The notes beneath the pieces were generated by a model that saw only the letters and a list, made by a program, of their open reading frames with translations, made no database searches and was not told the origin of the DNA. Below are positions 1 to 64,000 of a DNA stretch of 64,000 bases, one piece after another. Position numbers and translations under genes: made by a program. This DNA is from Aquisalimonas sp. 2447 (lineage in GTDB: Bacteria; Pseudomonadota; Gammaproteobacteria; Nitrococcales; Aquisalimonadaceae). Location of the stretch: assembly GCF_012044895.1 (NCBI RefSeq), contig NZ_CP050695.1:2448501-2512500 (forward strand), in the 5' to 3' direction. The first letter of the stretch is position 1; every line of letters begins with the position of its first letter.

Positions 1-960
1 GATCAGGGGCCGGCCGAAAAGGCAGAAGGTCACGAACATGGAGACCGGGTTGCCCGGCAGGCCAAGGAACGGTGTGGAGTTCACCTGGCCGAACGCAATC
101 GGCTTGCCCGGCTTGATGCTGATGCGCCAGAGATCCAGATGGCCGAGGCTATCCACGGCGTCTTTGACGAAATCCGCATCGCCGACGGACACACCACCAC
201 TGGTGACGATGAAATCCGCATCATCGGCAGCCTCCTCCAGCATGGTCCGCGTCGTGTCCGGATCATCGGGGACAATCGCGGGACCGCGGACGTCACAACC
301 CAGACCCTGCAGCAGCCCGAGCAGTGCATAGCCATTGGAGTTGAAAATCTGCCCCGGGGCGATGTCGGTGCCAGGGTCCACCAGCTCGTCGCCGGTGACG
401 AGGACGGCAACACGCAGCCGCGGCCGCACGGGAAGCGCTCCGTAACCGGCGGTGGCCGCCAGGGCCAGGTGCTGGGGCTGCAGGCGCGTGCCTCCGGCCA
501 GAATGGGGGCGCCGCCGGTCAGATCCTCACCGGCCATACGGATATGATCCCCTGCCGTCGGGCCCTCCGGAACGGTCACCTGCCCGGCCCCCTCCGCGCA
601 GCGCTCCTGCATGACCACGGTATCCGCACCATGGGGAATCGGCGCACCAGTGAAGATGCGCATGGCGGTGCCGGGGGGCAGTTCCACCGGTGGTTGTCCC
701 GCCGCGGCCACGCCGGACAGGGGCAGCTCGCCTCCCAGGGCCCGGGCGTCGGCGGCGCGGAGGGCATAGCCGTCCATGGCCGAGTTGTCATGAGGTGGTG
801 CGGTGACCCGCGAGACCAGATCACGCGCAAGCACCCGCCCGAGGGCATCGTTCAGCGGAACGGTCTCCGACGTCCCGGACGGCGCCACGGCTCCGAGCAT
901 CCGCTCCAGCGCCTCGGCCGGCGCCTGCATGGGCTGATTGGTACTGCAGCAATCGGTCAC
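1..960 (-). CDS. moeA: Molybdopterin molybdotransferase MoeA (3' end cut by window edge)
   Basis: MoeA inserts molybdate into adenylylated molybdopterin, the last step of making the cofactor used by NarG. The translated frame shows the family hallmarks in order: an N-terminal DNSAMDGYA, a TGAPIPHGADTVV segment, the VTGDEL and TSGGVSVGDADF stretches of the MPT-binding fold, and KPGKPIAFG followed by GLPGNPVS near the left edge. About 320 codons are visible and the C-terminal domain lies outside the window. I chose the GTG at 958-960 because it gives an MTDCCST-type N-terminus and an in-frame stop lies shortly upstream; an ATG at 930 is the alternative. It starts 19 bp after the small gene at 980-1411, so it probably ends the nar transcription unit and couples cofactor supply to nitrate reductase synthesis. 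Confidence 0.93.
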   Translation of the reverse strand, partial: MTDCCSTNQPMQAPAEALERMLGAVAPSGTSETVPLNDALGRVLARDLVSRVTAPPHDNSAMDGYALRAADARALGGELPLSGVAAAGQPPVELPPGTAMRIFTGAPIPHGADTVVMQERCAEGAGQVTVPEGPTAGDHIRMAGEDLTGGAPILAGGTRLQPQHLALAATAGYGALPVRPRLRVAVLVTGDELVDPGTDIAPGQIFNSNGYALLGLLQGLGCDVRGPAIVPDDPDTTRTMLEEAADDADFIVTSGGVSVGDADFVKDAVDSLGHLDLWRISIKPGKPIAFGQVNSTPFLGLPGNPVSMFVTFCLFGRPLI

Positions 961-979
961 GCGTGTTCTCGCCCCGGTA

Positions 980-1411
980 TCAGTTGGTCATGCGTGTCTG
1001 CAACTGCACCGGGCTGCCGGCACGGTCGAACACGGCGTAGCGGGACAGATCGGCGCCCATCTCCACTGCCTCGGCCATCTGCTTGAGGTAGGGCTCGGCC
1101 TCCTCTTCGGTGGGCAAGCGCCCACCGGAGGCGGAGAGACTGGACACCATGATCAGATCCCAGCTGAGGCCGGACTGGTCCGCTTCTTCCACCAGCGCGT
1201 CCAGGCGTAGTTCCTCGTTGAGTTCCCGGTCGGTGGCCATGACCGGGCGCAGCAGCCCACCCCCTTCAATGGCCTCGCCGTTGTTGTGGTGCGTGGCCTC
1301 GTCTTCGGGCTCGGCCTTGAGCAACACCAGCAACAGGCGTTGGGGCTCGGCCTGCTGTAGTCCTACTTCCAGTAGGTCACTGAAGCTCTGAATGCGGATA
1401 TTACTGTTCAT
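980..1411 (-). CDS. Conserved hypothetical protein of the nar cluster
   Basis: A 143-residue soluble acidic protein with no signal peptide, membrane segment or cysteine motif. It opens with a short amphipathic stretch (IQSFSDLLEVGLQQAEPQRLLLVLL) and contains SGLSWDLIMVSSLS and a C-terminal FDRAGSPVQLQ. It resembles a small family found near nar and denitrification genes that databases often label, without biochemical support, as a ribonucleotide reductase subunit; that label should not be trusted at this size. The ATG at 1411 has a weak AAGG ribosome site. Gaps of only 9 bp to the parvulin gene upstream and 19 bp to moeA downstream suggest co-transcription and a role in nitrate reductase maturation or cofactor delivery, which is inference. 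Confidence 0.7.
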   Translation of the reverse strand: MNSNIRIQSFSDLLEVGLQQAEPQRLLLVLLKAEPEDEATHHNNGEAIEGGGLLRPVMATDRELNEELRLDALVEEADQSGLSWDLIMVSSLSASGGRLPTEEEAEPYLKQMAEAVEMGADLSRYAVFDRAGSPVQLQTRMTN

Positions 1412-1420
1412 TGATCTGCC

Positions 1421-2194
1421 TTACTGGATCAGAAGGGATTCGGCCTGGTCCAGGTCGATGCCGCGGATCTCGGCCTCGCCCGCCAGGAGCTTGATGTATT
1501 GACTGATGGCCCGCTGCCGCGAGACGACCTCCAGATACTCCTTGATACGCGCTTCCACCGCCTCGAACGGGAGCTGCTCACCGGAGACGTGCTGCAGCAC
1601 GTCCACCACGTGAAAGCCGTAGCGCGTCTTGATGGGCTGCTCGGCCAGGCCCACCGGCAGGCGCAGCACCGCGTCCTCGAACTCGGGCACGGTCTCGCCG
1701 TTGCTGACCTGACCCAGCCACCCGCCCTGCTCCGCCGACGGGCAGCGCGAGTACTGCTTCGCCCGCTCGGCGAAGACGCCGGGGTTGTGCTGCAACTCCT
1801 CGATGAGCTGCTCGGCGGTGGTACGCGCCTGCTCGCGCTCCTTGAGATCCTCCGGATGGCCGGCGATGAGGATGTGACGCACCTCGGCCAGATCCGGCGA
1901 GCGGAAGCGCGACGGGTTCTGCTCATACCAGCGACGGCAGGTTTCGGTGTCCGCTTCAGGGATGTGGACTTCCTCGGCGATGAGTTCGTCGATCACCGGA
2001 TCCAGCGCATCGTCCTCGTCGGGAACCTCCATGCGCAGCTGCTCGGCGCGTTGCTTGAGGAGCTCGCGGACCGTCAGTGCCACCGCTGCACGGCGCTGTG
2101 CGTAGCGCGGATCGGCACCGGACTCCTGGTGATACGCGGACTCGATGTTGATGGCCCGGCTCGAGATTTCGATGCCGTTGACGTGGATGGACAT
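1421..2194 (-). CDS. Parvulin-type (PpiC/NifM-like) peptidyl-prolyl cis-trans isomerase
   Basis: A 257-residue protein with an N-terminal helical domain (residues 1-95) and a C-terminal rotamase domain (about 100-205). The domain is recognised by EVRHILIAG, the conserved CPSAEQGGWLGQVSNGETVPEFEDAVLRL region and RYGFHVVDVL. No signal peptide is visible, so it acts in the cytoplasm, unlike SurA or PpiD. The same type of gene sits after narI in Pseudomonas nar operons, where a folding or assembly role for NarGHI is assumed. It is separated from narI by 254 bp containing two palindromic repeats but keeps the same strand. Start ATG at 2194 follows a GGAGGACCCC stretch. Confidence 0.88.
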   Translation of the reverse strand: MSIHVNGIEISSRAINIESAYHQESGADPRYAQRRAAVALTVRELLKQRAEQLRMEVPDEDDALDPVIDELIAEEVHIPEADTETCRRWYEQNPSRFRSPDLAEVRHILIAGHPEDLKEREQARTTAEQLIEELQHNPGVFAERAKQYSRCPSAEQGGWLGQVSNGETVPEFEDAVLRLPVGLAEQPIKTRYGFHVVDVLQHVSGEQLPFEAVEARIKEYLEVVSRQRAISQYIKLLAGEAEIRGIDLDQAESLLIQ

Positions 2195-2308
2195 GGGGTC
2201 CTCCGGTTGTGTCTGGTGGGTGCATCAAGGGATGCACCCGACGATTCGGTGGTCGCGGCGTGCGCCGCTCCTGCGGGCCCTGCCTGTGGCCGTGGGCGTT
2301 GTAGGCGC

Positions 2309-2372
2309 CGTAGGGTGGACCTTCAGGTCCACCTTTCGAGGCCTGATGGTGGACCTGAAGGTCCACCCTACG
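2309..2372. repeat. Bipartite palindromic repeat, copy 1 (short form)
   Basis: The left arm CGTAGGG plus the palindrome GGTGGACCTTCAGGTCCACC faces an inverted right arm ending CCCTACG, with a short 15-base centre. Total about 64 bp, shorter than the other copies. It lies between narI and ppiC. A separate small hairpin at 2218-2239 (GGGTGCATC, loop AAGG, GATGCACCC) uses the same TGCATC arm seen in the repeat cluster near 35.5 kb. Confidence 0.85.
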
Positions 2373-2393
2373 GTTCTTTCGGTCCGAAGCCCC

Positions 2394-2435
2394 TTGTGGG
2401 AGCGACGTTCGTCGCGACTGACGTCGCTCCCACAA
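2394..2435. repeat. REP-like palindrome
   Basis: TTGTGGGAGCGACGT at 2394-2408 is repeated inverted as ACGTCGCTCCCACAA at 2421-2435, a 15-bp perfect stem with a 12-base loop. The GTGGGAGCGAC and GTCGCGACT words resemble REP sequences of pseudomonads. A half-copy with the same words is at 59953-59975. Lying just after the narI stop, it could stabilise the upstream narGHJI message. Confidence 0.7.
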
Positions 2436-2448
2436 TTGGAGACCAGGC

Positions 2449-3138
2449 TTACACCGCCCGCATGCGGACCACCTGCCAGGCGCGCCAGATGTAGCCGTAG
2501 GGGACGCTCCAGATGTGGACCAGCCGCGTGAACGGGAAGACCAGGAACATGAGCATGCCCAGGAACATGTGCATCTTGTAGATCCAGTGCACGTCGTAGA
2601 TGGTCGCCGCGGCGCCGGTCTGGAACGTCACCAGGGCCTGTGCCCACGCCTGGATCTGGCTCAGGATGGCCCCGTCGAGATGGCCGGTGGATACCGTGAT
2701 GGTCAGCAACCCGGTAACCAGCTGCGCGGCGAGCAGGACCAGGATGAAGGTGTCCATCGGGTAGCTGGTCTTGCGCACGTAGGGGTCGGTCAGGCGGCGG
2801 TGCAACAGGATCACCACGCCCACCAGGGTGATCATGCCGAAGATCCCGCCGGAGACGATGGCCAGGAGCTGCTTGCCGCCGGTGGTCAGGCCCACGGCGT
2901 TATAGACCGGCTCCGGTGTCAGCAGCCCGATGAGGTGGCCGAAGAAGAGGAAGATGATCCCGATATGGAAGAGATTGATGCCCCAGCGGAAACTCCGCCC
3001 CCCGGAGGTGAACTGGGTGGTGTTGCTCTTCCAGGTGTACTGGCTCTTCTCGAAGCGGATGAGGCTGCCCACCAGGAACACCGCGCCGGCGATGTAGGGG
3101 AACACCGCGAATGCCAGATCATGAAAGTATGTGTACAT
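2449..3138 (-). CDS. narI: Respiratory nitrate reductase gamma subunit (cytochrome b)
   Basis: Membrane anchor that oxidises quinol and passes electrons to NarH. The 229 residues match the usual length and form five membrane segments. The four haem b ligands fall where expected: H58 and H68 in the second segment (NLFHIGIIFLFFGH) and H190 and H208 in the last (YKMHMFLG and RLVHIWS). It starts 30 bp after the narJ stop and closes the narGHJI block. Confidence 0.97.
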   Translation of the reverse strand: MYTYFHDLAFAVFPYIAGAVFLVGSLIRFEKSQYTWKSNTTQFTSGGRSFRWGINLFHIGIIFLFFGHLIGLLTPEPVYNAVGLTTGGKQLLAIVSGGIFGMITLVGVVILLHRRLTDPYVRKTSYPMDTFILVLLAAQLVTGLLTITVSTGHLDGAILSQIQAWAQALVTFQTGAAATIYDVHWIYKMHMFLGMLMFLVFPFTRLVHIWSVPYGYIWRAWQVVRMRAV

Positions 3139-3168
3139 GCTGATTCTCCTTGACGCCCGCGGTAGCCG

Positions 3169-3864
3169 CTAGGCGCTGTTGCGCTTGAGTGCCGACCAGT
3201 CCACCGGGACGGCCTGGCCCTGGTTCGTCGTGGCGCCGCCGCAGCCCCCGGAGGTGGGCCCGAAGGTCACGGGCTCTTCGGCCCAGACCTCGTCGAGCTT
3301 CTCCGGCGTGTCGTCCCGCTCCTCGTCACGAAGCTGGCGCTGGAGCTGCTCGTCCGCCGTCTCCAGGCCACCCAGCTCGATGAGCCCCTTGAACAGCCAC
3401 TGGTACTCGCTGTCGCGCTCCGCCAGGCGCCCGTGCAGCAGCTGCAGCAGGTGCCACACCTCCTCCAGCCAGGCCTTGGCGTTCTCCTCCGGCAACCGGG
3501 AGCAGAACTCCAGGAACAGCGGCACGTAGTCCGGTAGCTCGTTGGCGCTGACTTCCAGCCCTTCCTCGCGATAGACGTTCTGCAGATCCACCATGGCCTG
3601 CCCGCGGTCGCGGGACTCCCCGTGCACGTGCTCGAAAAGGTGCAGGGAGAGCGAGCGACTACGGTCGAACAGGCCGACGTACTCGGCCTGGACGTCCATG
3701 AGGTCGGCCTCCTGGCGACGCCGCACCAGCTCAACGAGCTGGCGCCGCGTGCCGGATTCCAGGCGGTGCTCCCCGCCGATCACGTCGATGAGCTCGCCGC
3801 CGTACGTCTGCACCATCTCGTCCGGGTAGTCGAGCAACAGAGCAATGACTTTGAGCACCTTCAT
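3169..3864 (-). CDS. narJ: Nitrate reductase assembly chaperone NarJ
   Basis: Dedicated all-helical chaperone of the NarJ/TorD family that holds NarG until its cofactors are inserted; not part of the final enzyme. The 231-residue protein starts MKVLKVIALLLDYPDEMVQ, typical of the family, and carries the DYVPLFLEF segment (residues 113-121). The start overlaps the narH stop by four bases (ATGA), pointing to translational coupling. The C-terminal 30 residues are poorly conserved and glycine-rich. Confidence 0.95.
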   Translation of the reverse strand: MKVLKVIALLLDYPDEMVQTYGGELIDVIGGEHRLESGTRRQLVELVRRRQEADLMDVQAEYVGLFDRSRSLSLHLFEHVHGESRDRGQAMVDLQNVYREEGLEVSANELPDYVPLFLEFCSRLPEENAKAWLEEVWHLLQLLHGRLAERDSEYQWLFKGLIELGGLETADEQLQRQLRDEERDDTPEKLDEVWAEEPVTFGPTSGGCGGATTNQGQAVPVDWSALKRNSA

Positions 3865-5453
3865 GACGATCCCTCCTCGGTCACCTTCGGCTTCCTGGAT
3901 GCGCCGGACTGGTAGACCTGGATGTCGGGGAAGCCGTACTCCCGCCGCGAGGCACGCCGCCCGCCAAAGATGTCCACCTGGGTGCGACCCGTGCTGGCAG
4001 TGTTGCAGCCGTCACCAAAGCTGAAGCCGCAGCCGGAGCGTTCGCCGTAGGGATCCTGGTGGGAGAGCTCCTTGCTGTTGGTGGGAATGTCGAAGCGATC
4101 CTCGTAGTTGGCGATGGCCATGATCTGGTACATGTCCTCCACCATGTCTTCCGACAGCCCAACCTGCTCCAGCACGCTGTAATCCGGATCACCGTCCACG
4201 GTCTGACTGCGCTTGAACTTGCGCATTGCAAGCATCCGCTCCAAGGCCTTGATCACCGGCCGCTCGTCACCGGCAGTGAGCATGTTGGCCAGGTACTTCA
4301 CCGGGATGCGCAGTGAGCCCACGTCCGGAATCAGCCCTTCGTTGTCGATGTTGCCGGCGTCCGCCGCCGACTGGATCGGCGACAGGGGCGGCACGTACCA
4401 CACCATGGGCAGCGTCCGGTACTCGGGGTGCAGCGGGAAGGCGACCTTCCAGTCCATGGCCATCTTGTAGACCGGTGACCGCTGGGCGGCCTCAAGCCAC
4501 TGCTCCGGGATGCCTTCCTTCTTCGCCGCTTCGATGACCTCCGGGTCATGCGGGTCCAGGAACACGCGCATCTGCTGTTCGTAGAGATCCTGCTCGGACG
4601 GCGCCGAGGCGGCCTCCTGGATGCGATCGGCGTCGTAGAGGATCACCCCCAGGTAGCGGATGCGCCCCACGCAGGTCTCCGAGCAGACCGTGGGCTCGCC
4701 CACTTCGATGCGCGGGAAGCAGAAGGTGCACTTCTCGGACTTGCCGCTCTGCCAGTTGTAGTAGATCTTCTTGTACGGGCACCCGGAGATGCACATGCGC
4801 CAGCCGCGGCACTTGTCCTGGTCGATCAGGACGATGCCGTCCTCCTCACGCTTGTAGATCGCGCCGGAGGGGCACGAGGCAACGCACGTGGGGTTCAGGC
4901 AGTGCTCGCACAGCCGGGGCAGATACATCATGAAGGTGTTTTCGAACTGCCCGTAGATCTCCTTCTGGATGTTCTGGAAGTTGTAGTCCTGGGAGCGCTT
5001 CTCGAACTCCCCACCCAGGATTTCCTCCCAGTTCGGGCCCCACTCGATCTTGTCCATGGGCTGCCCGGTGAGCGCCGAGAACGGCTTGGCCACCGGCTGG
5101 TGCTTGGAGTCAGGGGCATTGTGGAGCCGCTGGTAGTCGAAGTTGAAGGGCTCGTAGAAATCCTGGATGGATGGCAGATCCGGGTTGTAGAAGATGTTGG
5201 CGAGGATGCGCCACTTCGACCCGGCCCTGGGCTGCAGATCACCGTTCCTGACCGTCCAGCCGCCGTTCCAGCGGTCCTGGTTCTCCCAGTCCTTCGGGTA
5301 ACCGACGCCGGGTTTGGTCTCCACGTTGTTGAACCAGGCGTACTCCATGCCCTCCCGCGAGGTCCAGACGTTCTTGCAGGTCACCGAGCAGGTGTGACAC
5401 CCGATGCACTTGTCCAGGTTCAGGACCTTTCCGATCTGTGCGCGAACCTTCAT
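3861..5453 (-). CDS. narH: Respiratory nitrate reductase beta subunit (iron-sulfur protein)
   Basis: Electron-transfer subunit carrying three 4Fe-4S clusters and one 3Fe-4S cluster. Cysteine groups are complete: C16/C19/C22/C26, C182 to C194, C215 to C225 and C242 to C261. In the third group a tryptophan (W218, CRGWRMC) replaces a cysteine, the signature of the 3Fe-4S cluster in NarH. At 530 residues it is full length. It overlaps narG and narJ by four bases on either side. No Tat signal is present, as expected for a cytoplasm-facing subunit. Confidence 0.97.
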   Translation of the reverse strand: MKVRAQIGKVLNLDKCIGCHTCSVTCKNVWTSREGMEYAWFNNVETKPGVGYPKDWENQDRWNGGWTVRNGDLQPRAGSKWRILANIFYNPDLPSIQDFYEPFNFDYQRLHNAPDSKHQPVAKPFSALTGQPMDKIEWGPNWEEILGGEFEKRSQDYNFQNIQKEIYGQFENTFMMYLPRLCEHCLNPTCVASCPSGAIYKREEDGIVLIDQDKCRGWRMCISGCPYKKIYYNWQSGKSEKCTFCFPRIEVGEPTVCSETCVGRIRYLGVILYDADRIQEAASAPSEQDLYEQQMRVFLDPHDPEVIEAAKKEGIPEQWLEAAQRSPVYKMAMDWKVAFPLHPEYRTLPMVWYVPPLSPIQSAADAGNIDNEGLIPDVGSLRIPVKYLANMLTAGDERPVIKALERMLAMRKFKRSQTVDGDPDYSVLEQVGLSEDMVEDMYQIMAIANYEDRFDIPTNSKELSHQDPYGERSGCGFSFGDGCNTASTGRTQVDIFGGRRASRREYGFPDIQVYQSGASRKPKVTEEGSS

Positions 5454-8400
5454 GCCTGTTCCTCCGCCTCGTAAATGCTTTCGTCGTCACCCTCGAGCCA
5501 GTCCACCTGATCCATCTTGCGCACCACCACGAACTCGTCGCGGTTGGAGCCGACGGTGCCGTAGTAGTTGAAGCCGTAGCTCTGCTGGGCATAGCCGCCG
5601 ATCATGTGGGTGGGTTTGAGCACGGTCCGGGTGACGGAGTTGTGGATGCCGCCCCGCTCGCCGGAGATCTCCGATCCGGGGGTGTTCACCAGCTTCTCCT
5701 GGGCGTGGTACATCATCACCATGCCTTCGGGGACACGCTGGCTGACCACGGAGCGGGCCACGAGAGCGCCATTGGAGTTGAAGCACTCGATCCAGTCGTT
5801 GTCGACAATGCCCACCTTCTGCGCGTCGATCTCGCTCATCCAGACACACGGCCCGCCGCGGGAGAGCGTGAGCATGATCAGGTTCTCGCTGTAGGTGCTG
5901 TGGATGCCCCACTTCTGGTGCGGGGTGATCCAGTTCAGCGCGATCTCCTCATTGCCGTTGCCGCGCACCCCTTGAATGGTCTGGGTGGTGCGCATGTTCA
6001 CCGGCGGCCGGTAGGCCACGAAGCCTTCACCGAACGCCCGCATCCAGGGATGATCCTGGTAGAGCTGCTGCCGCCCCGTGAGCGTGCGCCATGGAATGAG
6101 CTCGTGGACGTTGGTATAGCCGGCGTTGTAGGAGACGTGCTCCGACTCCAGGCCCGACCAGGTGGGTGAGGAAATGATCTTGCGCGGCTGCGCCACCAGG
6201 TCGCGGAAGCGGATCTTCTCCTCTTCCTTGTTCAGGGCCAGATGCGTGTGATCACGGCCCGTCTGCTTGGACAGGGCGCTCCACGCCTTCACCGCCACCT
6301 CGCCGTTGGTCTCGGGTGCAAGGCTGAGAATGACCTCAGCGGCGTCGATGGCCGACTCGATCTTCGGCATGCCCTTGTTCACGGCGTCGTCGCGGTGGAC
6401 ACCGTTGAGCTTGCCGAGGAAGTCAACCTCGTGCTCGGTGTTCCAGGCAATGCCCTTGCCGCCATTGCCCACGTCCTTCATCAGCGGCCCCAGGGCCGTG
6501 AAGCGGGCGTAGACGTTGGGATAGTCGCGCTCCACCGGCACGAGCTGCGGCATGGTCTTGCCGGGCACCGGCTCGCACTCGCCCTTCTTCCAGTCCTTGA
6601 CCTCGAAGGCCTGCCCGAGCTCCGCCGGGCTGTCATGGAGCAGCGGCAGCGTGACGATATCCGTCTCCTTGCCCAGGTGGCCCTGGCACACACGGGAGAA
6701 CGTCTTCGCCAGTCCCTTGTAGATGTCCCAGTCGGAACGGGACTCCCAGCAGGGGTTCACCGCCTCTGACAACGGATGGATGAACGGGTGCATGTCCGAG
6801 GTGTTGAGATCGTTCTTCTCGTACCAGGTGGCCGTGGGCAGCACGATGTCGGAGTACAGACACGTGGTGGACATACGGAAGTCCAGCGTGGTGAGCAGGT
6901 CCAGCTTGCCTTGGGGCTCCTCGTCCCGCCACACCACTTCTTCCGGCTTCACGGCGCCTTCTTCGCCCAGGTCCTTGCCCTGCACGCCGTGGTTGGTGCC
7001 CAGCAGGTGCTTGAGGAAGTACTCGTGGCCCTTGCCGCTGGCGCCCAGCAGGTTGGAGCGCCACACGAACAGGTTGCGCGGGTGGTTCACCGGGTTGTCC
7101 GGGTCCTCGCAGGCCATGGCAAGCTTGCCGCTCTTGAGCTGCTCGACCACGTAGTCCTTCGGATCCTTGCCGGCGGCGGCGGCGTCCTTCGCCACCTGCA
7201 ACGGGTTGGCGGCGAGCTGCGGTGCCGACGGCAGCCAGCCCATGCGCTCGGAGCGGACGTTGAAGTCGATCAGGCTGCCGTGGAAGTCCTCCTTGTTGGC
7301 CAGCGGCGAGAGCATGTCCGCCACCTGCAGCTTCTCGTAGCGCCACTGATCGGTGTGGGCGTAGAAGAACGAGGTGGAGTTCATGTGCCGCGGCGGCCGC
7401 GCCCAGTCCAGGGCGAAGGCCAGCGGCTGCCAGCCGGTCTGCGGGCGCAGCTTCTCCTGCCCCACATAGTGCGCCCAGCCGCCGCCGCTCTGGCCGACAC
7501 AGCCGCAGAACACCAGCATGTTGATGATGGCGCGGTAGTTCATGTCCATGTGGTACCAGTGGTTGAGACCGGCACCGAGGATGACCATGGACCGCCCCTG
7601 GGTCTTGTCGGCGTTCTGGGCGAAGCGCCGCGCGACCTTGATGACCTTGTCCGGCGACACGCCCGTGATCTGCTCCTGCCACTTGGGCGTGTAGGGCATG
7701 TTGTCATCGTAGCTCTTGGGCGTGTTCGGGCAGTCCAGGCCGCGATCCACGCCGTAGTGCGCGGTAATCAGATCGAACACCGAGGCCACCAGGGCCTCTT
7801 CGCCGTCGGCGAGCGTGATTCTGCGCACCGGCACCTTGCGGTAGATGACGTCTTCCTGGGGGTTCGGGGTAAACCGGCCCAGTTCGTGCTCCAGGCCGCC
7901 GAAGTAAGGAAAACCCACTTCGGCCACGTCGTCACTGACACCCGCGTGGGTCAGGCGCAGCTTGGTGTCCTTGCCATCGGCCCGCTTCTCTTCCAGGTTC
8001 CACTGGCCGTCCTCGCCCCAGCGGAAGCCGATGGAGCCCTGAGGCACCACGGCGGTGTCGCTGTTCTCGTCCCAGGCGACGGTCTTCCACTCGGGGTTGT
8101 TCTTCTGGTCCAGCGCCTTGTCAAAGTCCGAGGCGCGCAGCAGGCGACCGGCCTGGTAGCCCTTGTCAGTCTTGTCCAGGCGCACCAGGCAGGGGAAGTC
8201 GGTGTACTTGCGCGCGTACTCCTGGAAGTACGGACTGGGGTTGTCAACGTGAAACTCCTTGAGCATCACGTGGCCGAGGGCCATGCCCAGCGCCGAGTCG
8301 GTACCCTGCTTCGGGTTCAGCCACATATCGGCGAACTTGGAGGCCTCGGAGTAGTCCGGGCACACGGTGACGATCTCCGTGCCCTTGTAGCGCACTTCGG

Positions 8401-9205
8401 TCATGAAGTGGGCGTCCGGGGTGCGCGTCTGCGGCACGTTGGAGCCCCACATCATGATGAAGCCGGAGTTGTACCAGTCGGCGGATTCCGGCACGTCGGT
8501 CTGCTCGCCCCAGGTCTGCGGGGAACTGGGAGGCAGGTCGCAGTACCAGTCGTAGAAGCTCATGCACACGCCACCCAGCAGGGACATGTACCGCGAGCCG
8601 GCGGCGTAGCTGACCATCGACATTGCCGGGATGGGCGAGAAGCCGATCACCCGGTCCGGGCCGTACTGCTTGATGGTGTAGGCGTTGGCCGAGGCGACCA
8701 GCTCATTCACCTCGTCCCAGGTGCTGCGCACCAGCCCGCCCTTGCCGCGGCGGGACTTGTACTGCTTCGCCTTCTCCGGGTCCTCGACGATGGAGGCCCA
8801 GGCATCCACCGGATCCTTGTGCACCTTGCGCGCCTCGCGCCAAAGCCGCAGCAGGTGACCACGCGCCATCGGGTGCTTGAGGCGGTTGGCGCTGTAGATG
8901 TACCAGGAGTAGCTGGCGCCCCGCGCGCAGCCGCGAGGCTCATGGTTGGGCATGTCGGGCCGCGTACGAGGGTAGTCAGTCTGCTGGGTCTCCCAGGTAA
9001 CCAGGCCGTTCTTGACGTAGATCTTCCAACTGCAAGCGCCGGTGCAGTTCACCCCGTGGGTGGAGCGCACGATCTTGTCGTGCTGCCAGCGGCTGCGATA
9101 GGCATCTTCCCAGCGTCGGGGGTCATCGGTGACAACACCGTGGCCGTCGGCGAACTCCTCTTTGGTGCGCTGGAAGAACGTCAGTCTGTCCAGAAAGAAA
9201 CTCAT
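5450..9205 (-). CDS. narG: Respiratory nitrate reductase alpha subunit (molybdenum bis-MGD)
   Basis: Catalytic subunit reducing nitrate to nitrite on the cytoplasmic face. The 1251-residue protein has the N-terminal FS0 cluster ligands H50, C54, C58 and C93, the histidine being diagnostic of NarG. D223 in the DWYCDLPP segment matches the aspartate that ligates molybdenum. SNVPQTRTPDAHF and other MGD-binding stretches follow. It is the first gene of narGHJI and has its own upstream region with an FNR/Anr box at 9286-9299, so it can be transcribed independently of the narK genes. Start ATG at 9205. Confidence 0.98.
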   Translation of the reverse strand: MSFFLDRLTFFQRTKEEFADGHGVVTDDPRRWEDAYRSRWQHDKIVRSTHGVNCTGACSWKIYVKNGLVTWETQQTDYPRTRPDMPNHEPRGCARGASYSWYIYSANRLKHPMARGHLLRLWREARKVHKDPVDAWASIVEDPEKAKQYKSRRGKGGLVRSTWDEVNELVASANAYTIKQYGPDRVIGFSPIPAMSMVSYAAGSRYMSLLGGVCMSFYDWYCDLPPSSPQTWGEQTDVPESADWYNSGFIMMWGSNVPQTRTPDAHFMTEVRYKGTEIVTVCPDYSEASKFADMWLNPKQGTDSALGMALGHVMLKEFHVDNPSPYFQEYARKYTDFPCLVRLDKTDKGYQAGRLLRASDFDKALDQKNNPEWKTVAWDENSDTAVVPQGSIGFRWGEDGQWNLEEKRADGKDTKLRLTHAGVSDDVAEVGFPYFGGLEHELGRFTPNPQEDVIYRKVPVRRITLADGEEALVASVFDLITAHYGVDRGLDCPNTPKSYDDNMPYTPKWQEQITGVSPDKVIKVARRFAQNADKTQGRSMVILGAGLNHWYHMDMNYRAIINMLVFCGCVGQSGGGWAHYVGQEKLRPQTGWQPLAFALDWARPPRHMNSTSFFYAHTDQWRYEKLQVADMLSPLANKEDFHGSLIDFNVRSERMGWLPSAPQLAANPLQVAKDAAAAGKDPKDYVVEQLKSGKLAMACEDPDNPVNHPRNLFVWRSNLLGASGKGHEYFLKHLLGTNHGVQGKDLGEEGAVKPEEVVWRDEEPQGKLDLLTTLDFRMSTTCLYSDIVLPTATWYEKNDLNTSDMHPFIHPLSEAVNPCWESRSDWDIYKGLAKTFSRVCQGHLGKETDIVTLPLLHDSPAELGQAFEVKDWKKGECEPVPGKTMPQLVPVERDYPNVYARFTALGPLMKDVGNGGKGIAWNTEHEVDFLGKLNGVHRDDAVNKGMPKIESAIDAAEVILSLAPETNGEVAVKAWSALSKQTGRDHTHLALNKEEEKIRFRDLVAQPRKIISSPTWSGLESEHVSYNAGYTNVHELIPWRTLTGRQQLYQDHPWMRAFGEGFVAYRPPVNMRTTQTIQGVRGNGNEEIALNWITPHQKWGIHSTYSENLIMLTLSRGGPCVWMSEIDAQKVGIVDNDWIECFNSNGALVARSVVSQRVPEGMVMMYHAQEKLVNTPGSEISGERGGIHNSVTRTVLKPTHMIGGYAQQSYGFNYYGTVGSNRDEFVVVRKMDQVDWLEGDDESIYEAEEQA

Positions 9206-9285
9206 AGCAATCTCCTGTCTATTAACAACCCGACCCGAGAGCCGATTTTCAGACTAAAAGCTACGCGTGCGCCCGGCTGCAAACG

Positions 9286-9299
9286 TTGACTCAAATCAA
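9286..9299 (-). promoter_or_regulatory. FNR/Anr box upstream of narG
   Basis: TTGAC-TCAA-ATCAA, one base off the TTGAT-N4-ATCAA consensus, centred about 87 bp upstream of the narG start. A class II position (-41.5) would place the transcription start near 9251 and leave a TTTAGT-like -10 around 9255-9260. A possible single NarL heptamer (AGTGGTA) is at 9378-9384, further upstream. Confidence 0.7.
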
Positions 9300-9436
9300 C
9301 TCCGCTCCAGTCACAAAGGCAAAATGCCGGCCCGCATGAGAAAGCCTTGAATCGGGCGAGAAAGACCATCTCTCTTTAGTGGTATTTCGCATCGTCTTTG
9401 CGAAGTATGGCCCCAAAAACTGAACCTTCAGGAATC

Positions 9437-9862
9437 TCACGGGATCACCACGACGGGACAATGAGCGAAATGCAACAGGCGATGACTGATGGAGCCGATA
9501 AGCGCCCCCTTGACCGCACCGCTGCCCCGGGTGCCGACCACGACGATGTCGCCCTCTTCGTCGGCGGCATCCAGCATCACCGCCGACGGGCCGTGGCGAT
9601 CCGTGACATGCATCACCCGGGTCTCCAGGGCGACGTCGCTGACGTCGCCCAATTCACCCACTACCCGGTCCAGCACGCTCTGCGCCTCCTCGTCCACCTC
9701 TTTCTGCGAGGGGGAAATGAAGATCGCTTCGTTCAGGGCCCGCCAGTCCACCGCGTAGACAACATGCACCGGACAGGCGCGCAGGCGCGCCTCTGCCACT
9801 GCCCAGCGCAGCGCACGCTGGGAGCATTCCGAACCGTCCGTTCCTACAATGACCTTGCTCAT
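9437..9862 (-). CDS. Universal stress protein, UspA family
   Basis: A single Usp domain of 141 residues. It begins MSKVIVGTDGSECSQRAL and ends with the ATP-binding signature GTRGSGAVKGALIGSISH (G-x2-G-x9-G-S) followed by HCPVVVIP, so it is an ATP-binding UspA/UspFG type. It sits 24 bp after a narK gene and upstream of narG on the same strand. FNR-controlled usp genes beside nar and anaerobic loci are known in Pseudomonas, which fits an anaerobic survival role. Confidence 0.92.
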   Translation of the reverse strand: MSKVIVGTDGSECSQRALRWAVAEARLRACPVHVVYAVDWRALNEAIFISPSQKEVDEEAQSVLDRVVGELGDVSDVALETRVMHVTDRHGPSAVMLDAADEEGDIVVVGTRGSGAVKGALIGSISHRLLHFAHCPVVVIP

Positions 9863-9885
9863 GGCGTTCGACCTCCGTCGTCCTG

Positions 9886-11280
9886 TCAGGTGTTCTCCGG
9901 CTGAGTCGCCGACTCGCCGGGGCCGGTATCCGGGACCGTGCCGCCCTTCTTCGCGGCGCGCTCGTCCGCCGCCGCGACGGCTGCCGCCACCCCACCGCGC
10001 GTTGCTCGCAGCAGAATCATGATGCCGATACTCATCAGCGACAGCGCCGCGAACACGATGAAACCGTTGGCGAAGCCCTGTTCACCCTGCCAGTCGACAA
10101 AGAAGCCCATGATGGGAGGGAAGGCCGTGCCGCCGAAGCCGCCGAGCCCCCCGATCCAGCCAGCCGCCCCGCCGATGGCGCGGGGCAGGTAGATCGGCAC
10201 AAGGCTGAACTGCGCGGCATTGGAGATCCCGAAGCCTGTAGCAATGAGCATGGTGCCGACCAGGGCTGGCCCGGCACCATCGGCGAAGATCAGCGTGACG
10301 GAGCCGATAAAGGCGAGCCCGAAGGCGATGAAGTTCGTGGGCTCCCCGCCCAGCACGTCCGCCATGGCGCCGCCGGGCACACGCACCAGCCCGGTCCAGA
10401 TACCGAAGGCCGCCGCCAGCGAGCCGGCCATGGTCGCGGTCATGCCGTGGTAGTCATACCAGTAGGTGGGCAGCCAGGCCGTCAGGGCCAGGAAGCCGCC
10501 GAAGGAGACAAAGTACGTCAGTACCAGGGCCCAGTTACGCCAGGCCCGCGCTGCCTCGAACAGTGCCGGCCACAGGCTCTCGCGCGGAAACGCCTCCTGG
10601 CCGAACTTTTTGGCGATGGCCTCGGCTTCGTCCCGCGGCAAGCCGTCACGCTGGTGCAGCTGGAAATACGGCGCGTTCTGGGCGAACACCGCCACCAGCA
10701 GGAACGCGATCCCCACCAGGATGATCCAGAACAGGTAGGCACCCGGCAGGGTCAGCGCCGCCACCAGGAAGGGCACGAACAGGGTGAACGCCCCGGCACC
10801 GGCGTTACCGAACCCGGCGAACACGCCCAGCGCCCGCCCCTGCTTGCGCATGGGGCTCCAGTAGGCGTTCATGGGAATGCCCACGGAGAAGGTATCCACG
10901 CCGAAGCCGATCACCGCACCCAGCAGGAGCAGCACCGGGTAGAAGTGCGGCCCCAGGTCATCCGGGTAGTAGGCGAACAGGATGAACACCAGGATGGCCA
11001 TGGCGCCCAGCATGATCCCCAGTAGCGACAGGAACGGGATCTTGCCGCCGGTGGCATCGGCCCAGGCGCCGAAGACGACGCGGATCAACGCGCCGCTGAG
11101 GGCCGGCATGGCAACCAGCCAGCCGACCTGCGTGGCGGACAACTCCATGGGCTCCCGCAAGAGGGCCGCCGTGGGCCCGAACAGGGCGATCCCGGAGATG
11201 CCCATGAAGAAGCCGAATGCGGTGACGATCAGCGTCCTGATCCGGCTTCCCTTGACGTTGACTGCTGCTGACTCGGACAT
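9886..11280 (-). CDS. narK: NarK-family nitrate/nitrite transporter (MFS)
   Basis: A 464-residue major facilitator protein with about 12 membrane segments. The GFGNAGAGAF stretch near residue 165 and the GGLGGFGGTAFPP stretch near residue 395 are the glycine-rich nitrate signature motifs of the NarK/NNP family. The start at 11280 (MSESAAV) was preferred over an upstream in-frame codon at 11364 because an AGAGAG ribosome site lies just before it and the extra residues are not conserved-looking. It follows the narK paralogue at 11376-12986 by 95 bp, in which GGCCCCG-TATCG-CGGGGCC (11318-11336) can form a small hairpin. Confidence 0.92.
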   Translation of the reverse strand: MSESAAVNVKGSRIRTLIVTAFGFFMGISGIALFGPTAALLREPMELSATQVGWLVAMPALSGALIRVVFGAWADATGGKIPFLSLLGIMLGAMAILVFILFAYYPDDLGPHFYPVLLLLGAVIGFGVDTFSVGIPMNAYWSPMRKQGRALGVFAGFGNAGAGAFTLFVPFLVAALTLPGAYLFWIILVGIAFLLVAVFAQNAPYFQLHQRDGLPRDEAEAIAKKFGQEAFPRESLWPALFEAARAWRNWALVLTYFVSFGGFLALTAWLPTYWYDYHGMTATMAGSLAAAFGIWTGLVRVPGGAMADVLGGEPTNFIAFGLAFIGSVTLIFADGAGPALVGTMLIATGFGISNAAQFSLVPIYLPRAIGGAAGWIGGLGGFGGTAFPPIMGFFVDWQGEQGFANGFIVFAALSLMSIGIMILLRATRGGVAAAVAAADERAAKKGGTVPDTGPGESATQPENT

Positions 11281-11375
11281 TTGCTCTCTTTCCCGTTTCC
11301 GGATTGGATCCAGCCGTGGCCCCGTATCGCGGGGCCCCACTTGGGGCCACCGCGAGCGGTCCATGGTTCAGGGCA

Positions 11376-12986
11376 TCAGGGGTTTTTCGCGTAGGCGTTG
11401 CGGCGCAGGTAGAACCAGTGGTTGATCACCAGGCCCACCGCGTAGAACACCGCGAAGCCGTACATGGCCAGCTCCGGCGTCCCCGCCTGGATCTGCTCGC
11501 CCATCACCCGCGGCGCGATGAAGGCGCCGTAGGCGGCAATGGCCGAGGTCCAGCCCAGCACCGGCCCTTTCTGCTGCTGATCGAACAGCACGCCGATGGT
11601 GCGGAATGTGGAGCCGTTGCCGATCCCCGAAGCGGCGAAGATGACGATGAACAGCACCAGGAAGATCCAGAAGTACTCGTGCGGCGCCTCGGTCCCGTAG
11701 GCGAGGGACATCACGTAGCCCACCGCCACGGAGGCGACCACCATCACTGCCGAGATCACCTGGGTGACCAGTGCGCCGCCCACCTTGTCGGAGACCCAGC
11801 CGCCGACCGGGCGAATCAGGGCGCCGACTAACGGGCCGATCCAGGCGTAGGTCAGTGCGCTCGGGCCGTCGGGGTTGGAGACCCGCTCGAGGCCGCCGTC
11901 ATCAGTGGGCACCCACATGTTGCCGAAGATGACTTCGATGGACAGCGGCAGCGCCGCCGAAAAGCCGATGAACGAGCCGAAGGTGACGATGTACAGCCAG
12001 GTCATGGACCAGGTGTGCTTGTCCTTGAAGATGGCGAACTGCGTCGTCATCCCGGCGCCGATCCCGGCCGGCATGGCCCGCATGACCAGCAGCGTCCCGA
12101 TGATCACCAGCAGCAGCGCCACCCAGACGTTGAGCAGGTCCAGACCAACGGGTTGCGGCAGGAACAGCCACAGGCCGATCCCGGAGGTCAGCAACGCCGC
12201 CAGGTAGAGGCCCCCGATCTTGCCGAAGGCCGCCAACGGGTGCCCCGGATTCGGCGTGACCGTGCGGAGGTTGTTCATGCCGAACCAGGCGGCAATCACC
12301 AGCGGAATCAGCACCAGGCCCCAAACCAGGCCAGCGTTCTGGATCCAGGTATCGGTACCTGCCTCGATGCGCCCGAGGATGGTGCCGCTGCTGCTCTCCA
12401 GCGGCAGGGGGGTACCCGACAGGGCACCGAACACTGCAGCCGTCATCACCATCGGAATGACGATCTGCATGGTGGTGACGCCGAAGTTGCCGAGCCCCGC
12501 GTTCAGCCCCAGCGCCAGACCCTGCTGGTGCCGCGGGAAGAACGTGGCGATGTTGCTCATGGAGCAGGCAAAGTTACCGCCGCCGATGCCGGAGAGAAAC
12601 GCCAGCAACTGGAACACCCACAGGGGCGTGTCCGGGTTCTGCAGGGCGAAGTACGCCCCGAACGCCGGAATCATCAACAGTGCCGTACTGAAGAAGATGG
12701 TGTTGCGCCCGCCGGCGATGCGGATGAAGAACGACGCCGGGATACGCAGCGTCGCTCCGGTAAAGCCGGCAATGGCGGTCACCGTGAACATCTGCAGCTC
12801 GGTGAACCCGAACCCCAGGTTCATCATCTGCACGGTGATCATCCCCCACATCAGCCAGACGGCGAAGCCCATCAGCAGATTGGGGATGGAGATCCACAGG
12901 TTGCGGTACGCAATCCGTTTGCCCTGACTTTCCCAGAACTGGGTATCTTCCGGATTCCAGTTCTCTATGTCTTGGTTCAAGGCCAC
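11376..12986 (-). CDS. narK: NarK-family nitrate/nitrite transporter (long form, intact paralogue)
   Basis: A 536-residue MFS protein of the long NarK subgroup with an N-terminal cytoplasmic tail (NQDIENWNPEDTQFWES) before the first membrane segment. It carries the nitrate signature GLNAGLGNFGVTT (about residues 177-189) and a second glycine-rich region GIGNGSTFRTIG. It is closely similar along its whole length to the IS-split gene at 13265-15934, including the identical C-terminus NHWFYLRRNAYAKNP. Translation starts at GTG 12986 behind a GGGAGGGG ribosome site. The upstream region holds an FNR/Anr box and a NarL-type site. Confidence 0.94.
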   Translation of the reverse strand: MALNQDIENWNPEDTQFWESQGKRIAYRNLWISIPNLLMGFAVWLMWGMITVQMMNLGFGFTELQMFTVTAIAGFTGATLRIPASFFIRIAGGRNTIFFSTALLMIPAFGAYFALQNPDTPLWVFQLLAFLSGIGGGNFACSMSNIATFFPRHQQGLALGLNAGLGNFGVTTMQIVIPMVMTAAVFGALSGTPLPLESSSGTILGRIEAGTDTWIQNAGLVWGLVLIPLVIAAWFGMNNLRTVTPNPGHPLAAFGKIGGLYLAALLTSGIGLWLFLPQPVGLDLLNVWVALLLVIIGTLLVMRAMPAGIGAGMTTQFAIFKDKHTWSMTWLYIVTFGSFIGFSAALPLSIEVIFGNMWVPTDDGGLERVSNPDGPSALTYAWIGPLVGALIRPVGGWVSDKVGGALVTQVISAVMVVASVAVGYVMSLAYGTEAPHEYFWIFLVLFIVIFAASGIGNGSTFRTIGVLFDQQQKGPVLGWTSAIAAYGAFIAPRVMGEQIQAGTPELAMYGFAVFYAVGLVINHWFYLRRNAYAKNP

Positions 12987-13089
12987 AGTCGCCCCTCCCG
13001 AAAGGTGATTACAAATTGAAACCCGGCAAACTCGCAGACCGGGGGTTACCTCTTGGGACGGACGCTAACCACTCTGAAGGGATAGGCGT

Positions 13090-13103
13090 TTGATTTAGAT
13101 CAA
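13090..13103 (-). promoter_or_regulatory. Consensus FNR/Anr box upstream of narK
   Basis: TTGAT-TTAG-ATCAA matches the consensus at all ten fixed positions. It is centred about 110 bp upstream of the GTG of the narK gene at 11376-12986. At the class II spacing the transcript would begin near 13055. Confidence 0.82.
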
Positions 13104-13137
13104 GGAACAGGCTTAGCCGGGCAAATTATCGATAAAC

Positions 13138-13153
13138 TACCTCTTACGAGGTA
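13138..13153. promoter_or_regulatory. NarL-type 7-2-7 binding site
   Basis: TACCTCT-TA-CGAGGTA is an inverted pair of NarL heptamers with the 2-base spacing NarL and NarP prefer; only the first base of the second half departs from consensus. It lies 35 bp upstream of the FNR box, a usual arrangement for nitrate-activated anaerobic promoters. A further single heptamer TACCTCT is at 13047-13053. Confidence 0.7.
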
Positions 13154-13211
13154 GTTCGTTTTATTCCTATATCAGTACCCCTACTGCCGTGATTAATCAT
13201 TCATGCAAATT

Positions 13212-13242
13212 ACAACAAAACGCCCCGCCGAATGGGCGGGGC
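13212..13242 (-). terminator. Rho-independent terminator after the IS-split narK
   Basis: On the minus strand GCCCCGCC, loop CATTC, GGCGGGGC forms an 8-bp GC stem (13222-13242) followed by GTTTTGTTGT. It begins about 20 bp past the stop codon of the narK remnant and separates that transcription unit from the regulatory region of the next narK gene. Confidence 0.88.
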
Positions 13243-14575
13243 CAAAACGAAAGGTGAAGCTCCCTCAGGGGTTTTTCGCGTAGGCGTTACGGCGCAGGTA
13301 GAACCAGTGGTTGATCACCAGGCCCACCGCGTAGAACACTGCGAAGCCGTACATGGCCAGCTCCGGCGTCCCCGCCTCGATCTGCTCGCCCATCACCCGT
13401 GGGGCGACAAAGGCGCCGTAGGCGGCAATGGCCGACGTCCAGCCCAGCACCGGCCCCTTCTGCTGCGGGCTGAACAGCACACCGATGGTGCGGAACGTGG
13501 AACCGTTGCCGATACCCGAGGCGGCGAAGATCAGCACGAACAGGCTCAGGAATATCCAGAAGTACTCGTGAGGCGCCTCGCTGCCGTAGGCCAGGGACAT
13601 CACGTAGCCCACCGCCACGGAGGCGACCACCATCACCGCCGAGATCACCTGGGTGACCAGGGCGCCGCCCGCCTTGTCCGAGATCCAGCCCCCCACTGGC
13701 CGGATCAACGCACCAACGAAAGCCCCAATCCAGGCGTAGGTCAACGCACTGGGCGCATGCGGGTTGGACTGGCGCACCAGCTCACCGCCCTCCTCCACCC
13801 AGCGGTAACCGAAGATCACCTCGATGGACAGCGGCAGCGCCGCCGAGAAGCCGATGAATGAGCCGAAGGTGACGATATACAGCCAGGTCATGGACCAGGT
13901 GTGCTTGTCCTTGAAGATGGCGAACTGGTTGGCCATCCCGGCACCGATGCCACCGGGCAGCATGCGCATCAGGAAAAGCGTGGCGACGATGACCAGCACC
14001 AGTGCCACCCAGACGTTCAGAACACCGGCCCCATAGGGCTGCGGAAGGAACAGATACAGGCCGATGCCCGAGGTGACGAAGGCGACGCCGTACAGCCCCA
14101 GGATCTTGCCGAAGGCGCTCAGCGGGTTACCGGGATCCGGCGTCACCGTGCGCAGGTTGTTCATGCCGAACCACGCCGCCGCCACCAGCGGAATCAACAC
14201 CAGGAACCAGACCAGGCCGGCGTTCTGGATCCAGGTGGCCGTGCCCGCCTCGATGCGGCCGAGGATGGTGCCGCTGCTGCTGTCCAGCGGCATGGGGTCA
14301 CCCGAGAGGGCGCCGAACACCGCGGCAGTCATCACCAGCGGGATAACGATCTGCATGGTGGTGACGCCGAAGTTACCAATGCCCGCGTTCAACCCCAGGG
14401 CCAGTCCCTGCTGGTGCTTCGGGAAAAACGACGAGATGTTGCTCATGGAGCAGGCAAAATTGCCGCCGCCGATCCCCGAGAGGAAGGCCAGGAACTGGAA
14501 CACCCACAACGGCGTGTCGGTGCTCTGCAGGGCGAAGTAGGCGCCGATGGCCGGGATCATCAACAGCGCGGTGCT

Positions 14576-14583
14576 AAAGAAGA
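14576..14583. repeat. 8-bp target site duplication, left copy
   Basis: AAAGAAGA directly abuts the left inverted repeat of the insertion element; the matching copy is at 15638-15645. Eight-base duplications are typical of the IS1595 family. Confidence 0.92.
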
Positions 14584-15637
14584 CCTGATTAGCAAGGAGC
14601 CTCAGCGCGGATGATGCGTTGAGGGTGTGGCGCGCAGCGTACGGCGGCGACGAGCAGCCGTTGCGGGAGCGCGGCAAGGTCGAAGCGGCGGTTGAAGCGA
14701 TAGGCGAACGCGGCGAGGTAGCGAGCGGCGTACTTGCGGAATCGGAAGGCATGGTAGCAACCGGAGAGACTGGTTTTGAGGTTCCCGAGCACGGTGTTGA
14801 TCCACTGGAACTCGGGCAACTGGCTTGGCTTGCGCCCCGCGACGACGGTGGGCTGATGGGTGCATCCGGCGGCCGCGACCGCCCGGAAGCACGCGAGCCC
14901 GTCAGAGAACACGGTGGTGCCGGGTGCGAGCGCCCCGCGGGCCCAGTCGGTAATGGCTCGGGCGCTGAACGTCGCCACCGGCGTGAGCTTGACGCGCAGC
15001 GGATGGCCCTCGTCGTCGAGCGAGACTGCGGCGACGAAGGCGCATTTGTTCTCGGAACCGCGCCCGACCTTGCCACCGCTGCGCTCGCCGCCGAGGTAGG
15101 CGTCATCGACCTGGACGTCACCGGCGAGCACGTACCTGTCCTCGCGCTCGGCCATCGCCCCCATGAGCTTGTGGTGGATCAGCCAGGCGGTGGGGTAGCT
15201 CACGCCGAGCTGGCGTGCGAGCGCAAGCGCCGACAGCCCCGTCTTCGCCTGGCTGAGCAGGTAGATGGCGAGAAACCACACCGTCAAGGGCAGCTTGGTG
15301 CCCTGCATGACCGTGCCGGCGATCAGCGAGGTCTGGTGTCGGCAACTGCGGCATTGGAACAGCGGGTGGGTGCGTCCGTGCACGCGGCTGTGCTCGTGCC
15401 CGTTACAGCGAGGGCAGCGGAAGCCGTGCGGCCAGCGGGCCTGCTCCAGTGCCGCGGCGCACTGGGCCTCCTCGCCGTAGTGGCGGAAGAACGCGGTCAA
15501 CGACAGACCGGGCTGGAACTGGATGCGGTTCATGGGCATGGGGCGTGCCTCCGGCATGAATACTGTAATTATAACCAGTATATACACCCCCGGTGGCCGC
15601 GCCAGCAAGCGCAAGCTGACGGTCGTTGCTAATCAGG
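14584..15637 (-). mobile_element. IS1595-family insertion sequence (1054 bp)
   Basis: The element is bounded by imperfect 23-bp inverted repeats. The left end (14584-14606) begins CCTGATTAGCAA and ends TCAGC; the right end (15615-15637), read inverted, begins with the same 12 bases and ends the same way, with three mismatches between. It is flanked by the 8-bp duplication AAAGAAGA. One transposase gene fills it, with no passenger gene. It interrupts a narK gene on the minus strand. The ISXO2-like subgroup is likely from the transposase. Confidence 0.94.
14589..15533 (-). CDS. IS1595-family transposase (ISXO2-like)
   Basis: A 314-residue transposase. The N-terminus has a zinc ribbon (CPRCNG with CRSC, C40/C43 and C61/C64), followed by a helix-turn-helix-like region near residues 96-122. 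The catalytic domain shows D143 or D144 in QVDDAYLGGE and D211 in FSDGLACF. The third position lies in the WINTVLGNLK segment, where many family members carry N rather than E. The start MNRIQFQPG at 15533 was chosen by the family N-terminus; upstream in-frame ATGs at 15539 and 15557 exist. The stop lies inside the left inverted repeat. The frame is intact, so the element may be active. Confidence 0.93.
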   Translation of the reverse strand: MNRIQFQPGLSLTAFFRHYGEEAQCAAALEQARWPHGFRCPRCNGHEHSRVHGRTHPLFQCRSCRHQTSLIAGTVMQGTKLPLTVWFLAIYLLSQAKTGLSALALARQLGVSYPTAWLIHHKLMGAMAEREDRYVLAGDVQVDDAYLGGERSGGKVGRGSENKCAFVAAVSLDDEGHPLRVKLTPVATFSARAITDWARGALAPGTTVFSDGLACFRAVAAAGCTHQPTVVAGRKPSQLPEFQWINTVLGNLKTSLSGCYHAFRFRKYAARYLAAFAYRFNRRFDLAALPQRLLVAAVRCAPHPQRIIRAEAPC

Positions 15638-15645
15638 AAAGAAGA
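15638..15645. repeat. 8-bp target site duplication, right copy
   Basis: AAAGAAGA immediately follows the right inverted repeat and equals 14576-14583. Confidence 0.92.
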
Positions 15646-16000
15646 TGGTATTCCGCCCCCCGGCGATGCGGATGAAGAACGAGGCCGGAATTCGGAGGGT
15701 GGCACCGGTGAAGCCGGCAATGGCCGTGATGGTGAACATCTCCCGTTCGGAGAACGGGAAGCCGATGTTCATCATCTGCACGGTGATCATCCCCCACATC
15801 ATCCAGACTGCGAAGCCCATCAACAGATTAGGGATGGAGATCCACAGGTTGCGATAGGCAACCTTCTTGCCCTCACGCTCCCAGAACTCCGTGTCCTCGG
15901 GATTCCAGTGCTCGATGTCTCGATTCCAAGCCACGGTTTCATGCCTCCTTTTGCCGCTGTGGCGGTACGCCGGGACGGCCGGCCCCGGCAATGCAAGTGA

Positions 16001-17290
16001 TCAGTTGTCCTGCCCGGCGGCCTCGTTGCGCACGGTGGGCTGGTGGTAGACGTCCCGCGTGAGCACCGGCTGGCGCCGCTCCGTCCACCACATCCAGACC
16101 ACGGACACCAGGGTGAAGCCGAAGCACAGCATCCAGATACTGGTGGTCACGCCGGTGAAATCGATCAGCGCGCCGAACATCGGCGGCAGCAGGAAGCCAC
16201 CAAGACCCCCGAACAGGCCCACCATGCCGGACACCAGGCCCAGGTTGTGGTCGTATTCGTCGGAGAGGTACTTGAACACCGATGCCTTGCCGATGCCCCA
16301 GGCGATGCCGACGATGAACAGCAGCGTGGTGAACAGCCACACCGGCATGGACAGGGTGAAGGTCAGCGTCTCGCCACCCATCTGCTGGATGGTGTACTCC
16401 GTGGGCGGGTAGGACATGAAGAAGAAACTGACCAGGCTCGCCCACATGCACACCCAGGTCACGGTGTGCGCACCGAACCGGTCGGAGAGATAGCCGCCGA
16501 AGGCGCGGATCACCCCCGAGGGCAGCACGAAAATGGTGGCGATGAGCGCGGCGAGCTGGATGCCGACGCCGTACTCCAGCATGTAGTAGCGAGTGAGGTA
16601 CAGGGACACGCCCACGTAGCCGCCGAACACCACGGAGTAGTACTGGCAGTACTTCCACACCTTGGGGTCGTTCAGCACTTTGACCTGCTCGCGAAGCGTC
16701 GGCGCCTTCTTGTTCGGATCCTTGAGCTGAGGCTCGGTGTAGGTGAAAAACCAGAACAGGATGGCAGTAATGGCGACGATGGCGGCGTAGATATTGGCGA
16801 CCGCCTGCCAGCTCAGCACCACAATGATGGTGGGCGCCAGGTACTTGGTCACCGCGGCGCCGGCGTTACCCGCGCCGAAAATGCCCATGGCCAGGCCCTG
16901 CTTGCCGCGCTCGAACCACTTGGCCGTGTAGGAAATACCCACGGAGAACGAACCCCCGGCCAGCCCCACGAAGGCACCGATGATGAGCAGCTGCCAGTAC
17001 TCCGTGGCGAACTGCACCAGCCACACTGCGGGCAGCACGCACAACATGAGGATGAAGAACACCGGCCGGCCGCCGTACTTGTCCGCCCAGGCGCCCAGGG
17101 GCAGCCGGACCAGGGAGCCGGTGAGGATCGGCAGCGAGGTGAGAATGCCGAACTGGGTGTTGGTCAGGCCCAGCTCTTCCTGGATCGGCACCCCGATCTC
17201 GCCGAACATGGTCCAGACCATGAACATCATCGTGAACGCGAAGGTGTTCATGGAAAGGACGGAGTACTGTTTGAATCGCTGGGTGGCCAT
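16001..17290 (-). CDS. narK: NarK-family nitrate/nitrite transporter (type I-like MFS)
   Basis: A 429-residue MFS protein with about 12 membrane segments. The nitrate signatures GIFGAGNAGAAVT (about residues 136-148) and GLFGGLGGFLLPP (near 342-354) are both present. Shorter forms of this kind are usually assigned to the type I (nitrate/proton symport) group, but the substrate direction is not proven by sequence. ATG 17290 was preferred to the in-frame ATG at 17305 because AGGGGAG stands just before it. It is the first gene of an operon with the IS-split narK and is divergent from narX, with an FNR box about 80 bp upstream. Confidence 0.92.
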   Translation of the reverse strand: MATQRFKQYSVLSMNTFAFTMMFMVWTMFGEIGVPIQEELGLTNTQFGILTSLPILTGSLVRLPLGAWADKYGGRPVFFILMLCVLPAVWLVQFATEYWQLLIIGAFVGLAGGSFSVGISYTAKWFERGKQGLAMGIFGAGNAGAAVTKYLAPTIIVVLSWQAVANIYAAIVAITAILFWFFTYTEPQLKDPNKKAPTLREQVKVLNDPKVWKYCQYYSVVFGGYVGVSLYLTRYYMLEYGVGIQLAALIATIFVLPSGVIRAFGGYLSDRFGAHTVTWVCMWASLVSFFFMSYPPTEYTIQQMGGETLTFTLSMPVWLFTTLLFIVGIAWGIGKASVFKYLSDEYDHNLGLVSGMVGLFGGLGGFLLPPMFGALIDFTGVTTSIWMLCFGFTLVSVVWMWWTERRQPVLTRDVYHQPTVRNEAAGQDN

Positions 17291-17364
17291 AGACTCCCCT
17301 GCCATTGTGGTTTGCCGGCGGCACGATCGGGTGGCAACGTTATGGATACAAACAGATGAAAGTC

Positions 17365-17378
17365 TTGATCGCGATCAA
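17365..17378 (-). promoter_or_regulatory. Consensus FNR/Anr box in the narK/narX divergent region
   Basis: TTGAT-CGCG-ATCAA matches the consensus fully. It lies 75-88 bp upstream of the narK start at 17290; a class II start of transcription would fall near 17330. The rest of the 239-bp divergent region is AT-rich (17395-17440) and includes a TGCATAATCATGCA palindrome near 17400. Confidence 0.82.
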
Positions 17379-17529
17379 ATAATTGATCCCGCAAAATCGT
17401 GCATAATCATGCACATATATCTTATTAATTAACTCGAACCGAATCCTAAGTGACTGTTTTCCGGTTGCTGATAGTCCCTGCGAGGTATTTCCTTTATGCC
17501 TTACCGCCGTTTCGTGACTCATTAGAGGT

Positions 17530-19395
17530 ATGCCCCTGAAACCGCGGAAAACACACAAGGACCGCCCCCGGTCCCTGCGCGTGCGGCTCGGGCTGATTCT
17601 GCTCGCCATGACGGTGCTAGCTCTGTTCAGCATGGGGGCATCCATCTACATCGCGGAGACGGCGCAGGATGACGCCGCCGCCATCAACAAGGCCGGCTCA
17701 CTGCGCATGCAGTCCTACCGCATTGCGGCGCTGCTCCAGGGCGAGGCCCCCGTGACCGAGGTGAGCGTGGCAAGGGAAGAGTTCGACGCGATCCTGAACG
17801 CCCCGGCGCTGACCAAGACCACGGAGGCGGCAGGGGCGGCACCGGGCCGCCACTACCGGGAGGTGCGCCAGACCTGGGAGGACACCCTCGCCCCGGATCT
17901 CCAGCTGGTCATCGACGACGAGGGTGACGTCGGCGGTGCACTCTATCTCGATGAGGTCCACAACTTCGTCACGGCGGTGGACACCATGGTCGCTGCCCTG
18001 CAGCGGCAGGCCGAGCAGCGCATCCAGTGGTTGCGCCTCAGCCAGGCGGCGGCGGTGGTGCTTGCGCTGACGCTGGCGCTCACCGCGGTGTACCTGATTC
18101 ACAGCGGCATCACGCGGCCCCTGGCCGAGCTGATGGGGATGGCGGAACGCGTACGCCAGGGTGATTTCACCGGCCGTGTGCAGCATACCCGCCGCGACGA
18201 GATCGGCCTGCTGGGGCGGAGTTTCAACACCATGGCCGCCGACCTGGAGACACTACATGCGGGGCTGGAGCGACAGGTGGAGATCAAGACCCGCGAGTTG
18301 CGCCGCAGCAACGAGGCCTTGCAGCTGCTCTACGACGCCGCGCGCACGCTCACCCCGGGGCAGCTGAACGAAGAGACCGTCCGCCCCATTCTGCAGCATC
18401 TCAGCCGGGTCACCGACATCCGTCTCATCACGGCATGCATCGCCGATCCCGACGAGAGCTCTGCTCGCCATACAATCAGCTCCGTGGCGGGCTACGAGCC
18501 CGCCTTCTGCCGCGCCCCGGACTGCAGCCACTGCCTGGACGGCAATGTTGCCCGGATACGCGGCGGCATCGGCGATGGTCTTGCCACCATTCCGCTGGAA
18601 CACCGGAGTGAACAGTACGGGGTCATGCTGCTGGAATTCACGTCCGGCACGGTGCCGGAGCAGTGGAAGTTCCGCCTCGCCGACGCCGTGGCAGAGAAGA
18701 TTGCCGTTGCCATCGGCCTGGCCCGGGAAGCACGCCGCCAGCGCCGGCTGGCGCTGCTGGAAGAGCGTTCAGTGATCGCCCGGGAGCTGCACGATTCCCT
18801 GGCCCAGTCCCTGTCCTACCTGAAAATCCAGGTCGCGCGACTGGACGCGGGCCTGCGGGATCAGGCCACCAGCGCGACTACCACCTCCGCGGTAACAGAG
18901 TTGCGCGAGGGACTCAACACCGCCTATGGTCACCTTCGCGAGCTCCTGACAACGTTCCGACTAAAGATGAATGAACCGGGACTCGCCGCCGCACTGCACG
19001 CGGCCGCGGAAGAGTACCGACGCCGGAGCGAGGGGACCGATATCCGCATTGAACGGCTCGACACGGGACTGAACCTTGACTCCAATGCCGAGATCCATGT
19101 GCTGCACATCGCCAGGGAAGCCCTGGCCAACGTGGTCAATCACGCCCGCGCCGCGCATGCCTGGGTCCATCTCTGCGGCAGTGAGGATGGCTGGGTCACG
19201 CTCAGCGTGGACGACGACGGCATCGGCATCGCAGACAGGCAAGAGCGCCCGCACCACTACGGCATACGAATCATGACGGAACGAGCAAACAGTCTGGGCG
19301 GGACGCTGAACGTGTCCCGGCGGGAGCCCAAGGGCACACATCTCGAGGTGCGTTTCCCGGCGCGCGATGACACGGTGACGGAGTCCGTCGTATGA
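17530..19395 (+). CDS. narX: Nitrate/nitrite sensor histidine kinase NarX
   Basis: A 621-residue membrane sensor that phosphorylates NarL when nitrate or nitrite is bound in the periplasm. Membrane segments lie near residues 20-43 and 175-196. Just after the first, AAAINKAGSLRMQSYRIA is the NarX/NarQ P-box that binds nitrate. A HAMP domain follows, then a cysteine-containing central module (CRAPDCSHC, about 322-330), then the HisKA_3-type dimerisation domain with H421 in ARELHDSLAQSL, and a HATPase domain (HIAREALANVVNHA, VDDDGIGI). The gene overlaps narL by four bases. The ATG at 17530 directly follows AGAGGT, a tight ribosome-site spacing. Confidence 0.96.
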   Translation: MPLKPRKTHKDRPRSLRVRLGLILLAMTVLALFSMGASIYIAETAQDDAAAINKAGSLRMQSYRIAALLQGEAPVTEVSVAREEFDAILNAPALTKTTEAAGAAPGRHYREVRQTWEDTLAPDLQLVIDDEGDVGGALYLDEVHNFVTAVDTMVAALQRQAEQRIQWLRLSQAAAVVLALTLALTAVYLIHSGITRPLAELMGMAERVRQGDFTGRVQHTRRDEIGLLGRSFNTMAADLETLHAGLERQVEIKTRELRRSNEALQLLYDAARTLTPGQLNEETVRPILQHLSRVTDIRLITACIADPDESSARHTISSVAGYEPAFCRAPDCSHCLDGNVARIRGGIGDGLATIPLEHRSEQYGVMLLEFTSGTVPEQWKFRLADAVAEKIAVAIGLAREARRQRRLALLEERSVIARELHDSLAQSLSYLKIQVARLDAGLRDQATSATTTSAVTELREGLNTAYGHLRELLTTFRLKMNEPGLAAALHAAAEEYRRRSEGTDIRIERLDTGLNLDSNAEIHVLHIAREALANVVNHARAAHAWVHLCGSEDGWVTLSVDDDGIGIADRQERPHHYGIRIMTERANSLGGTLNVSRREPKGTHLEVRFPARDDTVTESVV

Positions 19396-20030
19396 CAACC
19401 CGAGTTCTGATTATCGACGACCACCCGCTTCTGCGGCGCGGAGTGATGCAACTGCTGGAGCTGGAGAACGACCTCGAACCCGTCGGTGAGGCCAGCGACG
19501 GCAGCGAAGGCCTGCAACTCGCGCAGGAACTCGACCCCGACCTGATCCTGCTGGACCTGAACATGGAGGGCATGACCGGGGTCGAGACGCTGCGCGCGCT
19601 GCGCGACCAGGGCAGCGAAGCTTGCGTCGTGGTGCTCACCGTCTCCGACAGCGATGAGGACATCACCAACTCGCTACGCGCGGGGGCCAATGGCTACCTG
19701 CTCAAGGACATGGAACCCGAGGCCCTGGTGGCGCAGCTTCAGCGCGCTGCCCAAGGGGAAGTGGTGATCAGCGACACGCTCACATCCAGCCTCGCCCGTG
19801 CCCTGACCAGGGACCGCCCCACCTCCGAGAGCAACCTGGACACGCTCACCGCACGGGAGCGGGAAATCCTGCGCCACCTGGCGCGGGGCGAGAGCAACAA
19901 GACCATTGCCCGCAACCTGGGCATCACCGAGGGCACCACCAAGGTGCACGTCAAGAACCTGCTCAAGAAGATGAACTTCCGCTCCCGGGTCGAGGCGGCC
20001 GTTTGGGCCGTCGAGAAAGGATTCAGATAG
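19392..20030 (+). CDS. narL: Nitrate/nitrite response regulator NarL
   Basis: A 212-residue LuxR/FixJ-type response regulator. The receiver domain shows the acidic pair D9/D10, phospho-acceptor D55 (LILLDLNMEGM) and a conserved KD at LLKDME. The C-terminal helix-turn-helix reads LTAREREILRHLARGESNKTIARNLGITEGTTKVHVKNLL (about 150-190), close to characterised NarL. Co-translated with narX. The 7-2-7 site at 13138-13153 is its likely target. Confidence 0.96.
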   Translation: MTTRVLIIDDHPLLRRGVMQLLELENDLEPVGEASDGSEGLQLAQELDPDLILLDLNMEGMTGVETLRALRDQGSEACVVVLTVSDSDEDITNSLRAGANGYLLKDMEPEALVAQLQRAAQGEVVISDTLTSSLARALTRDRPTSESNLDTLTAREREILRHLARGESNKTIARNLGITEGTTKVHVKNLLKKMNFRSRVEAAVWAVEKGFR

Positions 20031-20039
20031 GAGTGCTCC

Positions 20040-20429
20040 ATGGCCGAGTACTACACCCTGATCAAGCATGTGCACCAGGGCAGCGCCATCCTCAGCGTTG
20101 CCCTGTTCATCCTGCGGGGCATCTGGATGATGGCGGGATCGGGCATGCTGCAGCGGGCGTGGGTGCGTATCGTGCCGCACGTCATCGACACGGTACTGCT
20201 GGTCAGTGCCCTGCTGCTTGCCTGGATCATCGCCCAGTACCCCTTCGTCCATGGCTGGGTGACCGCCAAGGTGGTGGGGCTGGTGATCTACATCGCCCTG
20301 GGCATGATCGCGCTGAAACGCGGACGGACCATGGGCATCCGCGTGGTGGCCTGGGTCGCCGCGCTGATGGTGTTCGCCTACATCATGCTGGTGGCGGTGA
20401 CCAAGCAGGTGCTGCCCCTGATCGGCTGA
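20040..20429 (+). CDS. SirB2-family integral membrane protein
   Basis: A 129-residue protein with four predicted membrane segments, starting AEYYTLIKHVHQGSAILSVALFILRG, the SirB2 N-terminus. The histidines at the start of the first segment (KHVHQ) are conserved in the family. The molecular function is not established; the Salmonella name derives from an early link to invasion gene expression. It follows narL by 9 bp with a good AGGAG site, so it is probably read from the narXL transcript. Confidence 0.85.
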   Translation: MAEYYTLIKHVHQGSAILSVALFILRGIWMMAGSGMLQRAWVRIVPHVIDTVLLVSALLLAWIIAQYPFVHGWVTAKVVGLVIYIALGMIALKRGRTMGIRVVAWVAALMVFAYIMLVAVTKQVLPLIG

Positions 20430-20484
20430 GGTGGCGACCAGGCATCGCGGCACAAGGCGGGGACCATGGCGCCATCGTAGCCAT

Positions 20485-20575
20485 CGTAGGGCGGACCTTC
20501 AGGTCCGCCGATGGGCTTCGATGAGCCACCTTGGCCTGCATGTCTTGCACGGCGGACCTGAAGGTCCGCCCTACG
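20485..20575 (+). repeat. Bipartite palindromic repeat, copy 2 (full length, forward)
   Basis: Left arm CGTAGGG with GGCGGACCTTCAGGTCCGCC, a centre reading GGGCTTCGATGAGCC then TTGGCCTGCATGTCT, and an inverted right arm ending CCCTACG. About 91 bp. The same centre in the same orientation recurs at 35580-35672 and 41866-41957. Confidence 0.92.
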
Positions 20576-20677
20576 GTCCTCGGCCGAGCTGAAGGGCCGC
20601 CCTGCAATGCCCTCGACGACCAACACAGAGTGCATCTTGATACACCTCCACCACCAACCAACAACGGAGACACCCCC

Positions 20678-21424
20678 ATGGACCTCGGACTCACCGGCCG
20701 CAAGGCCCTGATCACCGGCAGCACCGCAGGCATCGGTGCCGCCATCGCGGAGACGCTGGCGCGCGAAGGGTGTGATGTCGCCATCTGCTCCCGCAGCCAG
20801 GACAAGGTCGACGCCATGCTGGCCCACCTGGAGCCGCTGCCGGGCCGCGCCATCGGCCGTGCGCTGGACGTCAGCAACCACGCCGCCTTCGCCGCCTGGG
20901 TGGAGACCGCCGTGGGCGAATTCGGCGGCCTGGACATCTTCATTCCCAACGTCAGCGCCATGACCAGTGACTGGGAGCAGATGGTGAACACGGACATCCT
21001 CGGCACCGTGGCCGAGGTGGACACGGTACTCCCGCATCTGCTGCAGTCCGACCAACCATCACTGGTCTACATCAGCTCCATCGCCGGGCTGGTTGGCGTC
21101 CCGCCCATGGCCGCCTACGGCGCGATCAAGGCCGCCATGAGCCACTACATGAAATCGCTGTCGGTCAAGCTGGTGCGCAAGGGTGTGCGCGTGAATGCCG
21201 TCTGCCCCGGCGACATCCTTTTCCCGGGTGGTGTGTGGGATCGCGTGCAGCAGAACGACCCCAAGCAGTTCGAGAAGGTGCTCAAGCGCAACCCCATGGG
21301 CCGCCTCGGCACCCCCCAGGAGATCGCCAACGCCGTCGCCTTCCTGGCAAGCCCCGCGGCCAGCTTCATCACCGGCGCCCAGCTGGTGGCAGACGGCGGC
21401 AACACCACCCACGTCCAGGGCTGA
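20678..21424 (+). CDS. Short-chain dehydrogenase/reductase (SDR)
   Basis: A 248-residue classical SDR. The N-terminal NAD(P)-binding motif is TGSTAGIG (residues 14-21), the catalytic serine and tyrosine lie in YISSIAG and AAYGAIKAA, and the C-terminus reads SFITGAQLVADGGNT. It most resembles 3-ketoacyl-reductase-type SDRs; the substrate is unknown. The ATG at 20678 has a GGAGA site 8-10 bases upstream. The gene stands alone, bracketed by two copies of the palindromic repeat family, upstream of the LiuR-type-controlled importer operon. It could be a beta-hydroxyacyl or terpenoid alcohol dehydrogenase feeding that pathway, but this rests on position only. Confidence 0.88.
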   Translation: MDLGLTGRKALITGSTAGIGAAIAETLAREGCDVAICSRSQDKVDAMLAHLEPLPGRAIGRALDVSNHAAFAAWVETAVGEFGGLDIFIPNVSAMTSDWEQMVNTDILGTVAEVDTVLPHLLQSDQPSLVYISSIAGLVGVPPMAAYGAIKAAMSHYMKSLSVKLVRKGVRVNAVCPGDILFPGGVWDRVQQNDPKQFEKVLKRNPMGRLGTPQEIANAVAFLASPAASFITGAQLVADGGNTTHVQG

Positions 21425-21470
21425 TCCCGCGGCCCGGCCCTGCCGAGGCACGATACCCCTCCGGGGCACC

Positions 21471-21564
21471 TGTAGGGTGGACCTTCAGGTCCACCTTCCC
21501 CCGACCTGCAGGCCAAGGTGGCCCATCGAAGCCCGCAATGGCGGACCTGAAGGTCCGCCCTACG
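21471..21564 (-). repeat. Bipartite palindromic repeat, copy 3 (reverse orientation)
   Basis: About 94 bp. The left arm contains GGTGGACCTTCAGGTCCACC and the right arm GGCGGACCTGAAGGTCCGCC, so the two arms differ from each other but each keeps its own palindrome. The centre (CAGGCCAAGGTGGCCCATCG) is the reverse complement of the centre of copy 2. The surrounding 21425-21898 gap also holds two LiuR-like operators and no gene. Confidence 0.92.
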
Positions 21565-21629
21565 CCTTCTGCCCTGCGAATTACCCTCCCTTCAGCGGCC
21601 GCCTTGCCGCACCGCGTCACAAGTCATAG

Positions 21630-21658
21630 TTGACGCTTACGTAAAGGGCATCTATGTT
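21630..21658 (+). promoter_or_regulatory. Sigma70-type promoter with LiuR-like operator in its spacer
   Basis: TTGACG (21630-21635), 17 bases, then TATGTT (21653-21658) forms a near-consensus sigma70 promoter pointing toward the importer operon. TTGACGCTTACGTAAA (21630-21645) overlaps it and contains the TTACGTAA core typical of LiuR operators of the MerR family. MerR proteins bind between -35 and -10, which fits this layout. It lies about 240 bp upstream of the first gene, so the leader is long; the operator at 21785-21804 is within it. Confidence 0.6.
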
Positions 21659-21784
21659 TTCTCTCAAGGTGCGCGCTGCGATGGATGCATGAAAACAGAC
21701 TTTATTTCAGCATCATAACCGCATACGCACAGGCGAAACCTTCACCTGACAATGAGTAAAGACATTACCCCTTTGTGTCTTGCT

Positions 21785-21804
21785 TTACGTTTACGTTAAC
21801 GGAA
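21785..21804. promoter_or_regulatory. LiuR-like operator upstream of the importer operon
   Basis: TTACGTTTACGTTAACGGAA contains a near-perfect 14-bp palindrome at 21788-21801. It matches 19 of 20 bases of the site at 29298-29317 beside liuR. It lies about 95 bp upstream of the GTG at 21899. Confidence 0.78.
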
Positions 21805-21898
21805 AGGTTTGCGCCTGCCCGAGCAAGGGCCTGGAGGAGAATGAAGGGCGGCGGTCACAGCAGCCCTCCGACAACACACAATTCGAGAGGACGGTCCC

Positions 21899-22699
21899 GT
21901 GGCAGCGACTGAGCAGCGAACGGACACGCCCACCCTGCAGTGCAGGCAGATCATGCGCCGCTTCGGCGGCCTTGTTGCGCTGAAGCCCACCGACCTGGAG
22001 ATCCGCCCCGGCGAGATCTTCGGGCTGGTGGGCCCCAACGGCTCCGGCAAGACCACCCTGGTCAATGCCGTCACTGGCTTCTACCCGCCCCAGGAGGGAG
22101 AGATCCTGTTCGAGGGGCGGCCCATCAATGAACTCAAACCCTACCGGGTCGCCGCCCAGGGCATCGCCCGCACGTTCCAGAACGTGGCGCTGTTCAAGGG
22201 CATGAGCGTGCTGGACAACATCCTGCTCGGGCGCCACGTGTTCATGCGCCCCAGCGCCCTGGCCTCGCTGTTCTACTGGTGGTGGGCGCAGAAGGAAGAG
22301 GTGCGACACCGGGAGAAAGTGGAGGAGGTCATCGATCTGCTGCAGCTGGAGAGCGTCCGGGACGAACCCGTGGACGTGATCCCCCTGGGCGTGCAGAAGC
22401 GGGTGGAACTCGCCCGGGCGCTCGCCGCCGAACCGCGTTTCCTGATCCTGGACGAACCCATGGCGGGCATGAACCAGGAGGAGAAGGAGTACATGGTGCG
22501 GTTCATCCTCGACGCCCAGGAAGCGCTGGATCTCAGCATTCTTCTCATCGAGCACCACATGGACGTGGTGACCGCCATCTGCGACCGGGTGGCCGTGCTC
22601 AACAACGGCGAGAAGATCGCTGAGGGCACCGCCCAGGACGCCATCAAGGATCCGGCCGTGGTCGCCGCCTACATCGGGAAGTCGCGCGATGCAGCCTGA
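21899..22699 (+). CDS. ABC transporter ATP-binding protein, LivG type
   Basis: A 266-residue ATPase of the branched-chain amino acid (HAAT) importer class. Walker A is GPNGSGKTT (about residues 43-51). The signature motif is shifted to PLGVQKRVELARALAAEP instead of LSGGQ, and Walker B is FLILDEP. The GTG start at 21899 follows a GAGAGGA site. It is first in an operon with an acyl-CoA ligase, two permeases, a binding protein and a LivF-type ATPase, and overlaps the ligase by 11 bases. A similar altered signature occurs in LivG proteins encoded with acyl-CoA ligases. Confidence 0.93.
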   Translation: MAATEQRTDTPTLQCRQIMRRFGGLVALKPTDLEIRPGEIFGLVGPNGSGKTTLVNAVTGFYPPQEGEILFEGRPINELKPYRVAAQGIARTFQNVALFKGMSVLDNILLGRHVFMRPSALASLFYWWWAQKEEVRHREKVEEVIDLLQLESVRDEPVDVIPLGVQKRVELARALAAEPRFLILDEPMAGMNQEEKEYMVRFILDAQEALDLSILLIEHHMDVVTAICDRVAVLNNGEKIAEGTAQDAIKDPAVVAAYIGKSRDAA

Positions 22700-24659
22700 A
22701 CACCAGACCGCTACCGACACGACCGCCCCCGAAGCCCTGCACCCGCACTGGCAACGGGACGACAATCTCATCCGCCTGCTGGCCGAGAATGCCCGCACGG
22801 TGCCGGACGGTATCGCCATGCGCGAGCGCGACCAGGGCATCTGGCAGCAGTACACCTGGTCCGAATACCTGGAGACGGTGCTCGCTTTCGCCGCCGGCCT
22901 CGACGCCAACGGCGTGAGCCCCGAAGACAACATCCTGGTCATCGGTGACAACCGGCCGGCCATGTATTTCGGCATGATGGGGATGGTCTGCCTGCGCGCT
23001 GCGCCCTCCCCGGCCTATCCGGACACCACACCGGACGAGGTAGCCGACCAGATGCGCCGCGAAGGCATCCGCTTCGCCCTGGCGGAAGACCAGGAGCAGG
23101 TGGACAAGCTGCTGCAGATCCGCGAGGACTATCCGGAACTGGCGCTCATCATCTACGACGATCCGCGGGGACTTGCCGGCAAGGAGGCCGAAGGCGTCAA
23201 GGCATTCCGGGGTCTTCGCGACGAGGGCCGCCGGCGCCTGGCCGAAGAGGCGGGCCTGCGCGAAGACCTGCTCTCCCGGGCCAGTGTCCACGACACCGCA
23301 GTGCTCCTGCATTCCTCGGGCACCACCGGCGCCCCCAAGGGCATCCCGCTGAAACACGGGCATATCCTGTCCGGCGTACGCAACGCGGCGGCGGCCGGCT
23401 ACTTCGACGAGGGCGAAGTGCACATGGCCTACCTGCCCCTGGCCTGGGTGGGTGACTTCATTTTCTCCATCGGCGCCGCCGTGGCCCTGCGCTTCTCGGT
23501 GAACATCCCCGAGCGCCAGGAGACCGCCCTGCACGACCTGCGCGAGATCGCGCCGACCCTGTATTTCAGCTCGCCCCGGGCGTGGTCCAACATGCTCACC
23601 CGGATCCAGGTGGGCATCGACGAGTCCACCGGTCTCAAGCGCCGGCTCTACAGCCGTTTCATGCCCTTCGCCGTGGAGCTCGAGCGGCGACGCCTGAACG
23701 GCCAGCAGCCCAGCGGTGCGGAGCGGTTCTGGCGGGCGCTGGGCGAGATCCTTGTCTACGGCCCGATCAAGGATCAACTCGGCCTGGGCCGGGTGCAGCG
23801 CCCCTACACCGCCGGCGAGGCCATCGGCGAGGAGGTGTTCCTGTTCTTCCGCGCCCTGGGGCTGAACCTGCGCCAGTTCTACGGCCAGACGGAGAACTGC
23901 GCCCTGTGCGCCGCGCAGGACCCGGACACCATCAAGCTCCACACCGTGGGCAAGCCGTTCCCCGGCGTCGAGGTGCGTATCACCGACGACGGCGAGATCA
24001 TCATGCGCGGCGACAACGTCTTCGACGGCTACTACAACAAGCCCGACTCCACCGCGGAGACACTCCAGGACGGCTGGCTGCACACTGGCGATGCCGGCTA
24101 TCTGGAGGACGACGGCCAGATCGTGGTGCTCGGCCGTGTCTCCGAGGTGGTCTACACCGCCGCCGGCGAACGCTTCATCCCCACGTATGTGGAGAACCAT
24201 CTGAAGTTCAGCCAGTACATCAAGGACGTGTGCATCATTGGCGAGGGACGGGATCACCTCACCGCCATCGTGTGCATCGACCTGGATGCAGTCGGCCACT
24301 GGGCCGAAGAACACGGCGTCGGCTATACCTCGTTCGCCGATCTCTCGCAGAAGCCCGACGTGTACGCACTCATCCTGGGGGTGATCGCGCACGTGAACAC
24401 CAAGCTCCCGGAGGGGCTGCAAATCCGGCGCTTCGTGAACCTGCACAAGGAGTTCGACCCGGACGACGGCGAGGTGACACGTACCCGCAAGCTGCGGCGC
24501 AACGTCATCGACAAGCACTACGCGCCCATCATCGAGGCCCTGTACGACGGCCGAGACGAGATCGAATACGAGGCGCAGATCACCTATGAAACCGGCGAAT
24601 CCGGTGTGCTCAAGCGCCACCTGGCCATTCGTGATCTGCCCGCCGGCGGGACCAACTGA
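22689..24659 (+). CDS. AMP-forming long-chain-type acyl-CoA synthetase
   Basis: A 656-residue ANL-family enzyme that activates a carboxylic acid to its CoA thioester through an acyl-AMP. Motifs include HSSGTTGAPKGIPLKH (P-loop-like AMP-binding, near residue 205), YTAGEAIGEEVFLFF, FYGQTENC and the hinge region GWLHTGDAGYLEDDGQIVVLGR. The pattern is closer to FAA1/long-chain ligases than to acetyl-CoA synthetase. Its place between LivG and LivH genes means import and CoA activation are encoded together, as in fatty acid vectorial acylation. The substrate is unknown; control by a LiuR-like site suggests a branched or isoprenoid acid. Confidence 0.92.
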   Translation: MQPEHQTATDTTAPEALHPHWQRDDNLIRLLAENARTVPDGIAMRERDQGIWQQYTWSEYLETVLAFAAGLDANGVSPEDNILVIGDNRPAMYFGMMGMVCLRAAPSPAYPDTTPDEVADQMRREGIRFALAEDQEQVDKLLQIREDYPELALIIYDDPRGLAGKEAEGVKAFRGLRDEGRRRLAEEAGLREDLLSRASVHDTAVLLHSSGTTGAPKGIPLKHGHILSGVRNAAAAGYFDEGEVHMAYLPLAWVGDFIFSIGAAVALRFSVNIPERQETALHDLREIAPTLYFSSPRAWSNMLTRIQVGIDESTGLKRRLYSRFMPFAVELERRRLNGQQPSGAERFWRALGEILVYGPIKDQLGLGRVQRPYTAGEAIGEEVFLFFRALGLNLRQFYGQTENCALCAAQDPDTIKLHTVGKPFPGVEVRITDDGEIIMRGDNVFDGYYNKPDSTAETLQDGWLHTGDAGYLEDDGQIVVLGRVSEVVYTAAGERFIPTYVENHLKFSQYIKDVCIIGEGRDHLTAIVCIDLDAVGHWAEEHGVGYTSFADLSQKPDVYALILGVIAHVNTKLPEGLQIRRFVNLHKEFDPDDGEVTRTRKLRRNVIDKHYAPIIEALYDGRDEIEYEAQITYETGESGVLKRHLAIRDLPAGGTN

Positions 24660-24670
24660 GGCTCACCGAC

Positions 24671-25552
24671 ATGGAATACTTTCTGGAACTGCTGATCAAC
24701 GGGGCGCTCACGGGCCTGATGTACAGCCTAGTAGCGCTGGGAATCGTGCTGATCTACAAATCCGCCGGGGTACCCAACCTGGCCCAGGGCGCCATGGTGA
24801 TGCTGGGGGCCTATTTCGTCTGGATGTTCTCCAGCATGGCGGGCATCCCGCTGTATCTCTCCATCGCCCTGGCCATCGTCGCGATGTTCGCCTTCGGCCT
24901 GCTGGCTGAACGCCTGCTGCTGCGCAAGATGGTCGGCCAGCCCATCATCATGATCGTCATGCTGACCCTGGGCCTGGAGATTTTCCTGCGGGGGCTCGGC
25001 CCGGGGCTTCTTGGTGCCGCGCCAAAGTCGCTGGATCTCGGTATACCGCTCACGCCCATCATCGTCGGCGATATCTTCATCAACCGGGATTACCTGGTGG
25101 GCGGCACCGTGGCACTACTGTTGATCGGCCTGTCGCTGCTGTTCTTCCGCACCCGCATCGGCACCAAGCTGCGGGCGGTGTCCGACGACCATGTCTCCAG
25201 CTGGTCAGTGGGCATCTCCGTGGAGCGGGCCATCGGCATCTCCTGGGGCCTGGCCGGGCTGTGCGCCGTGGCGGCGGGCACCCTGTGGGGGTCCGTGCAG
25301 GGGGTGGACTGGACACTCTCCGCCCTGCTGTTCCCGGCCATCGCGGTGGTCATCCTGGGCGGCCTGGACAGCATCGTCGGCGTACTGGTCGGCGGGCTGA
25401 TCCTGGGCATTCTCGGCAGCGTCATTCCGGGCTATGTGGACCCGATCGTGGGCGGCGGTACGCGTGACGTGGTCACCTCGCTGCTCATTCTGCTCACCAT
25501 CCTGGTCCGGCCGCACGGCATCTTCGGCCGCGAAGACATCGAGAGGGTCTGA
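24671..25552 (+). CDS. ABC transporter permease, LivH type
   Basis: A 293-residue inner membrane protein with about eight hydrophobic segments, starting with the LivH-like MEYFLELLINGALTGLMYSLVALGIVLIYKSAG. It pairs with the LivM-type permease to form the channel. It starts 11 bp after the ligase stop. Confidence 0.93.
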   Translation: MEYFLELLINGALTGLMYSLVALGIVLIYKSAGVPNLAQGAMVMLGAYFVWMFSSMAGIPLYLSIALAIVAMFAFGLLAERLLLRKMVGQPIIMIVMLTLGLEIFLRGLGPGLLGAAPKSLDLGIPLTPIIVGDIFINRDYLVGGTVALLLIGLSLLFFRTRIGTKLRAVSDDHVSSWSVGISVERAIGISWGLAGLCAVAAGTLWGSVQGVDWTLSALLFPAIAVVILGGLDSIVGVLVGGLILGILGSVIPGYVDPIVGGGTRDVVTSLLILLTILVRPHGIFGREDIERV

Positions 25553-25556
25553 TTCC

Positions 25557-26630
25557 ATGTTCTATCGTCTGTCCGGAGTCCACCACACCCGCTACCAGAC
25601 CGCCCGCCAGCTCTGGCCGGTACCGGCGGATCGCCGCATTGTCATTGGCCTGCTGGCCCTGGCGCTGGCAGCCCCCCTGTTCCTGCCGGACCTGTACCTC
25701 AGCAGCTACATGCTGCCCTGGCTGGTGTGGAGTGCCGCCGCCCTGTCCCTGACCCTGCTCATGGGCATCGCCGGTCAGCTCCACTTCGGCTTTGCCGCGG
25801 TCATGGCCATCGGTGCCTACTCGAGCATCCACATTGTGCGCGCGGGCTGGCCCTTCGAGATCGCCCTGATCGGCGCCGGGCTGACCGCCGCCGTCATCGG
25901 CTGCATCTTCGGTGCCGCGGCGCTGCGGGTGAAGGGGCTGTACCTGGTCATGGCGACCCTGGCCATGCAATACCTGGTGGACTGGGTGATCATCAACGTT
26001 CCCGCCATCTCCGGCGGTGCCCAGGCGACACTGCAAACGCCGGATGTCACCTTCCTGTTCGTGCCCATGCAGGGCGACTGGGCGCTGTACTACGGCGCAC
26101 TGCTGTGGGCGGTGATCGTCACCCTGTTCGTGCTGAACGTGAAACGCACCAGTTTCGGCCGCGCCCTGGTTGCGGTGCGGGACAAGGACTACGCCGCCTC
26201 GATCATCGGCGTGAACAGTTTCAAGTACAAACTGCTGGCCTTCTTTGCCAGCTCCTTCCTGGGCGGTGTCAGCGGTGCCGTGCTGGCGTTCTGCTACTAC
26301 CAGGCGGTAACGCCGGAGCAGTTCGGCTTCAATGTATCCATTCAGCTCGTCGCCATGGTGCTGGTGGGCGGTCTGGGCAGCGTGATCGGCGCCTATCTCG
26401 GCGCCGGCTTCGTCCTGCTGGCGCCGATCATGCTCACCAACGTGGTCGCCTGGATGGCCATCCAGGGGTGGCTCACGGTGTCATCGAACCTGCTGGCGCA
26501 CATCCCGCTCATGGCCTACGGGGCGCTGATTATCGGGTTTTTGTTGTTCGAGCCCCTTGGGCTCGCGAAGATCTACGACAACATCAGGAAATACTTCCTG
26601 GTCTGGCCGTTCCGGCACTCCCGGAGCTGA
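25557..26630 (+). CDS. ABC transporter permease, LivM type
   Basis: A 357-residue membrane protein with an N-terminal extension of about 40 residues, then LivM features such as LMGIAGQLHFGFAAVMAIGAY and the cytoplasmic coupling region RTSFGRALVAVRDKDYAASIIGVN that contacts the ATPases. The ATG at 25557 lies 4 bp after the LivH stop; the open frame extends further upstream but overlaps the previous gene. A conserved glycine-rich stretch MVLVGGLGSVIGAYLGAGFV is near the C-terminus. Confidence 0.93.
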   Translation: MFYRLSGVHHTRYQTARQLWPVPADRRIVIGLLALALAAPLFLPDLYLSSYMLPWLVWSAAALSLTLLMGIAGQLHFGFAAVMAIGAYSSIHIVRAGWPFEIALIGAGLTAAVIGCIFGAAALRVKGLYLVMATLAMQYLVDWVIINVPAISGGAQATLQTPDVTFLFVPMQGDWALYYGALLWAVIVTLFVLNVKRTSFGRALVAVRDKDYAASIIGVNSFKYKLLAFFASSFLGGVSGAVLAFCYYQAVTPEQFGFNVSIQLVAMVLVGGLGSVIGAYLGAGFVLLAPIMLTNVVAWMAIQGWLTVSSNLLAHIPLMAYGALIIGFLLFEPLGLAKIYDNIRKYFLVWPFRHSRS

Positions 26631-26669
26631 CCTGTCCCGGAAGACATCACAAGACGAGGAGGAGTGACC

Positions 26670-27917
26670 ATGCAACGCTTAATCAAGGGTCTGACAGGGG
26701 CGGTCGCGGCGGCGGCGCTCACCGCCACGGGCACCAGCAGTGCCGATAACGACACCATCAAGTTCGCGTTTCCACAGGACTTCACGGCGGTCTATACCTT
26801 CGTGACCGACGAGTACAACCAGGGGCAGCGCGACTACCTGCGCCTGGTCAACGAGGAAGGCGGCATTGACGGGCACATGTTCGAGGCCCTGGTCCGGGAT
26901 ACCGGCAACGAGCCCCAGCGAGGCCTGGAAGCCTACAACCGGGCACGTCGTGAAGGCGCGGTACTCATCGACTTCCTCAGCACGCCGGTCTCCCGGGCGG
27001 CGGTCAACCGTGTGCTGAACGACGAGGTGGTCATGATCACCCCGCTGCACGGCCGCGGTGATGCCAGCGAGGGCACCACATTCCCGTACGTGTTCCCGCT
27101 CATGGCCACCTACTGGTCCCAGGCCACCGTGCTGGCCAACTACATCGACGAGAACCATGGCGGCCTGGAGGGCAAACGCATCGCCCACGTCTACATCGAC
27201 TCGCCGTTCGGGCGCGAGCCGGTCCCGGTCATGGAGCAGCTTGCCGAGCGCGAGGGCTTCGAGTACCGCACCTTTGCCTATCCGAGCCCCGGCAACGAGC
27301 AGTCGGCCACCTGGTCCGACGTGCGCCGCTATCAGCCTGACTTCGTCATGATCTGGGGTGCCGGCGGTGGCCAGCCGGTGTCGGTGCGCGAGGCGATCCG
27401 CAACGGCATCGATCCCGAGCAGATCCTCTCCGTGGTGTGGATGGCGGAAACCGACGCGCGCACCGTCGGTGTCGACCGTGCCCAGGGTCTGAAGCGCTTC
27501 GAGGCCGTGGCCACCGGCCGCGACTATCCGATCATCGAGCGCATCATGGAGCACGTGATCGAACCGGGTCATGGCGCAGGCGATCGTGAGAACGTGGGCA
27601 CCACCTACTACAACATCGGCGTGGCCACCATGGCCGTTGCCGTGGAAGGTGCGCGCAAGGCACTGGAGGAACACGGCGCACCGTTGACCGGCGAGAAGCT
27701 CCGGGACGGCATCCGCATGCTGGAGAACTTCGACGCCGAAGGCATGATGCCGCCGGTGACCTTCTCCGAGGACGACCACCAGGGCGGCGGCTACGGCCGC
27801 GTCTCCCAATGGAACGGTGAGGAATGGGAGCCCATCACCGACTGGTACAACGCCTACCAGGACATCGTCTGGGAGGAGATCCGCAAGGACGCCGAGGGCT
27901 TCCGCGAAGGCCGCTGA
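26670..27917 (+). CDS. ABC transporter periplasmic binding protein (Leu/Ile/Val-type fold)
   Basis: A 415-residue exported protein with a signal peptide (GLTGAVAAAALTATGTSSA, cut near residue 25) and a type 1 periplasmic-binding fold. It defines the substrate of the adjacent importer. It keeps only the general fold of LivJ/LivK, so amino acid binding should not be assumed. The ATG at 26670 has GAGGAGG seven bases upstream; the in-frame GTG two codons earlier is too close to that site. Acidic overall, with an unusually tryptophan-rich C-terminus (QWNGEEWEPITDWYNAYQD). Confidence 0.93.
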   Translation: MQRLIKGLTGAVAAAALTATGTSSADNDTIKFAFPQDFTAVYTFVTDEYNQGQRDYLRLVNEEGGIDGHMFEALVRDTGNEPQRGLEAYNRARREGAVLIDFLSTPVSRAAVNRVLNDEVVMITPLHGRGDASEGTTFPYVFPLMATYWSQATVLANYIDENHGGLEGKRIAHVYIDSPFGREPVPVMEQLAEREGFEYRTFAYPSPGNEQSATWSDVRRYQPDFVMIWGAGGGQPVSVREAIRNGIDPEQILSVVWMAETDARTVGVDRAQGLKRFEAVATGRDYPIIERIMEHVIEPGHGAGDRENVGTTYYNIGVATMAVAVEGARKALEEHGAPLTGEKLRDGIRMLENFDAEGMMPPVTFSEDDHQGGGYGRVSQWNGEEWEPITDWYNAYQDIVWEEIRKDAEGFREGR

Positions 27918-27975
27918 TGGCAGACAGCCCGCCGGTGCCGACCGCACCGGCGGGCCCCACACGGGGAACGCATTC

Positions 27976-28806
<831 letters not shown>

Positions 28807-28816
28807 GCGCCGCAGC

Positions 28817-29248
28817 TCAGCGCGCGGTGGTCACCGCCATGGTGGCCGTCACCCGGGCCACCAGGCGCTCTTCGCCGTCGCGTTCGGCGAGCACGTCCGC
28901 CTCGGTCACCATCAGGGTGCGCCCGGCGCGCAGCACCGTGGCCCGGCAGCGAAGGCGCTCGCCCACGCCCGGGCGCAGGAGGTTGACCTTGTACTCGGCA
29001 GTGAGAATGATGTCGTCGGCCGCGACCAGCGTGAACGCGGCGCAGCCGGAGGTGTGGTCCGCCAGCGCGCCCTGGACGCCGGCATGCACGTAGCCGTCCT
29101 GCTGAAGGTGGGCATCGGTCACCGTGAGCACGGTTTCGCAGTAACCGGGGCGCGCGTCGACGAAGCGCGTACCCAGGTTGCGCATGAACGGAGGCTCCTC
29201 GACGAGGGCCATGACGCGTTCGCGGTAGGCAGGATTCTTCGGTTCCAT
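28817..29248 (-). CDS. PaaI-type hotdog acyl-CoA thioesterase
   Basis: A 143-residue single hotdog-fold protein. The HAGVQGALADHTSGCAAFT segment holds the PaaI/4HBT-II catalytic region (HxG...D). Members hydrolyse stalled acyl-CoA esters and release free CoA. The start at 29248 (MEPKNPAYRERV) has a GGGAG site; extending further upstream would run through the operator and into liuR. It is divergent from liuR with the shared LiuR operator between, so it likely belongs to the same regulon. Confidence 0.88.
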   Translation of the reverse strand: MEPKNPAYRERVMALVEEPPFMRNLGTRFVDARPGYCETVLTVTDAHLQQDGYVHAGVQGALADHTSGCAAFTLVAADDIILTAEYKVNLLRPGVGERLRCRATVLRAGRTLMVTEADVLAERDGEERLVARVTATMAVTTAR

Positions 29249-29297
29249 GAGGACTCCCTGGCCCGGAGGCAGTACTGTCACCGCCACGGGCGGAATG

Positions 29298-29317
29298 TTA
29301 CGTTTACGTAAACGGAA
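29298..29317. promoter_or_regulatory. LiuR operator in the divergent thioesterase/liuR region
   Basis: TTACGTTTACGTAAACGGAA contains the perfect 14-bp palindrome CGTTTACGTAAACG (29301-29314). It sits about 50 bp from each divergent start codon, so one site can control both directions. The family motif for LiuR is built on the same TTACG/CGTAA core. Confidence 0.85.
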
Positions 29318-29345
29318 GCATACCCAACTGAGGACCCTGAACACC

Positions 29346-29762
29346 ATGGAAGCCGTTCGCACGATCAGCAGCGCCCCGGTCTACACCATCGGCGAACTCG
29401 CACGGGAGTTCGACATTACCACGCGGGCGATTCGCTACTACGAGGACCAGGGCCTGCTGGAGCCCATTCGGGAAGGCCAGAAGCGGATGTACCGTCGCCG
29501 CGACCGGGCACGGCTGAAACTGATCCTGCGCGGTAAGCGCCTGGGCATGACCCTGAGCGAGATCCGCGAGACCTTCGTGCTGTACGACCAGGCGCACGGG
29601 CACCAGCGCCAGTTGCGCTACTACCTGGGTGTCCTCGACGAGAAGCGCGAACAGCTCAAGCAGCAGCGCCGGGACATCGAGGATGCGCTGAACGAGCTCG
29701 AGCAGTCCTACGCCCGCTGCCAGGAACTGCTCAACGAACAGAAACGTGGCGAGACCGGCTGA
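29346..29762 (+). CDS. liuR: MerR-family regulator of branched-chain acyl-CoA catabolism (LiuR/GnyR)
   Basis: A 138-residue MerR regulator with an N-terminal winged helix ([28 protein letters not shown], residues 12-39), a short linker helix and a C-terminal coiled coil ([30 protein letters not shown]). It lacks the metal-binding cysteines of MerR or CueR. LiuR proteins control the leucine and isovalerate pathway and probably respond to a pathway acyl-CoA. It heads the liu operon and is divergent from the thioesterase. The start ATG 29346 lies downstream of the operator; the frame stays open upstream. Confidence 0.92.
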
Positions 29763-29833
29763 GCGGCTGGCCCGCAAGGGCTTCGACCCCGATACCACAG
29801 ACAGCGCCACGGCGCTGCATGGAGAACACAACC

Positions 29834-31000
29834 ATGGTGCACATCCCGACCCTGAACTTCGGCCTGGGCGAAGAACTGGACATGCTGCGCGACCAGGTGG
29901 CGAACTTTGCCGCCACGGAGATCGCGCCGCGCGCCGCCGAGATCGACGCGAGCAACACCTTTCCCCATGACCTGTGGCGCAAGCTCGGCGACATGGGCCT
30001 GCTCGGCATCACCGTGGAAGACGCCTACGGCGGTGCCGACATGGGCTATCTGGCGCACATGATCGCCATGGAGGAGATCTCCCGGGCGTCGGCGTCTGTA
30101 GGGCTGTCCTACGGCGCCCACTCCAACCTGTGCGTCAACCAGATCCGCCTCAACGGCACCGAGGAGCAGCGTCAGAGGTACCTGCCGAAGCTCGTCTCCG
30201 GCGAGCACGTGGGGGCGCTGGCCATGTCGGAGCCGGGCGCCGGCTCCGACGTGGTGTCCATGAAGCTGCGCGCCGAGCGCAAGGGCGATCACTTCGTCCT
30301 CAACGGCAACAAGATGTGGATCACCAACGGCCCCGACGCCCATACACTGGTGGTCTACGCCAAGACCGACCCGGACGCGGGCAGCAAGGGCATCACCGCA
30401 TTTCTCATCGAACACGACATGCCCGGGTTCTCGACGGCACAGAAGCTGGACAAGCTCGGCATGCGCGGCTCCAACACCTGCGAGCTGGTATTCGAGGACT
30501 GCCAGGTGCCGGCGACCCACATTCTCGGCCGGGAAGGCGGCGGCGCCCGGGTGCTCATGAGCGGGCTGGACTACGAGCGCGCCGTACTCGCTGCCGGACC
30601 CCTGGGCATCATGCAGGCGTGCCTGGATGCGGTGGTGCCCTACGTGCACGAGCGCAAGCAGTTCGGCGAGCCCATCGGCACCTTCCAGCTCATGCAGGGC
30701 AAGATCGCCGACATGTATACCACCCTGAACGCCTGCCGCGCGTACGTGTACGCCGTGGGCGCCGCCTGCGACCGCGGCGAGACCACGCGCAAGGACGCCG
30801 CCGGCGCCATCCTCTACGCTGCCGAGAAGGCCACCCAGGTCGCGCTGGAAGCGATCCAGGCGCTGGGCGGCAACGGCTACATCAACGAGTACCCCACGGG
30901 GCGGCTGCTGCGTGACGCCAAACTCTACGAGATCGGCGCCGGCACCTCCGAGGTGCGGCGCATGCTTATCGGCCGTGAACTGTTTGAACAGACCAAATAG
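29834..31000 (+). CDS. liuA: Isovaleryl-CoA dehydrogenase
   Basis: FAD-dependent acyl-CoA dehydrogenase converting isovaleryl-CoA to 3-methylcrotonyl-CoA in leucine breakdown. The 388 residues show [15 protein letters not shown] (FAD and substrate loop), [18 protein letters not shown] and the C-terminal [36 protein letters not shown]. The catalytic glutamate is E248 in [12 protein letters not shown], the position typical of isovaleryl-CoA dehydrogenase rather than the C-terminal position of other family members. The start at 29834 was preferred to 29819 because GGAG is suitably spaced before it. Confidence 0.95.
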
Positions 31001-31018
31001 ACGACTAAGGACACTGCG

Positions 31019-32626
31019 ATGACGGTGCTGAAATCCCGCGTCGACCCCCGCTCCGAGGAGTTCCAGGCCAACCGTGATGCCATGGGCGCCTTGGTCGCCG
31101 ACCTGCGCGAGCGGGTGGCCCGCGCCAAGGAAGGCGGCGGCCCGGGGCCGCAGAAGCGCCATACCGACCGCGGCAAGTTGCTGCCCCGCGACCGCATCCG
31201 GGTGCTGCTGGATGTGGGCTCACCCTTCCTGGAGCTCTCCCAGCTCGCCGCCACCGACATGTACAACGACGAGGTGCCCTCGGCGGGCATCATCACGGGC
31301 GTCGGCCGGGTGAGCGGGCGCGAGTGCATGATCGTGGTCAATGACGCCACGGTGAAGGGCGGCACCTACTACCCGGAGACAGTCAAGAAGCACCTGCGAG
31401 CCCAGGAGATCGCCGCCGAAAACCACCTGCCCTGCATCTACCTGGTCGACTCCGGCGGTGCCAACCTCCCCAATCAGGACAAAGTGTTTCCCGACCGCGA
31501 CCACTTCGGCCGCATCTTCTACAACCAGGCCAATCTCTCGGCGGCGGGCATCCCGCAGGTGGCGGTGGTGATGGGCTCGTGCACCGCCGGCGGCGCCTAC
31601 GTGCCCGCCATGTCCGACGAGAGCATCATCGTCAAGGAACAGGGCACCATCTTCCTGGGCGGCCCGCCGCTGGTGAAGGCCGCCACCGGCGAAGTGGTCA
31701 GCGCCGAGGACCTGGGCGGCGCCGACGTGCACTCCCGCGTCTCCGGCGTCACCGACCACTACGCCTTGAACGACGCTCACGCGCTGGGCATCGTGCGCCA
31801 GAGCGTGAGCTACCTCAACGGCACCAAGCAGGTGGATCTCGACATCCGCGAACCGGAAGAACCGCTGTACGATCCGGAAGAGCTCCACGGGGCCATTCCC
31901 ACGGACCTGCGCAAGCCCTACGACGTCCGCGAGGTGATCGCCCGCATCGTCGACGGCTCACGCTTCGAGGAATTCAAGCAGCTCTACGGCACCACCCTGG
32001 TCTGTGGTTTTGCGAGGATCTTCGGTTATCCCGTGGGCATTATCGCCAACAACGGCGTGCTGTTCTCGGAATCGGCCCTCAAGGGCGCCCACTTCGTGGA
32101 ACTGTGCAGTCAGCGCGGCATCCCGCTGGTCTTCCTGCAGAACATCACCGGCTTCATGGTGGGCAGCAAGTACGAGGCCGGCGGCATCGCCAAGGACGGG
32201 GCCAAGCTGGTCACCGCGGTGGCCTCCACCAGCGTGCCCAAGTTCACCGTGATCATCGGTGGCAGCTTCGGCGCCGGAAACTACGGCATGTGCGGCCGCG
32301 CCTACTCGCCCCGCTTCCTGTGGATGTGGCCCAACGCCCGGGTCTCGGTGATGGGCGGCGACCAGGCCGCCAACGTCATGGCGCAGGTCCGCCGCGACGG
32401 CCTGGAGCGCAAGGGCGAGGACTGGAGCACCGAGGACGAGGAGGCCTTCAAGGCCCCGATCCGCGAGCAGTACGAGCACCAGGGCCACCCGTACTACGCC
32501 ACCGCACGGCTGTGGGACGACGGCGTCATCGACCCGGCGGACACCCGCATGGTGCTCGGCCTGGGCATCTCCACCAGTCAGAACGCACCGACGCGGGATA
32601 CCCGCTTCGGCGTCTTCCGCATGTAA
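31019..32626 (+). CDS. liuB: Methylcrotonyl-CoA carboxylase, carboxyltransferase (beta) subunit
   Basis: Transfers CO2 from carboxybiotin to 3-methylcrotonyl-CoA, giving 3-methylglutaconyl-CoA. The 535-residue protein has both carboxyltransferase halves, with [17 protein letters not shown] and the oxyanion-hole glycine region [18 protein letters not shown], and ends with the MCC-type [10 protein letters not shown]. It lies between liuA and liuC with gaps of 18 and 16 bp. Confidence 0.95.
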
Positions 32627-32642
32627 CGGAGTCACTGCAGCC

Positions 32643-33434
32643 ATGAGCAACGAGGCATCCATCCTGGTCGAGCGCACTGCAGGCATCGCGCAGGTCTCCA
32701 TGAACCGGCCCGAGCGGCACAACGCCTTCGACGACACCTTCATCGCCGAACTCACGGGCATCCTGAAGGACCTGGAGCGTGACCAGAGCGTCCGGGTCGT
32801 CGTGCTCGGGGGCAACGGCAAGAGCTTCTCCGCCGGCGCCGATCTCAACTGGATGCAGCGCATGGCCGGCTACACCCGGGAGCAGAACGAGGCCGACGCC
32901 CTGGCGCTCGCCGAACTCATGGAGACCCTGGACGGCCTGGGCAAACCCACCATCGCCAAGGTCCACGGCGCCGCTTTCGGCGGTGGGGTCGGCCTGGTGG
33001 CCTGCTGCGACATCGCCATCGCCTCCGAAAACGCCACATTCTGTCTTTCGGAAGTGAAGCTCGGGCTCATCCCCGCCGCCATTTCACCCTATGTGGTCAA
33101 GGCCATGGGCGAGCAGCACGCACGACGCTATTTCGTCACCGCCGAGCGTTTCGGCAGCGCCGAGGCGGTGCGGATCGGCCTGGTGCACGAACACGTTGCC
33201 GCGGCATCCCTGGATGCACGCGTGGAAGAGCTTCTTGCCCAGATGCGCGGCAACGGCCCCGAGGCCATGGCGGCGGCCAAGGACCTTGCCCGCGCCGTTG
33301 GCCGCGGCCCGGTGAACCGCGCCATGATCGAGGACACCGCCCGGCGCATCGCGATCATCCGCGTGGGCGACGAGGGGCAGGAAGGCATGTCCGCCTTTCT
33401 GGAAAAACGCAAACCCGCGTGGCTGCAGGAGTAA
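32643..33434 (+). CDS. liuC: Methylglutaconyl-CoA hydratase (enoyl-CoA hydratase family)
   Basis: Hydrates 3-methylglutaconyl-CoA to HMG-CoA. A 263-residue crotonase with the oxyanion-hole segments GKSFSAGADLNWM (about 60-72) and KVHGAAFGGGVGLVACCDIAIA, and the SEVKLGLIPAAISPYV region. The SAGADLNWM form is characteristic of LiuC/GnyH rather than of FadB-type hydratases. Eight bases upstream of liuD. Confidence 0.93.
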   Translation: MSNEASILVERTAGIAQVSMNRPERHNAFDDTFIAELTGILKDLERDQSVRVVVLGGNGKSFSAGADLNWMQRMAGYTREQNEADALALAELMETLDGLGKPTIAKVHGAAFGGGVGLVACCDIAIASENATFCLSEVKLGLIPAAISPYVVKAMGEQHARRYFVTAERFGSAEAVRIGLVHEHVAAASLDARVEELLAQMRGNGPEAMAAAKDLARAVGRGPVNRAMIEDTARRIAIIRVGDEGQEGMSAFLEKRKPAWLQE

Positions 33435-33441
33435 ACCAGGC

Positions 33442-35442
33442 ATGTTCCGTACGGTCCTGATCGCCAACCGCGGCGAGATCGCCTGCCGCATCGCCCGCAC
33501 CTGCCGCATCCTGGGGGTGCGCACCGTGGCGGTGTACTCCGACGCCGACGCCGACGCCCTGCACGTCCATGCCTGCGACGAGGCCTGGCCCATTGGCCCG
33601 GCGCCGGCCCGGGAGAGCTACCTCAACACCGATCGCATTCTGGAGGTGGCCCGCCGCAGCGGCGCCGACGCCATCCACCCCGGGTACGGCTTTCTCTCGG
33701 AGAACGCCGACTTCGCCGAGGCCTGCGACCGGGCCGGCGTGCGCTTCATCGGCCCGCCGGCGTCGGCCATCCGCGCCATGGGCTCCAAGAGCGCCGCCAA
33801 GAGCATCATGCAGGAGGCCGGCGTGCCGCTGGTGCCCGGCTACCATGGTGACGACCAGAGCCCGGAGCACCTGCAGGCCGTGGCCGAAGAGATCGGCTAC
33901 CCGGTGCTGATCAAGGCCTCCGCCGGCGGCGGCGGCAAGGGCATGCGGCGCGTGGACGACCCGCAGGACTTCGGTGACGCCCTGGACGGCGCCCGGCGCG
34001 AGGCCAGAGCCAGCTTCGGCGACGACACCGTGCTGCTGGAGAAGTACCTGCTGCAGCCGCGCCACGTGGAAGTCCAGGTGTTCGCCGACGGACACGGCAA
34101 CGCCGTACACCTGTTCGAGCGCGATTGCTCCGTGCAGCGGCGCCATCAGAAGGTGATCGAGGAGGCGCCCGCGCCCGGTCTTTCGGAAGACAAGCGCCGG
34201 GCCATGGGTGAGGCGGCGGTGGCGGCGGCCAGGGCCATCGGCTACCAGGGCGCCGGCACCGTGGAGTTCATCATGGACGCCCACGGTGAATTCTTCTTCA
34301 TGGAGATGAACACCCGGCTGCAGGTGGAGCACCCGGTCACGGAGATGATCACCGGCGAGGACCTGGTGGCCTGGCAGCTCCAGGTGGCCGCCGGCGCCCC
34401 CCTGCCCCGCACCCAGGAGGCGCTGTCCTTCAGCGGCCACGCCTTCGAGGCGCGCATCTACGCCGAGGACCCGGAGCGGGACTTCCTGCCGGCCATCGGC
34501 ACGGTCGCCGGCCTGCGCACACCGGAGGAGAACCGGCACGTGCGCATCGACACCGGCATCCGCGAGGGCGACACCATCTCCATGCACTACGATCCCATGA
34601 TCGCCAAGCTGGTGGTCTGGGACAGCGACCGGTCCGCCGCGCTGCTGCGGCTGCGCAATGCCCTGCAGGCCTTCACCGTGGCCGGCACCACCACCAACGT
34701 GCGCTTCCTGGACCGCATCGCGGGCCACCCGGCGTTCGCCGACGGCGGCGTGGACACCGGCTTCATCGAGACCTACCGCAGCGACCTGTTCCCGGCGCCG
34801 ACGCCACCCTCCGACCGCGTCCTGGCGGTGGCCGCGCTGTACGAACTGCTCAGCGTCGATCAGGCCGCCGCCGAGCGCGCCCGCGGCTCCGCGGATCCCT
34901 GGTCCCCCTGGCACGCCACCGACGGCTGGCAGCCCAACAGTGACAACCACCACGTCCTGCACTTCCTGGACGGCGACAACGATCTGGAGGTCGTGGCCCA
35001 CTACCGACGCGACTGTTTCCTGCTGGACCTCCCCGGCGGCACCGTGCGCGCCGAAGGCACCCTGGCGGCGGACGGCCGCCTGCGCGTGGCCCTGGACGGC
35101 GTCCACCTGGACGCCCGGGCCCTGCAGACCGACGACCGCCTGCGGGTGTCCATTGCCGCCGAGGACCGGGAGCTGGTGATCCACGACCCGCTCGCCGCCG
35201 GCATGGCCGACGAAGTCCGCGAAGGCAGCCTGACGGCCCCCATGCCGGGTACCGTGCTGCAGGTGATGGTCAACGAAGGCGACCATGTGGAGGAAGGCGC
35301 CGCACTCATGGTGCTGGAAGCCATGAAGATGGAGCACACCATCCGCGCCTTCGTCTCCGGCAAGGTGGACAAGATCAATTTCCGCGAAGGCGAACAGGTT
35401 TCCGAAGGCGCGGAGCTTCTCGCCATCGCGGCGGAGGAATGA
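33442..35442 (+). CDS. liuD: Methylcrotonyl-CoA carboxylase, biotin-containing (alpha) subunit
   Basis: A 666-residue protein combining biotin carboxylase and biotin carrier. It starts FRTVLIANRGEIACRIARTC. The ATP-grasp region includes KASAGGGGKGMR (about 155-166) and EMNTRLQVEHPVTE. The C-terminal carrier carries EAMKM with biotin lysine K629. Biotinylation by a host biotin ligase is required. It forms the working carboxylase with liuB and is last in the tight liuRABCD block; 427 bp of repeats separate it from liuE. Confidence 0.95.
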   Translation: MFRTVLIANRGEIACRIARTCRILGVRTVAVYSDADADALHVHACDEAWPIGPAPARESYLNTDRILEVARRSGADAIHPGYGFLSENADFAEACDRAGVRFIGPPASAIRAMGSKSAAKSIMQEAGVPLVPGYHGDDQSPEHLQAVAEEIGYPVLIKASAGGGGKGMRRVDDPQDFGDALDGARREARASFGDDTVLLEKYLLQPRHVEVQVFADGHGNAVHLFERDCSVQRRHQKVIEEAPAPGLSEDKRRAMGEAAVAAARAIGYQGAGTVEFIMDAHGEFFFMEMNTRLQVEHPVTEMITGEDLVAWQLQVAAGAPLPRTQEALSFSGHAFEARIYAEDPERDFLPAIGTVAGLRTPEENRHVRIDTGIREGDTISMHYDPMIAKLVVWDSDRSAALLRLRNALQAFTVAGTTTNVRFLDRIAGHPAFADGGVDTGFIETYRSDLFPAPTPPSDRVLAVAALYELLSVDQAAAERARGSADPWSPWHATDGWQPNSDNHHVLHFLDGDNDLEVVAHYRRDCFLLDLPGGTVRAEGTLAADGRLRVALDGVHLDARALQTDDRLRVSIAAEDRELVIHDPLAAGMADEVREGSLTAPMPGTVLQVMVNEGDHVEEGAALMVLEAMKMEHTIRAFVSGKVDKINFREGEQVSEGAELLAIAAEE

Positions 35443-35446
35443 CACG

Positions 35447-35470
35447 GTCGCGGCTGGCGCCGCTCCTACA
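35447..35470. repeat. REP-like half palindrome, left of repeat cluster
   Basis: GTCGCGGCTGGCGCCGCTCC and the following TACA match the pseudomonad-type REP pattern (GTCGCGGCT...GCCGCTCCTAC). The same sequence appears inverted at 35811-35833, so the pair brackets the other repeats in this intergenic gap. Confidence 0.7.
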
Positions 35471-35517
35471 AGTCAACCGGCGTCATGAGGCGGCCATCGG
35501 GGCCGGAGCGTCGCCCC

Positions 35518-35579
35518 CGTAGGGTGCATCTTGATGCACCGTTGACGACTTCGATCAACGGCGTACAGGTGCATCAAGG
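35518..35579. repeat. Truncated bipartite palindromic repeat, TGCATC type
   Basis: The left arm CGTAGGG with TGCATCTTGATGCACC is complete. The right arm GGTGCATCAAGG stops where the next element (35580-35672) begins, as if that element had inserted into or beside it. Confidence 0.75.
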
Positions 35580-35672
35580 CGTAGGGCGGACCTTCAGGTC
35601 CGCCGATCGGGCTTCGATGAGCCCCCTTGGCCTGCATGTCTGTAAACGGCGGACCTGAAGGTCCGCCCTACG
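35580..35672 (+). repeat. Bipartite palindromic repeat, copy 4 (forward)
   Basis: About 93 bp; both arms are GGCGGACC-type palindromes with outer ends CGTAGGG and CCCTACG. The centre (GGGCTTCGATGAGCC, TTGGCCTGCATGTCTG) is in the same orientation as copy 2. Confidence 0.92.
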
Positions 35673-35710
35673 CGCCGCCCAATGACAGGTAACGTCGCCG
35701 CGGGCCCGCT

Positions 35711-35783
35711 CGTAGGGTGCATCTTGATGCACCGTTGCGCCGTTGATCGAGGCCGATAATGGTGCATCAAGATGCACCCTACA
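35711..35783. repeat. Bipartite palindromic repeat, TGCATC type
   Basis: Left arm CGTAGGG plus TGCATCTTGATGCACC, right arm GGTGCATCAAGATGCACC plus CCTAC, about 73 bp. Same plan as the GGACC-type elements with a different palindrome in each arm. Confidence 0.85.
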
Positions 35784-35810
35784 CGTCGGCACGGCACCCC
35801 AGCCGGCGGC

Positions 35811-35833
35811 GTAGGAGCGGCGCCAGCCGCGAC
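35811..35833. repeat. REP-like half palindrome, right of repeat cluster
   Basis: GTAGGAGCGGCGCCAGCCGC then GAC is the inverse of 35447-35470. It ends 36 bp before the liuE start. Confidence 0.7.
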
Positions 35834-35869
35834 CGGAACCGACACGGCAATCGCAACACCGGAGGCCCC

Positions 35870-36772
35870 ATGCCCCTGCCACACCACGTTCGCATCGTCG
35901 AAGTCGGCCCCCGCGACGGCCTCCAGAACGAGCCCGGCACCGTCGCCACCGAGACCAAACTGGAACTCATCCACCGGCTTGCCGACGCCGGCCTGCCCAC
36001 GGTGGAGGCAACCGCCTTCGTCTCGCCGAAGTGGGTGCCGCAGATGGCCGACCATGACACCGTGCTACGTGCCATCCGGCGCACGCCCGGCGTCAACTAC
36101 CCTGTTCTCACGCCCAACATGAAGGGCTTCGAGGCCGCCGCCGACGCCGGCGCCGAAGAAGTGGCCGTCTTCGGCGCCGCCTCCGAGAGCTTCTCGCAGA
36201 AGAACATCAACTGCTCCATCGACGAGAGCCTGGAGCGCTTCCGGCCGGTGGTGGAGGCCGCCCGTGCACGGGACATCCGCGTGCGGGGCTACGTCTCCTG
36301 CGTGCTCGGCTGCCCCTATGAGGGCGCCATCGCCCCGGCCACCGTGGCCCACGTGGCCAACGCGCTCTACACCATGGGCTGCTACGAGATCTCCCTGGGC
36401 GACACCATCGGTACCGGCACGCCGCTGAAGGCGCAGCGCATGGTGGAGGCCGTGGCCGCGCACGTCCCCATGGACGCCATCGCCGCCCATTTCCACGACA
36501 CCTACGGCCAGGCCCTGGCCAACCTGTACGCCGTGATGGAACTGGGCGTGGTCACCGTGGACACCTCCGTCGCCGGCCTCGGCGGCTGCCCCTACGCCAA
36601 GGGCGCCTCGGGCAACGTCGCCACCGAGGACGTGGTGTACATGCTCGACGGCATGGGTATCGATACCGGGGTGGATCTCCATGCCCTGGCGGCCGTGGGC
36701 CGGTGGATCTCTGCAGAGCTCGGCCGCGAGCCGGCATCGAGGGTGGCCCGGGCCCTCGCGGCCCAGGGCTAA
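35870..36772 (+). CDS. liuE: Hydroxymethylglutaryl-CoA lyase
   Basis: Cleaves HMG-CoA to acetoacetate and acetyl-CoA, the last step of the liu pathway. The 300-residue TIM-barrel protein begins with [11 protein letters not shown], contains the metal-binding HFHDTYGQ (about 205-212) and the active-site cysteine loop [11 protein letters not shown]. The ATG at 35870 follows GGAGGCCCC; the frame is open further upstream through repeat sequence, which I excluded. Because of the repeat-filled gap it may have its own promoter or be read through from liuD. Confidence 0.95.
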
Positions 36773-36787
36773 CGGCGGCGCCACCGA

Positions 36788-36898
36788 CGTAGGGCGGATG
36801 TTCACATCCGCCGCCTTCCAGAGCGTCCCACAACACGATCAACCCATGCGTAAGCACGCATCCGGTGGACCTGAAGGTTCACCCTACGCATGCTACGC
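36788..36898 (-). repeat. Bipartite palindromic repeat, copy 7 (divergent)
   Basis: The left arm is CGTAGGG with GGCGGATGTTCACATCCGCC and the right arm GGTGGACCTGAAGGTTCACC with CCCTACG. The centre is longer and unlike the others. The left palindrome differs from copy 2 at paired positions, keeping the stem intact. Confidence 0.8.
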
Positions 36899-37007
36899 AG
36901 GCCACGGTCGCCAGCGCATGACGCTCCTGACCGCCTGAGCGTCGCAGGATCACAAACGCCCTCCGGCTGACGGGCGCACACTCCCGCAATCGTGCAGGAG
37001 GTGCCCC

Positions 37008-38360
37008 ATGACCCTGAGTGTTTTCGATTTCTTCCGTATCGGTATCGGTCCGTCCAGTTCCCATACCGTGGGCCCCATGCGTGCAGCCCGCCTGTTCGTC
37101 GATGCGCTGCACCGGGAAGAACTCCTGCCCTCCGTGGCCCGGATCAAAATCGAGCTGTTCGGCTCCCTGGGAGCCACGGGACGAGGCCACGGCAGCGGCC
37201 CCGCCGTCCTGGCGGGGCTGACAGGGGCAGAGCCCGAATCCGTCGAACCGGAGGCCCTGCCCCGGCTATCGGCGGATGTGGCGGAGCGCCATCGGTTACG
37301 GCTCCTCAACGGCCCCGAGATCCGGTTTCACCCGGACCGGGACCTGGTCTTCCACGGCCGTCGCAGCCTCCCGGATCACCCCAACGGTCTGCGCTTCAGC
37401 GCCCGGGACGGCGCCGACGCACCACTGACGACCCGTGACTATTATTCCGTCGGTGGCGGGTTCCTGCGCGGCGAAGGCCTGGCCGATGACGGCCCGGCAC
37501 TGCCCTGCCCGTTCACCAACGCCCAGGAGTTGCTGGTCCTCTGCCAGCAGCGCGGCGAGGCCATCAGCGACATCATGCTTGCCAACGAGCGCATGCTGCG
37601 GCCGGAGCAGGAGACACGCACCGGGCTGCTGCGAATTCGCGACGTGATGCTGGAGTGCGTCAGCCGCGGTCTGGCCAACGACGGCACGCTCCCCGGACCG
37701 CTCCACGTGCAGCGCCGGGCACCGGGACTGCAGCGCCGCCTCATGAACGGCGCAGGCCAGGAACCACTGGCCGCCATGGACTGGCTGGGCGCTTACGCCA
37801 TCGCCGTGAACGAGGAAAACGCCGCCGGTGGCCGGGTGGTCACCGCGCCCACCAACGGTGCCGCGGGCATCGTCCCCGCGGTGCTGCACTACTACCTCTA
37901 CCACACGCCGGCCCCGTGTGAGGACGGTGTCATCCGCTACCTGCTCACCGCCGGCGCCATCGGCATGATCATCAAGGCCGGCGCGTCCATTTCCGGCGCC
38001 GAGGCGGGCTGTCAGGGAGAGGTGGGGTCCGCCTGCGCCATGGCCGCGGCGGGGCTGACGGAAGTCACCGGCGGCACACCCGGCCAGGTGGAAAACGCCG
38101 CAGAGATTGCCCTGGAGCACCACCTGGGCATGACCTGCGACCCGGTGGGTGGACTGGTGCAGATCCCCTGCATCGAACGCAACGCCATGGGCGCCGTCAA
38201 GGCGGTGAATGCCCAACGCCTGGCTCTGTGCGGGAACGGCAGCCACGTGGTCTCCCTGGACAAAGCGGTGCGCACCATGCGCGACACCGGCCGCGACATG
38301 AAATCCAAGTACAAGGAGACATCCCGCGGGGGGCTGGCGGTCAACGTGACCGAATGCTGA
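37008..38360 (+). CDS. sdaA: L-serine ammonia-lyase (iron-sulfur dependent)
   Basis: Deaminates L-serine to pyruvate and ammonia using a 4Fe-4S cluster. A 450-residue single-chain enzyme: N-terminal domain opening [22 protein letters not shown] and C-terminal domain with the cluster cysteines in [15 protein letters not shown] and [21 protein letters not shown] 37008 follows an AGGAGG site. It stands alone between liuE and a convergent transporter gene. Confidence 0.96.
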
Positions 38361-38369
38361 GCACGGACA

Positions 38370-39299
38370 TCAGCCGGTCACCGCCAGCACCACCGCCAAC
38401 GCGGGCACGGCCAGCAGGTTGGCGAGCACCACGATGCTGGCTGCCAGGCCTTCGTCGCCGCGGAGTTGTCTGGCCAGCACATAGGACACCGACGCCGTGG
38501 GACAGGCCAGCAGGATCATGGCAATCCGGGTGTGCTCGTCGGAGAGTCCGAACGCTTGGGACAGTGCGTAACCCATGGCCGGTAGCAGCGCCACTTTCAT
38601 CATGGCCCCCACCACGGCCCAGCCAAGGCTCCCCTGGATGCGGGTGGTGTACAGCGTGCCGCCAATACAGATCAGCGCCAACGGCAGGGCCATTTGCCCC
38701 ACTGCCCCCAGGGTGCGTGCCGCCACATCCGGCATGGCCCACCCGGAGAGGGCAAGCACGACACCCGCCAGCGAGGAGACCAGGATGGGGTTGGTCACCA
38801 GCCCGTACAGGGCAGGCCCCACCAGTCCGCGCCCGGAGCCGCCGCCGGAGAAAACCAGCACCACCACGGCAAGCACGTTGTAGAGCACCACCAGGGGTCC
38901 GAACACCAGCAACGCGCTGTCTTCCGCGCCGCCGCTGGCCCCTTCAAACGCATAGAGCACCACCGGCAGGCCAATGAACGCCAGGTTTCCGCGGAACACA
39001 CCCTGAATGAAGGTGCCATAGGACCGACCGGGCATGCGCAGGGCGGCTGCCCCGAGCCCGGCGACGACAATGGCCAGAAGGGTCACCAGGGCGCAGACCA
39101 GGAGCAACCCCGTCACCCCCTGGACTTCCGGTTGCGCCGTGCCGATCCGATAGAACAGCAGCGACGGCAAGCCGACCCAATAGCTGAGTCGGTTGAGCTC
39201 CGCCAGGGCCTGCCCCGGCAGGAACCCCGAACGCGCCAGGGCCCAGCCAAGGAGGATGACCAGGAATACGGGTGCGAGTATATTGACGATCTCGAACAT
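38370..39299 (-). CDS. AEC-family transporter (auxin efflux carrier fold)
   Basis: A 309-residue membrane protein with about ten hydrophobic segments in two halves, starting MFEIVNILAPVFLVILLGWAL, typical of AEC permeases. A central low-complexity loop (FSGGGSGRGLVGP) separates the halves. Bacterial members export or import malate, malonate or other small acids; the substrate cannot be told here. The start at 39299 fits the family N-terminus. It converges on sdaA with only 9 bp between stops. Confidence 0.87.
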   Translation of the reverse strand: MFEIVNILAPVFLVILLGWALARSGFLPGQALAELNRLSYWVGLPSLLFYRIGTAQPEVQGVTGLLLVCALVTLLAIVVAGLGAAALRMPGRSYGTFIQGVFRGNLAFIGLPVVLYAFEGASGGAEDSALLVFGPLVVLYNVLAVVVLVFSGGGSGRGLVGPALYGLVTNPILVSSLAGVVLALSGWAMPDVAARTLGAVGQMALPLALICIGGTLYTTRIQGSLGWAVVGAMMKVALLPAMGYALSQAFGLSDEHTRIAMILLACPTASVSYVLARQLRGDEGLAASIVVLANLLAVPALAVVLAVTG

Positions 39300-39569
39300 G
39301 CCGACCCCGGATGCACGAAGGGTCGCAAGCTTCCGCGTCATCGGCCTTGCGGTCAAGTCACTGCTCGGCGCCCGCCGACTGTTCAGCTACCGGCAAGCAC
39401 ATGATACATATTCTGTTGTTGTCTATTTAGTCCGCTTGGTGTATCAATCTGGAGACGGTATCATCTGCGCGATGCGTCTGCGCCGGACTGCTCATGTCGC
39501 TGAACCAGAACGGCCGTGCGATTGCGCCTGATCTGCGTAACGCGCGGCATTAACGGGAATCCCTTTTCG

Positions 39570-40190
39570 ATGACACGCAAAACCCCTCTCGCCATCGCCC
39601 TGAACGAAGACTCCCCGGGCAGCCGCCCCACACCGGTGACCGCGTTCCAGCACGCGCGTCATTGGTGGCTCAAGGGGCAGCGACTGAACCTCTCTGCCCT
39701 GGCCGAGGAACTTGGCATCGGCCGTGCCACCCTGATGCGTTGGGTAGGCAACAAGGAACTGCTGCTCGGCGAAATTCTCTGGTCGCTCTACAAGCAGATC
39801 CTGGACAACGCCCGCGCACGTGCGGACGACGACCCGCAGTTGAAAGGAGTCGACTACCTCGCACGCATCTATGAGGACATCAACGCCGAAATCATCGAGG
39901 CGGAGCCACTGCACCAGTTCCTGCGCCAGGACCCGCAGTTCGCCCTGCGGGTCCTCACCTCCAATGTCAGCGGCCTCCAGGAGCGCCTGCTGGACGCCTG
40001 GAAAAAACTGCTGGACGAGCAGGTGGACAAAGGCGCCATCTCCCCGCAGATGAACACCGAGGATCTCGCCTTCTTCGTGGTGCGCATCGGCGAGGGCGCC
40101 ATCTACAGTGACATCATCTGCGGCCGGGAGCCGGCGCCGGAGCCCGCCACCAAGGCGTTCCGCCTACTGCTGAGCGGGAACGGGCACTAA
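39570..40190 (+). CDS. TetR-family regulator, QsdR-like
   Basis: A 206-residue regulator with an N-terminal helix-turn-helix (LNLSALAEELGIGRATLMRWVGNKELLLGEIL, about 40-71) and a helical ligand domain. The VTAFQHARHWWLKGQR lead-in and R-W in place of the usual Y/F in the recognition helix resemble QsdR-type regulators. The 270-bp region upstream is AT-richer than its surroundings and has TGATACA (39412-39418) and TGTATCA (39440-39446) as a possible operator pair. Divergent from the AEC transporter, which may be its target. Confidence 0.85.
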   Translation: MTRKTPLAIALNEDSPGSRPTPVTAFQHARHWWLKGQRLNLSALAEELGIGRATLMRWVGNKELLLGEILWSLYKQILDNARARADDDPQLKGVDYLARIYEDINAEIIEAEPLHQFLRQDPQFALRVLTSNVSGLQERLLDAWKKLLDEQVDKGAISPQMNTEDLAFFVVRIGEGAIYSDIICGREPAPEPATKAFRLLLSGNGH

Positions 40191-40262
40191 GCAGGCGCTG
40201 CGCAATGACAGCTTTTCACGGGGCTCCGTGGTGGGGCGCGGAGCGCTTCGTGGGGAACGCCC

Positions 40263-41180
40263 TCAGGCCGACAGGCCGGGCACGATGTGGGCCTCCAGGA
40301 TGGAGCGGCGGTCCTCGGGAATGGTAATGGCCTTGCGTGCATCCAGATCCAGCAGCACCGCCACCGCCTCCGCCGTCGCAATGACCTCGCCCGAGGAGGC
40401 GTCGAAGAGCCAGTGGCCGAACTGGTAGGCCTTCGTCCCCACGGTGCGGATGCCGCTGTAGAGGGTGAGCAGGTCATCCACCCGTGCCGGCTGCCGATAG
40501 ACGAACCGATACTCCAGGGCCGCCCCGCCGATCCGCCCCTGGGATCGATCCTCACGGGTGAGACGCACGAGCAGGTTGGGCACCGCGTCGGAGACGATGC
40601 CCATATGCGCATCCGTGGCGAGATAGCCGTGGGCGTCACCCCGGGCCGGCAGCACCGGGCCACGCCAGGTCGCTTTCATACCGCCCTGCTCGGCTTCCGC
40701 CACCGTCGGTGCTGGCCGCGGCGCGTGCAGATCCAGTCCGCGCGGCGCGCCGTGCTCAGGCACGTCAGTAATGAGGGCGCGTGCTCTGTCCACGGCGCCA
40801 CCCGGCAGCTGTCGGGGCGATCGGGTACGGGCGTCCTGGAGCTGTGCGGTGACCTGGAAGGTGGCGACCACGTCCTCGCTGGCGGCATTCACCATCTCCT
40901 GGTAGACCGTCAAACGCTCCGGTGTCGCCGCGATCACCCCGCCGTTGATCACCACCGGTGCACCAGGACGCTGCTCCTTGAGGAAACGGATATGGTGGTC
41001 CAGGGGGACCAGGCAGGCGCCGGAGTCCCGGAGGTCGCGTGGCGCCAGACCCAGCTCCTGGGCAAGCACCGCCAGCGCAGCGGTGGACTTCTGCACATAG
41101 AACTGGACGTTCATGTGCCCCATCATGTCCACTTCCCACTGCTGGACACTGTTGCGATAAAGCTCGATCAAGCGGCTCAC
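40263..41180 (-). CDS. Double-hotdog acyl-CoA thioesterase
   Basis: A 305-residue protein with two hotdog domains (about 8-130 and 165-300). The first has WEVDMMGHMNVQFYVQK, with the acidic residue and HMN pattern of 4HBT enzymes; the second has VPNLLVRL, YRQPARVDD and GHWLFDASSGEVIATAEAVAVLLD. I chose the GTG at 41180 because AGAAGG is placed nine bases upstream; the frame is open to 41300, where no ribosome site stands out. Converges on the TetR gene. The substrate is not evident. Confidence 0.8.
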   Translation of the reverse strand: MSRLIELYRNSVQQWEVDMMGHMNVQFYVQKSTAALAVLAQELGLAPRDLRDSGACLVPLDHHIRFLKEQRPGAPVVINGGVIAATPERLTVYQEMVNAASEDVVATFQVTAQLQDARTRSPRQLPGGAVDRARALITDVPEHGAPRGLDLHAPRPAPTVAEAEQGGMKATWRGPVLPARGDAHGYLATDAHMGIVSDAVPNLLVRLTREDRSQGRIGGAALEYRFVYRQPARVDDLLTLYSGIRTVGTKAYQFGHWLFDASSGEVIATAEAVAVLLDLDARKAITIPEDRRSILEAHIVPGLSA

Positions 41181-41317
41181 GTTTTCAACCTTCTCTTGCG
41201 GATGGCGCCGCCAATGATACGGAAAACGCATCCGTAACGGGACTCGCCACCTTGCCTGCAGGGCGGGTATGCTGAGAGACAACTGAACCTCAGGGGCCAT
41301 CAGGGAGCGCGGTCACC

Positions 41318-41821
41318 ATGATTCGACACGCCTTGTGCAGGACAGCCCCCGCCCTGGCTCTCATTGCCGGGCTCGCGGGCGGATCGGCCACCGCCGACGT
41401 CATCCAGGCCTACCCCGCGGTCTACGAACTCAGCCACATCACCGACGACGGCGCCCGCGTCATCGCCAGCGGCGATGTGCTGGTGCAGGAAAATCGCACC
41501 GTGGACGTGCGCGAAGGTGACGACGACGAAGGTCCCGCGATCCACCTGTCGTTCACGGCCGAGCAGGCCGACGAGGACGAGCGCCGCCTGGCGGTCAACA
41601 TCGCCGCGGAAATCGCTTACCAGGAAGGCGAGCGCCGCATCAGTGCCGGCGACGACGAGGACAACGGCAACTTCATCACCGGCCCGGATGTCCGCCGGGT
41701 TACCTTCGAAACCCGCCGCTGGCAAACGATGGACAACCCGGAACCGTTGCGCATCCTCCACGAGGAAGGAGACGAGACCTACCTGCTTACCCTGATGTTC
41801 GAACAGGGCGCCTTCCGCTAA
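41318..41821 (+). CDS. Secreted protein of unknown function
   Basis: A 167-residue protein with a clear signal peptide (residues 1-26, ending GGSATA before DVIQAYPAVYEL) and a very acidic mature part rich in D and E (EGDDDEGP, DDEDNG). No cysteines remain after the signal region and no catalytic motif is recognised. The mature region looks beta-rich. It probably resides in the periplasm. GGAG lies about ten bases before the ATG. Confidence 0.7.
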   Translation: MIRHALCRTAPALALIAGLAGGSATADVIQAYPAVYELSHITDDGARVIASGDVLVQENRTVDVREGDDDEGPAIHLSFTAEQADEDERRLAVNIAAEIAYQEGERRISAGDDEDNGNFITGPDVRRVTFETRRWQTMDNPEPLRILHEEGDETYLLTLMFEQGAFR

Positions 41822-41865
41822 CCTCCGCCGCCCCCATGATCCCGCCCGGGTGACCCGACGCCAAC

Positions 41866-41957
41866 GGTAGGGCGGACCTTCAGGTCAGCCGATAGGGCTT
41901 CGATAAGCGCCCTGCCTTGCATGTCTGGCAACGGCGGACCTGAAGGTCCGCCCTACG
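41866..41957 (+). repeat. Bipartite palindromic repeat, copy 5 (forward)
   Basis: About 92 bp, outer ends GTAGGG and CCCTACG. The left arm has one mismatch in its palindrome (GGACCTTCAGGTCAGCC), and the centre GGGCTTCGATAAGC then TTGCATGTCTGG matches copies 2 and 4. Confidence 0.9.
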
Positions 41958-41961
41958 CCTG

Positions 41962-41999
41962 GGATCCGGAAGGTGCATCGAGTTGCACCTTCCGGATCC
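41962..41999. repeat. Perfect 16-bp stem hairpin after msrA
   Basis: GGATCCGGAAGGTGCA at 41962-41977, loop TCGAGT, then its exact complement to 41999. It lies 18 bp beyond the msrA stop and may act as a 3' end for the msrBA message, although no T-run follows on either strand. Confidence 0.75.
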
Positions 42000-42016
42000 T
42001 CGTCCATGTTCATTCT

Positions 42017-42616
42017 TCACTCACCCCAGAGTTCTCCCAGGCGCCCGTCACGGCCGCAGCTGGCGCGGTAGAAGCGGTAGCGCAGCGGGTTCTTCTTGTA
42101 ATAGTCCTGGTGGTACTCCTCCGCCAGGTAGAACGATCCGGCGTCGAGAATTTCGGTGACAATGGGCCTTTCGAAACGCCCGGAGTCCTCCAGCGCCTCC
42201 TTCGAGGCCTCCGCCGCGGTGCGCTCGGCCTCATTGGAGGGGAATATCGCCGCGCGGTAGTGATCGCCCCGGTCACAGAACTGGCCTCCGGCATCCAGGG
42301 GATCGATGTTGCGCCAGAAGATCTCCAGGAGCTCATCGTAGGAAATACTCTCCGGGTCGTAGGTGATGCGCACGGCCTCGTAGTGGCCGGTACCACCCTG
42401 GACGACTTCCTGGTACGTGGGGGCCTCGACATGACCGCCGGTGAACCCCACCTCGGTGTCCAGCACGCCCTCCACATCATCGTAAGGCGGTTGCATGCAC
42501 CAGAAACAGCCGCCGGCGAACACCGCTTCCGCCGCATCATCGTCACTGACACCGGGTGCGGCGTAGAGTCCAAGGACCATCAGCACGCCGAGGATCAAAC
42601 CGGATCGCAGTCGCAT
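42017..42616 (-). CDS. msrA: Exported peptide methionine sulfoxide reductase A
   Basis: Reduces the S-epimer of methionine sulfoxide. The 199-residue protein has a signal peptide (RSGLILGVLMVLGLYAAPGVS, about 1-24) and the catalytic motif GGCFWCMQPPYDDVEG, with the nucleophile as the first cysteine. A further C-terminal cysteine (ASCGRDGR) can serve for disulfide recycling. An exported MsrA is less usual than the cytosolic form. It follows msrB by 4 bp on the same strand. Confidence 0.93.
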   Translation of the reverse strand: MRLRSGLILGVLMVLGLYAAPGVSDDDAAEAVFAGGCFWCMQPPYDDVEGVLDTEVGFTGGHVEAPTYQEVVQGGTGHYEAVRITYDPESISYDELLEIFWRNIDPLDAGGQFCDRGDHYRAAIFPSNEAERTAAEASKEALEDSGRFERPIVTEILDAGSFYLAEEYHQDYYKKNPLRYRFYRASCGRDGRLGELWGE

Positions 42617-42620
42617 CGCT

Positions 42621-43163
42621 CTACCCCCTCAGCCCCGGCAGTTCGTCGTCCACATGGACGAAACGCAGCGCAAGCCCGTTGTTGCACCAGCGTTCGCCGG
42701 TGGGATCGGGCCCGTCGTTGAACACGTGCCCCTGGTGACCACCGCAGCGCTTGCAATGGTATTCGGTGCGCGGCCAGATCATTTTCAGGTCCAGCTTGGT
42801 GTCCATGTGTCCGTCGAAGGGCGCATAGAAACTGGGCCAGCCGGTGCGGCTGTCGAATTTGGTCGCGGAGCTGAACAGGGGCAGGAAACAGGCCGCGCAG
42901 ACGAACGTCCCGTCCCGGTACTCGTCGTCCAGCGGGCTGGAGAACGGCTGCTCGGTCTCCTCCCGGAACAGGATCCGCCATGCATCTTCGTCCAGCTGCT
43001 CGCGCCACTGCCGAGCTGCACGGTCCAGTCGGTCAAGGTCGGCGCTGTTGATATCGAACTCGTGAAACCGCTGGAATGACGGCTGCGCTGCCGTGGCGGT
43101 CATGGGCACCATCCCCAGTACACTCAGGGCTGTTGCGCCCTGGATCAGTTGTCGCCGCTTCAT
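42621..43163 (-). CDS. msrB: Exported peptide methionine sulfoxide reductase B
   Basis: Reduces the R-epimer of methionine sulfoxide. The 180-residue protein has an N-terminal signal with a twin-arginine-like RRQLI, cut near residue 26. The zinc-binding CxxC pairs CAAC and CKRC are present, as are GWPSFYAP and GHQGHVFNDGP. The catalytic cysteine is in RWCNNGLALRFV, where families usually have RYC-x-N-S, a local deviation next to the active site. Likely acts with MsrA to repair periplasmic proteins. Confidence 0.92.
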   Translation of the reverse strand: MKRRQLIQGATALSVLGMVPMTATAAQPSFQRFHEFDINSADLDRLDRAARQWREQLDEDAWRILFREETEQPFSSPLDDEYRDGTFVCAACFLPLFSSATKFDSRTGWPSFYAPFDGHMDTKLDLKMIWPRTEYHCKRCGGHQGHVFNDGPDPTGERWCNNGLALRFVHVDDELPGLRG

Positions 43164-43189
43164 GGATTGCCTCCCGGAATGGTTTCAAC

Positions 43190-43281
43190 CGTAGGGCGGA
43201 TCTTTAGATCCGCCTTCCCCCGACATGTACAACGAGGGTCCATCGAAGGCCGCTCTGGTGGACCTGAAGGTCCACCCTACG
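43190..43281 (-). repeat. Bipartite palindromic repeat, copy 6 (reverse)
   Basis: The left arm is CGTAGGG with GGCGGATCTTTAGATCCGCC and the right arm GGTGGACCTGAAGGTCCACC with CCCTACG. The left palindrome carries two changes relative to the common form, each balanced by its partner. The centre (TTCCCCCGACATG ... CCATCGAAGGCC) is in the orientation of copy 3. Confidence 0.9.
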
Positions 43282-43314
43282 GCTTGTGGACTATGCGATT
43301 GGACAACGGAATGG

Positions 43315-44235
43315 TCATTCCATTTCAGCGAAATGCCCTGCCATGAGCAGATTCACCAGCCGGGGCCGTTCCACCACCAGGGCATGGCCGGCGCCGGGAA
43401 CGGTGACGAACTGGCTGTCGGAGATGGCGTCGGCCACATCACGGTTGTCCGCCGGCGGGTACAGACGGTCTTCCTCGGCGGCCACCACCAGGGTCGGGCA
43501 CTGGATACGGGCCAGCTGCGCAAAGGCGTCGCCCTCCACCAGTTCCCGGAAGCTGGTGTCATGCAGCGCCACCTGGCCCTCGGCGAAATCGTCCATGGCC
43601 TCGGCGGCCTCCCGGGTGGCCTTCATACCGGCATTGATGCGGTCGCCGAAACGGCTCAGGAACCCCTCGGAGTAGAGCTCCGGGATCATGCCGTGGAACT
43701 TGGTATGCAGATCTCCCGCCTCGGCCCAGTTGCGCCAGTTGATGACAATGCGCTGCGGCAGGGGGCGGATGCGCCCGGCGGTGGTCATCACCATCAGGCT
43801 GCGGGTCCGTCCCGGGTGACGGGCGGCAAACCGCATGGAAACGAAACCGCCATAGCTGGTGCCCACCAGATGACAGGGGCCCTGGATGCTCAGCACATCC
43901 AGCAGCGCCACCAGATCATCGGCATGGGTGTCGAAGCTCCACGGCCAGGGCCGGGTGAGCTCCGATCGCCACTGGCCGCGATACTCGAACCGCAGGGCAT
44001 TCCACCCCAGGCGATCGGTCACCGCCAGCTGTCGCTCCCAGCCTTCCACGGTAGCCATGATGCCGTTACAGAAAACCACCGTGGGCGCCTCCGGCGCGAC
44101 CTCGCGGTAGTCGTACCAGCACTGGAAGCCATTGGTCTGGACGTAGGGCACGGCAGGCGTTCTCCGGAAACAGCGAAGGATGCCGCCGAGCATGCCTGAG
44201 TCTGTGCCCGGGGCCAACGCTCCGGCGCGGGTCAC
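43315..44235 (-). CDS. Alpha/beta-hydrolase fold protein
   Basis: A 306-residue hydrolase. The nucleophile elbow is GTSYGG, the acid lies in AAEEDRLYPPADN and the histidine in GAGHALVVERP. VVFCNGIMATVEGWERQL supplies the oxyanion-hole region. The substrate class is open (esterase or lyase). The GTG at 44235 overlaps the pppA stop, indicating coupling; an ATG at 44193 is an alternative start. It is last in the type VI operon but need not be functionally part of it. Confidence 0.85.
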   Translation of the reverse strand: MTRAGALAPGTDSGMLGGILRCFRRTPAVPYVQTNGFQCWYDYREVAPEAPTVVFCNGIMATVEGWERQLAVTDRLGWNALRFEYRGQWRSELTRPWPWSFDTHADDLVALLDVLSIQGPCHLVGTSYGGFVSMRFAARHPGRTRSLMVMTTAGRIRPLPQRIVINWRNWAEAGDLHTKFHGMIPELYSEGFLSRFGDRINAGMKATREAAEAMDDFAEGQVALHDTSFRELVEGDAFAQLARIQCPTLVVAAEEDRLYPPADNRDVADAISDSQFVTVPGAGHALVVERPRLVNLLMAGHFAEME

Positions 44236-44894
44236 CCCTGGATATGGACGGTAATACAGCTGACGTTGTCCGGCGCGCCGCGGACCAGGGCCTCCTCCAC
44301 CAGGCGTGCGCAGGCCCGGGTCGGCGGCTCCCGCAACAACAGCTCACCGAGGGTGGTGTCGTTGAGCACCGTGGTGAGACCGTCCGAGCACAGCAGAAAG
44401 ACATCGTCCTGGTACAGGTGCTCGTGGCTGCTCGCCAGTTCCACGGCACTGTCTACGCCAACGGCCCGGGTAAGAGCACCCGTGGAGGGATCGGCGTGGT
44501 CAGCGGTCAGGCGCCGGAGGGTGCCATCACGTAGCAGGTAGACGCGGCTGTCCCCCACCCACAGACAGTGGGCGTTGTCCGCTTCCAGGACCAGCAACGC
44601 CAGCGTGGTGCCGCTGATGTCGCCGTCGGCCTGCGCGGCGATGCTGCGGTTGACCGTCTGCACGGCATCCGCCAGCTGCTGCAGTAAACGCCACCCCTGC
44701 GCCGTATCGGCGGCCGCGTTGAGCGCCTGCGCCAGGGTGGCGCTGGCATCGGCACCACGCGTATGCCCGCCCATGCCATCGGCCACCGCCCACAACCCGG
44801 CATCCGGGCGCTCCACCACGGCATCCTGGTTGTCCCGCCGCACGCAGCCGCGGTGGGTCCGGGCGGCAGACAGCAGCGGCTCCTCGTGGCGCAT
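44232..44894 (-). CDS. pppA: PP2C-type serine/threonine phosphatase (PppA, type VI secretion)
   Basis: A 220-residue metal-dependent phosphatase. Metal and phosphate ligands are in place: RRDNQDA (residues 19-25), VADGMGGH (37-44), SGTTLALLVL, VGDSRVYLLRDG, CSDGL and the final DNVSCI. In the known threonine phosphorylation pathway PppA reverses PpkA phosphorylation of the FHA protein and silences the apparatus; all three partners are encoded in this locus. The start at 44894 lies 4 bp after tagF. Confidence 0.93.
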   Translation of the reverse strand: MRHEEPLLSAARTHRGCVRRDNQDAVVERPDAGLWAVADGMGGHTRGADASATLAQALNAAADTAQGWRLLQQLADAVQTVNRSIAAQADGDISGTTLALLVLEADNAHCLWVGDSRVYLLRDGTLRRLTADHADPSTGALTRAVGVDSAVELASSHEHLYQDDVFLLCSDGLTTVLNDTTLGELLLREPPTRACARLVEEALVRGAPDNVSCITVHIQG

Positions 44895-44898
44895 GACT

Positions 44899-45618
44899 CT
44901 ACTCGCCCTGGCGTGCCAGGGCCCAGCCCCGGCCACGCCACTCGCCGTCCAGGAACGCCGTCAGCTGCCCCGCCGACGGCAGCCCGGGAGTGATCACGAA
45001 GGACTCCTCCACGTAGTCCGAGCCGCTGGTCCACCACAGGCTGTAGCCGCCCAGCAACCGACCCCAGGCATGGTCAAGCAGGCCCATGGCGGCATCCCGG
45101 GGCTCGGTGCCGTCGGCCAGGGACACCACCCGGCCAACACAGTCCGGATTGCCAGCGGTGCGGTACGCCGGCAACGGCTCGAAGTCCGGCAGCGGCAGGC
45201 CCTCCAGCCGCTCCACCAGCTGGCTGTAACGCACGTGCTCGCTGAGAGCAGCCAGGGCCACTTCCTCGGCCGCATCAAACCAGGCTGTATCGGAGAGATA
45301 CGCCGCCCATGGTGCGTGATCACCGGCATGGGCCACGGCCAGTGGAAAGCAGCGGCCGATTTCGTCGATGCTGGGAATCAGTACCCCGACCACAGCCGCG
45401 CCGCCGCACACCCCCGGGCCCAGGGCGAAGCGCCACACCGGGCTGGTGAGATAGACGTTCTGCCAGTCTTCCTGCAGGTGATCCTGGCTCACCCCGATCC
45501 CGGAACGCAGCCAGGCGTGCCAGGTGTCCTGGAAGGCCCGGGGCAGGTGGTGATTCACGAAATCGGGCTGTTGCGGCACCTTGCCGAATAACCCGCAAAG
45601 ATCCTGGCTCTCGCTCAT
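44899..45618 (-). CDS. tagF: Type VI secretion-associated protein TagF (ImpM)
   Basis: A 239-residue protein starting CGLFGKVPQQPDFVNHHLP, the TagF/ImpM N-terminus, with DWQNVYLTSPVWRFAL and the GGYSLWWTSGSDYVEESFVI region near the C-terminus. In Pseudomonas, TagF represses the system post-translationally. ATG 45618 overlaps the tssM stop (ATGA). Confidence 0.92.
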   Translation of the reverse strand: MSESQDLCGLFGKVPQQPDFVNHHLPRAFQDTWHAWLRSGIGVSQDHLQEDWQNVYLTSPVWRFALGPGVCGGAAVVGVLIPSIDEIGRCFPLAVAHAGDHAPWAAYLSDTAWFDAAEEVALAALSEHVRYSQLVERLEGLPLPDFEPLPAYRTAGNPDCVGRVVSLADGTEPRDAAMGLLDHAWGRLLGGYSLWWTSGSDYVEESFVITPGLPSAGQLTAFLDGEWRGRGWALARQGE

Positions 45619-48600
45619 AACGTGTCCGGAACGTGGAAATTGGTCCACAGCTTGCGCCGGAAGGGGTGGTTCGCACTCTCCCAGAGAAGCTCGAAACTGC
45701 CTTCCAGACCGCGGTTGTTGAAGGTCACCAGCGCGCCGTCACCGTTGTCCATGGGCTGCTGACTCGCATACTGGTCCAGGAGCCGGAACAGCCCCCAGCT
45801 CCCGGACTCCCGACGGGTCAGCGGCGAACCCCGACTGACCAGATTGAACACCACGCGGGCGCCGCCCTCGGCGTCGCCGGTCCACTCCACCCGCGTGGTC
45901 CGCACCGGGCCGTGCTGGTAGCTGATCTCCTCCTCCTCCACCTGCAACAGGGCCCGGTTCACGGCGCGGTCCAGTTCGTGGGGGCGGACCAGGAAACTCA
46001 CCGACGGCTCGCTGCCACCATCGAAATACGCCCGCTGGATGTCCTCGACCCGCCGGAAGAACGACAGCGTGCGGTTGGACAGGCCAATGGGGCGCAGCCA
46101 GGCAGTACCGCCGCTGTTCGTGAACGGCTCGAGATAGTCCTCCCGGAAGCTGTCCAGCACGCCGCCGGCCCCGAAGAACTCGGCGAAGTCATCAATGCGT
46201 ACCTCCCGATCGGATTCCGGAGCCACCGGATAGCGACCGGCGATGTTGCGCCGGTAGAAGGGCAGCACATCGTCACGCCAGGCGGTCTGCACATGTTCAC
46301 GGGCGCCGCCGCGGGTGACGGCACGCGCATCGTCCAGAACATCCTCCAGCCAGGCCCGCACTTCCGGGGGTGCATCCGCCAGCGCCCGGCGCAGATCGGC
46401 CATGGCATTGCCGCCGTCACCGCGGCCCTGGCTGGCGACGAATGCCTCCTCCAGGGGATCGTCCGCGTACTCCATCTCCTCGAAATACTCCGCCAGCACG
46501 TCCAGCGCCTCCAGCAGGCGGTCCAGGGGCAACCCCTCCTCGTCCGTCACGTAGTCGTTGAAGCCGCTGAAGGCGTGGGTAATCTCCGCGCCGGGCAGTT
46601 CCACGTCCGGCCCCCCGACACCGTCCGGAACGAAACGCTCCAGCCGCCGGCGCTGATTTCCGGCCAGCTCCTCGCTGGCTGTGTCCGCGAGCTCGCCCGC
46701 CTGCTCGGCGCCCTCCGGCAGCTTTGCCAGGTCGGTGTGCTCGCTCACCGCGTCCAGCAACGCGCGCACCGGTTCATCGCCACTAGCCAGCTTGCGCATG
46801 ACCACGCGGCCATCGGCGGCGGAGTCGAAACGCTTCACGCGCAGATCCCGCAGGTAATCACGCCAGTAGCGCTGATAGTCGTCGAAGTAATGCTGGCGAA
46901 CCCGTTCCACAAGCCCGTCCAGATCCTCGTCGGAGAGCGCCTCGGCGCCGTCGTCACCGTAGATCCAGCGCTCGTCGGCGAGCTGCCTGGCCACGCGCCG
47001 GCTGCGGCTGCTGAACTCCTGGTAAAAGCCCTGGTAGCTGAACAGCCACGGCACGCCGTCATCCAGATCGGCGTCGCTGGCGCGCTGGAACAGAGCCGGC
47101 GCGGTATTGCCCAGCACCAGCCCCACGGTGAACTCACGGCTGTCGTTGGCAATGATGTCGTTCTTGATACGCCGGTAGACCCGGCCATCCAGGGACGCCT
47201 CGGCGAGTCGCTCGCGGGCATCGGCGACCAACTCCTCGTCCATGGGCGGTGGTGGCAACTCCGCATTCAGTGCAACCTCGGCGTGACGCGCCAGGGACTC
47301 GCGGGTGCCGGCATGACGCTCACCCGGCAACGCCTCGCGCCACAACAGCGCCGCCCACTCCAGGAATTCATCCTCCAGCAGGTGTTCACGGTGGTAGAGC
47401 ATCAGGTAGAAGCGCAGGGCTTCGTAGAGCTGCGCCTCGTCCTCCAGGCCCGGATCGGTGGCATCGCGCAGCAGCACATCCAGACGTGGCAGGAAGATGC
47501 GCTCGAAGGCCTGCCGATAGGTCTGCTCTGCCTGTGCGCCGATCCGTTGCCCCTGGAAGAGCCCGAAGCGCAGCCGCAGGGGCCGGTCACTGGCAGCCTG
47601 CTCCACGCCCCAGGGCAACTCGCGGACGGCGTCCAGGCCGCGCGCAAGGGCAGCCCAGTCCCGCGCGCCGGCCTCCGCTGACCGCTCCAGCGGCTCCGCT
47701 GCCGCCTCGATGGCCTCCTGCGCCTCGGCCAGCTCGGCCCTGTTGCCGTGATAGCTCAAGGACCAGGCGACGGCGCTGCCGGCGAACGCCAGTACCACAC
47801 TGACCGCCAGCCCGGCACGCAGCCAGCGGAAACGCCGTTCGGCCCGGATATCCGCCGCGGCCAGACCGGACTCCGGGAGCACCACCCCGCGCAGCAGGCG
47901 GCTGATGAAATAGCCCCGCGGGGAACCCCCGCTGCGCGCGGTGTCCGCCGGCGCAAACAGCTCCGGCGGCAGAACGCCGGTGACCCACTGGGCGGCACCG
48001 CTGTCCTGGGTGCCACTGATGAAGTACACCCCGCGCAACAGGGCCGGCTGCTCGAAGCGGTTGGCGGCAAAGATCTCGCCCAGAAAACCGGCCAGCGGCT
48101 CGGTGAGCCCGAGCATCTGCTGCGGGAACTCATAAATCAGCCGCCGACGGCCCGGATTGTGCTCCGTGTTGAGCCGGGCCAGCACACCCCCGTCCACCCG
48201 CTCGATCAGGCCGCGGAAGCGATGGCGGAACTCCTCCAGGCGGTCCTCGCCGGGTTTGCGACCGCGGCGGAACGGGAACGTCAGGCCCAGGGGCTGCTCG
48301 CGCTGTTCTTCATCCAGGTCCGCGAAAAAGGGCTCGAATCCGGCGACGCGGTCACACTTGGTGAACACCACGTAAACGGGCAGCTCCATGCCGAGATGGC
48401 TGTTCAACTCCTGGATGCGGCGTTTGATGGCGGCGGTGTGCAGCGACTGCTGGGTGGGCGTCTGGCGAACCACGTCCAGCAGACTGACGGTGACGATGAC
48501 GCCGTTCAGCGGCCGCTTCGGCCGGCTGCGCCGCAGCATGCCGAGAAACCCCCGCCACGCCTCACCCTCGATGCCTCGCGGTTCATCCTGGGCGGTATAG

Positions 48601-49184
48601 CGGCCGGCGGTGTCCAGGAACACGGCCTCGTCGGTGAACCACCAGTCGCAGTAGCGGGTGCCGCCGGCGCCCTGCACGGCATTGTCACCGATCTGGCTCT
48701 CCAGCGGGAAATGCAGCCCGGACTGGCGCAACATGGTGGTTTTGCCGGAGCCCGGGGCACCGATCAGCACATACCAGGGTAATTCGTAGAGCCGACGGCC
48801 GCGGGACAGGCGCGCCGTCTGCAGGGTGCCCAGGGCGCTCTTCAGGCGTTCGGCGAGGATTTCCTGCTCGGCGTCCGCTTCGGCGTTACGCTGTTCGTCC
48901 TGCTGGGCGGTCTCGGCGTTGTCCGCCAGGTCCTTGCTCAATGCGTCGTTGTCCGCCTTCTCCGAGGCCCGGCCGCGCAGGTTGTTCAACCCCCACAGCA
49001 ACAGCAGCACCAGAATGGTGACCACCCGTACGGTGGGCGAGGCCAAAGGGCGGTATTCCGCCACGGCGGTCAGCGGGCCGGCGAACCAGATCAACAGCGC
49101 CACCGCGATCACTCCGATCAGCGCCAGCACCCAGCCCCGGGTCAGAAACCTGAATACTCTCCTGAACATATCCGTTGCCGTCAC
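45615..49184 (-). CDS. tssM: Type VI secretion membrane complex protein TssM (IcmF)
   Basis: A protein of up to 1189 residues forming the inner-membrane part of the TssJLM trans-envelope complex. Membrane segments lie at about 17-40 and 51-67, with a third near 465-485 that sends the large C-terminal part into the periplasm. A Walker A motif GAPGSGKT (142-149) and a TKCD nucleotide-binding motif are present, so NTP binding is likely. The first ATG is at 49169, five codons inside the GTG at 49184; the ribosome site does not clearly decide. Followed directly by tagF. Confidence 0.95.
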   Translation of the reverse strand: MTATDMFRRVFRFLTRGWVLALIGVIAVALLIWFAGPLTAVAEYRPLASPTVRVVTILVLLLLWGLNNLRGRASEKADNDALSKDLADNAETAQQDEQRNAEADAEQEILAERLKSALGTLQTARLSRGRRLYELPWYVLIGAPGSGKTTMLRQSGLHFPLESQIGDNAVQGAGGTRYCDWWFTDEAVFLDTAGRYTAQDEPRGIEGEAWRGFLGMLRRSRPKRPLNGVIVTVSLLDVVRQTPTQQSLHTAAIKRRIQELNSHLGMELPVYVVFTKCDRVAGFEPFFADLDEEQREQPLGLTFPFRRGRKPGEDRLEEFRHRFRGLIERVDGGVLARLNTEHNPGRRRLIYEFPQQMLGLTEPLAGFLGEIFAANRFEQPALLRGVYFISGTQDSGAAQWVTGVLPPELFAPADTARSGGSPRGYFISRLLRGVVLPESGLAAADIRAERRFRWLRAGLAVSVVLAFAGSAVAWSLSYHGNRAELAEAQEAIEAAAEPLERSAEAGARDWAALARGLDAVRELPWGVEQAASDRPLRLRFGLFQGQRIGAQAEQTYRQAFERIFLPRLDVLLRDATDPGLEDEAQLYEALRFYLMLYHREHLLEDEFLEWAALLWREALPGERHAGTRESLARHAEVALNAELPPPPMDEELVADARERLAEASLDGRVYRRIKNDIIANDSREFTVGLVLGNTAPALFQRASDADLDDGVPWLFSYQGFYQEFSSRSRRVARQLADERWIYGDDGAEALSDEDLDGLVERVRQHYFDDYQRYWRDYLRDLRVKRFDSAADGRVVMRKLASGDEPVRALLDAVSEHTDLAKLPEGAEQAGELADTASEELAGNQRRRLERFVPDGVGGPDVELPGAEITHAFSGFNDYVTDEEGLPLDRLLEALDVLAEYFEEMEYADDPLEEAFVASQGRGDGGNAMADLRRALADAPPEVRAWLEDVLDDARAVTRGGAREHVQTAWRDDVLPFYRRNIAGRYPVAPESDREVRIDDFAEFFGAGGVLDSFREDYLEPFTNSGGTAWLRPIGLSNRTLSFFRRVEDIQRAYFDGGSEPSVSFLVRPHELDRAVNRALLQVEEEEISYQHGPVRTTRVEWTGDAEGGARVVFNLVSRGSPLTRRESGSWGLFRLLDQYASQQPMDNGDGALVTFNNRGLEGSFELLWESANHPFRRKLWTNFHVPDTL

Positions 49185-49230
49185 TCCGCGGCAGAAGACG
49201 CCGCAATTCGTCCGTGAATGAAGGGCTTGT

Positions 49231-49520
49231 TCATTGTGTCCTTATCTCGATGGTCACGCGCCGGTTGCGGGCGCGGCCTTCGGCAGTGTCATTGCCGGCC
49301 ACCGGCTCCGTCGCCCCGCGCCCCTCCGGCAACAGGCGGCCGGACAGACTGGCCCGCTCATCGAGCTGCCGGGCGACGCTGTTGGCCCGCTCCAGCGACA
49401 GGTGCCAGTTGGAGGGGAAGCGGGTGGTGCGGATGGCCTGACTGTCGGTGTGGCCAGCCACCACGATGCGCCCTTCCACCGCTTCCAGGGCCCGTGCCAG
49501 TTTGCCCAGCAGCGGCTCAT
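49231..49520 (-). pseudogene. tssL: OmpA/Pal-like C-terminal domain of TssL, out of frame
   Basis: This stretch encodes KLARALEAVEGRIVVAGHTDSQ followed by an NxxLSLxRANSV-type helix and GRARNRRVTIEIRTQ, a complete peptidoglycan-binding OmpA domain as found at the C-terminus of evolved TssL proteins. It is one frame away from the DotU-like part of tssL, which ends at a TGA at 49517-49519. No convincing independent start or ribosome site precedes it. Removing one base from the C-run at 49521-49528 would join the two parts. Confidence 0.8.
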
Positions 49521-50551
49521 GGGGAGGGATTCACCGTTGCGCTGGCAGAGTCGAAAAGGTCCTCGCTCTCCAGCACCACCATTGTGCGCGAGCCTGTCTC
49601 CTGCACGGCGACCAGGCCCTGATCGATCTCCGGTGCCATGAGTTCCCGCAGGCGCCCGGCCAGCGCACCGTCCGGCTCTGCTGACGCCTCCTGCACCTCC
49701 GTCGGCGGCACCAGCCCGGCAAGGCTGGCGCCGACGGTGTCGGCATGACGATTGAGATCGAACAGAAGCAGCGAGTAGAGCGCGAAGGCCGCCAGGCCAA
49801 GAACGCTTGCCAGCACCCAGACCGGCAGAAAACTGTGCAGCCGATGCACCACCCCCGCCGCCGGCTCCACCTCCGGCGACAGAGCATCCCGCCTGCGGTC
49901 ACGGGTGTGATGGAGCACGCCGTAGAGGGACTGGCGAATCTCCTCAAGCCGCACGGCGCCGTCGGCATCCACGCGATAGCGCCCCTTGAGCCCCAGCGAC
50001 AGGCACAGATAGGCCAGTTCCAGGAAATCGTGATCACGTCGCGCGCTTTCCAGCTCGCGGTCGATCATGCGGAACACCTGCTCACCGCCGTCAGTCTCGT
50101 TGTGGAAGGCGCGCAGCGCTGTCTTCTGGCTCCAGTTGCTCTGTTCACCCCAGGGACTGTTGAGCACGGTCTCGTCGATGAACGAGCACAGCAGGTAGCT
50201 CGCCCGCTCCACCCGGGACGCAGAGAAGCCGGCCTCCCGCGCACGCTCCTGGAACCGCCGCACGGCGTCCATCACCTGCTGATGCAGCCCCGCTTCACCC
50301 ACGGGATCCTGCAACTGCCCGAGTTGTACCGTCAGCGACAGCAGCGGCGTGGCCAGCCCGGCCAACGCACCGTCGCGAAGGGTGGCAACATCACGCAGGC
50401 GCACGGGCTCGCGGCGCGCCCGGCCGCGTAGCACGGTGGCGTCGTTCCCCGCCGCAGACGAGGGCGCCGGGCGGGGCCGTATACCGGCACCACCGCCGCT
50501 GCCCCTGGAGCCACCCGGCCGCGGGCGAATGATGGTTCTGTCGTCGTCCAT
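49517..50551 (-). CDS. tssL: Type VI secretion protein TssL (DotU/ImpK), ends at a frameshift
   Basis: A 344-residue product with a proline/glycine-rich N-terminal region (1-45), a cytoplasmic DotU domain (about 60-230, with ASYLLCSFIDETVLNSPWG) and one membrane segment (VWVLASVLGLAAFALYSLLLF, about 243-263). It then runs into the start of an OmpA domain (VLESEDLFDSASATVN) and stops at once after NPSP. The expected OmpA remainder continues in another frame (49231-49520). The DotU part, sufficient for the complex in TssLs without an OmpA domain, is intact. ATG 50551 was taken as start; a TTG at 50575 is possible. Confidence 0.88.
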   Translation of the reverse strand: MDDDRTIIRPRPGGSRGSGGGAGIRPRPAPSSAAGNDATVLRGRARREPVRLRDVATLRDGALAGLATPLLSLTVQLGQLQDPVGEAGLHQQVMDAVRRFQERAREAGFSASRVERASYLLCSFIDETVLNSPWGEQSNWSQKTALRAFHNETDGGEQVFRMIDRELESARRDHDFLELAYLCLSLGLKGRYRVDADGAVRLEEIRQSLYGVLHHTRDRRRDALSPEVEPAAGVVHRLHSFLPVWVLASVLGLAAFALYSLLLFDLNRHADTVGASLAGLVPPTEVQEASAEPDGALAGRLRELMAPEIDQGLVAVQETGSRTMVVLESEDLFDSASATVNPSP

Positions 50552-50593
50552 GATCGTGCCGCTACGCTCCGTCAACCCGTGACCGTTGCCCGG

Positions 50594-51934
50594 TCAGTCG
50601 CGAATGGCCCACATATCCAGCTTCAGGCCCGGCATTTCGTCGGCCACATGCAGGGCAAAGCCGGCGGAGTTCTCGAGCTGTTGCCAATGGTCCGAATGAC
50701 TGTCCAGCTCGAAGTAGACGCTGCCAGCGTGGTAGGGGATCTCCCGGGGTGCCATGGGCAACGCAGTGATGCCGATGCCGGGCAGGTGATTGTTCACCAG
50801 ATCCCGGATGGTCTCCACGGTGCCCACCTTCATGGCCACCTCGAGCTGCCTGCGCAGGGTGTCGGTGGGCATTTCCGCCCGGGCCGCCACCACGAACCGC
50901 GCCGATTTCAACAGCTCCCGGTCCGGCAGCCGTGCCACGCGGATGCCGTACTGCCGCTCTTCCACCGGCAGCGACAGCGCCGTCTGCTCCAGCACCGTGC
51001 TCAGCGCGCGGCCGAGGACATCGTGAAGGACGCTGAAACAGCCGTAGAGGTCATCGTGGTTGTAACGCGGCAGCCGGGCAGGCCGACGCTCTTCCGTCGT
51101 AAATGTGGCCAGTTCACCGGCCAGACCCGCGAATTCCGTGTACAGCCGCTCCGGGTGCACCAGGGCCAGTTCGCACAGGTGGCGCAGGCGCAGTTCATAG
51201 CGGTTGGTGAGCTGCAGCAACAGGAAGTCGGCAATGGCCGAGGTCCCGCCAGCCTTGCCGGATTCGTTGAAGCGCAGGGCCAGGGCTTCCCCGCGCTGGT
51301 GCAGGCTACCAAGCACACCATCGACGCCATCACGGAGCATGCGGCTGGCGTTGATGTCCAGCACCGGCGGCACGAACTCCGGGTCCAGTATGAGCGCCCC
51401 CTCCGGCGTCACCTCACGGACGCGGGCCACCGGCAGCACCGAGTAACCGCCCAGTTCCTCGTGCTCGTAGAGCAACGAGAAGTTCAGCGCGCCGGTCTCC
51501 ACCGGTTCCGCCTGGCCACCGTCCGCGGCATAGTCGAAGACGTCCGTCATGCGCAGGCGGTAGCGGGCAACGCGGTCGGGGCCACCCGCGTCGGTGGTAT
51601 CTACGAAGCGTACGCCGTGCTGGTAGTTGGGCAGTGCCAGGTAGATGCGCTCGCCGCGGCTCGCCTCGCCCACCTGCAGCGGCGACGGCGCCCGCGCTCC
51701 GTCGGGAATAGTGAACGGCGTACCGTCCGGCATGATGCCGCGAGCCGCCGACAGGGAGAGCCGGCCTTCGGCCAGCGCGCCCTCGTCCAGGGTGAGTTCA
51801 TGGAACCCCCGTACATGCGGCCGGATCGCGGCCGCGCGCGACTCCAGGCGCTCTTCGAAATGACGCTCCTGCTGCTGGAAGTGCTGCGGAAACAGATACT
51901 GACTCTCGAGCCAGAGCGTCTTGTGCTCGGACAT
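50594..51934 (-). CDS. tssK: Type VI secretion baseplate protein TssK (ImpJ/VasE)
   Basis: A 446-residue protein opening LWLESQYLFPQHFQQQERHFE, the TssK N-terminal shell domain, and ending with AGFALHVADEMPGLKLDMWAIRD. TssK links the baseplate to the TssJLM membrane complex. It is the only baseplate protein encoded in the window. Starts 20 bp after tssJ. Confidence 0.95.
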   Translation of the reverse strand: MSEHKTLWLESQYLFPQHFQQQERHFEERLESRAAAIRPHVRGFHELTLDEGALAEGRLSLSAARGIMPDGTPFTIPDGARAPSPLQVGEASRGERIYLALPNYQHGVRFVDTTDAGGPDRVARYRLRMTDVFDYAADGGQAEPVETGALNFSLLYEHEELGGYSVLPVARVREVTPEGALILDPEFVPPVLDINASRMLRDGVDGVLGSLHQRGEALALRFNESGKAGGTSAIADFLLLQLTNRYELRLRHLCELALVHPERLYTEFAGLAGELATFTTEERRPARLPRYNHDDLYGCFSVLHDVLGRALSTVLEQTALSLPVEERQYGIRVARLPDRELLKSARFVVAARAEMPTDTLRRQLEVAMKVGTVETIRDLVNNHLPGIGITALPMAPREIPYHAGSVYFELDSHSDHWQQLENSAGFALHVADEMPGLKLDMWAIRD

Positions 51935-51954
51935 GGGGTTCGGCTCCCTCGGTG

Positions 51955-52452
51955 TTATGCGTCGTCCTCATCCGCGCGGCGTTCCAGGGCAAGCCCGGTG
52001 CGCCCGACGCGAACGTTCTGCTCCGACCAGTTCCCCTCCACGGGATTGACCAGCCGCCAGCGGGCGTCGTCGATCTGCCGATAGGCGGCAACCACACCGA
52101 CGTAGGCACCGTCATCGTCGAGATCGATCCGATGAGTGACCGACTCACCGGGCTGGAGCATGAACTCGGCACTGGCGAGGAGTTCATCGCTGAGCACCAC
52201 GTCGGCGTTATCGAAGGCAGCGTCGAAATCCAGGTTATCGAAGGTGTCCCGGCGCTTGAGTTCATACACCTTCAGCGCCACCGGCGAAGGCCGCCCGCTG
52301 TCGTCCGGATTGGCCTGTTCCGAGGCGGTGATGGTGACATCGGTGTAGCGCGGGAACGCATCGCCAAACCACGCGCAACCCGACACCATGACAGCCAGCC
52401 CCCCGCCGACAGCGGCGGCAAGGATCAGCCCCGGCGGTCGCCGTGCATTCAT
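51955..52452 (-). CDS. tssJ: Type VI secretion outer-membrane lipoprotein TssJ
   Basis: A 165-residue lipoprotein with lipobox VSGC (acylated C26), followed by a transthyretin-like beta domain typical of TssJ (VALKVYELKRRDTFDNLDFDAAF, GESVTHRIDLDDDGAYVGVVAAYR). It anchors TssM to the outer membrane. The start at 52452, overlapping the FHA gene by four bases, has AGGAGAGAGG before it. The C-terminus is acidic (RADEDDA). Confidence 0.93.
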   Translation of the reverse strand: MNARRPPGLILAAAVGGGLAVMVSGCAWFGDAFPRYTDVTITASEQANPDDSGRPSPVALKVYELKRRDTFDNLDFDAAFDNADVVLSDELLASAEFMLQPGESVTHRIDLDDDGAYVGVVAAYRQIDDARWRLVNPVEGNWSEQNVRVGRTGLALERRADEDDA

Positions 52453-53756
52453 GCCTCTCTCCTGTTCTGACGTCCGGACAGCGCGCGCCGCACCGCGCCG
52501 CGGGTCAGTCGCGCGGCCAGGCGGCCGTTGCGGGTGCGGTACCGCTGGAACCAGCGGCGGTAAAGCCGCCACTGCACGGCGGCCGGGAAAAGACGCAGAC
52601 TGGTGCGGGCCAGCAGTCGCTGCACCCGCCCCGGTGCGGGCCGTCGCCTGGCACGGCGGGCGATTCGCTCGGGGCCGAGCTGGTCGATGGCCTGAATAAC
52701 CTGGGGAAGCAGCGCCTCAATCAGCCGGGTGGACACCCCGGGGAAACGCGCCGAATCCCGCTGAATTGCCCGCAGGAACCGGGCACGGGAACCGCCATGG
52801 TCATCGTCGAGCAGCAGCGAGACGGCGGCATCCACGCCCTTCTGGTCCCCGGGGAGGAACAGCTCCTTCTCCGTCACCCGGGCACTGGGCAGATAGCGGC
52901 GCTCCAGGCGGTCATGCTCACGGCGCAGGGTGAGCATGGTGCGCAGGCTGACGCGCAGGGCGGCGCCGACGGCGTAGGCCTGTTCCGGTGAGAGGTGGCG
53001 CGGCTGATCGTCAGGATTGGTAATGCCGAGCCCGTTCCACAGCTCCCGGACTGCCCGGGGTTCCAGGGCATCGAACTGGCGGTTTACCGACACCGCCGGC
53101 GAGCCGGTCGCGGCAGTGTCGTACCCACTGAGTTCGAGATCCCAGTCTTCGGGAATGTTTGCCGCCGGGGGCGTGAAGGCGTCACGAGTGGTGCCGAGAT
53201 CCGTCTTGCGCTGTTTCACCGAAGGCAGATCCAGCGACTCCGCCAGCCCGGCCGTCGATGCAGACTCGGCAATCTCGGCCTGGTCCGGTTCTCCCGGGGT
53301 CGCCTTCGCTGCAGGCTCTGGTGTGGGAGTGGCGCCGGTGGACACGCCGGCGTCGGTCGGAAACGGCACCGATCCGCCGGACTTGGCTTCATCGTCGCCG
53401 TTCTCGAGCTGGATGACGAAATCACCCATTCGCACCCGGTCACCGGGGCCGATGGCTGCCTTACCGCCCGCACCCAGTGGCTCAGTGGCATCGTTGAGGT
53501 ACACGCCATTGGAGCTGGCGTCGTAGAGCTGGAAGCTGTCGTTCTCGAACAGAACGACCGCGTGTCGCCTGGATATCAGGCGATTGGGGCAGTGAAGCTG
53601 CCAGTCGCACTCCTCGCCGCGACCGATGATACCGCCGGCCTCATCCAGCACCACGGTCATGACCTGACCGGGCTGAATGGCGTCACTTGCGACCAGACTG
53701 AGCCTGAGGTGCATCCCTTCACCCGTTGGAATTCCGTGCTCGAATTCCGCCTCCAT
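52449..53756 (-). CDS. tagH: Type VI secretion FHA-domain protein (TagH/Fha)
   Basis: A 435-residue protein with an N-terminal FHA domain (about 31-117) carrying the phosphothreonine-binding residues IGRGEEC, SRRH (62-65) and SSNG (81-84). An acidic, low-complexity linker (130-215) follows, then the C-terminal TagH domain (RELWNGLGITNPDDQPRHLS and RRRYLPSARVTEKELF-like region). It is the expected substrate of the divergent PpkA kinase and first gene of the operon. The start may be 53756 or the in-frame ATG at 53714. Confidence 0.9.
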   Translation of the reverse strand: MEAEFEHGIPTGEGMHLRLSLVASDAIQPGQVMTVVLDEAGGIIGRGEECDWQLHCPNRLISRRHAVVLFENDSFQLYDASSNGVYLNDATEPLGAGGKAAIGPGDRVRMGDFVIQLENGDDEAKSGGSVPFPTDAGVSTGATPTPEPAAKATPGEPDQAEIAESASTAGLAESLDLPSVKQRKTDLGTTRDAFTPPAANIPEDWDLELSGYDTAATGSPAVSVNRQFDALEPRAVRELWNGLGITNPDDQPRHLSPEQAYAVGAALRVSLRTMLTLRREHDRLERRYLPSARVTEKELFLPGDQKGVDAAVSLLLDDDHGGSRARFLRAIQRDSARFPGVSTRLIEALLPQVIQAIDQLGPERIARRARRRPAPGRVQRLLARTSLRLFPAAVQWRLYRRWFQRYRTRNGRLAARLTRGAVRRALSGRQNRREA

Positions 53757-53899
53757 CCCTAAGAGGCGAGCTATTCACTGATTCCTGCGCTGGACCAGCC
53801 CCGACTCCGTCGCCTCGGGCCACTGCTGGGCCGACTGACAGCCCCGAGTCCGCCTGTTAGCATCCAGCGACTGGACAAGGAACAGCCCGGAGCCTGCGC

Positions 53900-54814
53900 A
53901 TGGAACGCGGAGAAGATTATCACGATTCCCGACCGCCGGAAAAACCCCTTGCGCAAGCCTGCCAGACACCCCCCGTCGGCGCCCTGCTGAAGCAGCGTTT
54001 CCTGCTCACCCGGCAGGTGGCGCAGGGCGGCACCGCAACGGTCTACCACGCCCGCGACAGGCTCAAGGAGCGCGATGCCGGCGCACCTGTAGAGGTGGGC
54101 GTCAAGTTCTTCCACAAGACCAGCGCGAACATCCCCGCACTCACCATGGCCGCGCGGGAAGCCACCCTGGCGCGAACGGTTCGGCACCCGGGCATCATCC
54201 ACATTCACGACATGCACGCGGTGGGGGATCGCGCCTGCCTGACCATGGAGTGGATCCGCGGCGAGACCCTGGCCGAACACCTGGCGCGAATGCCGGGTGG
54301 ACGCCTGCCGCCGGAACAAGCCATCCAGCTCGCCATGAGCGTCGCCGATACCCTGGCAGCCTGCCACAAGGCCGGCATCGCCCACGGTGACGTCAAACCC
54401 GCCAACATCCTCCTTGCCGACGACGGCACCCGCCTGGTGGATTTCACCACCGCGCACCAGTTCGCGGCCAGTGCCGGGCCACTGGCGGCGCTGGCCTCGG
54501 AAGCCATCGCTGGCTACTCCCGCCTGTACGCCAGCCCCCGTGTCCTGCAGGCCGCCCTGCCTTTGCCTTGCGACGACATTCACGGCCTGGCGGTGGTGAC
54601 CTTTCAGATGCTCGAGGGCCGCACCCCATTCGCGCCGCACAGCAGCCTGACCGCACGCGAACAGGGTCTGACTCCCGGACGCCCCGCCAGTCTGGGCCGG
54701 CTACGGTGGCGGGTGCTTCGCCGGGGGTTCGCGGCCGATGCGCGGATGGCGCCTGATGACGTCGTGGCTTTCGCCCGGGCCTTGAATCATCCTCTCCGTG
54801 GGCTGGGGCAATAG
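53900..54814 (+). CDS. ppkA: Serine/threonine protein kinase (PpkA-like, type VI secretion)
   Basis: A 304-residue Hanks-type kinase consisting of the catalytic domain only, without a membrane segment or extracytoplasmic domain. It has the glycine loop VAQGGTATVYHA (40-51), lysine K69 (VGVKFF), and catalytic loop HGDVKPANIL with D164, K166 and N169. The metal-binding DFG is replaced by DFT (181-183). It is divergent from the FHA gene with 143 bp between. Full-length PpkA of Pseudomonas has a periplasmic sensor domain that is missing here. Confidence 0.9.
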   Translation: MERGEDYHDSRPPEKPLAQACQTPPVGALLKQRFLLTRQVAQGGTATVYHARDRLKERDAGAPVEVGVKFFHKTSANIPALTMAAREATLARTVRHPGIIHIHDMHAVGDRACLTMEWIRGETLAEHLARMPGGRLPPEQAIQLAMSVADTLAACHKAGIAHGDVKPANILLADDGTRLVDFTTAHQFAASAGPLAALASEAIAGYSRLYASPRVLQAALPLPCDDIHGLAVVTFQMLEGRTPFAPHSSLTAREQGLTPGRPASLGRLRWRVLRRGFAADARMAPDDVVAFARALNHPLRGLGQ

Positions 54815-54833
54815 AGGTATTGGGCGAGGAGAC

Positions 54834-55562
54834 TCAGAGGCCGAGCGCGGCACGTTCAAACACGAAGTGTTCGTCTTCAGCGGCCAGGGCCCTCGTCGCC
54901 ACCACCTGGATCTGCCCCATATGCAGGTTCCAGGACTCCATCACGGCCGGCTCGCGGCTGGTAAAAGCGGCGGGATCGAGCAAGGACAGGTTGGCGCCGC
55001 GATCCGGGTCCCTGGCCGACTCACTGCGCAGCACGGCGATGCCCACCTCCCGCGCCGTTACCGCGAGTTCCTGTGTGGCCGCGTAACTGGCGGGGTCGGT
55101 CCACCGCGCACGGTCCGCATCCAGCGGGGGCCGGGTCAGATCCAGGACCTTGCGGGCACGGTAACCGGCCTGGAACACCGTCAGCCGCTCCTCCGGCCGC
55201 GGCGTCCGCGTGCCCCGGGATTGCAGGAAAAAGCGCAGGCGATGATAGGCGAACTCGGCCAGGCCGGTACGCCGCTTTTCGGCGCCGTAGAACACGCCCC
55301 AGGGCGCACCCGGGGGCCGGAAGCGGCTGCCGTTGGGCTTCGGCGGATGGTAGCGGAACGGTGTTTTCAGCAGGTAGTGGAGATCCCGGGCGGCTGGGGG
55401 AAACGGCGGCTTGGTCTCTTCCAGCAGCTCTTCCAGCCGCTGCTGATCGGCCAGCGTTCGGGTAATGCGCCGCGTGCTGGCACGGTGCTGCGCCTCCACG
55501 ACGCGCCACACCTGACCGTGGCGCCAGTGCGCCTCACGCGACAGCGCGGCTGCTGTCCACAT
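54834..55562 (-). CDS. RES-domain toxin (predicted NAD+-degrading)
   Basis: A 242-residue protein with the RES domain: an early arginine in WRHGQVWRVVEAQHRAS, the glutamate in FYGAEKRRTGLAEFAYHRLRFF and a downstream serine-containing region. Characterised RES toxins (MbcT, Res of P. putida) degrade NAD+. The coding region overlaps the antitoxin gene by 29 bp and is the second gene, the usual Xre-RES order. Confidence 0.87.
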   Translation of the reverse strand: MWTAAALSREAHWRHGQVWRVVEAQHRASTRRITRTLADQQRLEELLEETKPPFPPAARDLHYLLKTPFRYHPPKPNGSRFRPPGAPWGVFYGAEKRRTGLAEFAYHRLRFFLQSRGTRTPRPEERLTVFQAGYRARKVLDLTRPPLDADRARWTDPASYAATQELAVTAREVGIAVLRSESARDPDRGANLSLLDPAAFTSREPAVMESWNLHMGQIQVVATRALAAEDEHFVFERAALGL

Positions 55563-55911
55563 ACTGCAACGTGCTGATCAGACCCTCGATGCTGCGAATC
55601 CGCGCCTTGGGCGCATCCGCCAGATCATCGTTGGGATTGCGCATCCACTGCCGCACCACCTCCTCGTCCCCGGCGCAGATGGCATCAAGGCTGCGGAACA
55701 GACGGATGATGTACAGCGCCAGCTCCCACTCCTTCTTCGCCGGATCGAGCTGGAAGCGCCCGCCCTTCATGCGCTCCACCGAGCGCCGGCTAAGACCGAG
55801 CACGTCAGCGAGTTCCTGATTCGTGAGCCCGAGGGCCCGGCTCGCCTGGTAGACGACGTCCGTCACCAGGCGGCGGTCTTCGGAAGTCTGGTTGGCGAGA
55901 TCCGGTTTCAT
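55534..55911 (-). CDS. Xre/MbcA/ParS-family antitoxin of the RES system
   Basis: A 125-residue protein with an Xre-type helix-turn-helix (LGLTNQELADVLGLSRRSVERMK, about 28-50) and a C-terminal DUF2384-type toxin-binding domain (LALYIIRLFRSLDAICAGDEEVVRQWMRNPNDDL). It neutralises the RES toxin and normally represses its own operon. The upstream 358-bp gap contains its promoter region. Confidence 0.88.
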   Translation of the reverse strand: MKPDLANQTSEDRRLVTDVVYQASRALGLTNQELADVLGLSRRSVERMKGGRFQLDPAKKEWELALYIIRLFRSLDAICAGDEEVVRQWMRNPNDDLADAPKARIRSIEGLISTLQYVDSSRAVA

Positions 55912-56269
55912 GAGCGCCCTCTCTGCGACTAAGAACCCCTAATGCCGAAAACTACGCCCCCAGTCAGTCTTCGTCAATCAATCCGATACAACCACAGACC
56001 AACAAGGCGGCAATTCCATCATCTTGGGCGGCCACCTGTAAGGCGGTTGTAAGGTGCCGCGCCCTATGATCAAGGCTCCTCTCTGCCCGGACCGAGTTCC
56101 AAGGTTGCAGGAACGTTCTCAGGAGAGGTCCGACGGATCATCGATCCATCGTCGGTCGCTTCATAAGAGGTGACCCGAACCGGATCCGATCCGGTGAGCG
56201 ATTTCCGGAGATTTCCGAGCACGACGAGATCGCGTCTTGTCCAATAACTCACAGCTATGAGGGATTACT
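55912..56269. other. Intergenic region between the toxin-antitoxin pair and a lipoprotein gene
   Basis: 358 bp without a convincing gene. It holds two short inverted repeats, an imperfect one at 56130-56155 (CCGACG ... CGTCGG) and a perfect CCGGATC-C-GATCCGG at 56180-56194, both upstream of the lipoprotein gene. No clear sigma70 promoter can be assigned for either divergent gene. Base composition is less GC-rich than the flanks near 55930-56010. Confidence 0.6.
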
Positions 56270-57325
56270 ATGATTAGCTATCAGAAGAATAAAAAAGCAT
56301 CACTGGCGTGTGTATCGATTCTCTCTGTCGCGGCGCTTGGCCTCGGCGGGTGCATCGGCGGCAGCAGTAGCAGTGGTGGTGGAGGCGGTGGTGGGGGCGG
56401 AGGCAACGTGGACATTGCTTCCGCCGCGGAAATCTATGACGGCTCCTACAACGGCCCCAGTAACCTCGCGGCAATCGACACGCCGGAAGCTGCCGCACAG
56501 GCAATGGATCTGGCTTACCTCTCCAGCCGCGTGGAGGCTTTTCTGGTCACTCTTGAGGTTCTACTCATGGACGAGGACGCGGACAGTGGCACGATCGACG
56601 GCACCCGCACCGACGTCGATGACGCCGGCCAACTGGTCTACAGCCGATCGGGCAGCCTTCCTACGTTTACCGAGACCTGGACCATGAAGGGCGACAACGG
56701 CTTCTGTATCGAGAAGATCGATACCAACGGCCCAATGTGCATCAAAGGGGAAGTGACCCTGAAAGAGACCTTCGAAACCTCGGGTGGTGAGGTCACTTCG
56801 GGGACCGCCGAGATGTCCTTCGATGAGTTACAGGTCACCTTCCGCGGCGGCAAAGTCGAGATGACTGGCAAAGAGGTGTCCGGCAGCGACATGGAAGGAG
56901 AGACACGCACTGCGATGGCCATCGACATCGCGTTCACCAGTGATCAGGAAAAAGGCATCGAGACCGAAATCCGTCTCCTGTGGGATGGGCTTGCGACCGG
57001 CATAACCGATCCGGACAACTTTTCCCGCACAATCGAGATGGACATCGCCACTCCCCTCCTCGGCGGCCGCATTGAAACCCTGCAAACGGATACGCTCGAG
57101 ACACAGGAATCGTTCGACCACTTTAACTGCACCGACGGTATTTCCGGAGATGACTACGAGGACGCCTCCAGCGGTCGGGTTACGATTACCACAGACGTCG
57201 GCGAGATTGTTGCGAACCTAGCCGAAAATGGTAACTGCGAGGAATTTGTCGTTTCCGGCGGCCCGGAGGGCACATTCACGCTGCTGGACACCTTGTTCAC
57301 GGGCATCCAGGGCGCCACGGAATGA
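56270..57325 (+). CDS. Lipoprotein of unknown function with a glycine tract
   Basis: A 351-residue lipoprotein: basic N-terminus, hydrophobic stretch, lipobox LGGC (C28), then an S4-G10 linker. The mature domain is acidic, rich in T and D, with repeated beta-strand-like segments and four cysteines that could pair ([25 protein letters not shown]). No family is recognised. Ribosome site GAGGG lies before the ATG. Codon use is less GC-biased than in the neighbours, consistent with acquisition or fast evolution. Confidence 0.75.
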
Positions 57326-57355
57326 CTGCTACCGATTGAGGCAAAGGCCGTATCA

Positions 57356-57395
57356 CGGCGCCACCCGGGCAGGCCACGCCCCCGTGGTGGCGCCG
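57356..57395 (+). terminator. Possible terminator hairpin after the lipoprotein gene
   Basis: CGGCGCCACC at 57356-57365 pairs with GGTGGCGCCG at 57386-57395 across a 20-base loop. It starts 30 bp past the stop codon. No T-run follows, so termination would not be classical. Confidence 0.4.
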
Positions 57396-57587
57396 CGGTG
57401 CTTGGGTAACACACATCAAGGGCCGAGACCCCTGGATTTCACCCCTTACGACGAGTTCTGCCGCTTTCCCTACGCGCCTCCCGCTCTGGCTGTCGTATCC
57501 CATCATGGCAACGGCGCTTCCGGTCAACGAACCGATCATGGAGATCGCCACCATCTCCTGCATCGGAACCAAGCCGGAGTCGACACC

Positions 57588-58472
57588 ATGAACCGCAACG
57601 TCATCATCAGCTGTGCCGTCACCGGGGCCGGCGACACGATCGAGCGCAACCCCGCGGTGCCGGTCACGCCCCGGGCCATTGCCGATGCCTGCATCGAGGC
57701 GGCGCAGGCGGGCGCCGCCGTGGCGCATATCCACGTGCGTGACCCGGAGACCGGTGCCCACAGCCACGATCCGGCGCTGTTCCGCGAGGTGGTGGAGCGT
57801 GTGCGGTCGTCGGATACCGACGTGGTCCTGAACATGACCGCCGGCGGCGGCGGCGACTGGGTGCCGTCCGAGGAGGATCCGGCGCAGGGCGGGCACGGGA
57901 CGGATCTGCTCACGCCGGAGCGGCGCCATCTGCCGGTGGGCGAGCTGCTGCCGGAGATCTGCACCCTGGACTGCGGCAGCTACAACTTCGCCGACAACTT
58001 GTACGTGAACACCGCGCCCTGGGCACGCCGCCAGGCCGAGCTGATCCAGGCCGCCGGCGTGAAGCCGGAGATCGAGTGTTTCGATCTCGGCCATGTCCGG
58101 CTAGCGCGCCAGCTGTACAACGACGGCCTGGTGGACGACCCGCCCCTGTTCCAGCTCTGTCTGGGCATTCCCTGGGGCGCCGAAGCGGACCCGGAGACCA
58201 TGCTGGCCATGCGCAACAAGCTGCCGGACAGCGCCCATTGGGCCGCCTTCGGCATCGGCCGGGACCAGCTCCCCATGGCGGCCCAGGCAGTGCTCCTGGG
58301 CGGCAACGTGCGCGTGGGCCTGGAGGACAACCTGTTCCTCTCGAAGGGCGTGCTGGCCAGCAACGGCGCCCTGGTCGACAAGGCACTGACCACCATCGAG
58401 AACCTCGGGGCGCGCGCGGTCACGCCGGCCGAAGCACGCACCACGCTGGGCCTTCGCGACCCCCACAACTGA
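57588..58472 (+). CDS. cdhC: Beta-keto acid cleavage enzyme for 3-dehydrocarnitine
   Basis: A 294-residue BKACE (DUF849) enzyme that condenses a beta-keto acid with acetyl-CoA. In carnitine degradation it turns 3-dehydrocarnitine and acetyl-CoA into acetoacetate and betainyl-CoA. The zinc-binding HIHVRD (about 48-53), [10 protein letters not shown] and IECFDLGH segments are present. Specificity for dehydrocarnitine is inferred from the next two genes, cdhA and cdhB. The ATG at 57588 has GGAG eight bases upstream. Confidence 0.9.
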
Positions 58473-58485
58473 GGACACCGGAACC

Positions 58486-59466
58486 ATGGCAACAACCGAA
58501 CATCACGCGACCGACCGCGGGCCCGTGGCCATCGTCGGCGCCGGCGTCATCGGCAACGGCTGGGCGGCACGCTGCCTGGCCAGCGGCCTGGACGTGGTCG
58601 TCACGGATCCGGATCCGGCCGGCGCGCAGAGGCTGCAGGCCGCCATCGACACCGCGTGGCCGACGCTGGACCGCACCGGCCTGCACCCGGGGGCGAGCCG
58701 CGAGCGCATCCGCTTCACCACCGACCTGGAAGACGCCGTCTCAGGTGCCACCGTGGTGCAGGAGAATGCGCCGGAGAACGAGGCAGTCAAACGCGACGTC
58801 CTCGCCCGCATCGACGCGGCCACGGACCCGGCCACGCTCATCGCCTCCAGCACGTCCGGCCTGATGCCGTCCACGCTGCAGGCGGACTGCCGACATCCGG
58901 AGCGCGTATTCGTCGCCCACCCCTTCAACCCGGTCTACCTGCTCCCGCTGGTGGAGCTGGTAGGGGGCGGGCAGACCGGCACCGCCACCATGGATCACGC
59001 CCGCGGGTTCTACAGGGCCCTGGGCATGCGCCCGCTCACCGTCCGCCGCGAGGTGCCCGGGCACATTGCCGACCGGCTCATGGAGGCGCTGTGGCGGGAG
59101 GCACTGCATCTGGTCAACGACGGCGTCGCCACCACCGAGGAGGTGGACGCCGCCGTGGTCTACGGCGCCGGTCTGCGCTGGTCGCTGATGGGCACGTTCC
59201 TCACCTTCCACCTGGCCGGCGGCGATGCCGGCATGCGGCACATGCTGGAGCAGTTCGGCCCGGCGCTGAAACAGCCCTGGACCCGCCTGGAAGCGCCGGA
59301 GCTCACCGACACCCTGATCGACCGTGTCGTCCAGGGCTGCGAGCATCAGGCCGGCCAGCGCAGCGTGCGGGAGCTGGAGCAGCGGCGCGACGAGTTCCTG
59401 GTGCGGCTGCTGGACCTGGTGCAAGAATACTGGCCCGAGAACGAAGGGCTGGCGAACAGGATCTAA
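58486..59466 (+). CDS. cdhA: L-carnitine dehydrogenase
   Basis: Oxidises L-carnitine to 3-dehydrocarnitine with NAD+. A 326-residue protein of the 3-hydroxyacyl-CoA dehydrogenase family with the Rossmann motif IVGAGVIGNGWA (about 14-25) and the carnitine dehydrogenase-typical AHPFNPVYLLPLVELVGG (about 143-160). No N-terminal extra domain. It lies 13 bp after cdhC. Confidence 0.92.
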   Translation: MATTEHHATDRGPVAIVGAGVIGNGWAARCLASGLDVVVTDPDPAGAQRLQAAIDTAWPTLDRTGLHPGASRERIRFTTDLEDAVSGATVVQENAPENEAVKRDVLARIDAATDPATLIASSTSGLMPSTLQADCRHPERVFVAHPFNPVYLLPLVELVGGGQTGTATMDHARGFYRALGMRPLTVRREVPGHIADRLMEALWREALHLVNDGVATTEEVDAAVVYGAGLRWSLMGTFLTFHLAGGDAGMRHMLEQFGPALKQPWTRLEAPELTDTLIDRVVQGCEHQAGQRSVRELEQRRDEFLVRLLDLVQEYWPENEGLANRI

Positions 59467-59468
59467 CC

Positions 59469-59942
59469 ATGACGCGACTGCGCACGCTGACCGAATGCAC
59501 CGTCCTCGACGAATGGGTGGACTACAACGGCCACATGAACGACGCCGCCTACGCCATCCCGTTCAGCAAGGCGGTGGAGGCCTTCATCCGCGATCTGAGC
59601 ATGGATGCGGGCTATCGGGATCGGGAGCAGCTCACCATCTACACCCTGGAGAATCACATCCGCTACGTGCGCGAGGCGTTCGCCGGCGAGCGTCTGCAGG
59701 TGGACATGCAGCTGGTGGACCGTGACACCAAGCGGGCCCACGTCTTCCTGCGACTGGTGGACGGGGACGGTGCGGTGCGCGCCACCTCGGAGCAAATGCT
59801 CATGGTCATTGATACCAGCGCCGGCCGGCCGGGGCGTTTCCGGGGGGAGCCGCTGGAGCGTCTGGAGGCCATGGCCGAGGCGGATCGCGCCTTGCCGGTG
59901 CCGAAGGAAATCGGGCGGCCGATCGGTATTCGCCGGGGGTGA
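59469..59942 (+). CDS. cdhB: Thioesterase for betainyl-CoA
   Basis: A 157-residue hotdog thioesterase (4HBT) with DEWVDYNGHMNDAAYAIPFSKA, which carries the catalytic D/N and GHM pattern. In the carnitine pathway it releases glycine betaine from betainyl-CoA. In some bacteria this domain is fused to carnitine dehydrogenase; here it is a separate gene only 2 bp after cdhA. Its ATG at 59469 is preceded by an in-frame open stretch that belongs to cdhA in another frame. Confidence 0.9.
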   Translation: MTRLRTLTECTVLDEWVDYNGHMNDAAYAIPFSKAVEAFIRDLSMDAGYRDREQLTIYTLENHIRYVREAFAGERLQVDMQLVDRDTKRAHVFLRLVDGDGAVRATSEQMLMVIDTSAGRPGRFRGEPLERLEAMAEADRALPVPKEIGRPIGIRRG

Positions 59943-59952
59943 AACCGTGCCT

Positions 59953-59975
59953 GTCGCGACTGACGTCGCTCCCAC
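59953..59975. repeat. REP-like half element
   Basis: GTCGCGACTGACGTCGCTCC then CAC is the same sequence as the right half of the element at 2394-2435. It sits between the convergent cdhB and cdhR genes. Confidence 0.6.
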
Positions 59976-59985
59976 GAGGGCACTG

Positions 59986-60954
59986 TTACCCCTCCGTCCA
60001 GCTCCGATCGCGGCTCGGCGGCACGCCGAAGTGATTGCGGTAGGCCCGTGACAGGCTGGCCGTGGCGGCAAAACCGCAGGCCACGGCCACATCCAGCACC
60101 GGCATGTCCGTCTGCTGCAGCAGGTAACGCGCGTGTTCCAGGCGTTCGGCCAGGTAGTACTGCTGCGGCGTGGTGTGGAGATGCTCGGCGAACAGCCGCT
60201 CCAGCTGGCGCAGGGACACCCCTGTCACCTCCGCCACCTCGGCCATGGACAGCGGCTGCTCCATGTTGCGGCTCATGTGGTCGATGGCGCGCAGCAGCGT
60301 CGGATTGTGCACGCCCAGCCGCGCCGCCAAGGCCATGCGCTGGTGGTCCGAGGGGCTGCGGATGCGCTGGTGGATGAGCTGCTCGGAGACATCCACCGCC
60401 AGGGCCTCGCCGTGGCGGTGGGCGATCAACCGCAGCATGAGATCCATGGTCGATGTCCCGCCGGCGGAGGTCAGCCGCCGCCCGTCCACTTCGAACAGCT
60501 CCGTGGTGCACTGGATCTGCGGGAAGCGCTCGCGGAAGGCGGGAATGCTCTCCCAGTGCAGGGTCACCCGGTAGCCGTCCAGCAGCCCGGCCTGCGCCAG
60601 CAGAAAGCAGCCCGTGTCGATACCGCCCAGCACCGCCTTCCGCCCTTCCAGCCGCCGCAGCCAGCGCAGCAGCTCGGGCGTGGTGTAGTCGTCGTGGTTG
60701 AACGAGGCGCAGGTGATTACGGTGGAGGCATGCGCCTGGTCGTCCACGGCGGCATCGCTGAGCAGGGTCATGCCGTTACTCGCCCGCACCGGCCCGCCGT
60801 CGGCCGAATACAGAGCCCAGTCGTAGAGCATCCGCCCGCTGCAGCGGTTGGCAATCCGCAGGGGTTCCACGGCCGCGCAGAAGGCGATCATGGAGAATTC
60901 CGGGATCAGCAGGAAGCCGATCCGCTCGGGGGTGTCATCCGCGTCCGGGCTCAT
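59986..60954 (-). CDS. cdhR: AraC-family regulator with GATase1-like domain (CdhR)
   Basis: A 322-residue GlxA/CdhR-type activator. The N-terminal DJ-1/PfpI-like domain (about 12-190) includes GGIDTGCFLLAQAGLL with a cysteine at the nucleophile-elbow position. The C-terminal AraC double helix-turn-helix (about 220-315) has SMAEVAEVTGVSLRQLERLFAEHL and VLDVAVACGFAATASLSRAYRNHFG. CdhR senses carnitine in Pseudomonas. The start at 60954 fits the family; an upstream open stretch overlaps a strong hairpin and the caiX gene. Confidence 0.9.
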   Translation of the reverse strand: MSPDADDTPERIGFLLIPEFSMIAFCAAVEPLRIANRCSGRMLYDWALYSADGGPVRASNGMTLLSDAAVDDQAHASTVITCASFNHDDYTTPELLRWLRRLEGRKAVLGGIDTGCFLLAQAGLLDGYRVTLHWESIPAFRERFPQIQCTTELFEVDGRRLTSAGGTSTMDLMLRLIAHRHGEALAVDVSEQLIHQRIRSPSDHQRMALAARLGVHNPTLLRAIDHMSRNMEQPLSMAEVAEVTGVSLRQLERLFAEHLHTTPQQYYLAERLEHARYLLQQTDMPVLDVAVACGFAATASLSRAYRNHFGVPPSRDRSWTEG

Positions 60955-60974
60955 GCCCGGCACTGTATGCGACA

Positions 60975-61008
60975 ACACGGGCCCGGGACCAGTGTCCCGG
61001 GCCCGTGT
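60975..61008 (-). terminator. Perfect 15-bp stem hairpin between the CaiX-like gene and cdhR
   Basis: ACACGGGCCCGGGAC, loop CAGT, then the exact complement. It begins 10 bp past the stop of the binding-protein gene and ends 20 bp before the cdhR start. There is no T-run, so it may act as an mRNA 3' stabiliser or partial terminator rather than a full stop. Confidence 0.6.
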
Positions 61009-61018
61009 CGCGTTCACC

Positions 61019-61984
61019 TCAGTAAGCGGCGCGCACGGCGTCGATGGCGGCATCGCCGTCGCGGGTCTCGACCCCGTCGAGCCATTCCGCCACCAGGTCC
61101 AGGTTGTTGCCGATCCACTCGTGGGCCACTTCGTCCGCCTCACGGTCCTCGCGATCGAACTCAAGGATCCAGGCCGACTGCTCGTCCTTGGGCACCCGGT
61201 ACTGGGTCAGAAAGCGCTCCACGTGGGGGTGTGCGTCCAGCATCACCGGGTTGCCGACGGTGAGCACGTCGCTGGTGGTCTCCGCGATCTCACGGTCACC
61301 CACGGCCTCGATATAGTGGAAGTCCAGGACCACGTTCATCCAGTGCGGCTCCCAACCCAGGAAAATGATCCACTCTTCACGGTCCACCGCCCGTTGCACC
61401 TCGGCGAGCATGGCGCTGGTGCTTGAGGGCAGCAACTGCCAGCCGCCCAGGCCATGGCGGTCACTGTCGATGGCCTCCTGGATGGAGTCGTTGAAGCCAC
61501 TGCCCGCCTCGATGCCGTGGATCGTACGATCGAACTCGTCGGCATACTCAGCGAGGTCTTCCTCGGTGCGCACGCCTGCATCACGGACGTACTCGGGCAC
61601 GGCAATGCCCATCACCGCATCGGCGATGTTCTCGGTGAGCACCCGCACGTCGCCCGACTCTTCCAGCGGATCCAGCATCTCCCGCTGGGTTGGCATCCAG
61701 CCACCCATGTAGATGTCGAGATCGTCATCCGCCAGGGAGTTGAGGATGACCGCGGGGCTCGCATTCATCTGATCCGTGTCGTAGCCCATGTGCTGCAGCA
61801 ACTGGGCGGCCACCTCACTCTTCACGGTCACGCCGGGCCAAGTGGGTACGCCGAAGCGCATCTCGGAGGCATGGTCCGCGTTGACCGCGCCGGCCGTGAA
61901 GGTCAGCGCTGCGGCCATGACGGCGGCGAGCACGCCGCCAGCTGAGCCGCGGAAGGTCCCGTGGGTCTGTGTCGTTGTGTGCAT
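61019..61984 (-). CDS. Carnitine/betaine-type ABC transporter binding protein (CaiX-like, OpuAC)
   Basis: A 321-residue periplasmic protein with a signal peptide cut after VNA near residue 36 and an OpuAC fold. Aromatic residues for quaternary ammonium binding are visible in PTWPGV, MGGWMPTQ, GLGGWQLLPSS and LGWEPHWMN. No permease or ATPase gene is adjacent, as with CaiX of P. aeruginosa, which shares a core choline transporter encoded elsewhere. It lies 16 bp after the acyl-CoA synthetase on the same strand. Carnitine specificity is inferred from context. Confidence 0.85.
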   Translation of the reverse strand: MHTTTQTHGTFRGSAGGVLAAVMAAALTFTAGAVNADHASEMRFGVPTWPGVTVKSEVAAQLLQHMGYDTDQMNASPAVILNSLADDDLDIYMGGWMPTQREMLDPLEESGDVRVLTENIADAVMGIAVPEYVRDAGVRTEEDLAEYADEFDRTIHGIEAGSGFNDSIQEAIDSDRHGLGGWQLLPSSTSAMLAEVQRAVDREEWIIFLGWEPHWMNVVLDFHYIEAVGDREIAETTSDVLTVGNPVMLDAHPHVERFLTQYRVPKDEQSAWILEFDREDREADEVAHEWIGNNLDLVAEWLDGVETRDGDAAIDAVRAAY

Positions 61985-62000
61985 GTTGCGACTCCTCTCG

Positions 62001-64000
62001 TTATCCGGAAACAGGGCAGGAGCGACGGTGCGCTCCGGTGACGGGTCCGGTCCCGTCCGCGTCGTCGCCGCCCAGCGCGATCAGCGCATCGGCGGCAACG
62101 GCGCCGCGTCCGGCAGGCCGGACGATGAGTGGGTTGACGTCCAGTTCCACCAGACGATCCGCCTCGGCGACGGCATAGTCCGCCACGGAGAGGCAGGCAG
62201 TCACGGCGGCGGCCATGTCACCGGCCTCACCGCCGCGAAAACCGAGCATCTGCTGGCCGGCGCCGGTGGACTCCAGTGCCTCGCGCACTTGCGCCGCGCT
62301 GGTGGGCAGCAGCACGGTTCGGACGTCGGCCATGAGTTCCGCGAGCACGCCCCCACTGCCAACCACCAGCACCGGCCCCACCAGCGGATCACGCTTCACG
62401 CCGACGATGAGTTCCGCCACGGCGTCAGTCACCATGCCTTCCACCAGCCAGCGCTCGGCGTGCAGGCCCTGGTGCGCCAGGCGTTCACGCATGCCGGTCA
62501 CCGCCGACCGCGCGGCAACCGCACCGGCGACATTCACGGCCACGGCCCCGGCATCGCTCTTGTGTGCAAGGTCCGGGACCAGCGCCTTGATCACCACCGG
62601 ATAGCCGATGCGCGCCGCGGCCTCGGCCACCGCCTCCTCACGGCATACTTCGCCCTGCGGCACCGGGAGGCCCCGGGCCGCAAGCGTCGCCTTGCTGGCC
62701 GATTCATCCAGCGCTGTCCCGGGCTGGACTCCCGCCGACACGCCCCCGGCCGGGCCCGGCCAAGGGCCGCCCCGCGCCAGCAGATGCCCACGCAGGGTGG
62801 CGTACCGGCTGGCATGACCCAGCGCACGGCAGCCCTCGGCCAACCCCTGGAGGGGCGCCACACCGGCCGCGAAGCACGCGCCCCGTGCGGCATCGGGCAG
62901 CGCCTCCGGCAGGGTACTCAAGACCACGGCGGGGGTATTCCCGCGGCCCGCGGCCGCCAGGTAGCCGTCCAGGGCCGCACGCCAGTTGCCGGCGGTGCCG
63001 TCGTCCGACGGCGGAAAGTCCAGGAGCAGCACACCGGTATCCGCACCGGTGGCCAGCGCGGCTTCGAAACCCCTGGCGCAGGCCACCGCATCGCCCCAGA
63101 TCCGCGTATTGTAGTCCAGCGGGTTGCCCACACTGGCCGGCGGAATCCGGAATGCCTCGGCCAGCGCCGGTACGCGCTCGGCCGGTGGCGCCGGCAGCGT
63201 GAGCCCCGCCGCGGCCAGCAGGTCGCCCATGAGTGCGGCTTCACCCCCCGAGCACGACAGGGACAGCACTGCGGGCCCGGCCAGCGGCCCGTTGACGGCG
63301 AACAGCTTCAGGGTCTCCAGCCACTCCGCCAGCGTGCGCGCCCGGACGATCCCGAGACTCTCGAAGAGGGCATCGAACACGGCGTCGGAGCCGGTCAGCA
63401 CCGCCGTGTGGCTCATGGAAGCGCGACTGCCGGCTTCCGACGCCCCGACCTTCAACGCCACCAGCGGCACACCCTGTTGCAGGGCGCGGGTGGCGGCCGC
63501 GGCGAAGCGGGCGGCGTCATCGAGCCCCTCGATGAACAGGCCGATGGCGGACACCCGCGGGTCGTCCAGCAGGGCGTCAATGAAATCGGCGATCTCGAGC
63601 TGCGCCTGGTTGCCGGTGCCGATCACGCAGGCCAGCGGCACGCCGCGCTGCTCGAAGGTGGCGTTCAGGGCGATGTTGCCGCTCTGGCTGATCACGGCCA
63701 CGCCGGCGTCGACGCGCTCACCGCCGTGCTCGTCGGGCCACAGAGCAACCCCGTCCAGATAGTTGAGGATGCCGTGGCAGTTCGGGCCCAAGAGGGCGCA
63801 GTCGCCGGCCGCATCCACCAGCGCCCGCTGCAGGGCGTCGTCGCCCTCTTCCCGGAAGCCGGCAGCAAAGCAGACGCCGCCGCCTGCGCCGCGGGCATTC
63901 AGCGCGGCGAACACGTCGGGACAGGCCTCGGCCGGCGTCGCCACTAGTGCGGCATCGGGCACTTCCGGGAGTGTTGCCACACCGGAGAAACAGGTCCGGC
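62001..64000 (-). CDS. NDP-forming acyl-CoA synthetase, fused subunits (5' end cut by window edge)
   Basis: The visible 666 codons cover the end of the CoA-binding domain (TCFSGVATLPEVPDAALVATPAE), the flavodoxin-like ligase domain with NCHGILNYLDG and AVISQSGNIAL, the phospho-histidine loop SRASMSHTAVLTGSD, and a C-terminal ATP-grasp domain (IGYPVVIKALVPDLAHKSDAG). This fused alpha-beta plan belongs to acetate-CoA ligase (ADP-forming) type enzymes. The substrate is unknown. It is upstream of and probably co-transcribed with the CaiX-like gene, so it may handle an acid connected with carnitine or betaine esters. Confidence 0.9.
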   Translation of the reverse strand, partial: RTCFSGVATLPEVPDAALVATPAEACPDVFAALNARGAGGGVCFAAGFREEGDDALQRALVDAAGDCALLGPNCHGILNYLDGVALWPDEHGGERVDAGVAVISQSGNIALNATFEQRGVPLACVIGTGNQAQLEIADFIDALLDDPRVSAIGLFIEGLDDAARFAAAATRALQQGVPLVALKVGASEAGSRASMSHTAVLTGSDAVFDALFESLGIVRARTLAEWLETLKLFAVNGPLAGPAVLSLSCSGGEAALMGDLLAAAGLTLPAPPAERVPALAEAFRIPPASVGNPLDYNTRIWGDAVACARGFEAALATGADTGVLLLDFPPSDDGTAGNWRAALDGYLAAAGRGNTPAVVLSTLPEALPDAARGACFAAGVAPLQGLAEGCRALGHASRYATLRGHLLARGGPWPGPAGGVSAGVQPGTALDESASKATLAARGLPVPQGEVCREEAVAEAAARIGYPVVIKALVPDLAHKSDAGAVAVNVAGAVAARSAVTGMRERLAHQGLHAERWLVEGMVTDAVAELIVGVKRDPLVGPVLVVGSGGVLAELMADVRTVLLPTSAAQVREALESTGAGQQMLGFRGGEAGDMAAAVTACLSVADYAVAEADRLVELDVNPLIVRPAGRGAVAADALIALGGDDADGTGPVTGAHRRSCPVSG

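Follow-up and report, generated by a model that had tools for sequence, protein, structure and literature searches.

A one-base frame change inside the OmpA-like domain of tssL in Aquisalimonas sp. 2447, probably a recent mutation or a sequencing error

The tssL gene of Aquisalimonas sp. 2447, which encodes a structural component of the type VI protein-injection apparatus, is interrupted by a one-base change of frame within its OmpA-like peptidoglycan-binding domain. The gene lies in the window, by which we mean the whole stretch of 64,000 nucleotides that was analysed. The break has the appearance of a recent mutation or of a sequencing error, rather than of a new regulatory device. We favor an ordinary frame change by one base, of recent date, in the only tssL copy of the sequenced strain, and give this reading, in which the mutation would be a true one, a probability of about 0.5. 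An isolated read error is about as likely as a recent mutation.

Position of the break in tssL

The upstream frame of tssL (49517-50551, minus strand) starts at 50551 and encodes a product of 344 aa, which ends in ...FDSASATVNPSP at a TGA stop codon (49519-49517). It is composed of the DotU domain (PF09850, 1.1e-57, residues 63-262), a membrane stretch recognized by eye, a linker and the first part of the OmpA-like domain. The second frame, on the minus strand at 49524-49234, is open for 97 codons with no internal stop and encodes the rest of this domain (PF00691, 3.4e-14, profile 14-98). The two frames differ by one base net. The first-pass annotation had described a DotU part followed by an OmpA domain in another frame, with a one-base shift between them, and both statements are confirmed here. 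The junction itself (49516-49531, minus strand) consists of four C followed by ATGA, at a place where the relatives are continuous. Its plus-strand letters at 49521-49528, read from the minus strand, are GGGGAGGG, as had been given together with the correct coordinates, but the epithet slippery is weak, as G/C runs of four to six bases number 470 in the window (370 of four, 85 of five and 15 of six).

Both pieces match a single protein, the TssL of relative G001 (43% over 370 columns and 68% over 95), with an overlap of 2 query residues. The mismatches at codon positions 1/2/3 amount to 113/102/175 in the upstream piece and 20/19/57 in the downstream piece. Since both pieces match one relative protein and both display an excess of third-position mismatches, the frame break is more than a chance arrangement of open frames.

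The motif FDSASATVNPS precedes the cut, which falls within the OmpA-like domain. The upstream product scores 200.6 bits against TIGR03349 (cut-off 89.95), as expected of the DotU domain of a long-form TssL. The profile of the long form, TIGR03350, has 137 positions and is divided between the two frames: residues 300-342 of the upstream product cover profile 1-43 (26.7 bits), and residues 3-94 of the downstream piece cover profile 46-137 (121.9 bits). Each piece alone stays under the cut-off of 139.8 bits, whereas the intact relatives G001 and G011 pass it with single matches to profile 1-137 and 2-137, respectively. The OmpA-type part is thus not contained in the same open frame as DotU. Because profile 1-43 falls in the upstream frame, the start of the OmpA-like domain lies on the upstream side of the break, and the earlier placement of the break exactly before the peptidoglycan-binding domain does not hold; the profile is split at 43/46 of 137, inside the domain.

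We also considered a split gene with a separate OmpA protein, and rejected it. The starts in the downstream frame within 49400-49600 are GTG codons at 49479, 49464 and 49461, inside the domain, and no signal sequence is visible by eye at these candidate starts.

Relatives and the age of the break

The relatives were compared with one genome per species, and no second genome of the same species was found among them. The upstream product matches 18 of 40 genomes, its own included, at E <= 0.001. As near relatives we took the ten best loci besides its own (nine genomes, one with two copies) and the Stagnihabitans tardus record, and all 11 have one open frame of 419-593 residues that contains both parts. 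Eight weaker loci (L015-L022) were left out of the junction count, as they are uninformative there and lack an OmpA part in the DNA examined. Seven of them match the DotU part, with frames of 195-544 aa, while L021 gives no match at E 0.01. An internal stop is listed in two of the weaker matches, G022 and G004.

In a class sample of 185 genomes, 26, again with the own genome included, match the upstream product at E <= 1e-20. Nine matches besides its own reach at least query position 340 and have open frames of 417-490 aa, as compared to 358 here; G014 is counted both among these nine long forms and among the 11 near relatives. The remaining 18 matches end at or before query position 280, with open frames of 244-319 aa. 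The shift is shared by none of the 11 near relatives with both parts and, as judged by open-frame length, by none of the nine long forms of the class sample. A class search with TIGR03350 matched 356 of 370 genomes, 47 of them over the cut-off among the matches listed; shorter OmpA-domain proteins are included in these figures, which makes them unsuited to a count of split genes.

The downstream piece retains 64-68% identity to the three nearest relatives. Its dN is 0.27 against G001, 0.25 against G011 and 0.32 against G014, and the values among these three intact genes are 0.26, 0.36 and 0.26. No decay is seen in this piece, with a dN like that of the intact relatives and no internal stop. 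An old break would be expected to give a longer branch. Given that substitution in the downstream part is not accelerated relative to the intact genes, the break is, as judged from these rates, probably recent on the scale of the group's divergence, or else would be absent from the organism, as an artefact. The synonymous sites are near saturation, and the age of the break can therefore be stated only roughly.

Sequencing error, recoding and phase variation

Alternatively, a sequencing or assembly error in a short G/C run may have gone uncorrected, and the strain itself would then have an intact long-form TssL; we rate this a little short of even odds. A single base at a homopolymer run is all that is seen to be wrong, and the constraint on the downstream domain equals that in the intact relatives. 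Moreover, homopolymer-length errors are described as the commonest residual type in long-read-only bacterial assemblies (PMC8812927). On the other hand, the run at the junction is short, and no other clear frameshift was found in 251,338 homology-covered bases of the assembly, although runs of at least four are very common.

The latter result comes from a frameshift survey in which 861,002 sampled bases of this genome, window included, were compared with proteins encoded in samples of G001, G036 and G038; homology covered more than half the length of 233 of the 651 ORFs. Fourteen places were flagged, 13 of which were tested by the codon position of their mismatches. The fourteenth (L043 12067) was rejected as an antisense artefact, lying over what we take, from the translations, to be riboflavin genes. 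The tssL gene is the only flagged place with a third-position excess in both pieces. Five others have it in one piece only (L168 5395, L170 1844, L043 12749, L046 15649 and L039 13054); the second piece of L168 5395 has 23 codons and is too short to judge, and the flag at L046 15649 derives from a G001 reference that is itself broken. The survey set out from tssL, and without it the sample gives an unbiased count of zero clear frameshifts.

In G001, the same survey covered 298,498 bases and flagged five places. Four were tested (L150 was left out), and one proved to be a clear frameshift; the 28-codon piece in L144 is too short to judge. The clear case, near 4992 of L146 on the minus strand, is a gene that occupies one frame in L046 and L111 and is split over two there, with a third-position excess in both pieces against L046. 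The enlarged survey also flagged two candidate places in G038 and one in G036. The frameshift background of this assembly is like that of G001, and a generally poor assembly is therefore unlikely; one isolated error is still compatible with this background.

Two other survey designs were dropped. Ab initio frame segmentation was too noisy, as it flagged 25 of 147 same-strand switches here, 28 of 107 in G001 and 4 of 32 in G036. A first tblastn survey without composition correction returned 45 flags here, 40 in G001, 48 in G038 and 3 in G036, which we took as mostly shadow-frame matches; a stricter run left two places in this genome, tssL and the antisense artefact in L043. An OmpA fragment elsewhere in the genome was considered as a sign of more frameshifts, and was rejected as a remnant without its 5' part. 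This 5'-truncated OmpA-domain remnant (G000:C1:1757136-1757336; L029 1501-1701) is an 87-aa open stretch, apparently from a decayed gene.

It is very unlikely that the break is a site of programmed recoding, at which some ribosomes or RNA polymerases shift frame at CCC-TCC-CCA-TGA to yield a short and a long TssL. The downstream frame is conserved, as recoding would have it, and a U after CCC makes for a shift-prone context. A type VI precedent has been described in Citrobacter rodentium tssM1, in which both forms are needed and transcriptional frameshifting at a run of 11 A was shown by experiment (PMC4256274). However, the tssL run is four C, and a long homopolymer of the tssM1 type is absent at the junction. 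The pair TCC-CCA is rarer than expected in the sampled ORFs (5 vs 13.1), possibly a sign of avoidance, but TCC-CCG is likewise below expectation (48 vs 97.1), and CCC-TCC is not avoided, occurring 60 times vs 65.6 expected. A stimulatory fold is absent from the 90 bases downstream: the RNA folds at -36.4 kcal/mol, against a shuffle mean of -37.89 kcal/mol (z +0.41), and 138 of 200 shuffles are at least as stable. No Shine-Dalgarno-like stimulator is visible by eye upstream of the junction. Furthermore, the shift occurs in no relative examined, and the break cuts a domain. In the type VI literature searched, the titles and abstract openings among the matches listed include no recoded or phase-variable tssL. 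More improbable still is a lineage-specific recoding site that would produce forms with and without the peptidoglycan anchor, their ratio tuning the seating of the membrane complex in the wall.

Least probable of all is phase variation, in which the run length would change at a high rate and switch the long-form TssL on and off: the one-base change does adjoin a homopolymer run, but this tract of four C on the coding strand is short, equal or longer runs are everywhere (2289 coding-strand runs of at least four C in the 651 sampled ORFs), a run of four C also occurs in the junction stretch of three of the 11 relatives (L007, L008 and L014), which stay in frame, and no tract longer than four C is seen in this stretch in any of the 11. 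Thus, sequencing error and recent mutation remain from the four causes that had been proposed for the break, whereas phase variation and ribosomal frameshifting find no support, with a tract of four C, an unshared shift, no fold and a break inside a domain.

The type VI system and known counterparts

The other type VI genes that were looked up appear whole. All those next to tssL lie on the minus strand: a PP2C-type phosphatase gene of the cluster (44232-44936; PF00481, with NF033484 below its cut-off), tagF (44899-45648; PF09867, TIGR03373), an intact tssM (45615-49184; TIGR03348, 1115 bits, profile 2-1167 of 1168), an intact tssK (50594-51934; PF05936, profile 1-429 of 429), tssJ (51955-52572; PF12790) and a tagH-like FHA-domain gene (52449-53756; PF00498, with TIGR03354 at 109.8 bits, below the cut-off of 120.25). 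Within tssM, the ATG at 49169 is the counterpart of the MFRR start of G001 and G011. A search for another lesion at the border of tssL and tssM found none. A 17-codon open stretch at 49180-49236, running from the ATGA that overlaps the end of the downstream tssL frame, lies ahead of tssM and is probably due to chance. A protein kinase domain gene (53900-54814, plus strand; PF00069) adjoins the cluster. Beyond it, on the minus strand, the gene for a RES-domain protein (54834-55562; PF08808) overlaps a small upstream ORF (55534-55911), which may, we presume, encode its antitoxin partner. The undamaged look of the other type VI genes fits a sequencing error as well as it fits a mutation.

The genome is a single contig of 3,972,634 bases, in which the type VI genes form two clusters about 170 kb apart (window 44232-54814 and G000:C1:2672494-2684802), with a VgrG-type gene, the one such match, at a third place (3,598,132). 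The second cluster contains Hcp, a ClpV-like ATPase, TssG, TssF, TssE, ImpE, TssC, TssB and TssA. No second DotU gene was found in the genome, the tssL match being the only one, and the broken copy is therefore not a spare. The search for OmpA-type domains listed nine places in the genome, eight of them over the cut-off, and tssL is the only one of the nine near either type VI cluster; hence, no OmpA-type TagL substitute is evident.

If the break is a recent mutation, tssL as written would yield a 344-residue TssL with the cytoplasmic DotU part and the membrane stretch, in which the OmpA-like domain breaks off after its first part. With the peptidoglycan anchor missing, the type VI membrane complex would be expected to be impaired, with a probable defect in secretion. 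The type VI system of enteroaggregative E. coli is described as dependent on the binding of peptidoglycan by TagL, an essential function there (PMC8253398), and loss of the domain may be expected, on these grounds, to harm the system here as well. The strain would then probably be impaired in type VI secretion despite its complete-looking clusters, which bears on genome-based trait prediction. If the break is an error, one record would be corrected. General interest would attach only to the unlikely recoding reading.

Among known counterparts, Citrobacter rodentium tssM1 resembles the present case as an interrupted type VI membrane-complex gene with its remainder in another frame, but it is a different gene, with 11 A as compared to four C here, and its recoding has been demonstrated experimentally (PMC4256274). 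Classical Vibrio cholerae is known for frameshift lesions in type VI genes, and the likeness lies in small indels within type VI clusters; there, several lesions, re-sequenced clusters and activity tests are reported, whereas here there is one unconfirmed lesion (PMC8578542). The early end of the written product recalls the short-form TssL without an OmpA part, which is described as working together with TagL in some systems (PMC8253398). However, the short-form matches of the class sample end ahead of the OmpA part, and the product here includes its first part. The closest counterpart is the long form, the 'specialized TssL' with a fused peptidoglycan-binding domain (PMC8253398; TIGR03350 and TIGR03349), which has the same order of DotU, membrane stretch and OmpA-type part. 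Both halves of this tssL match the families of the long form, but its chain, as written, ends within the OmpA-like domain.
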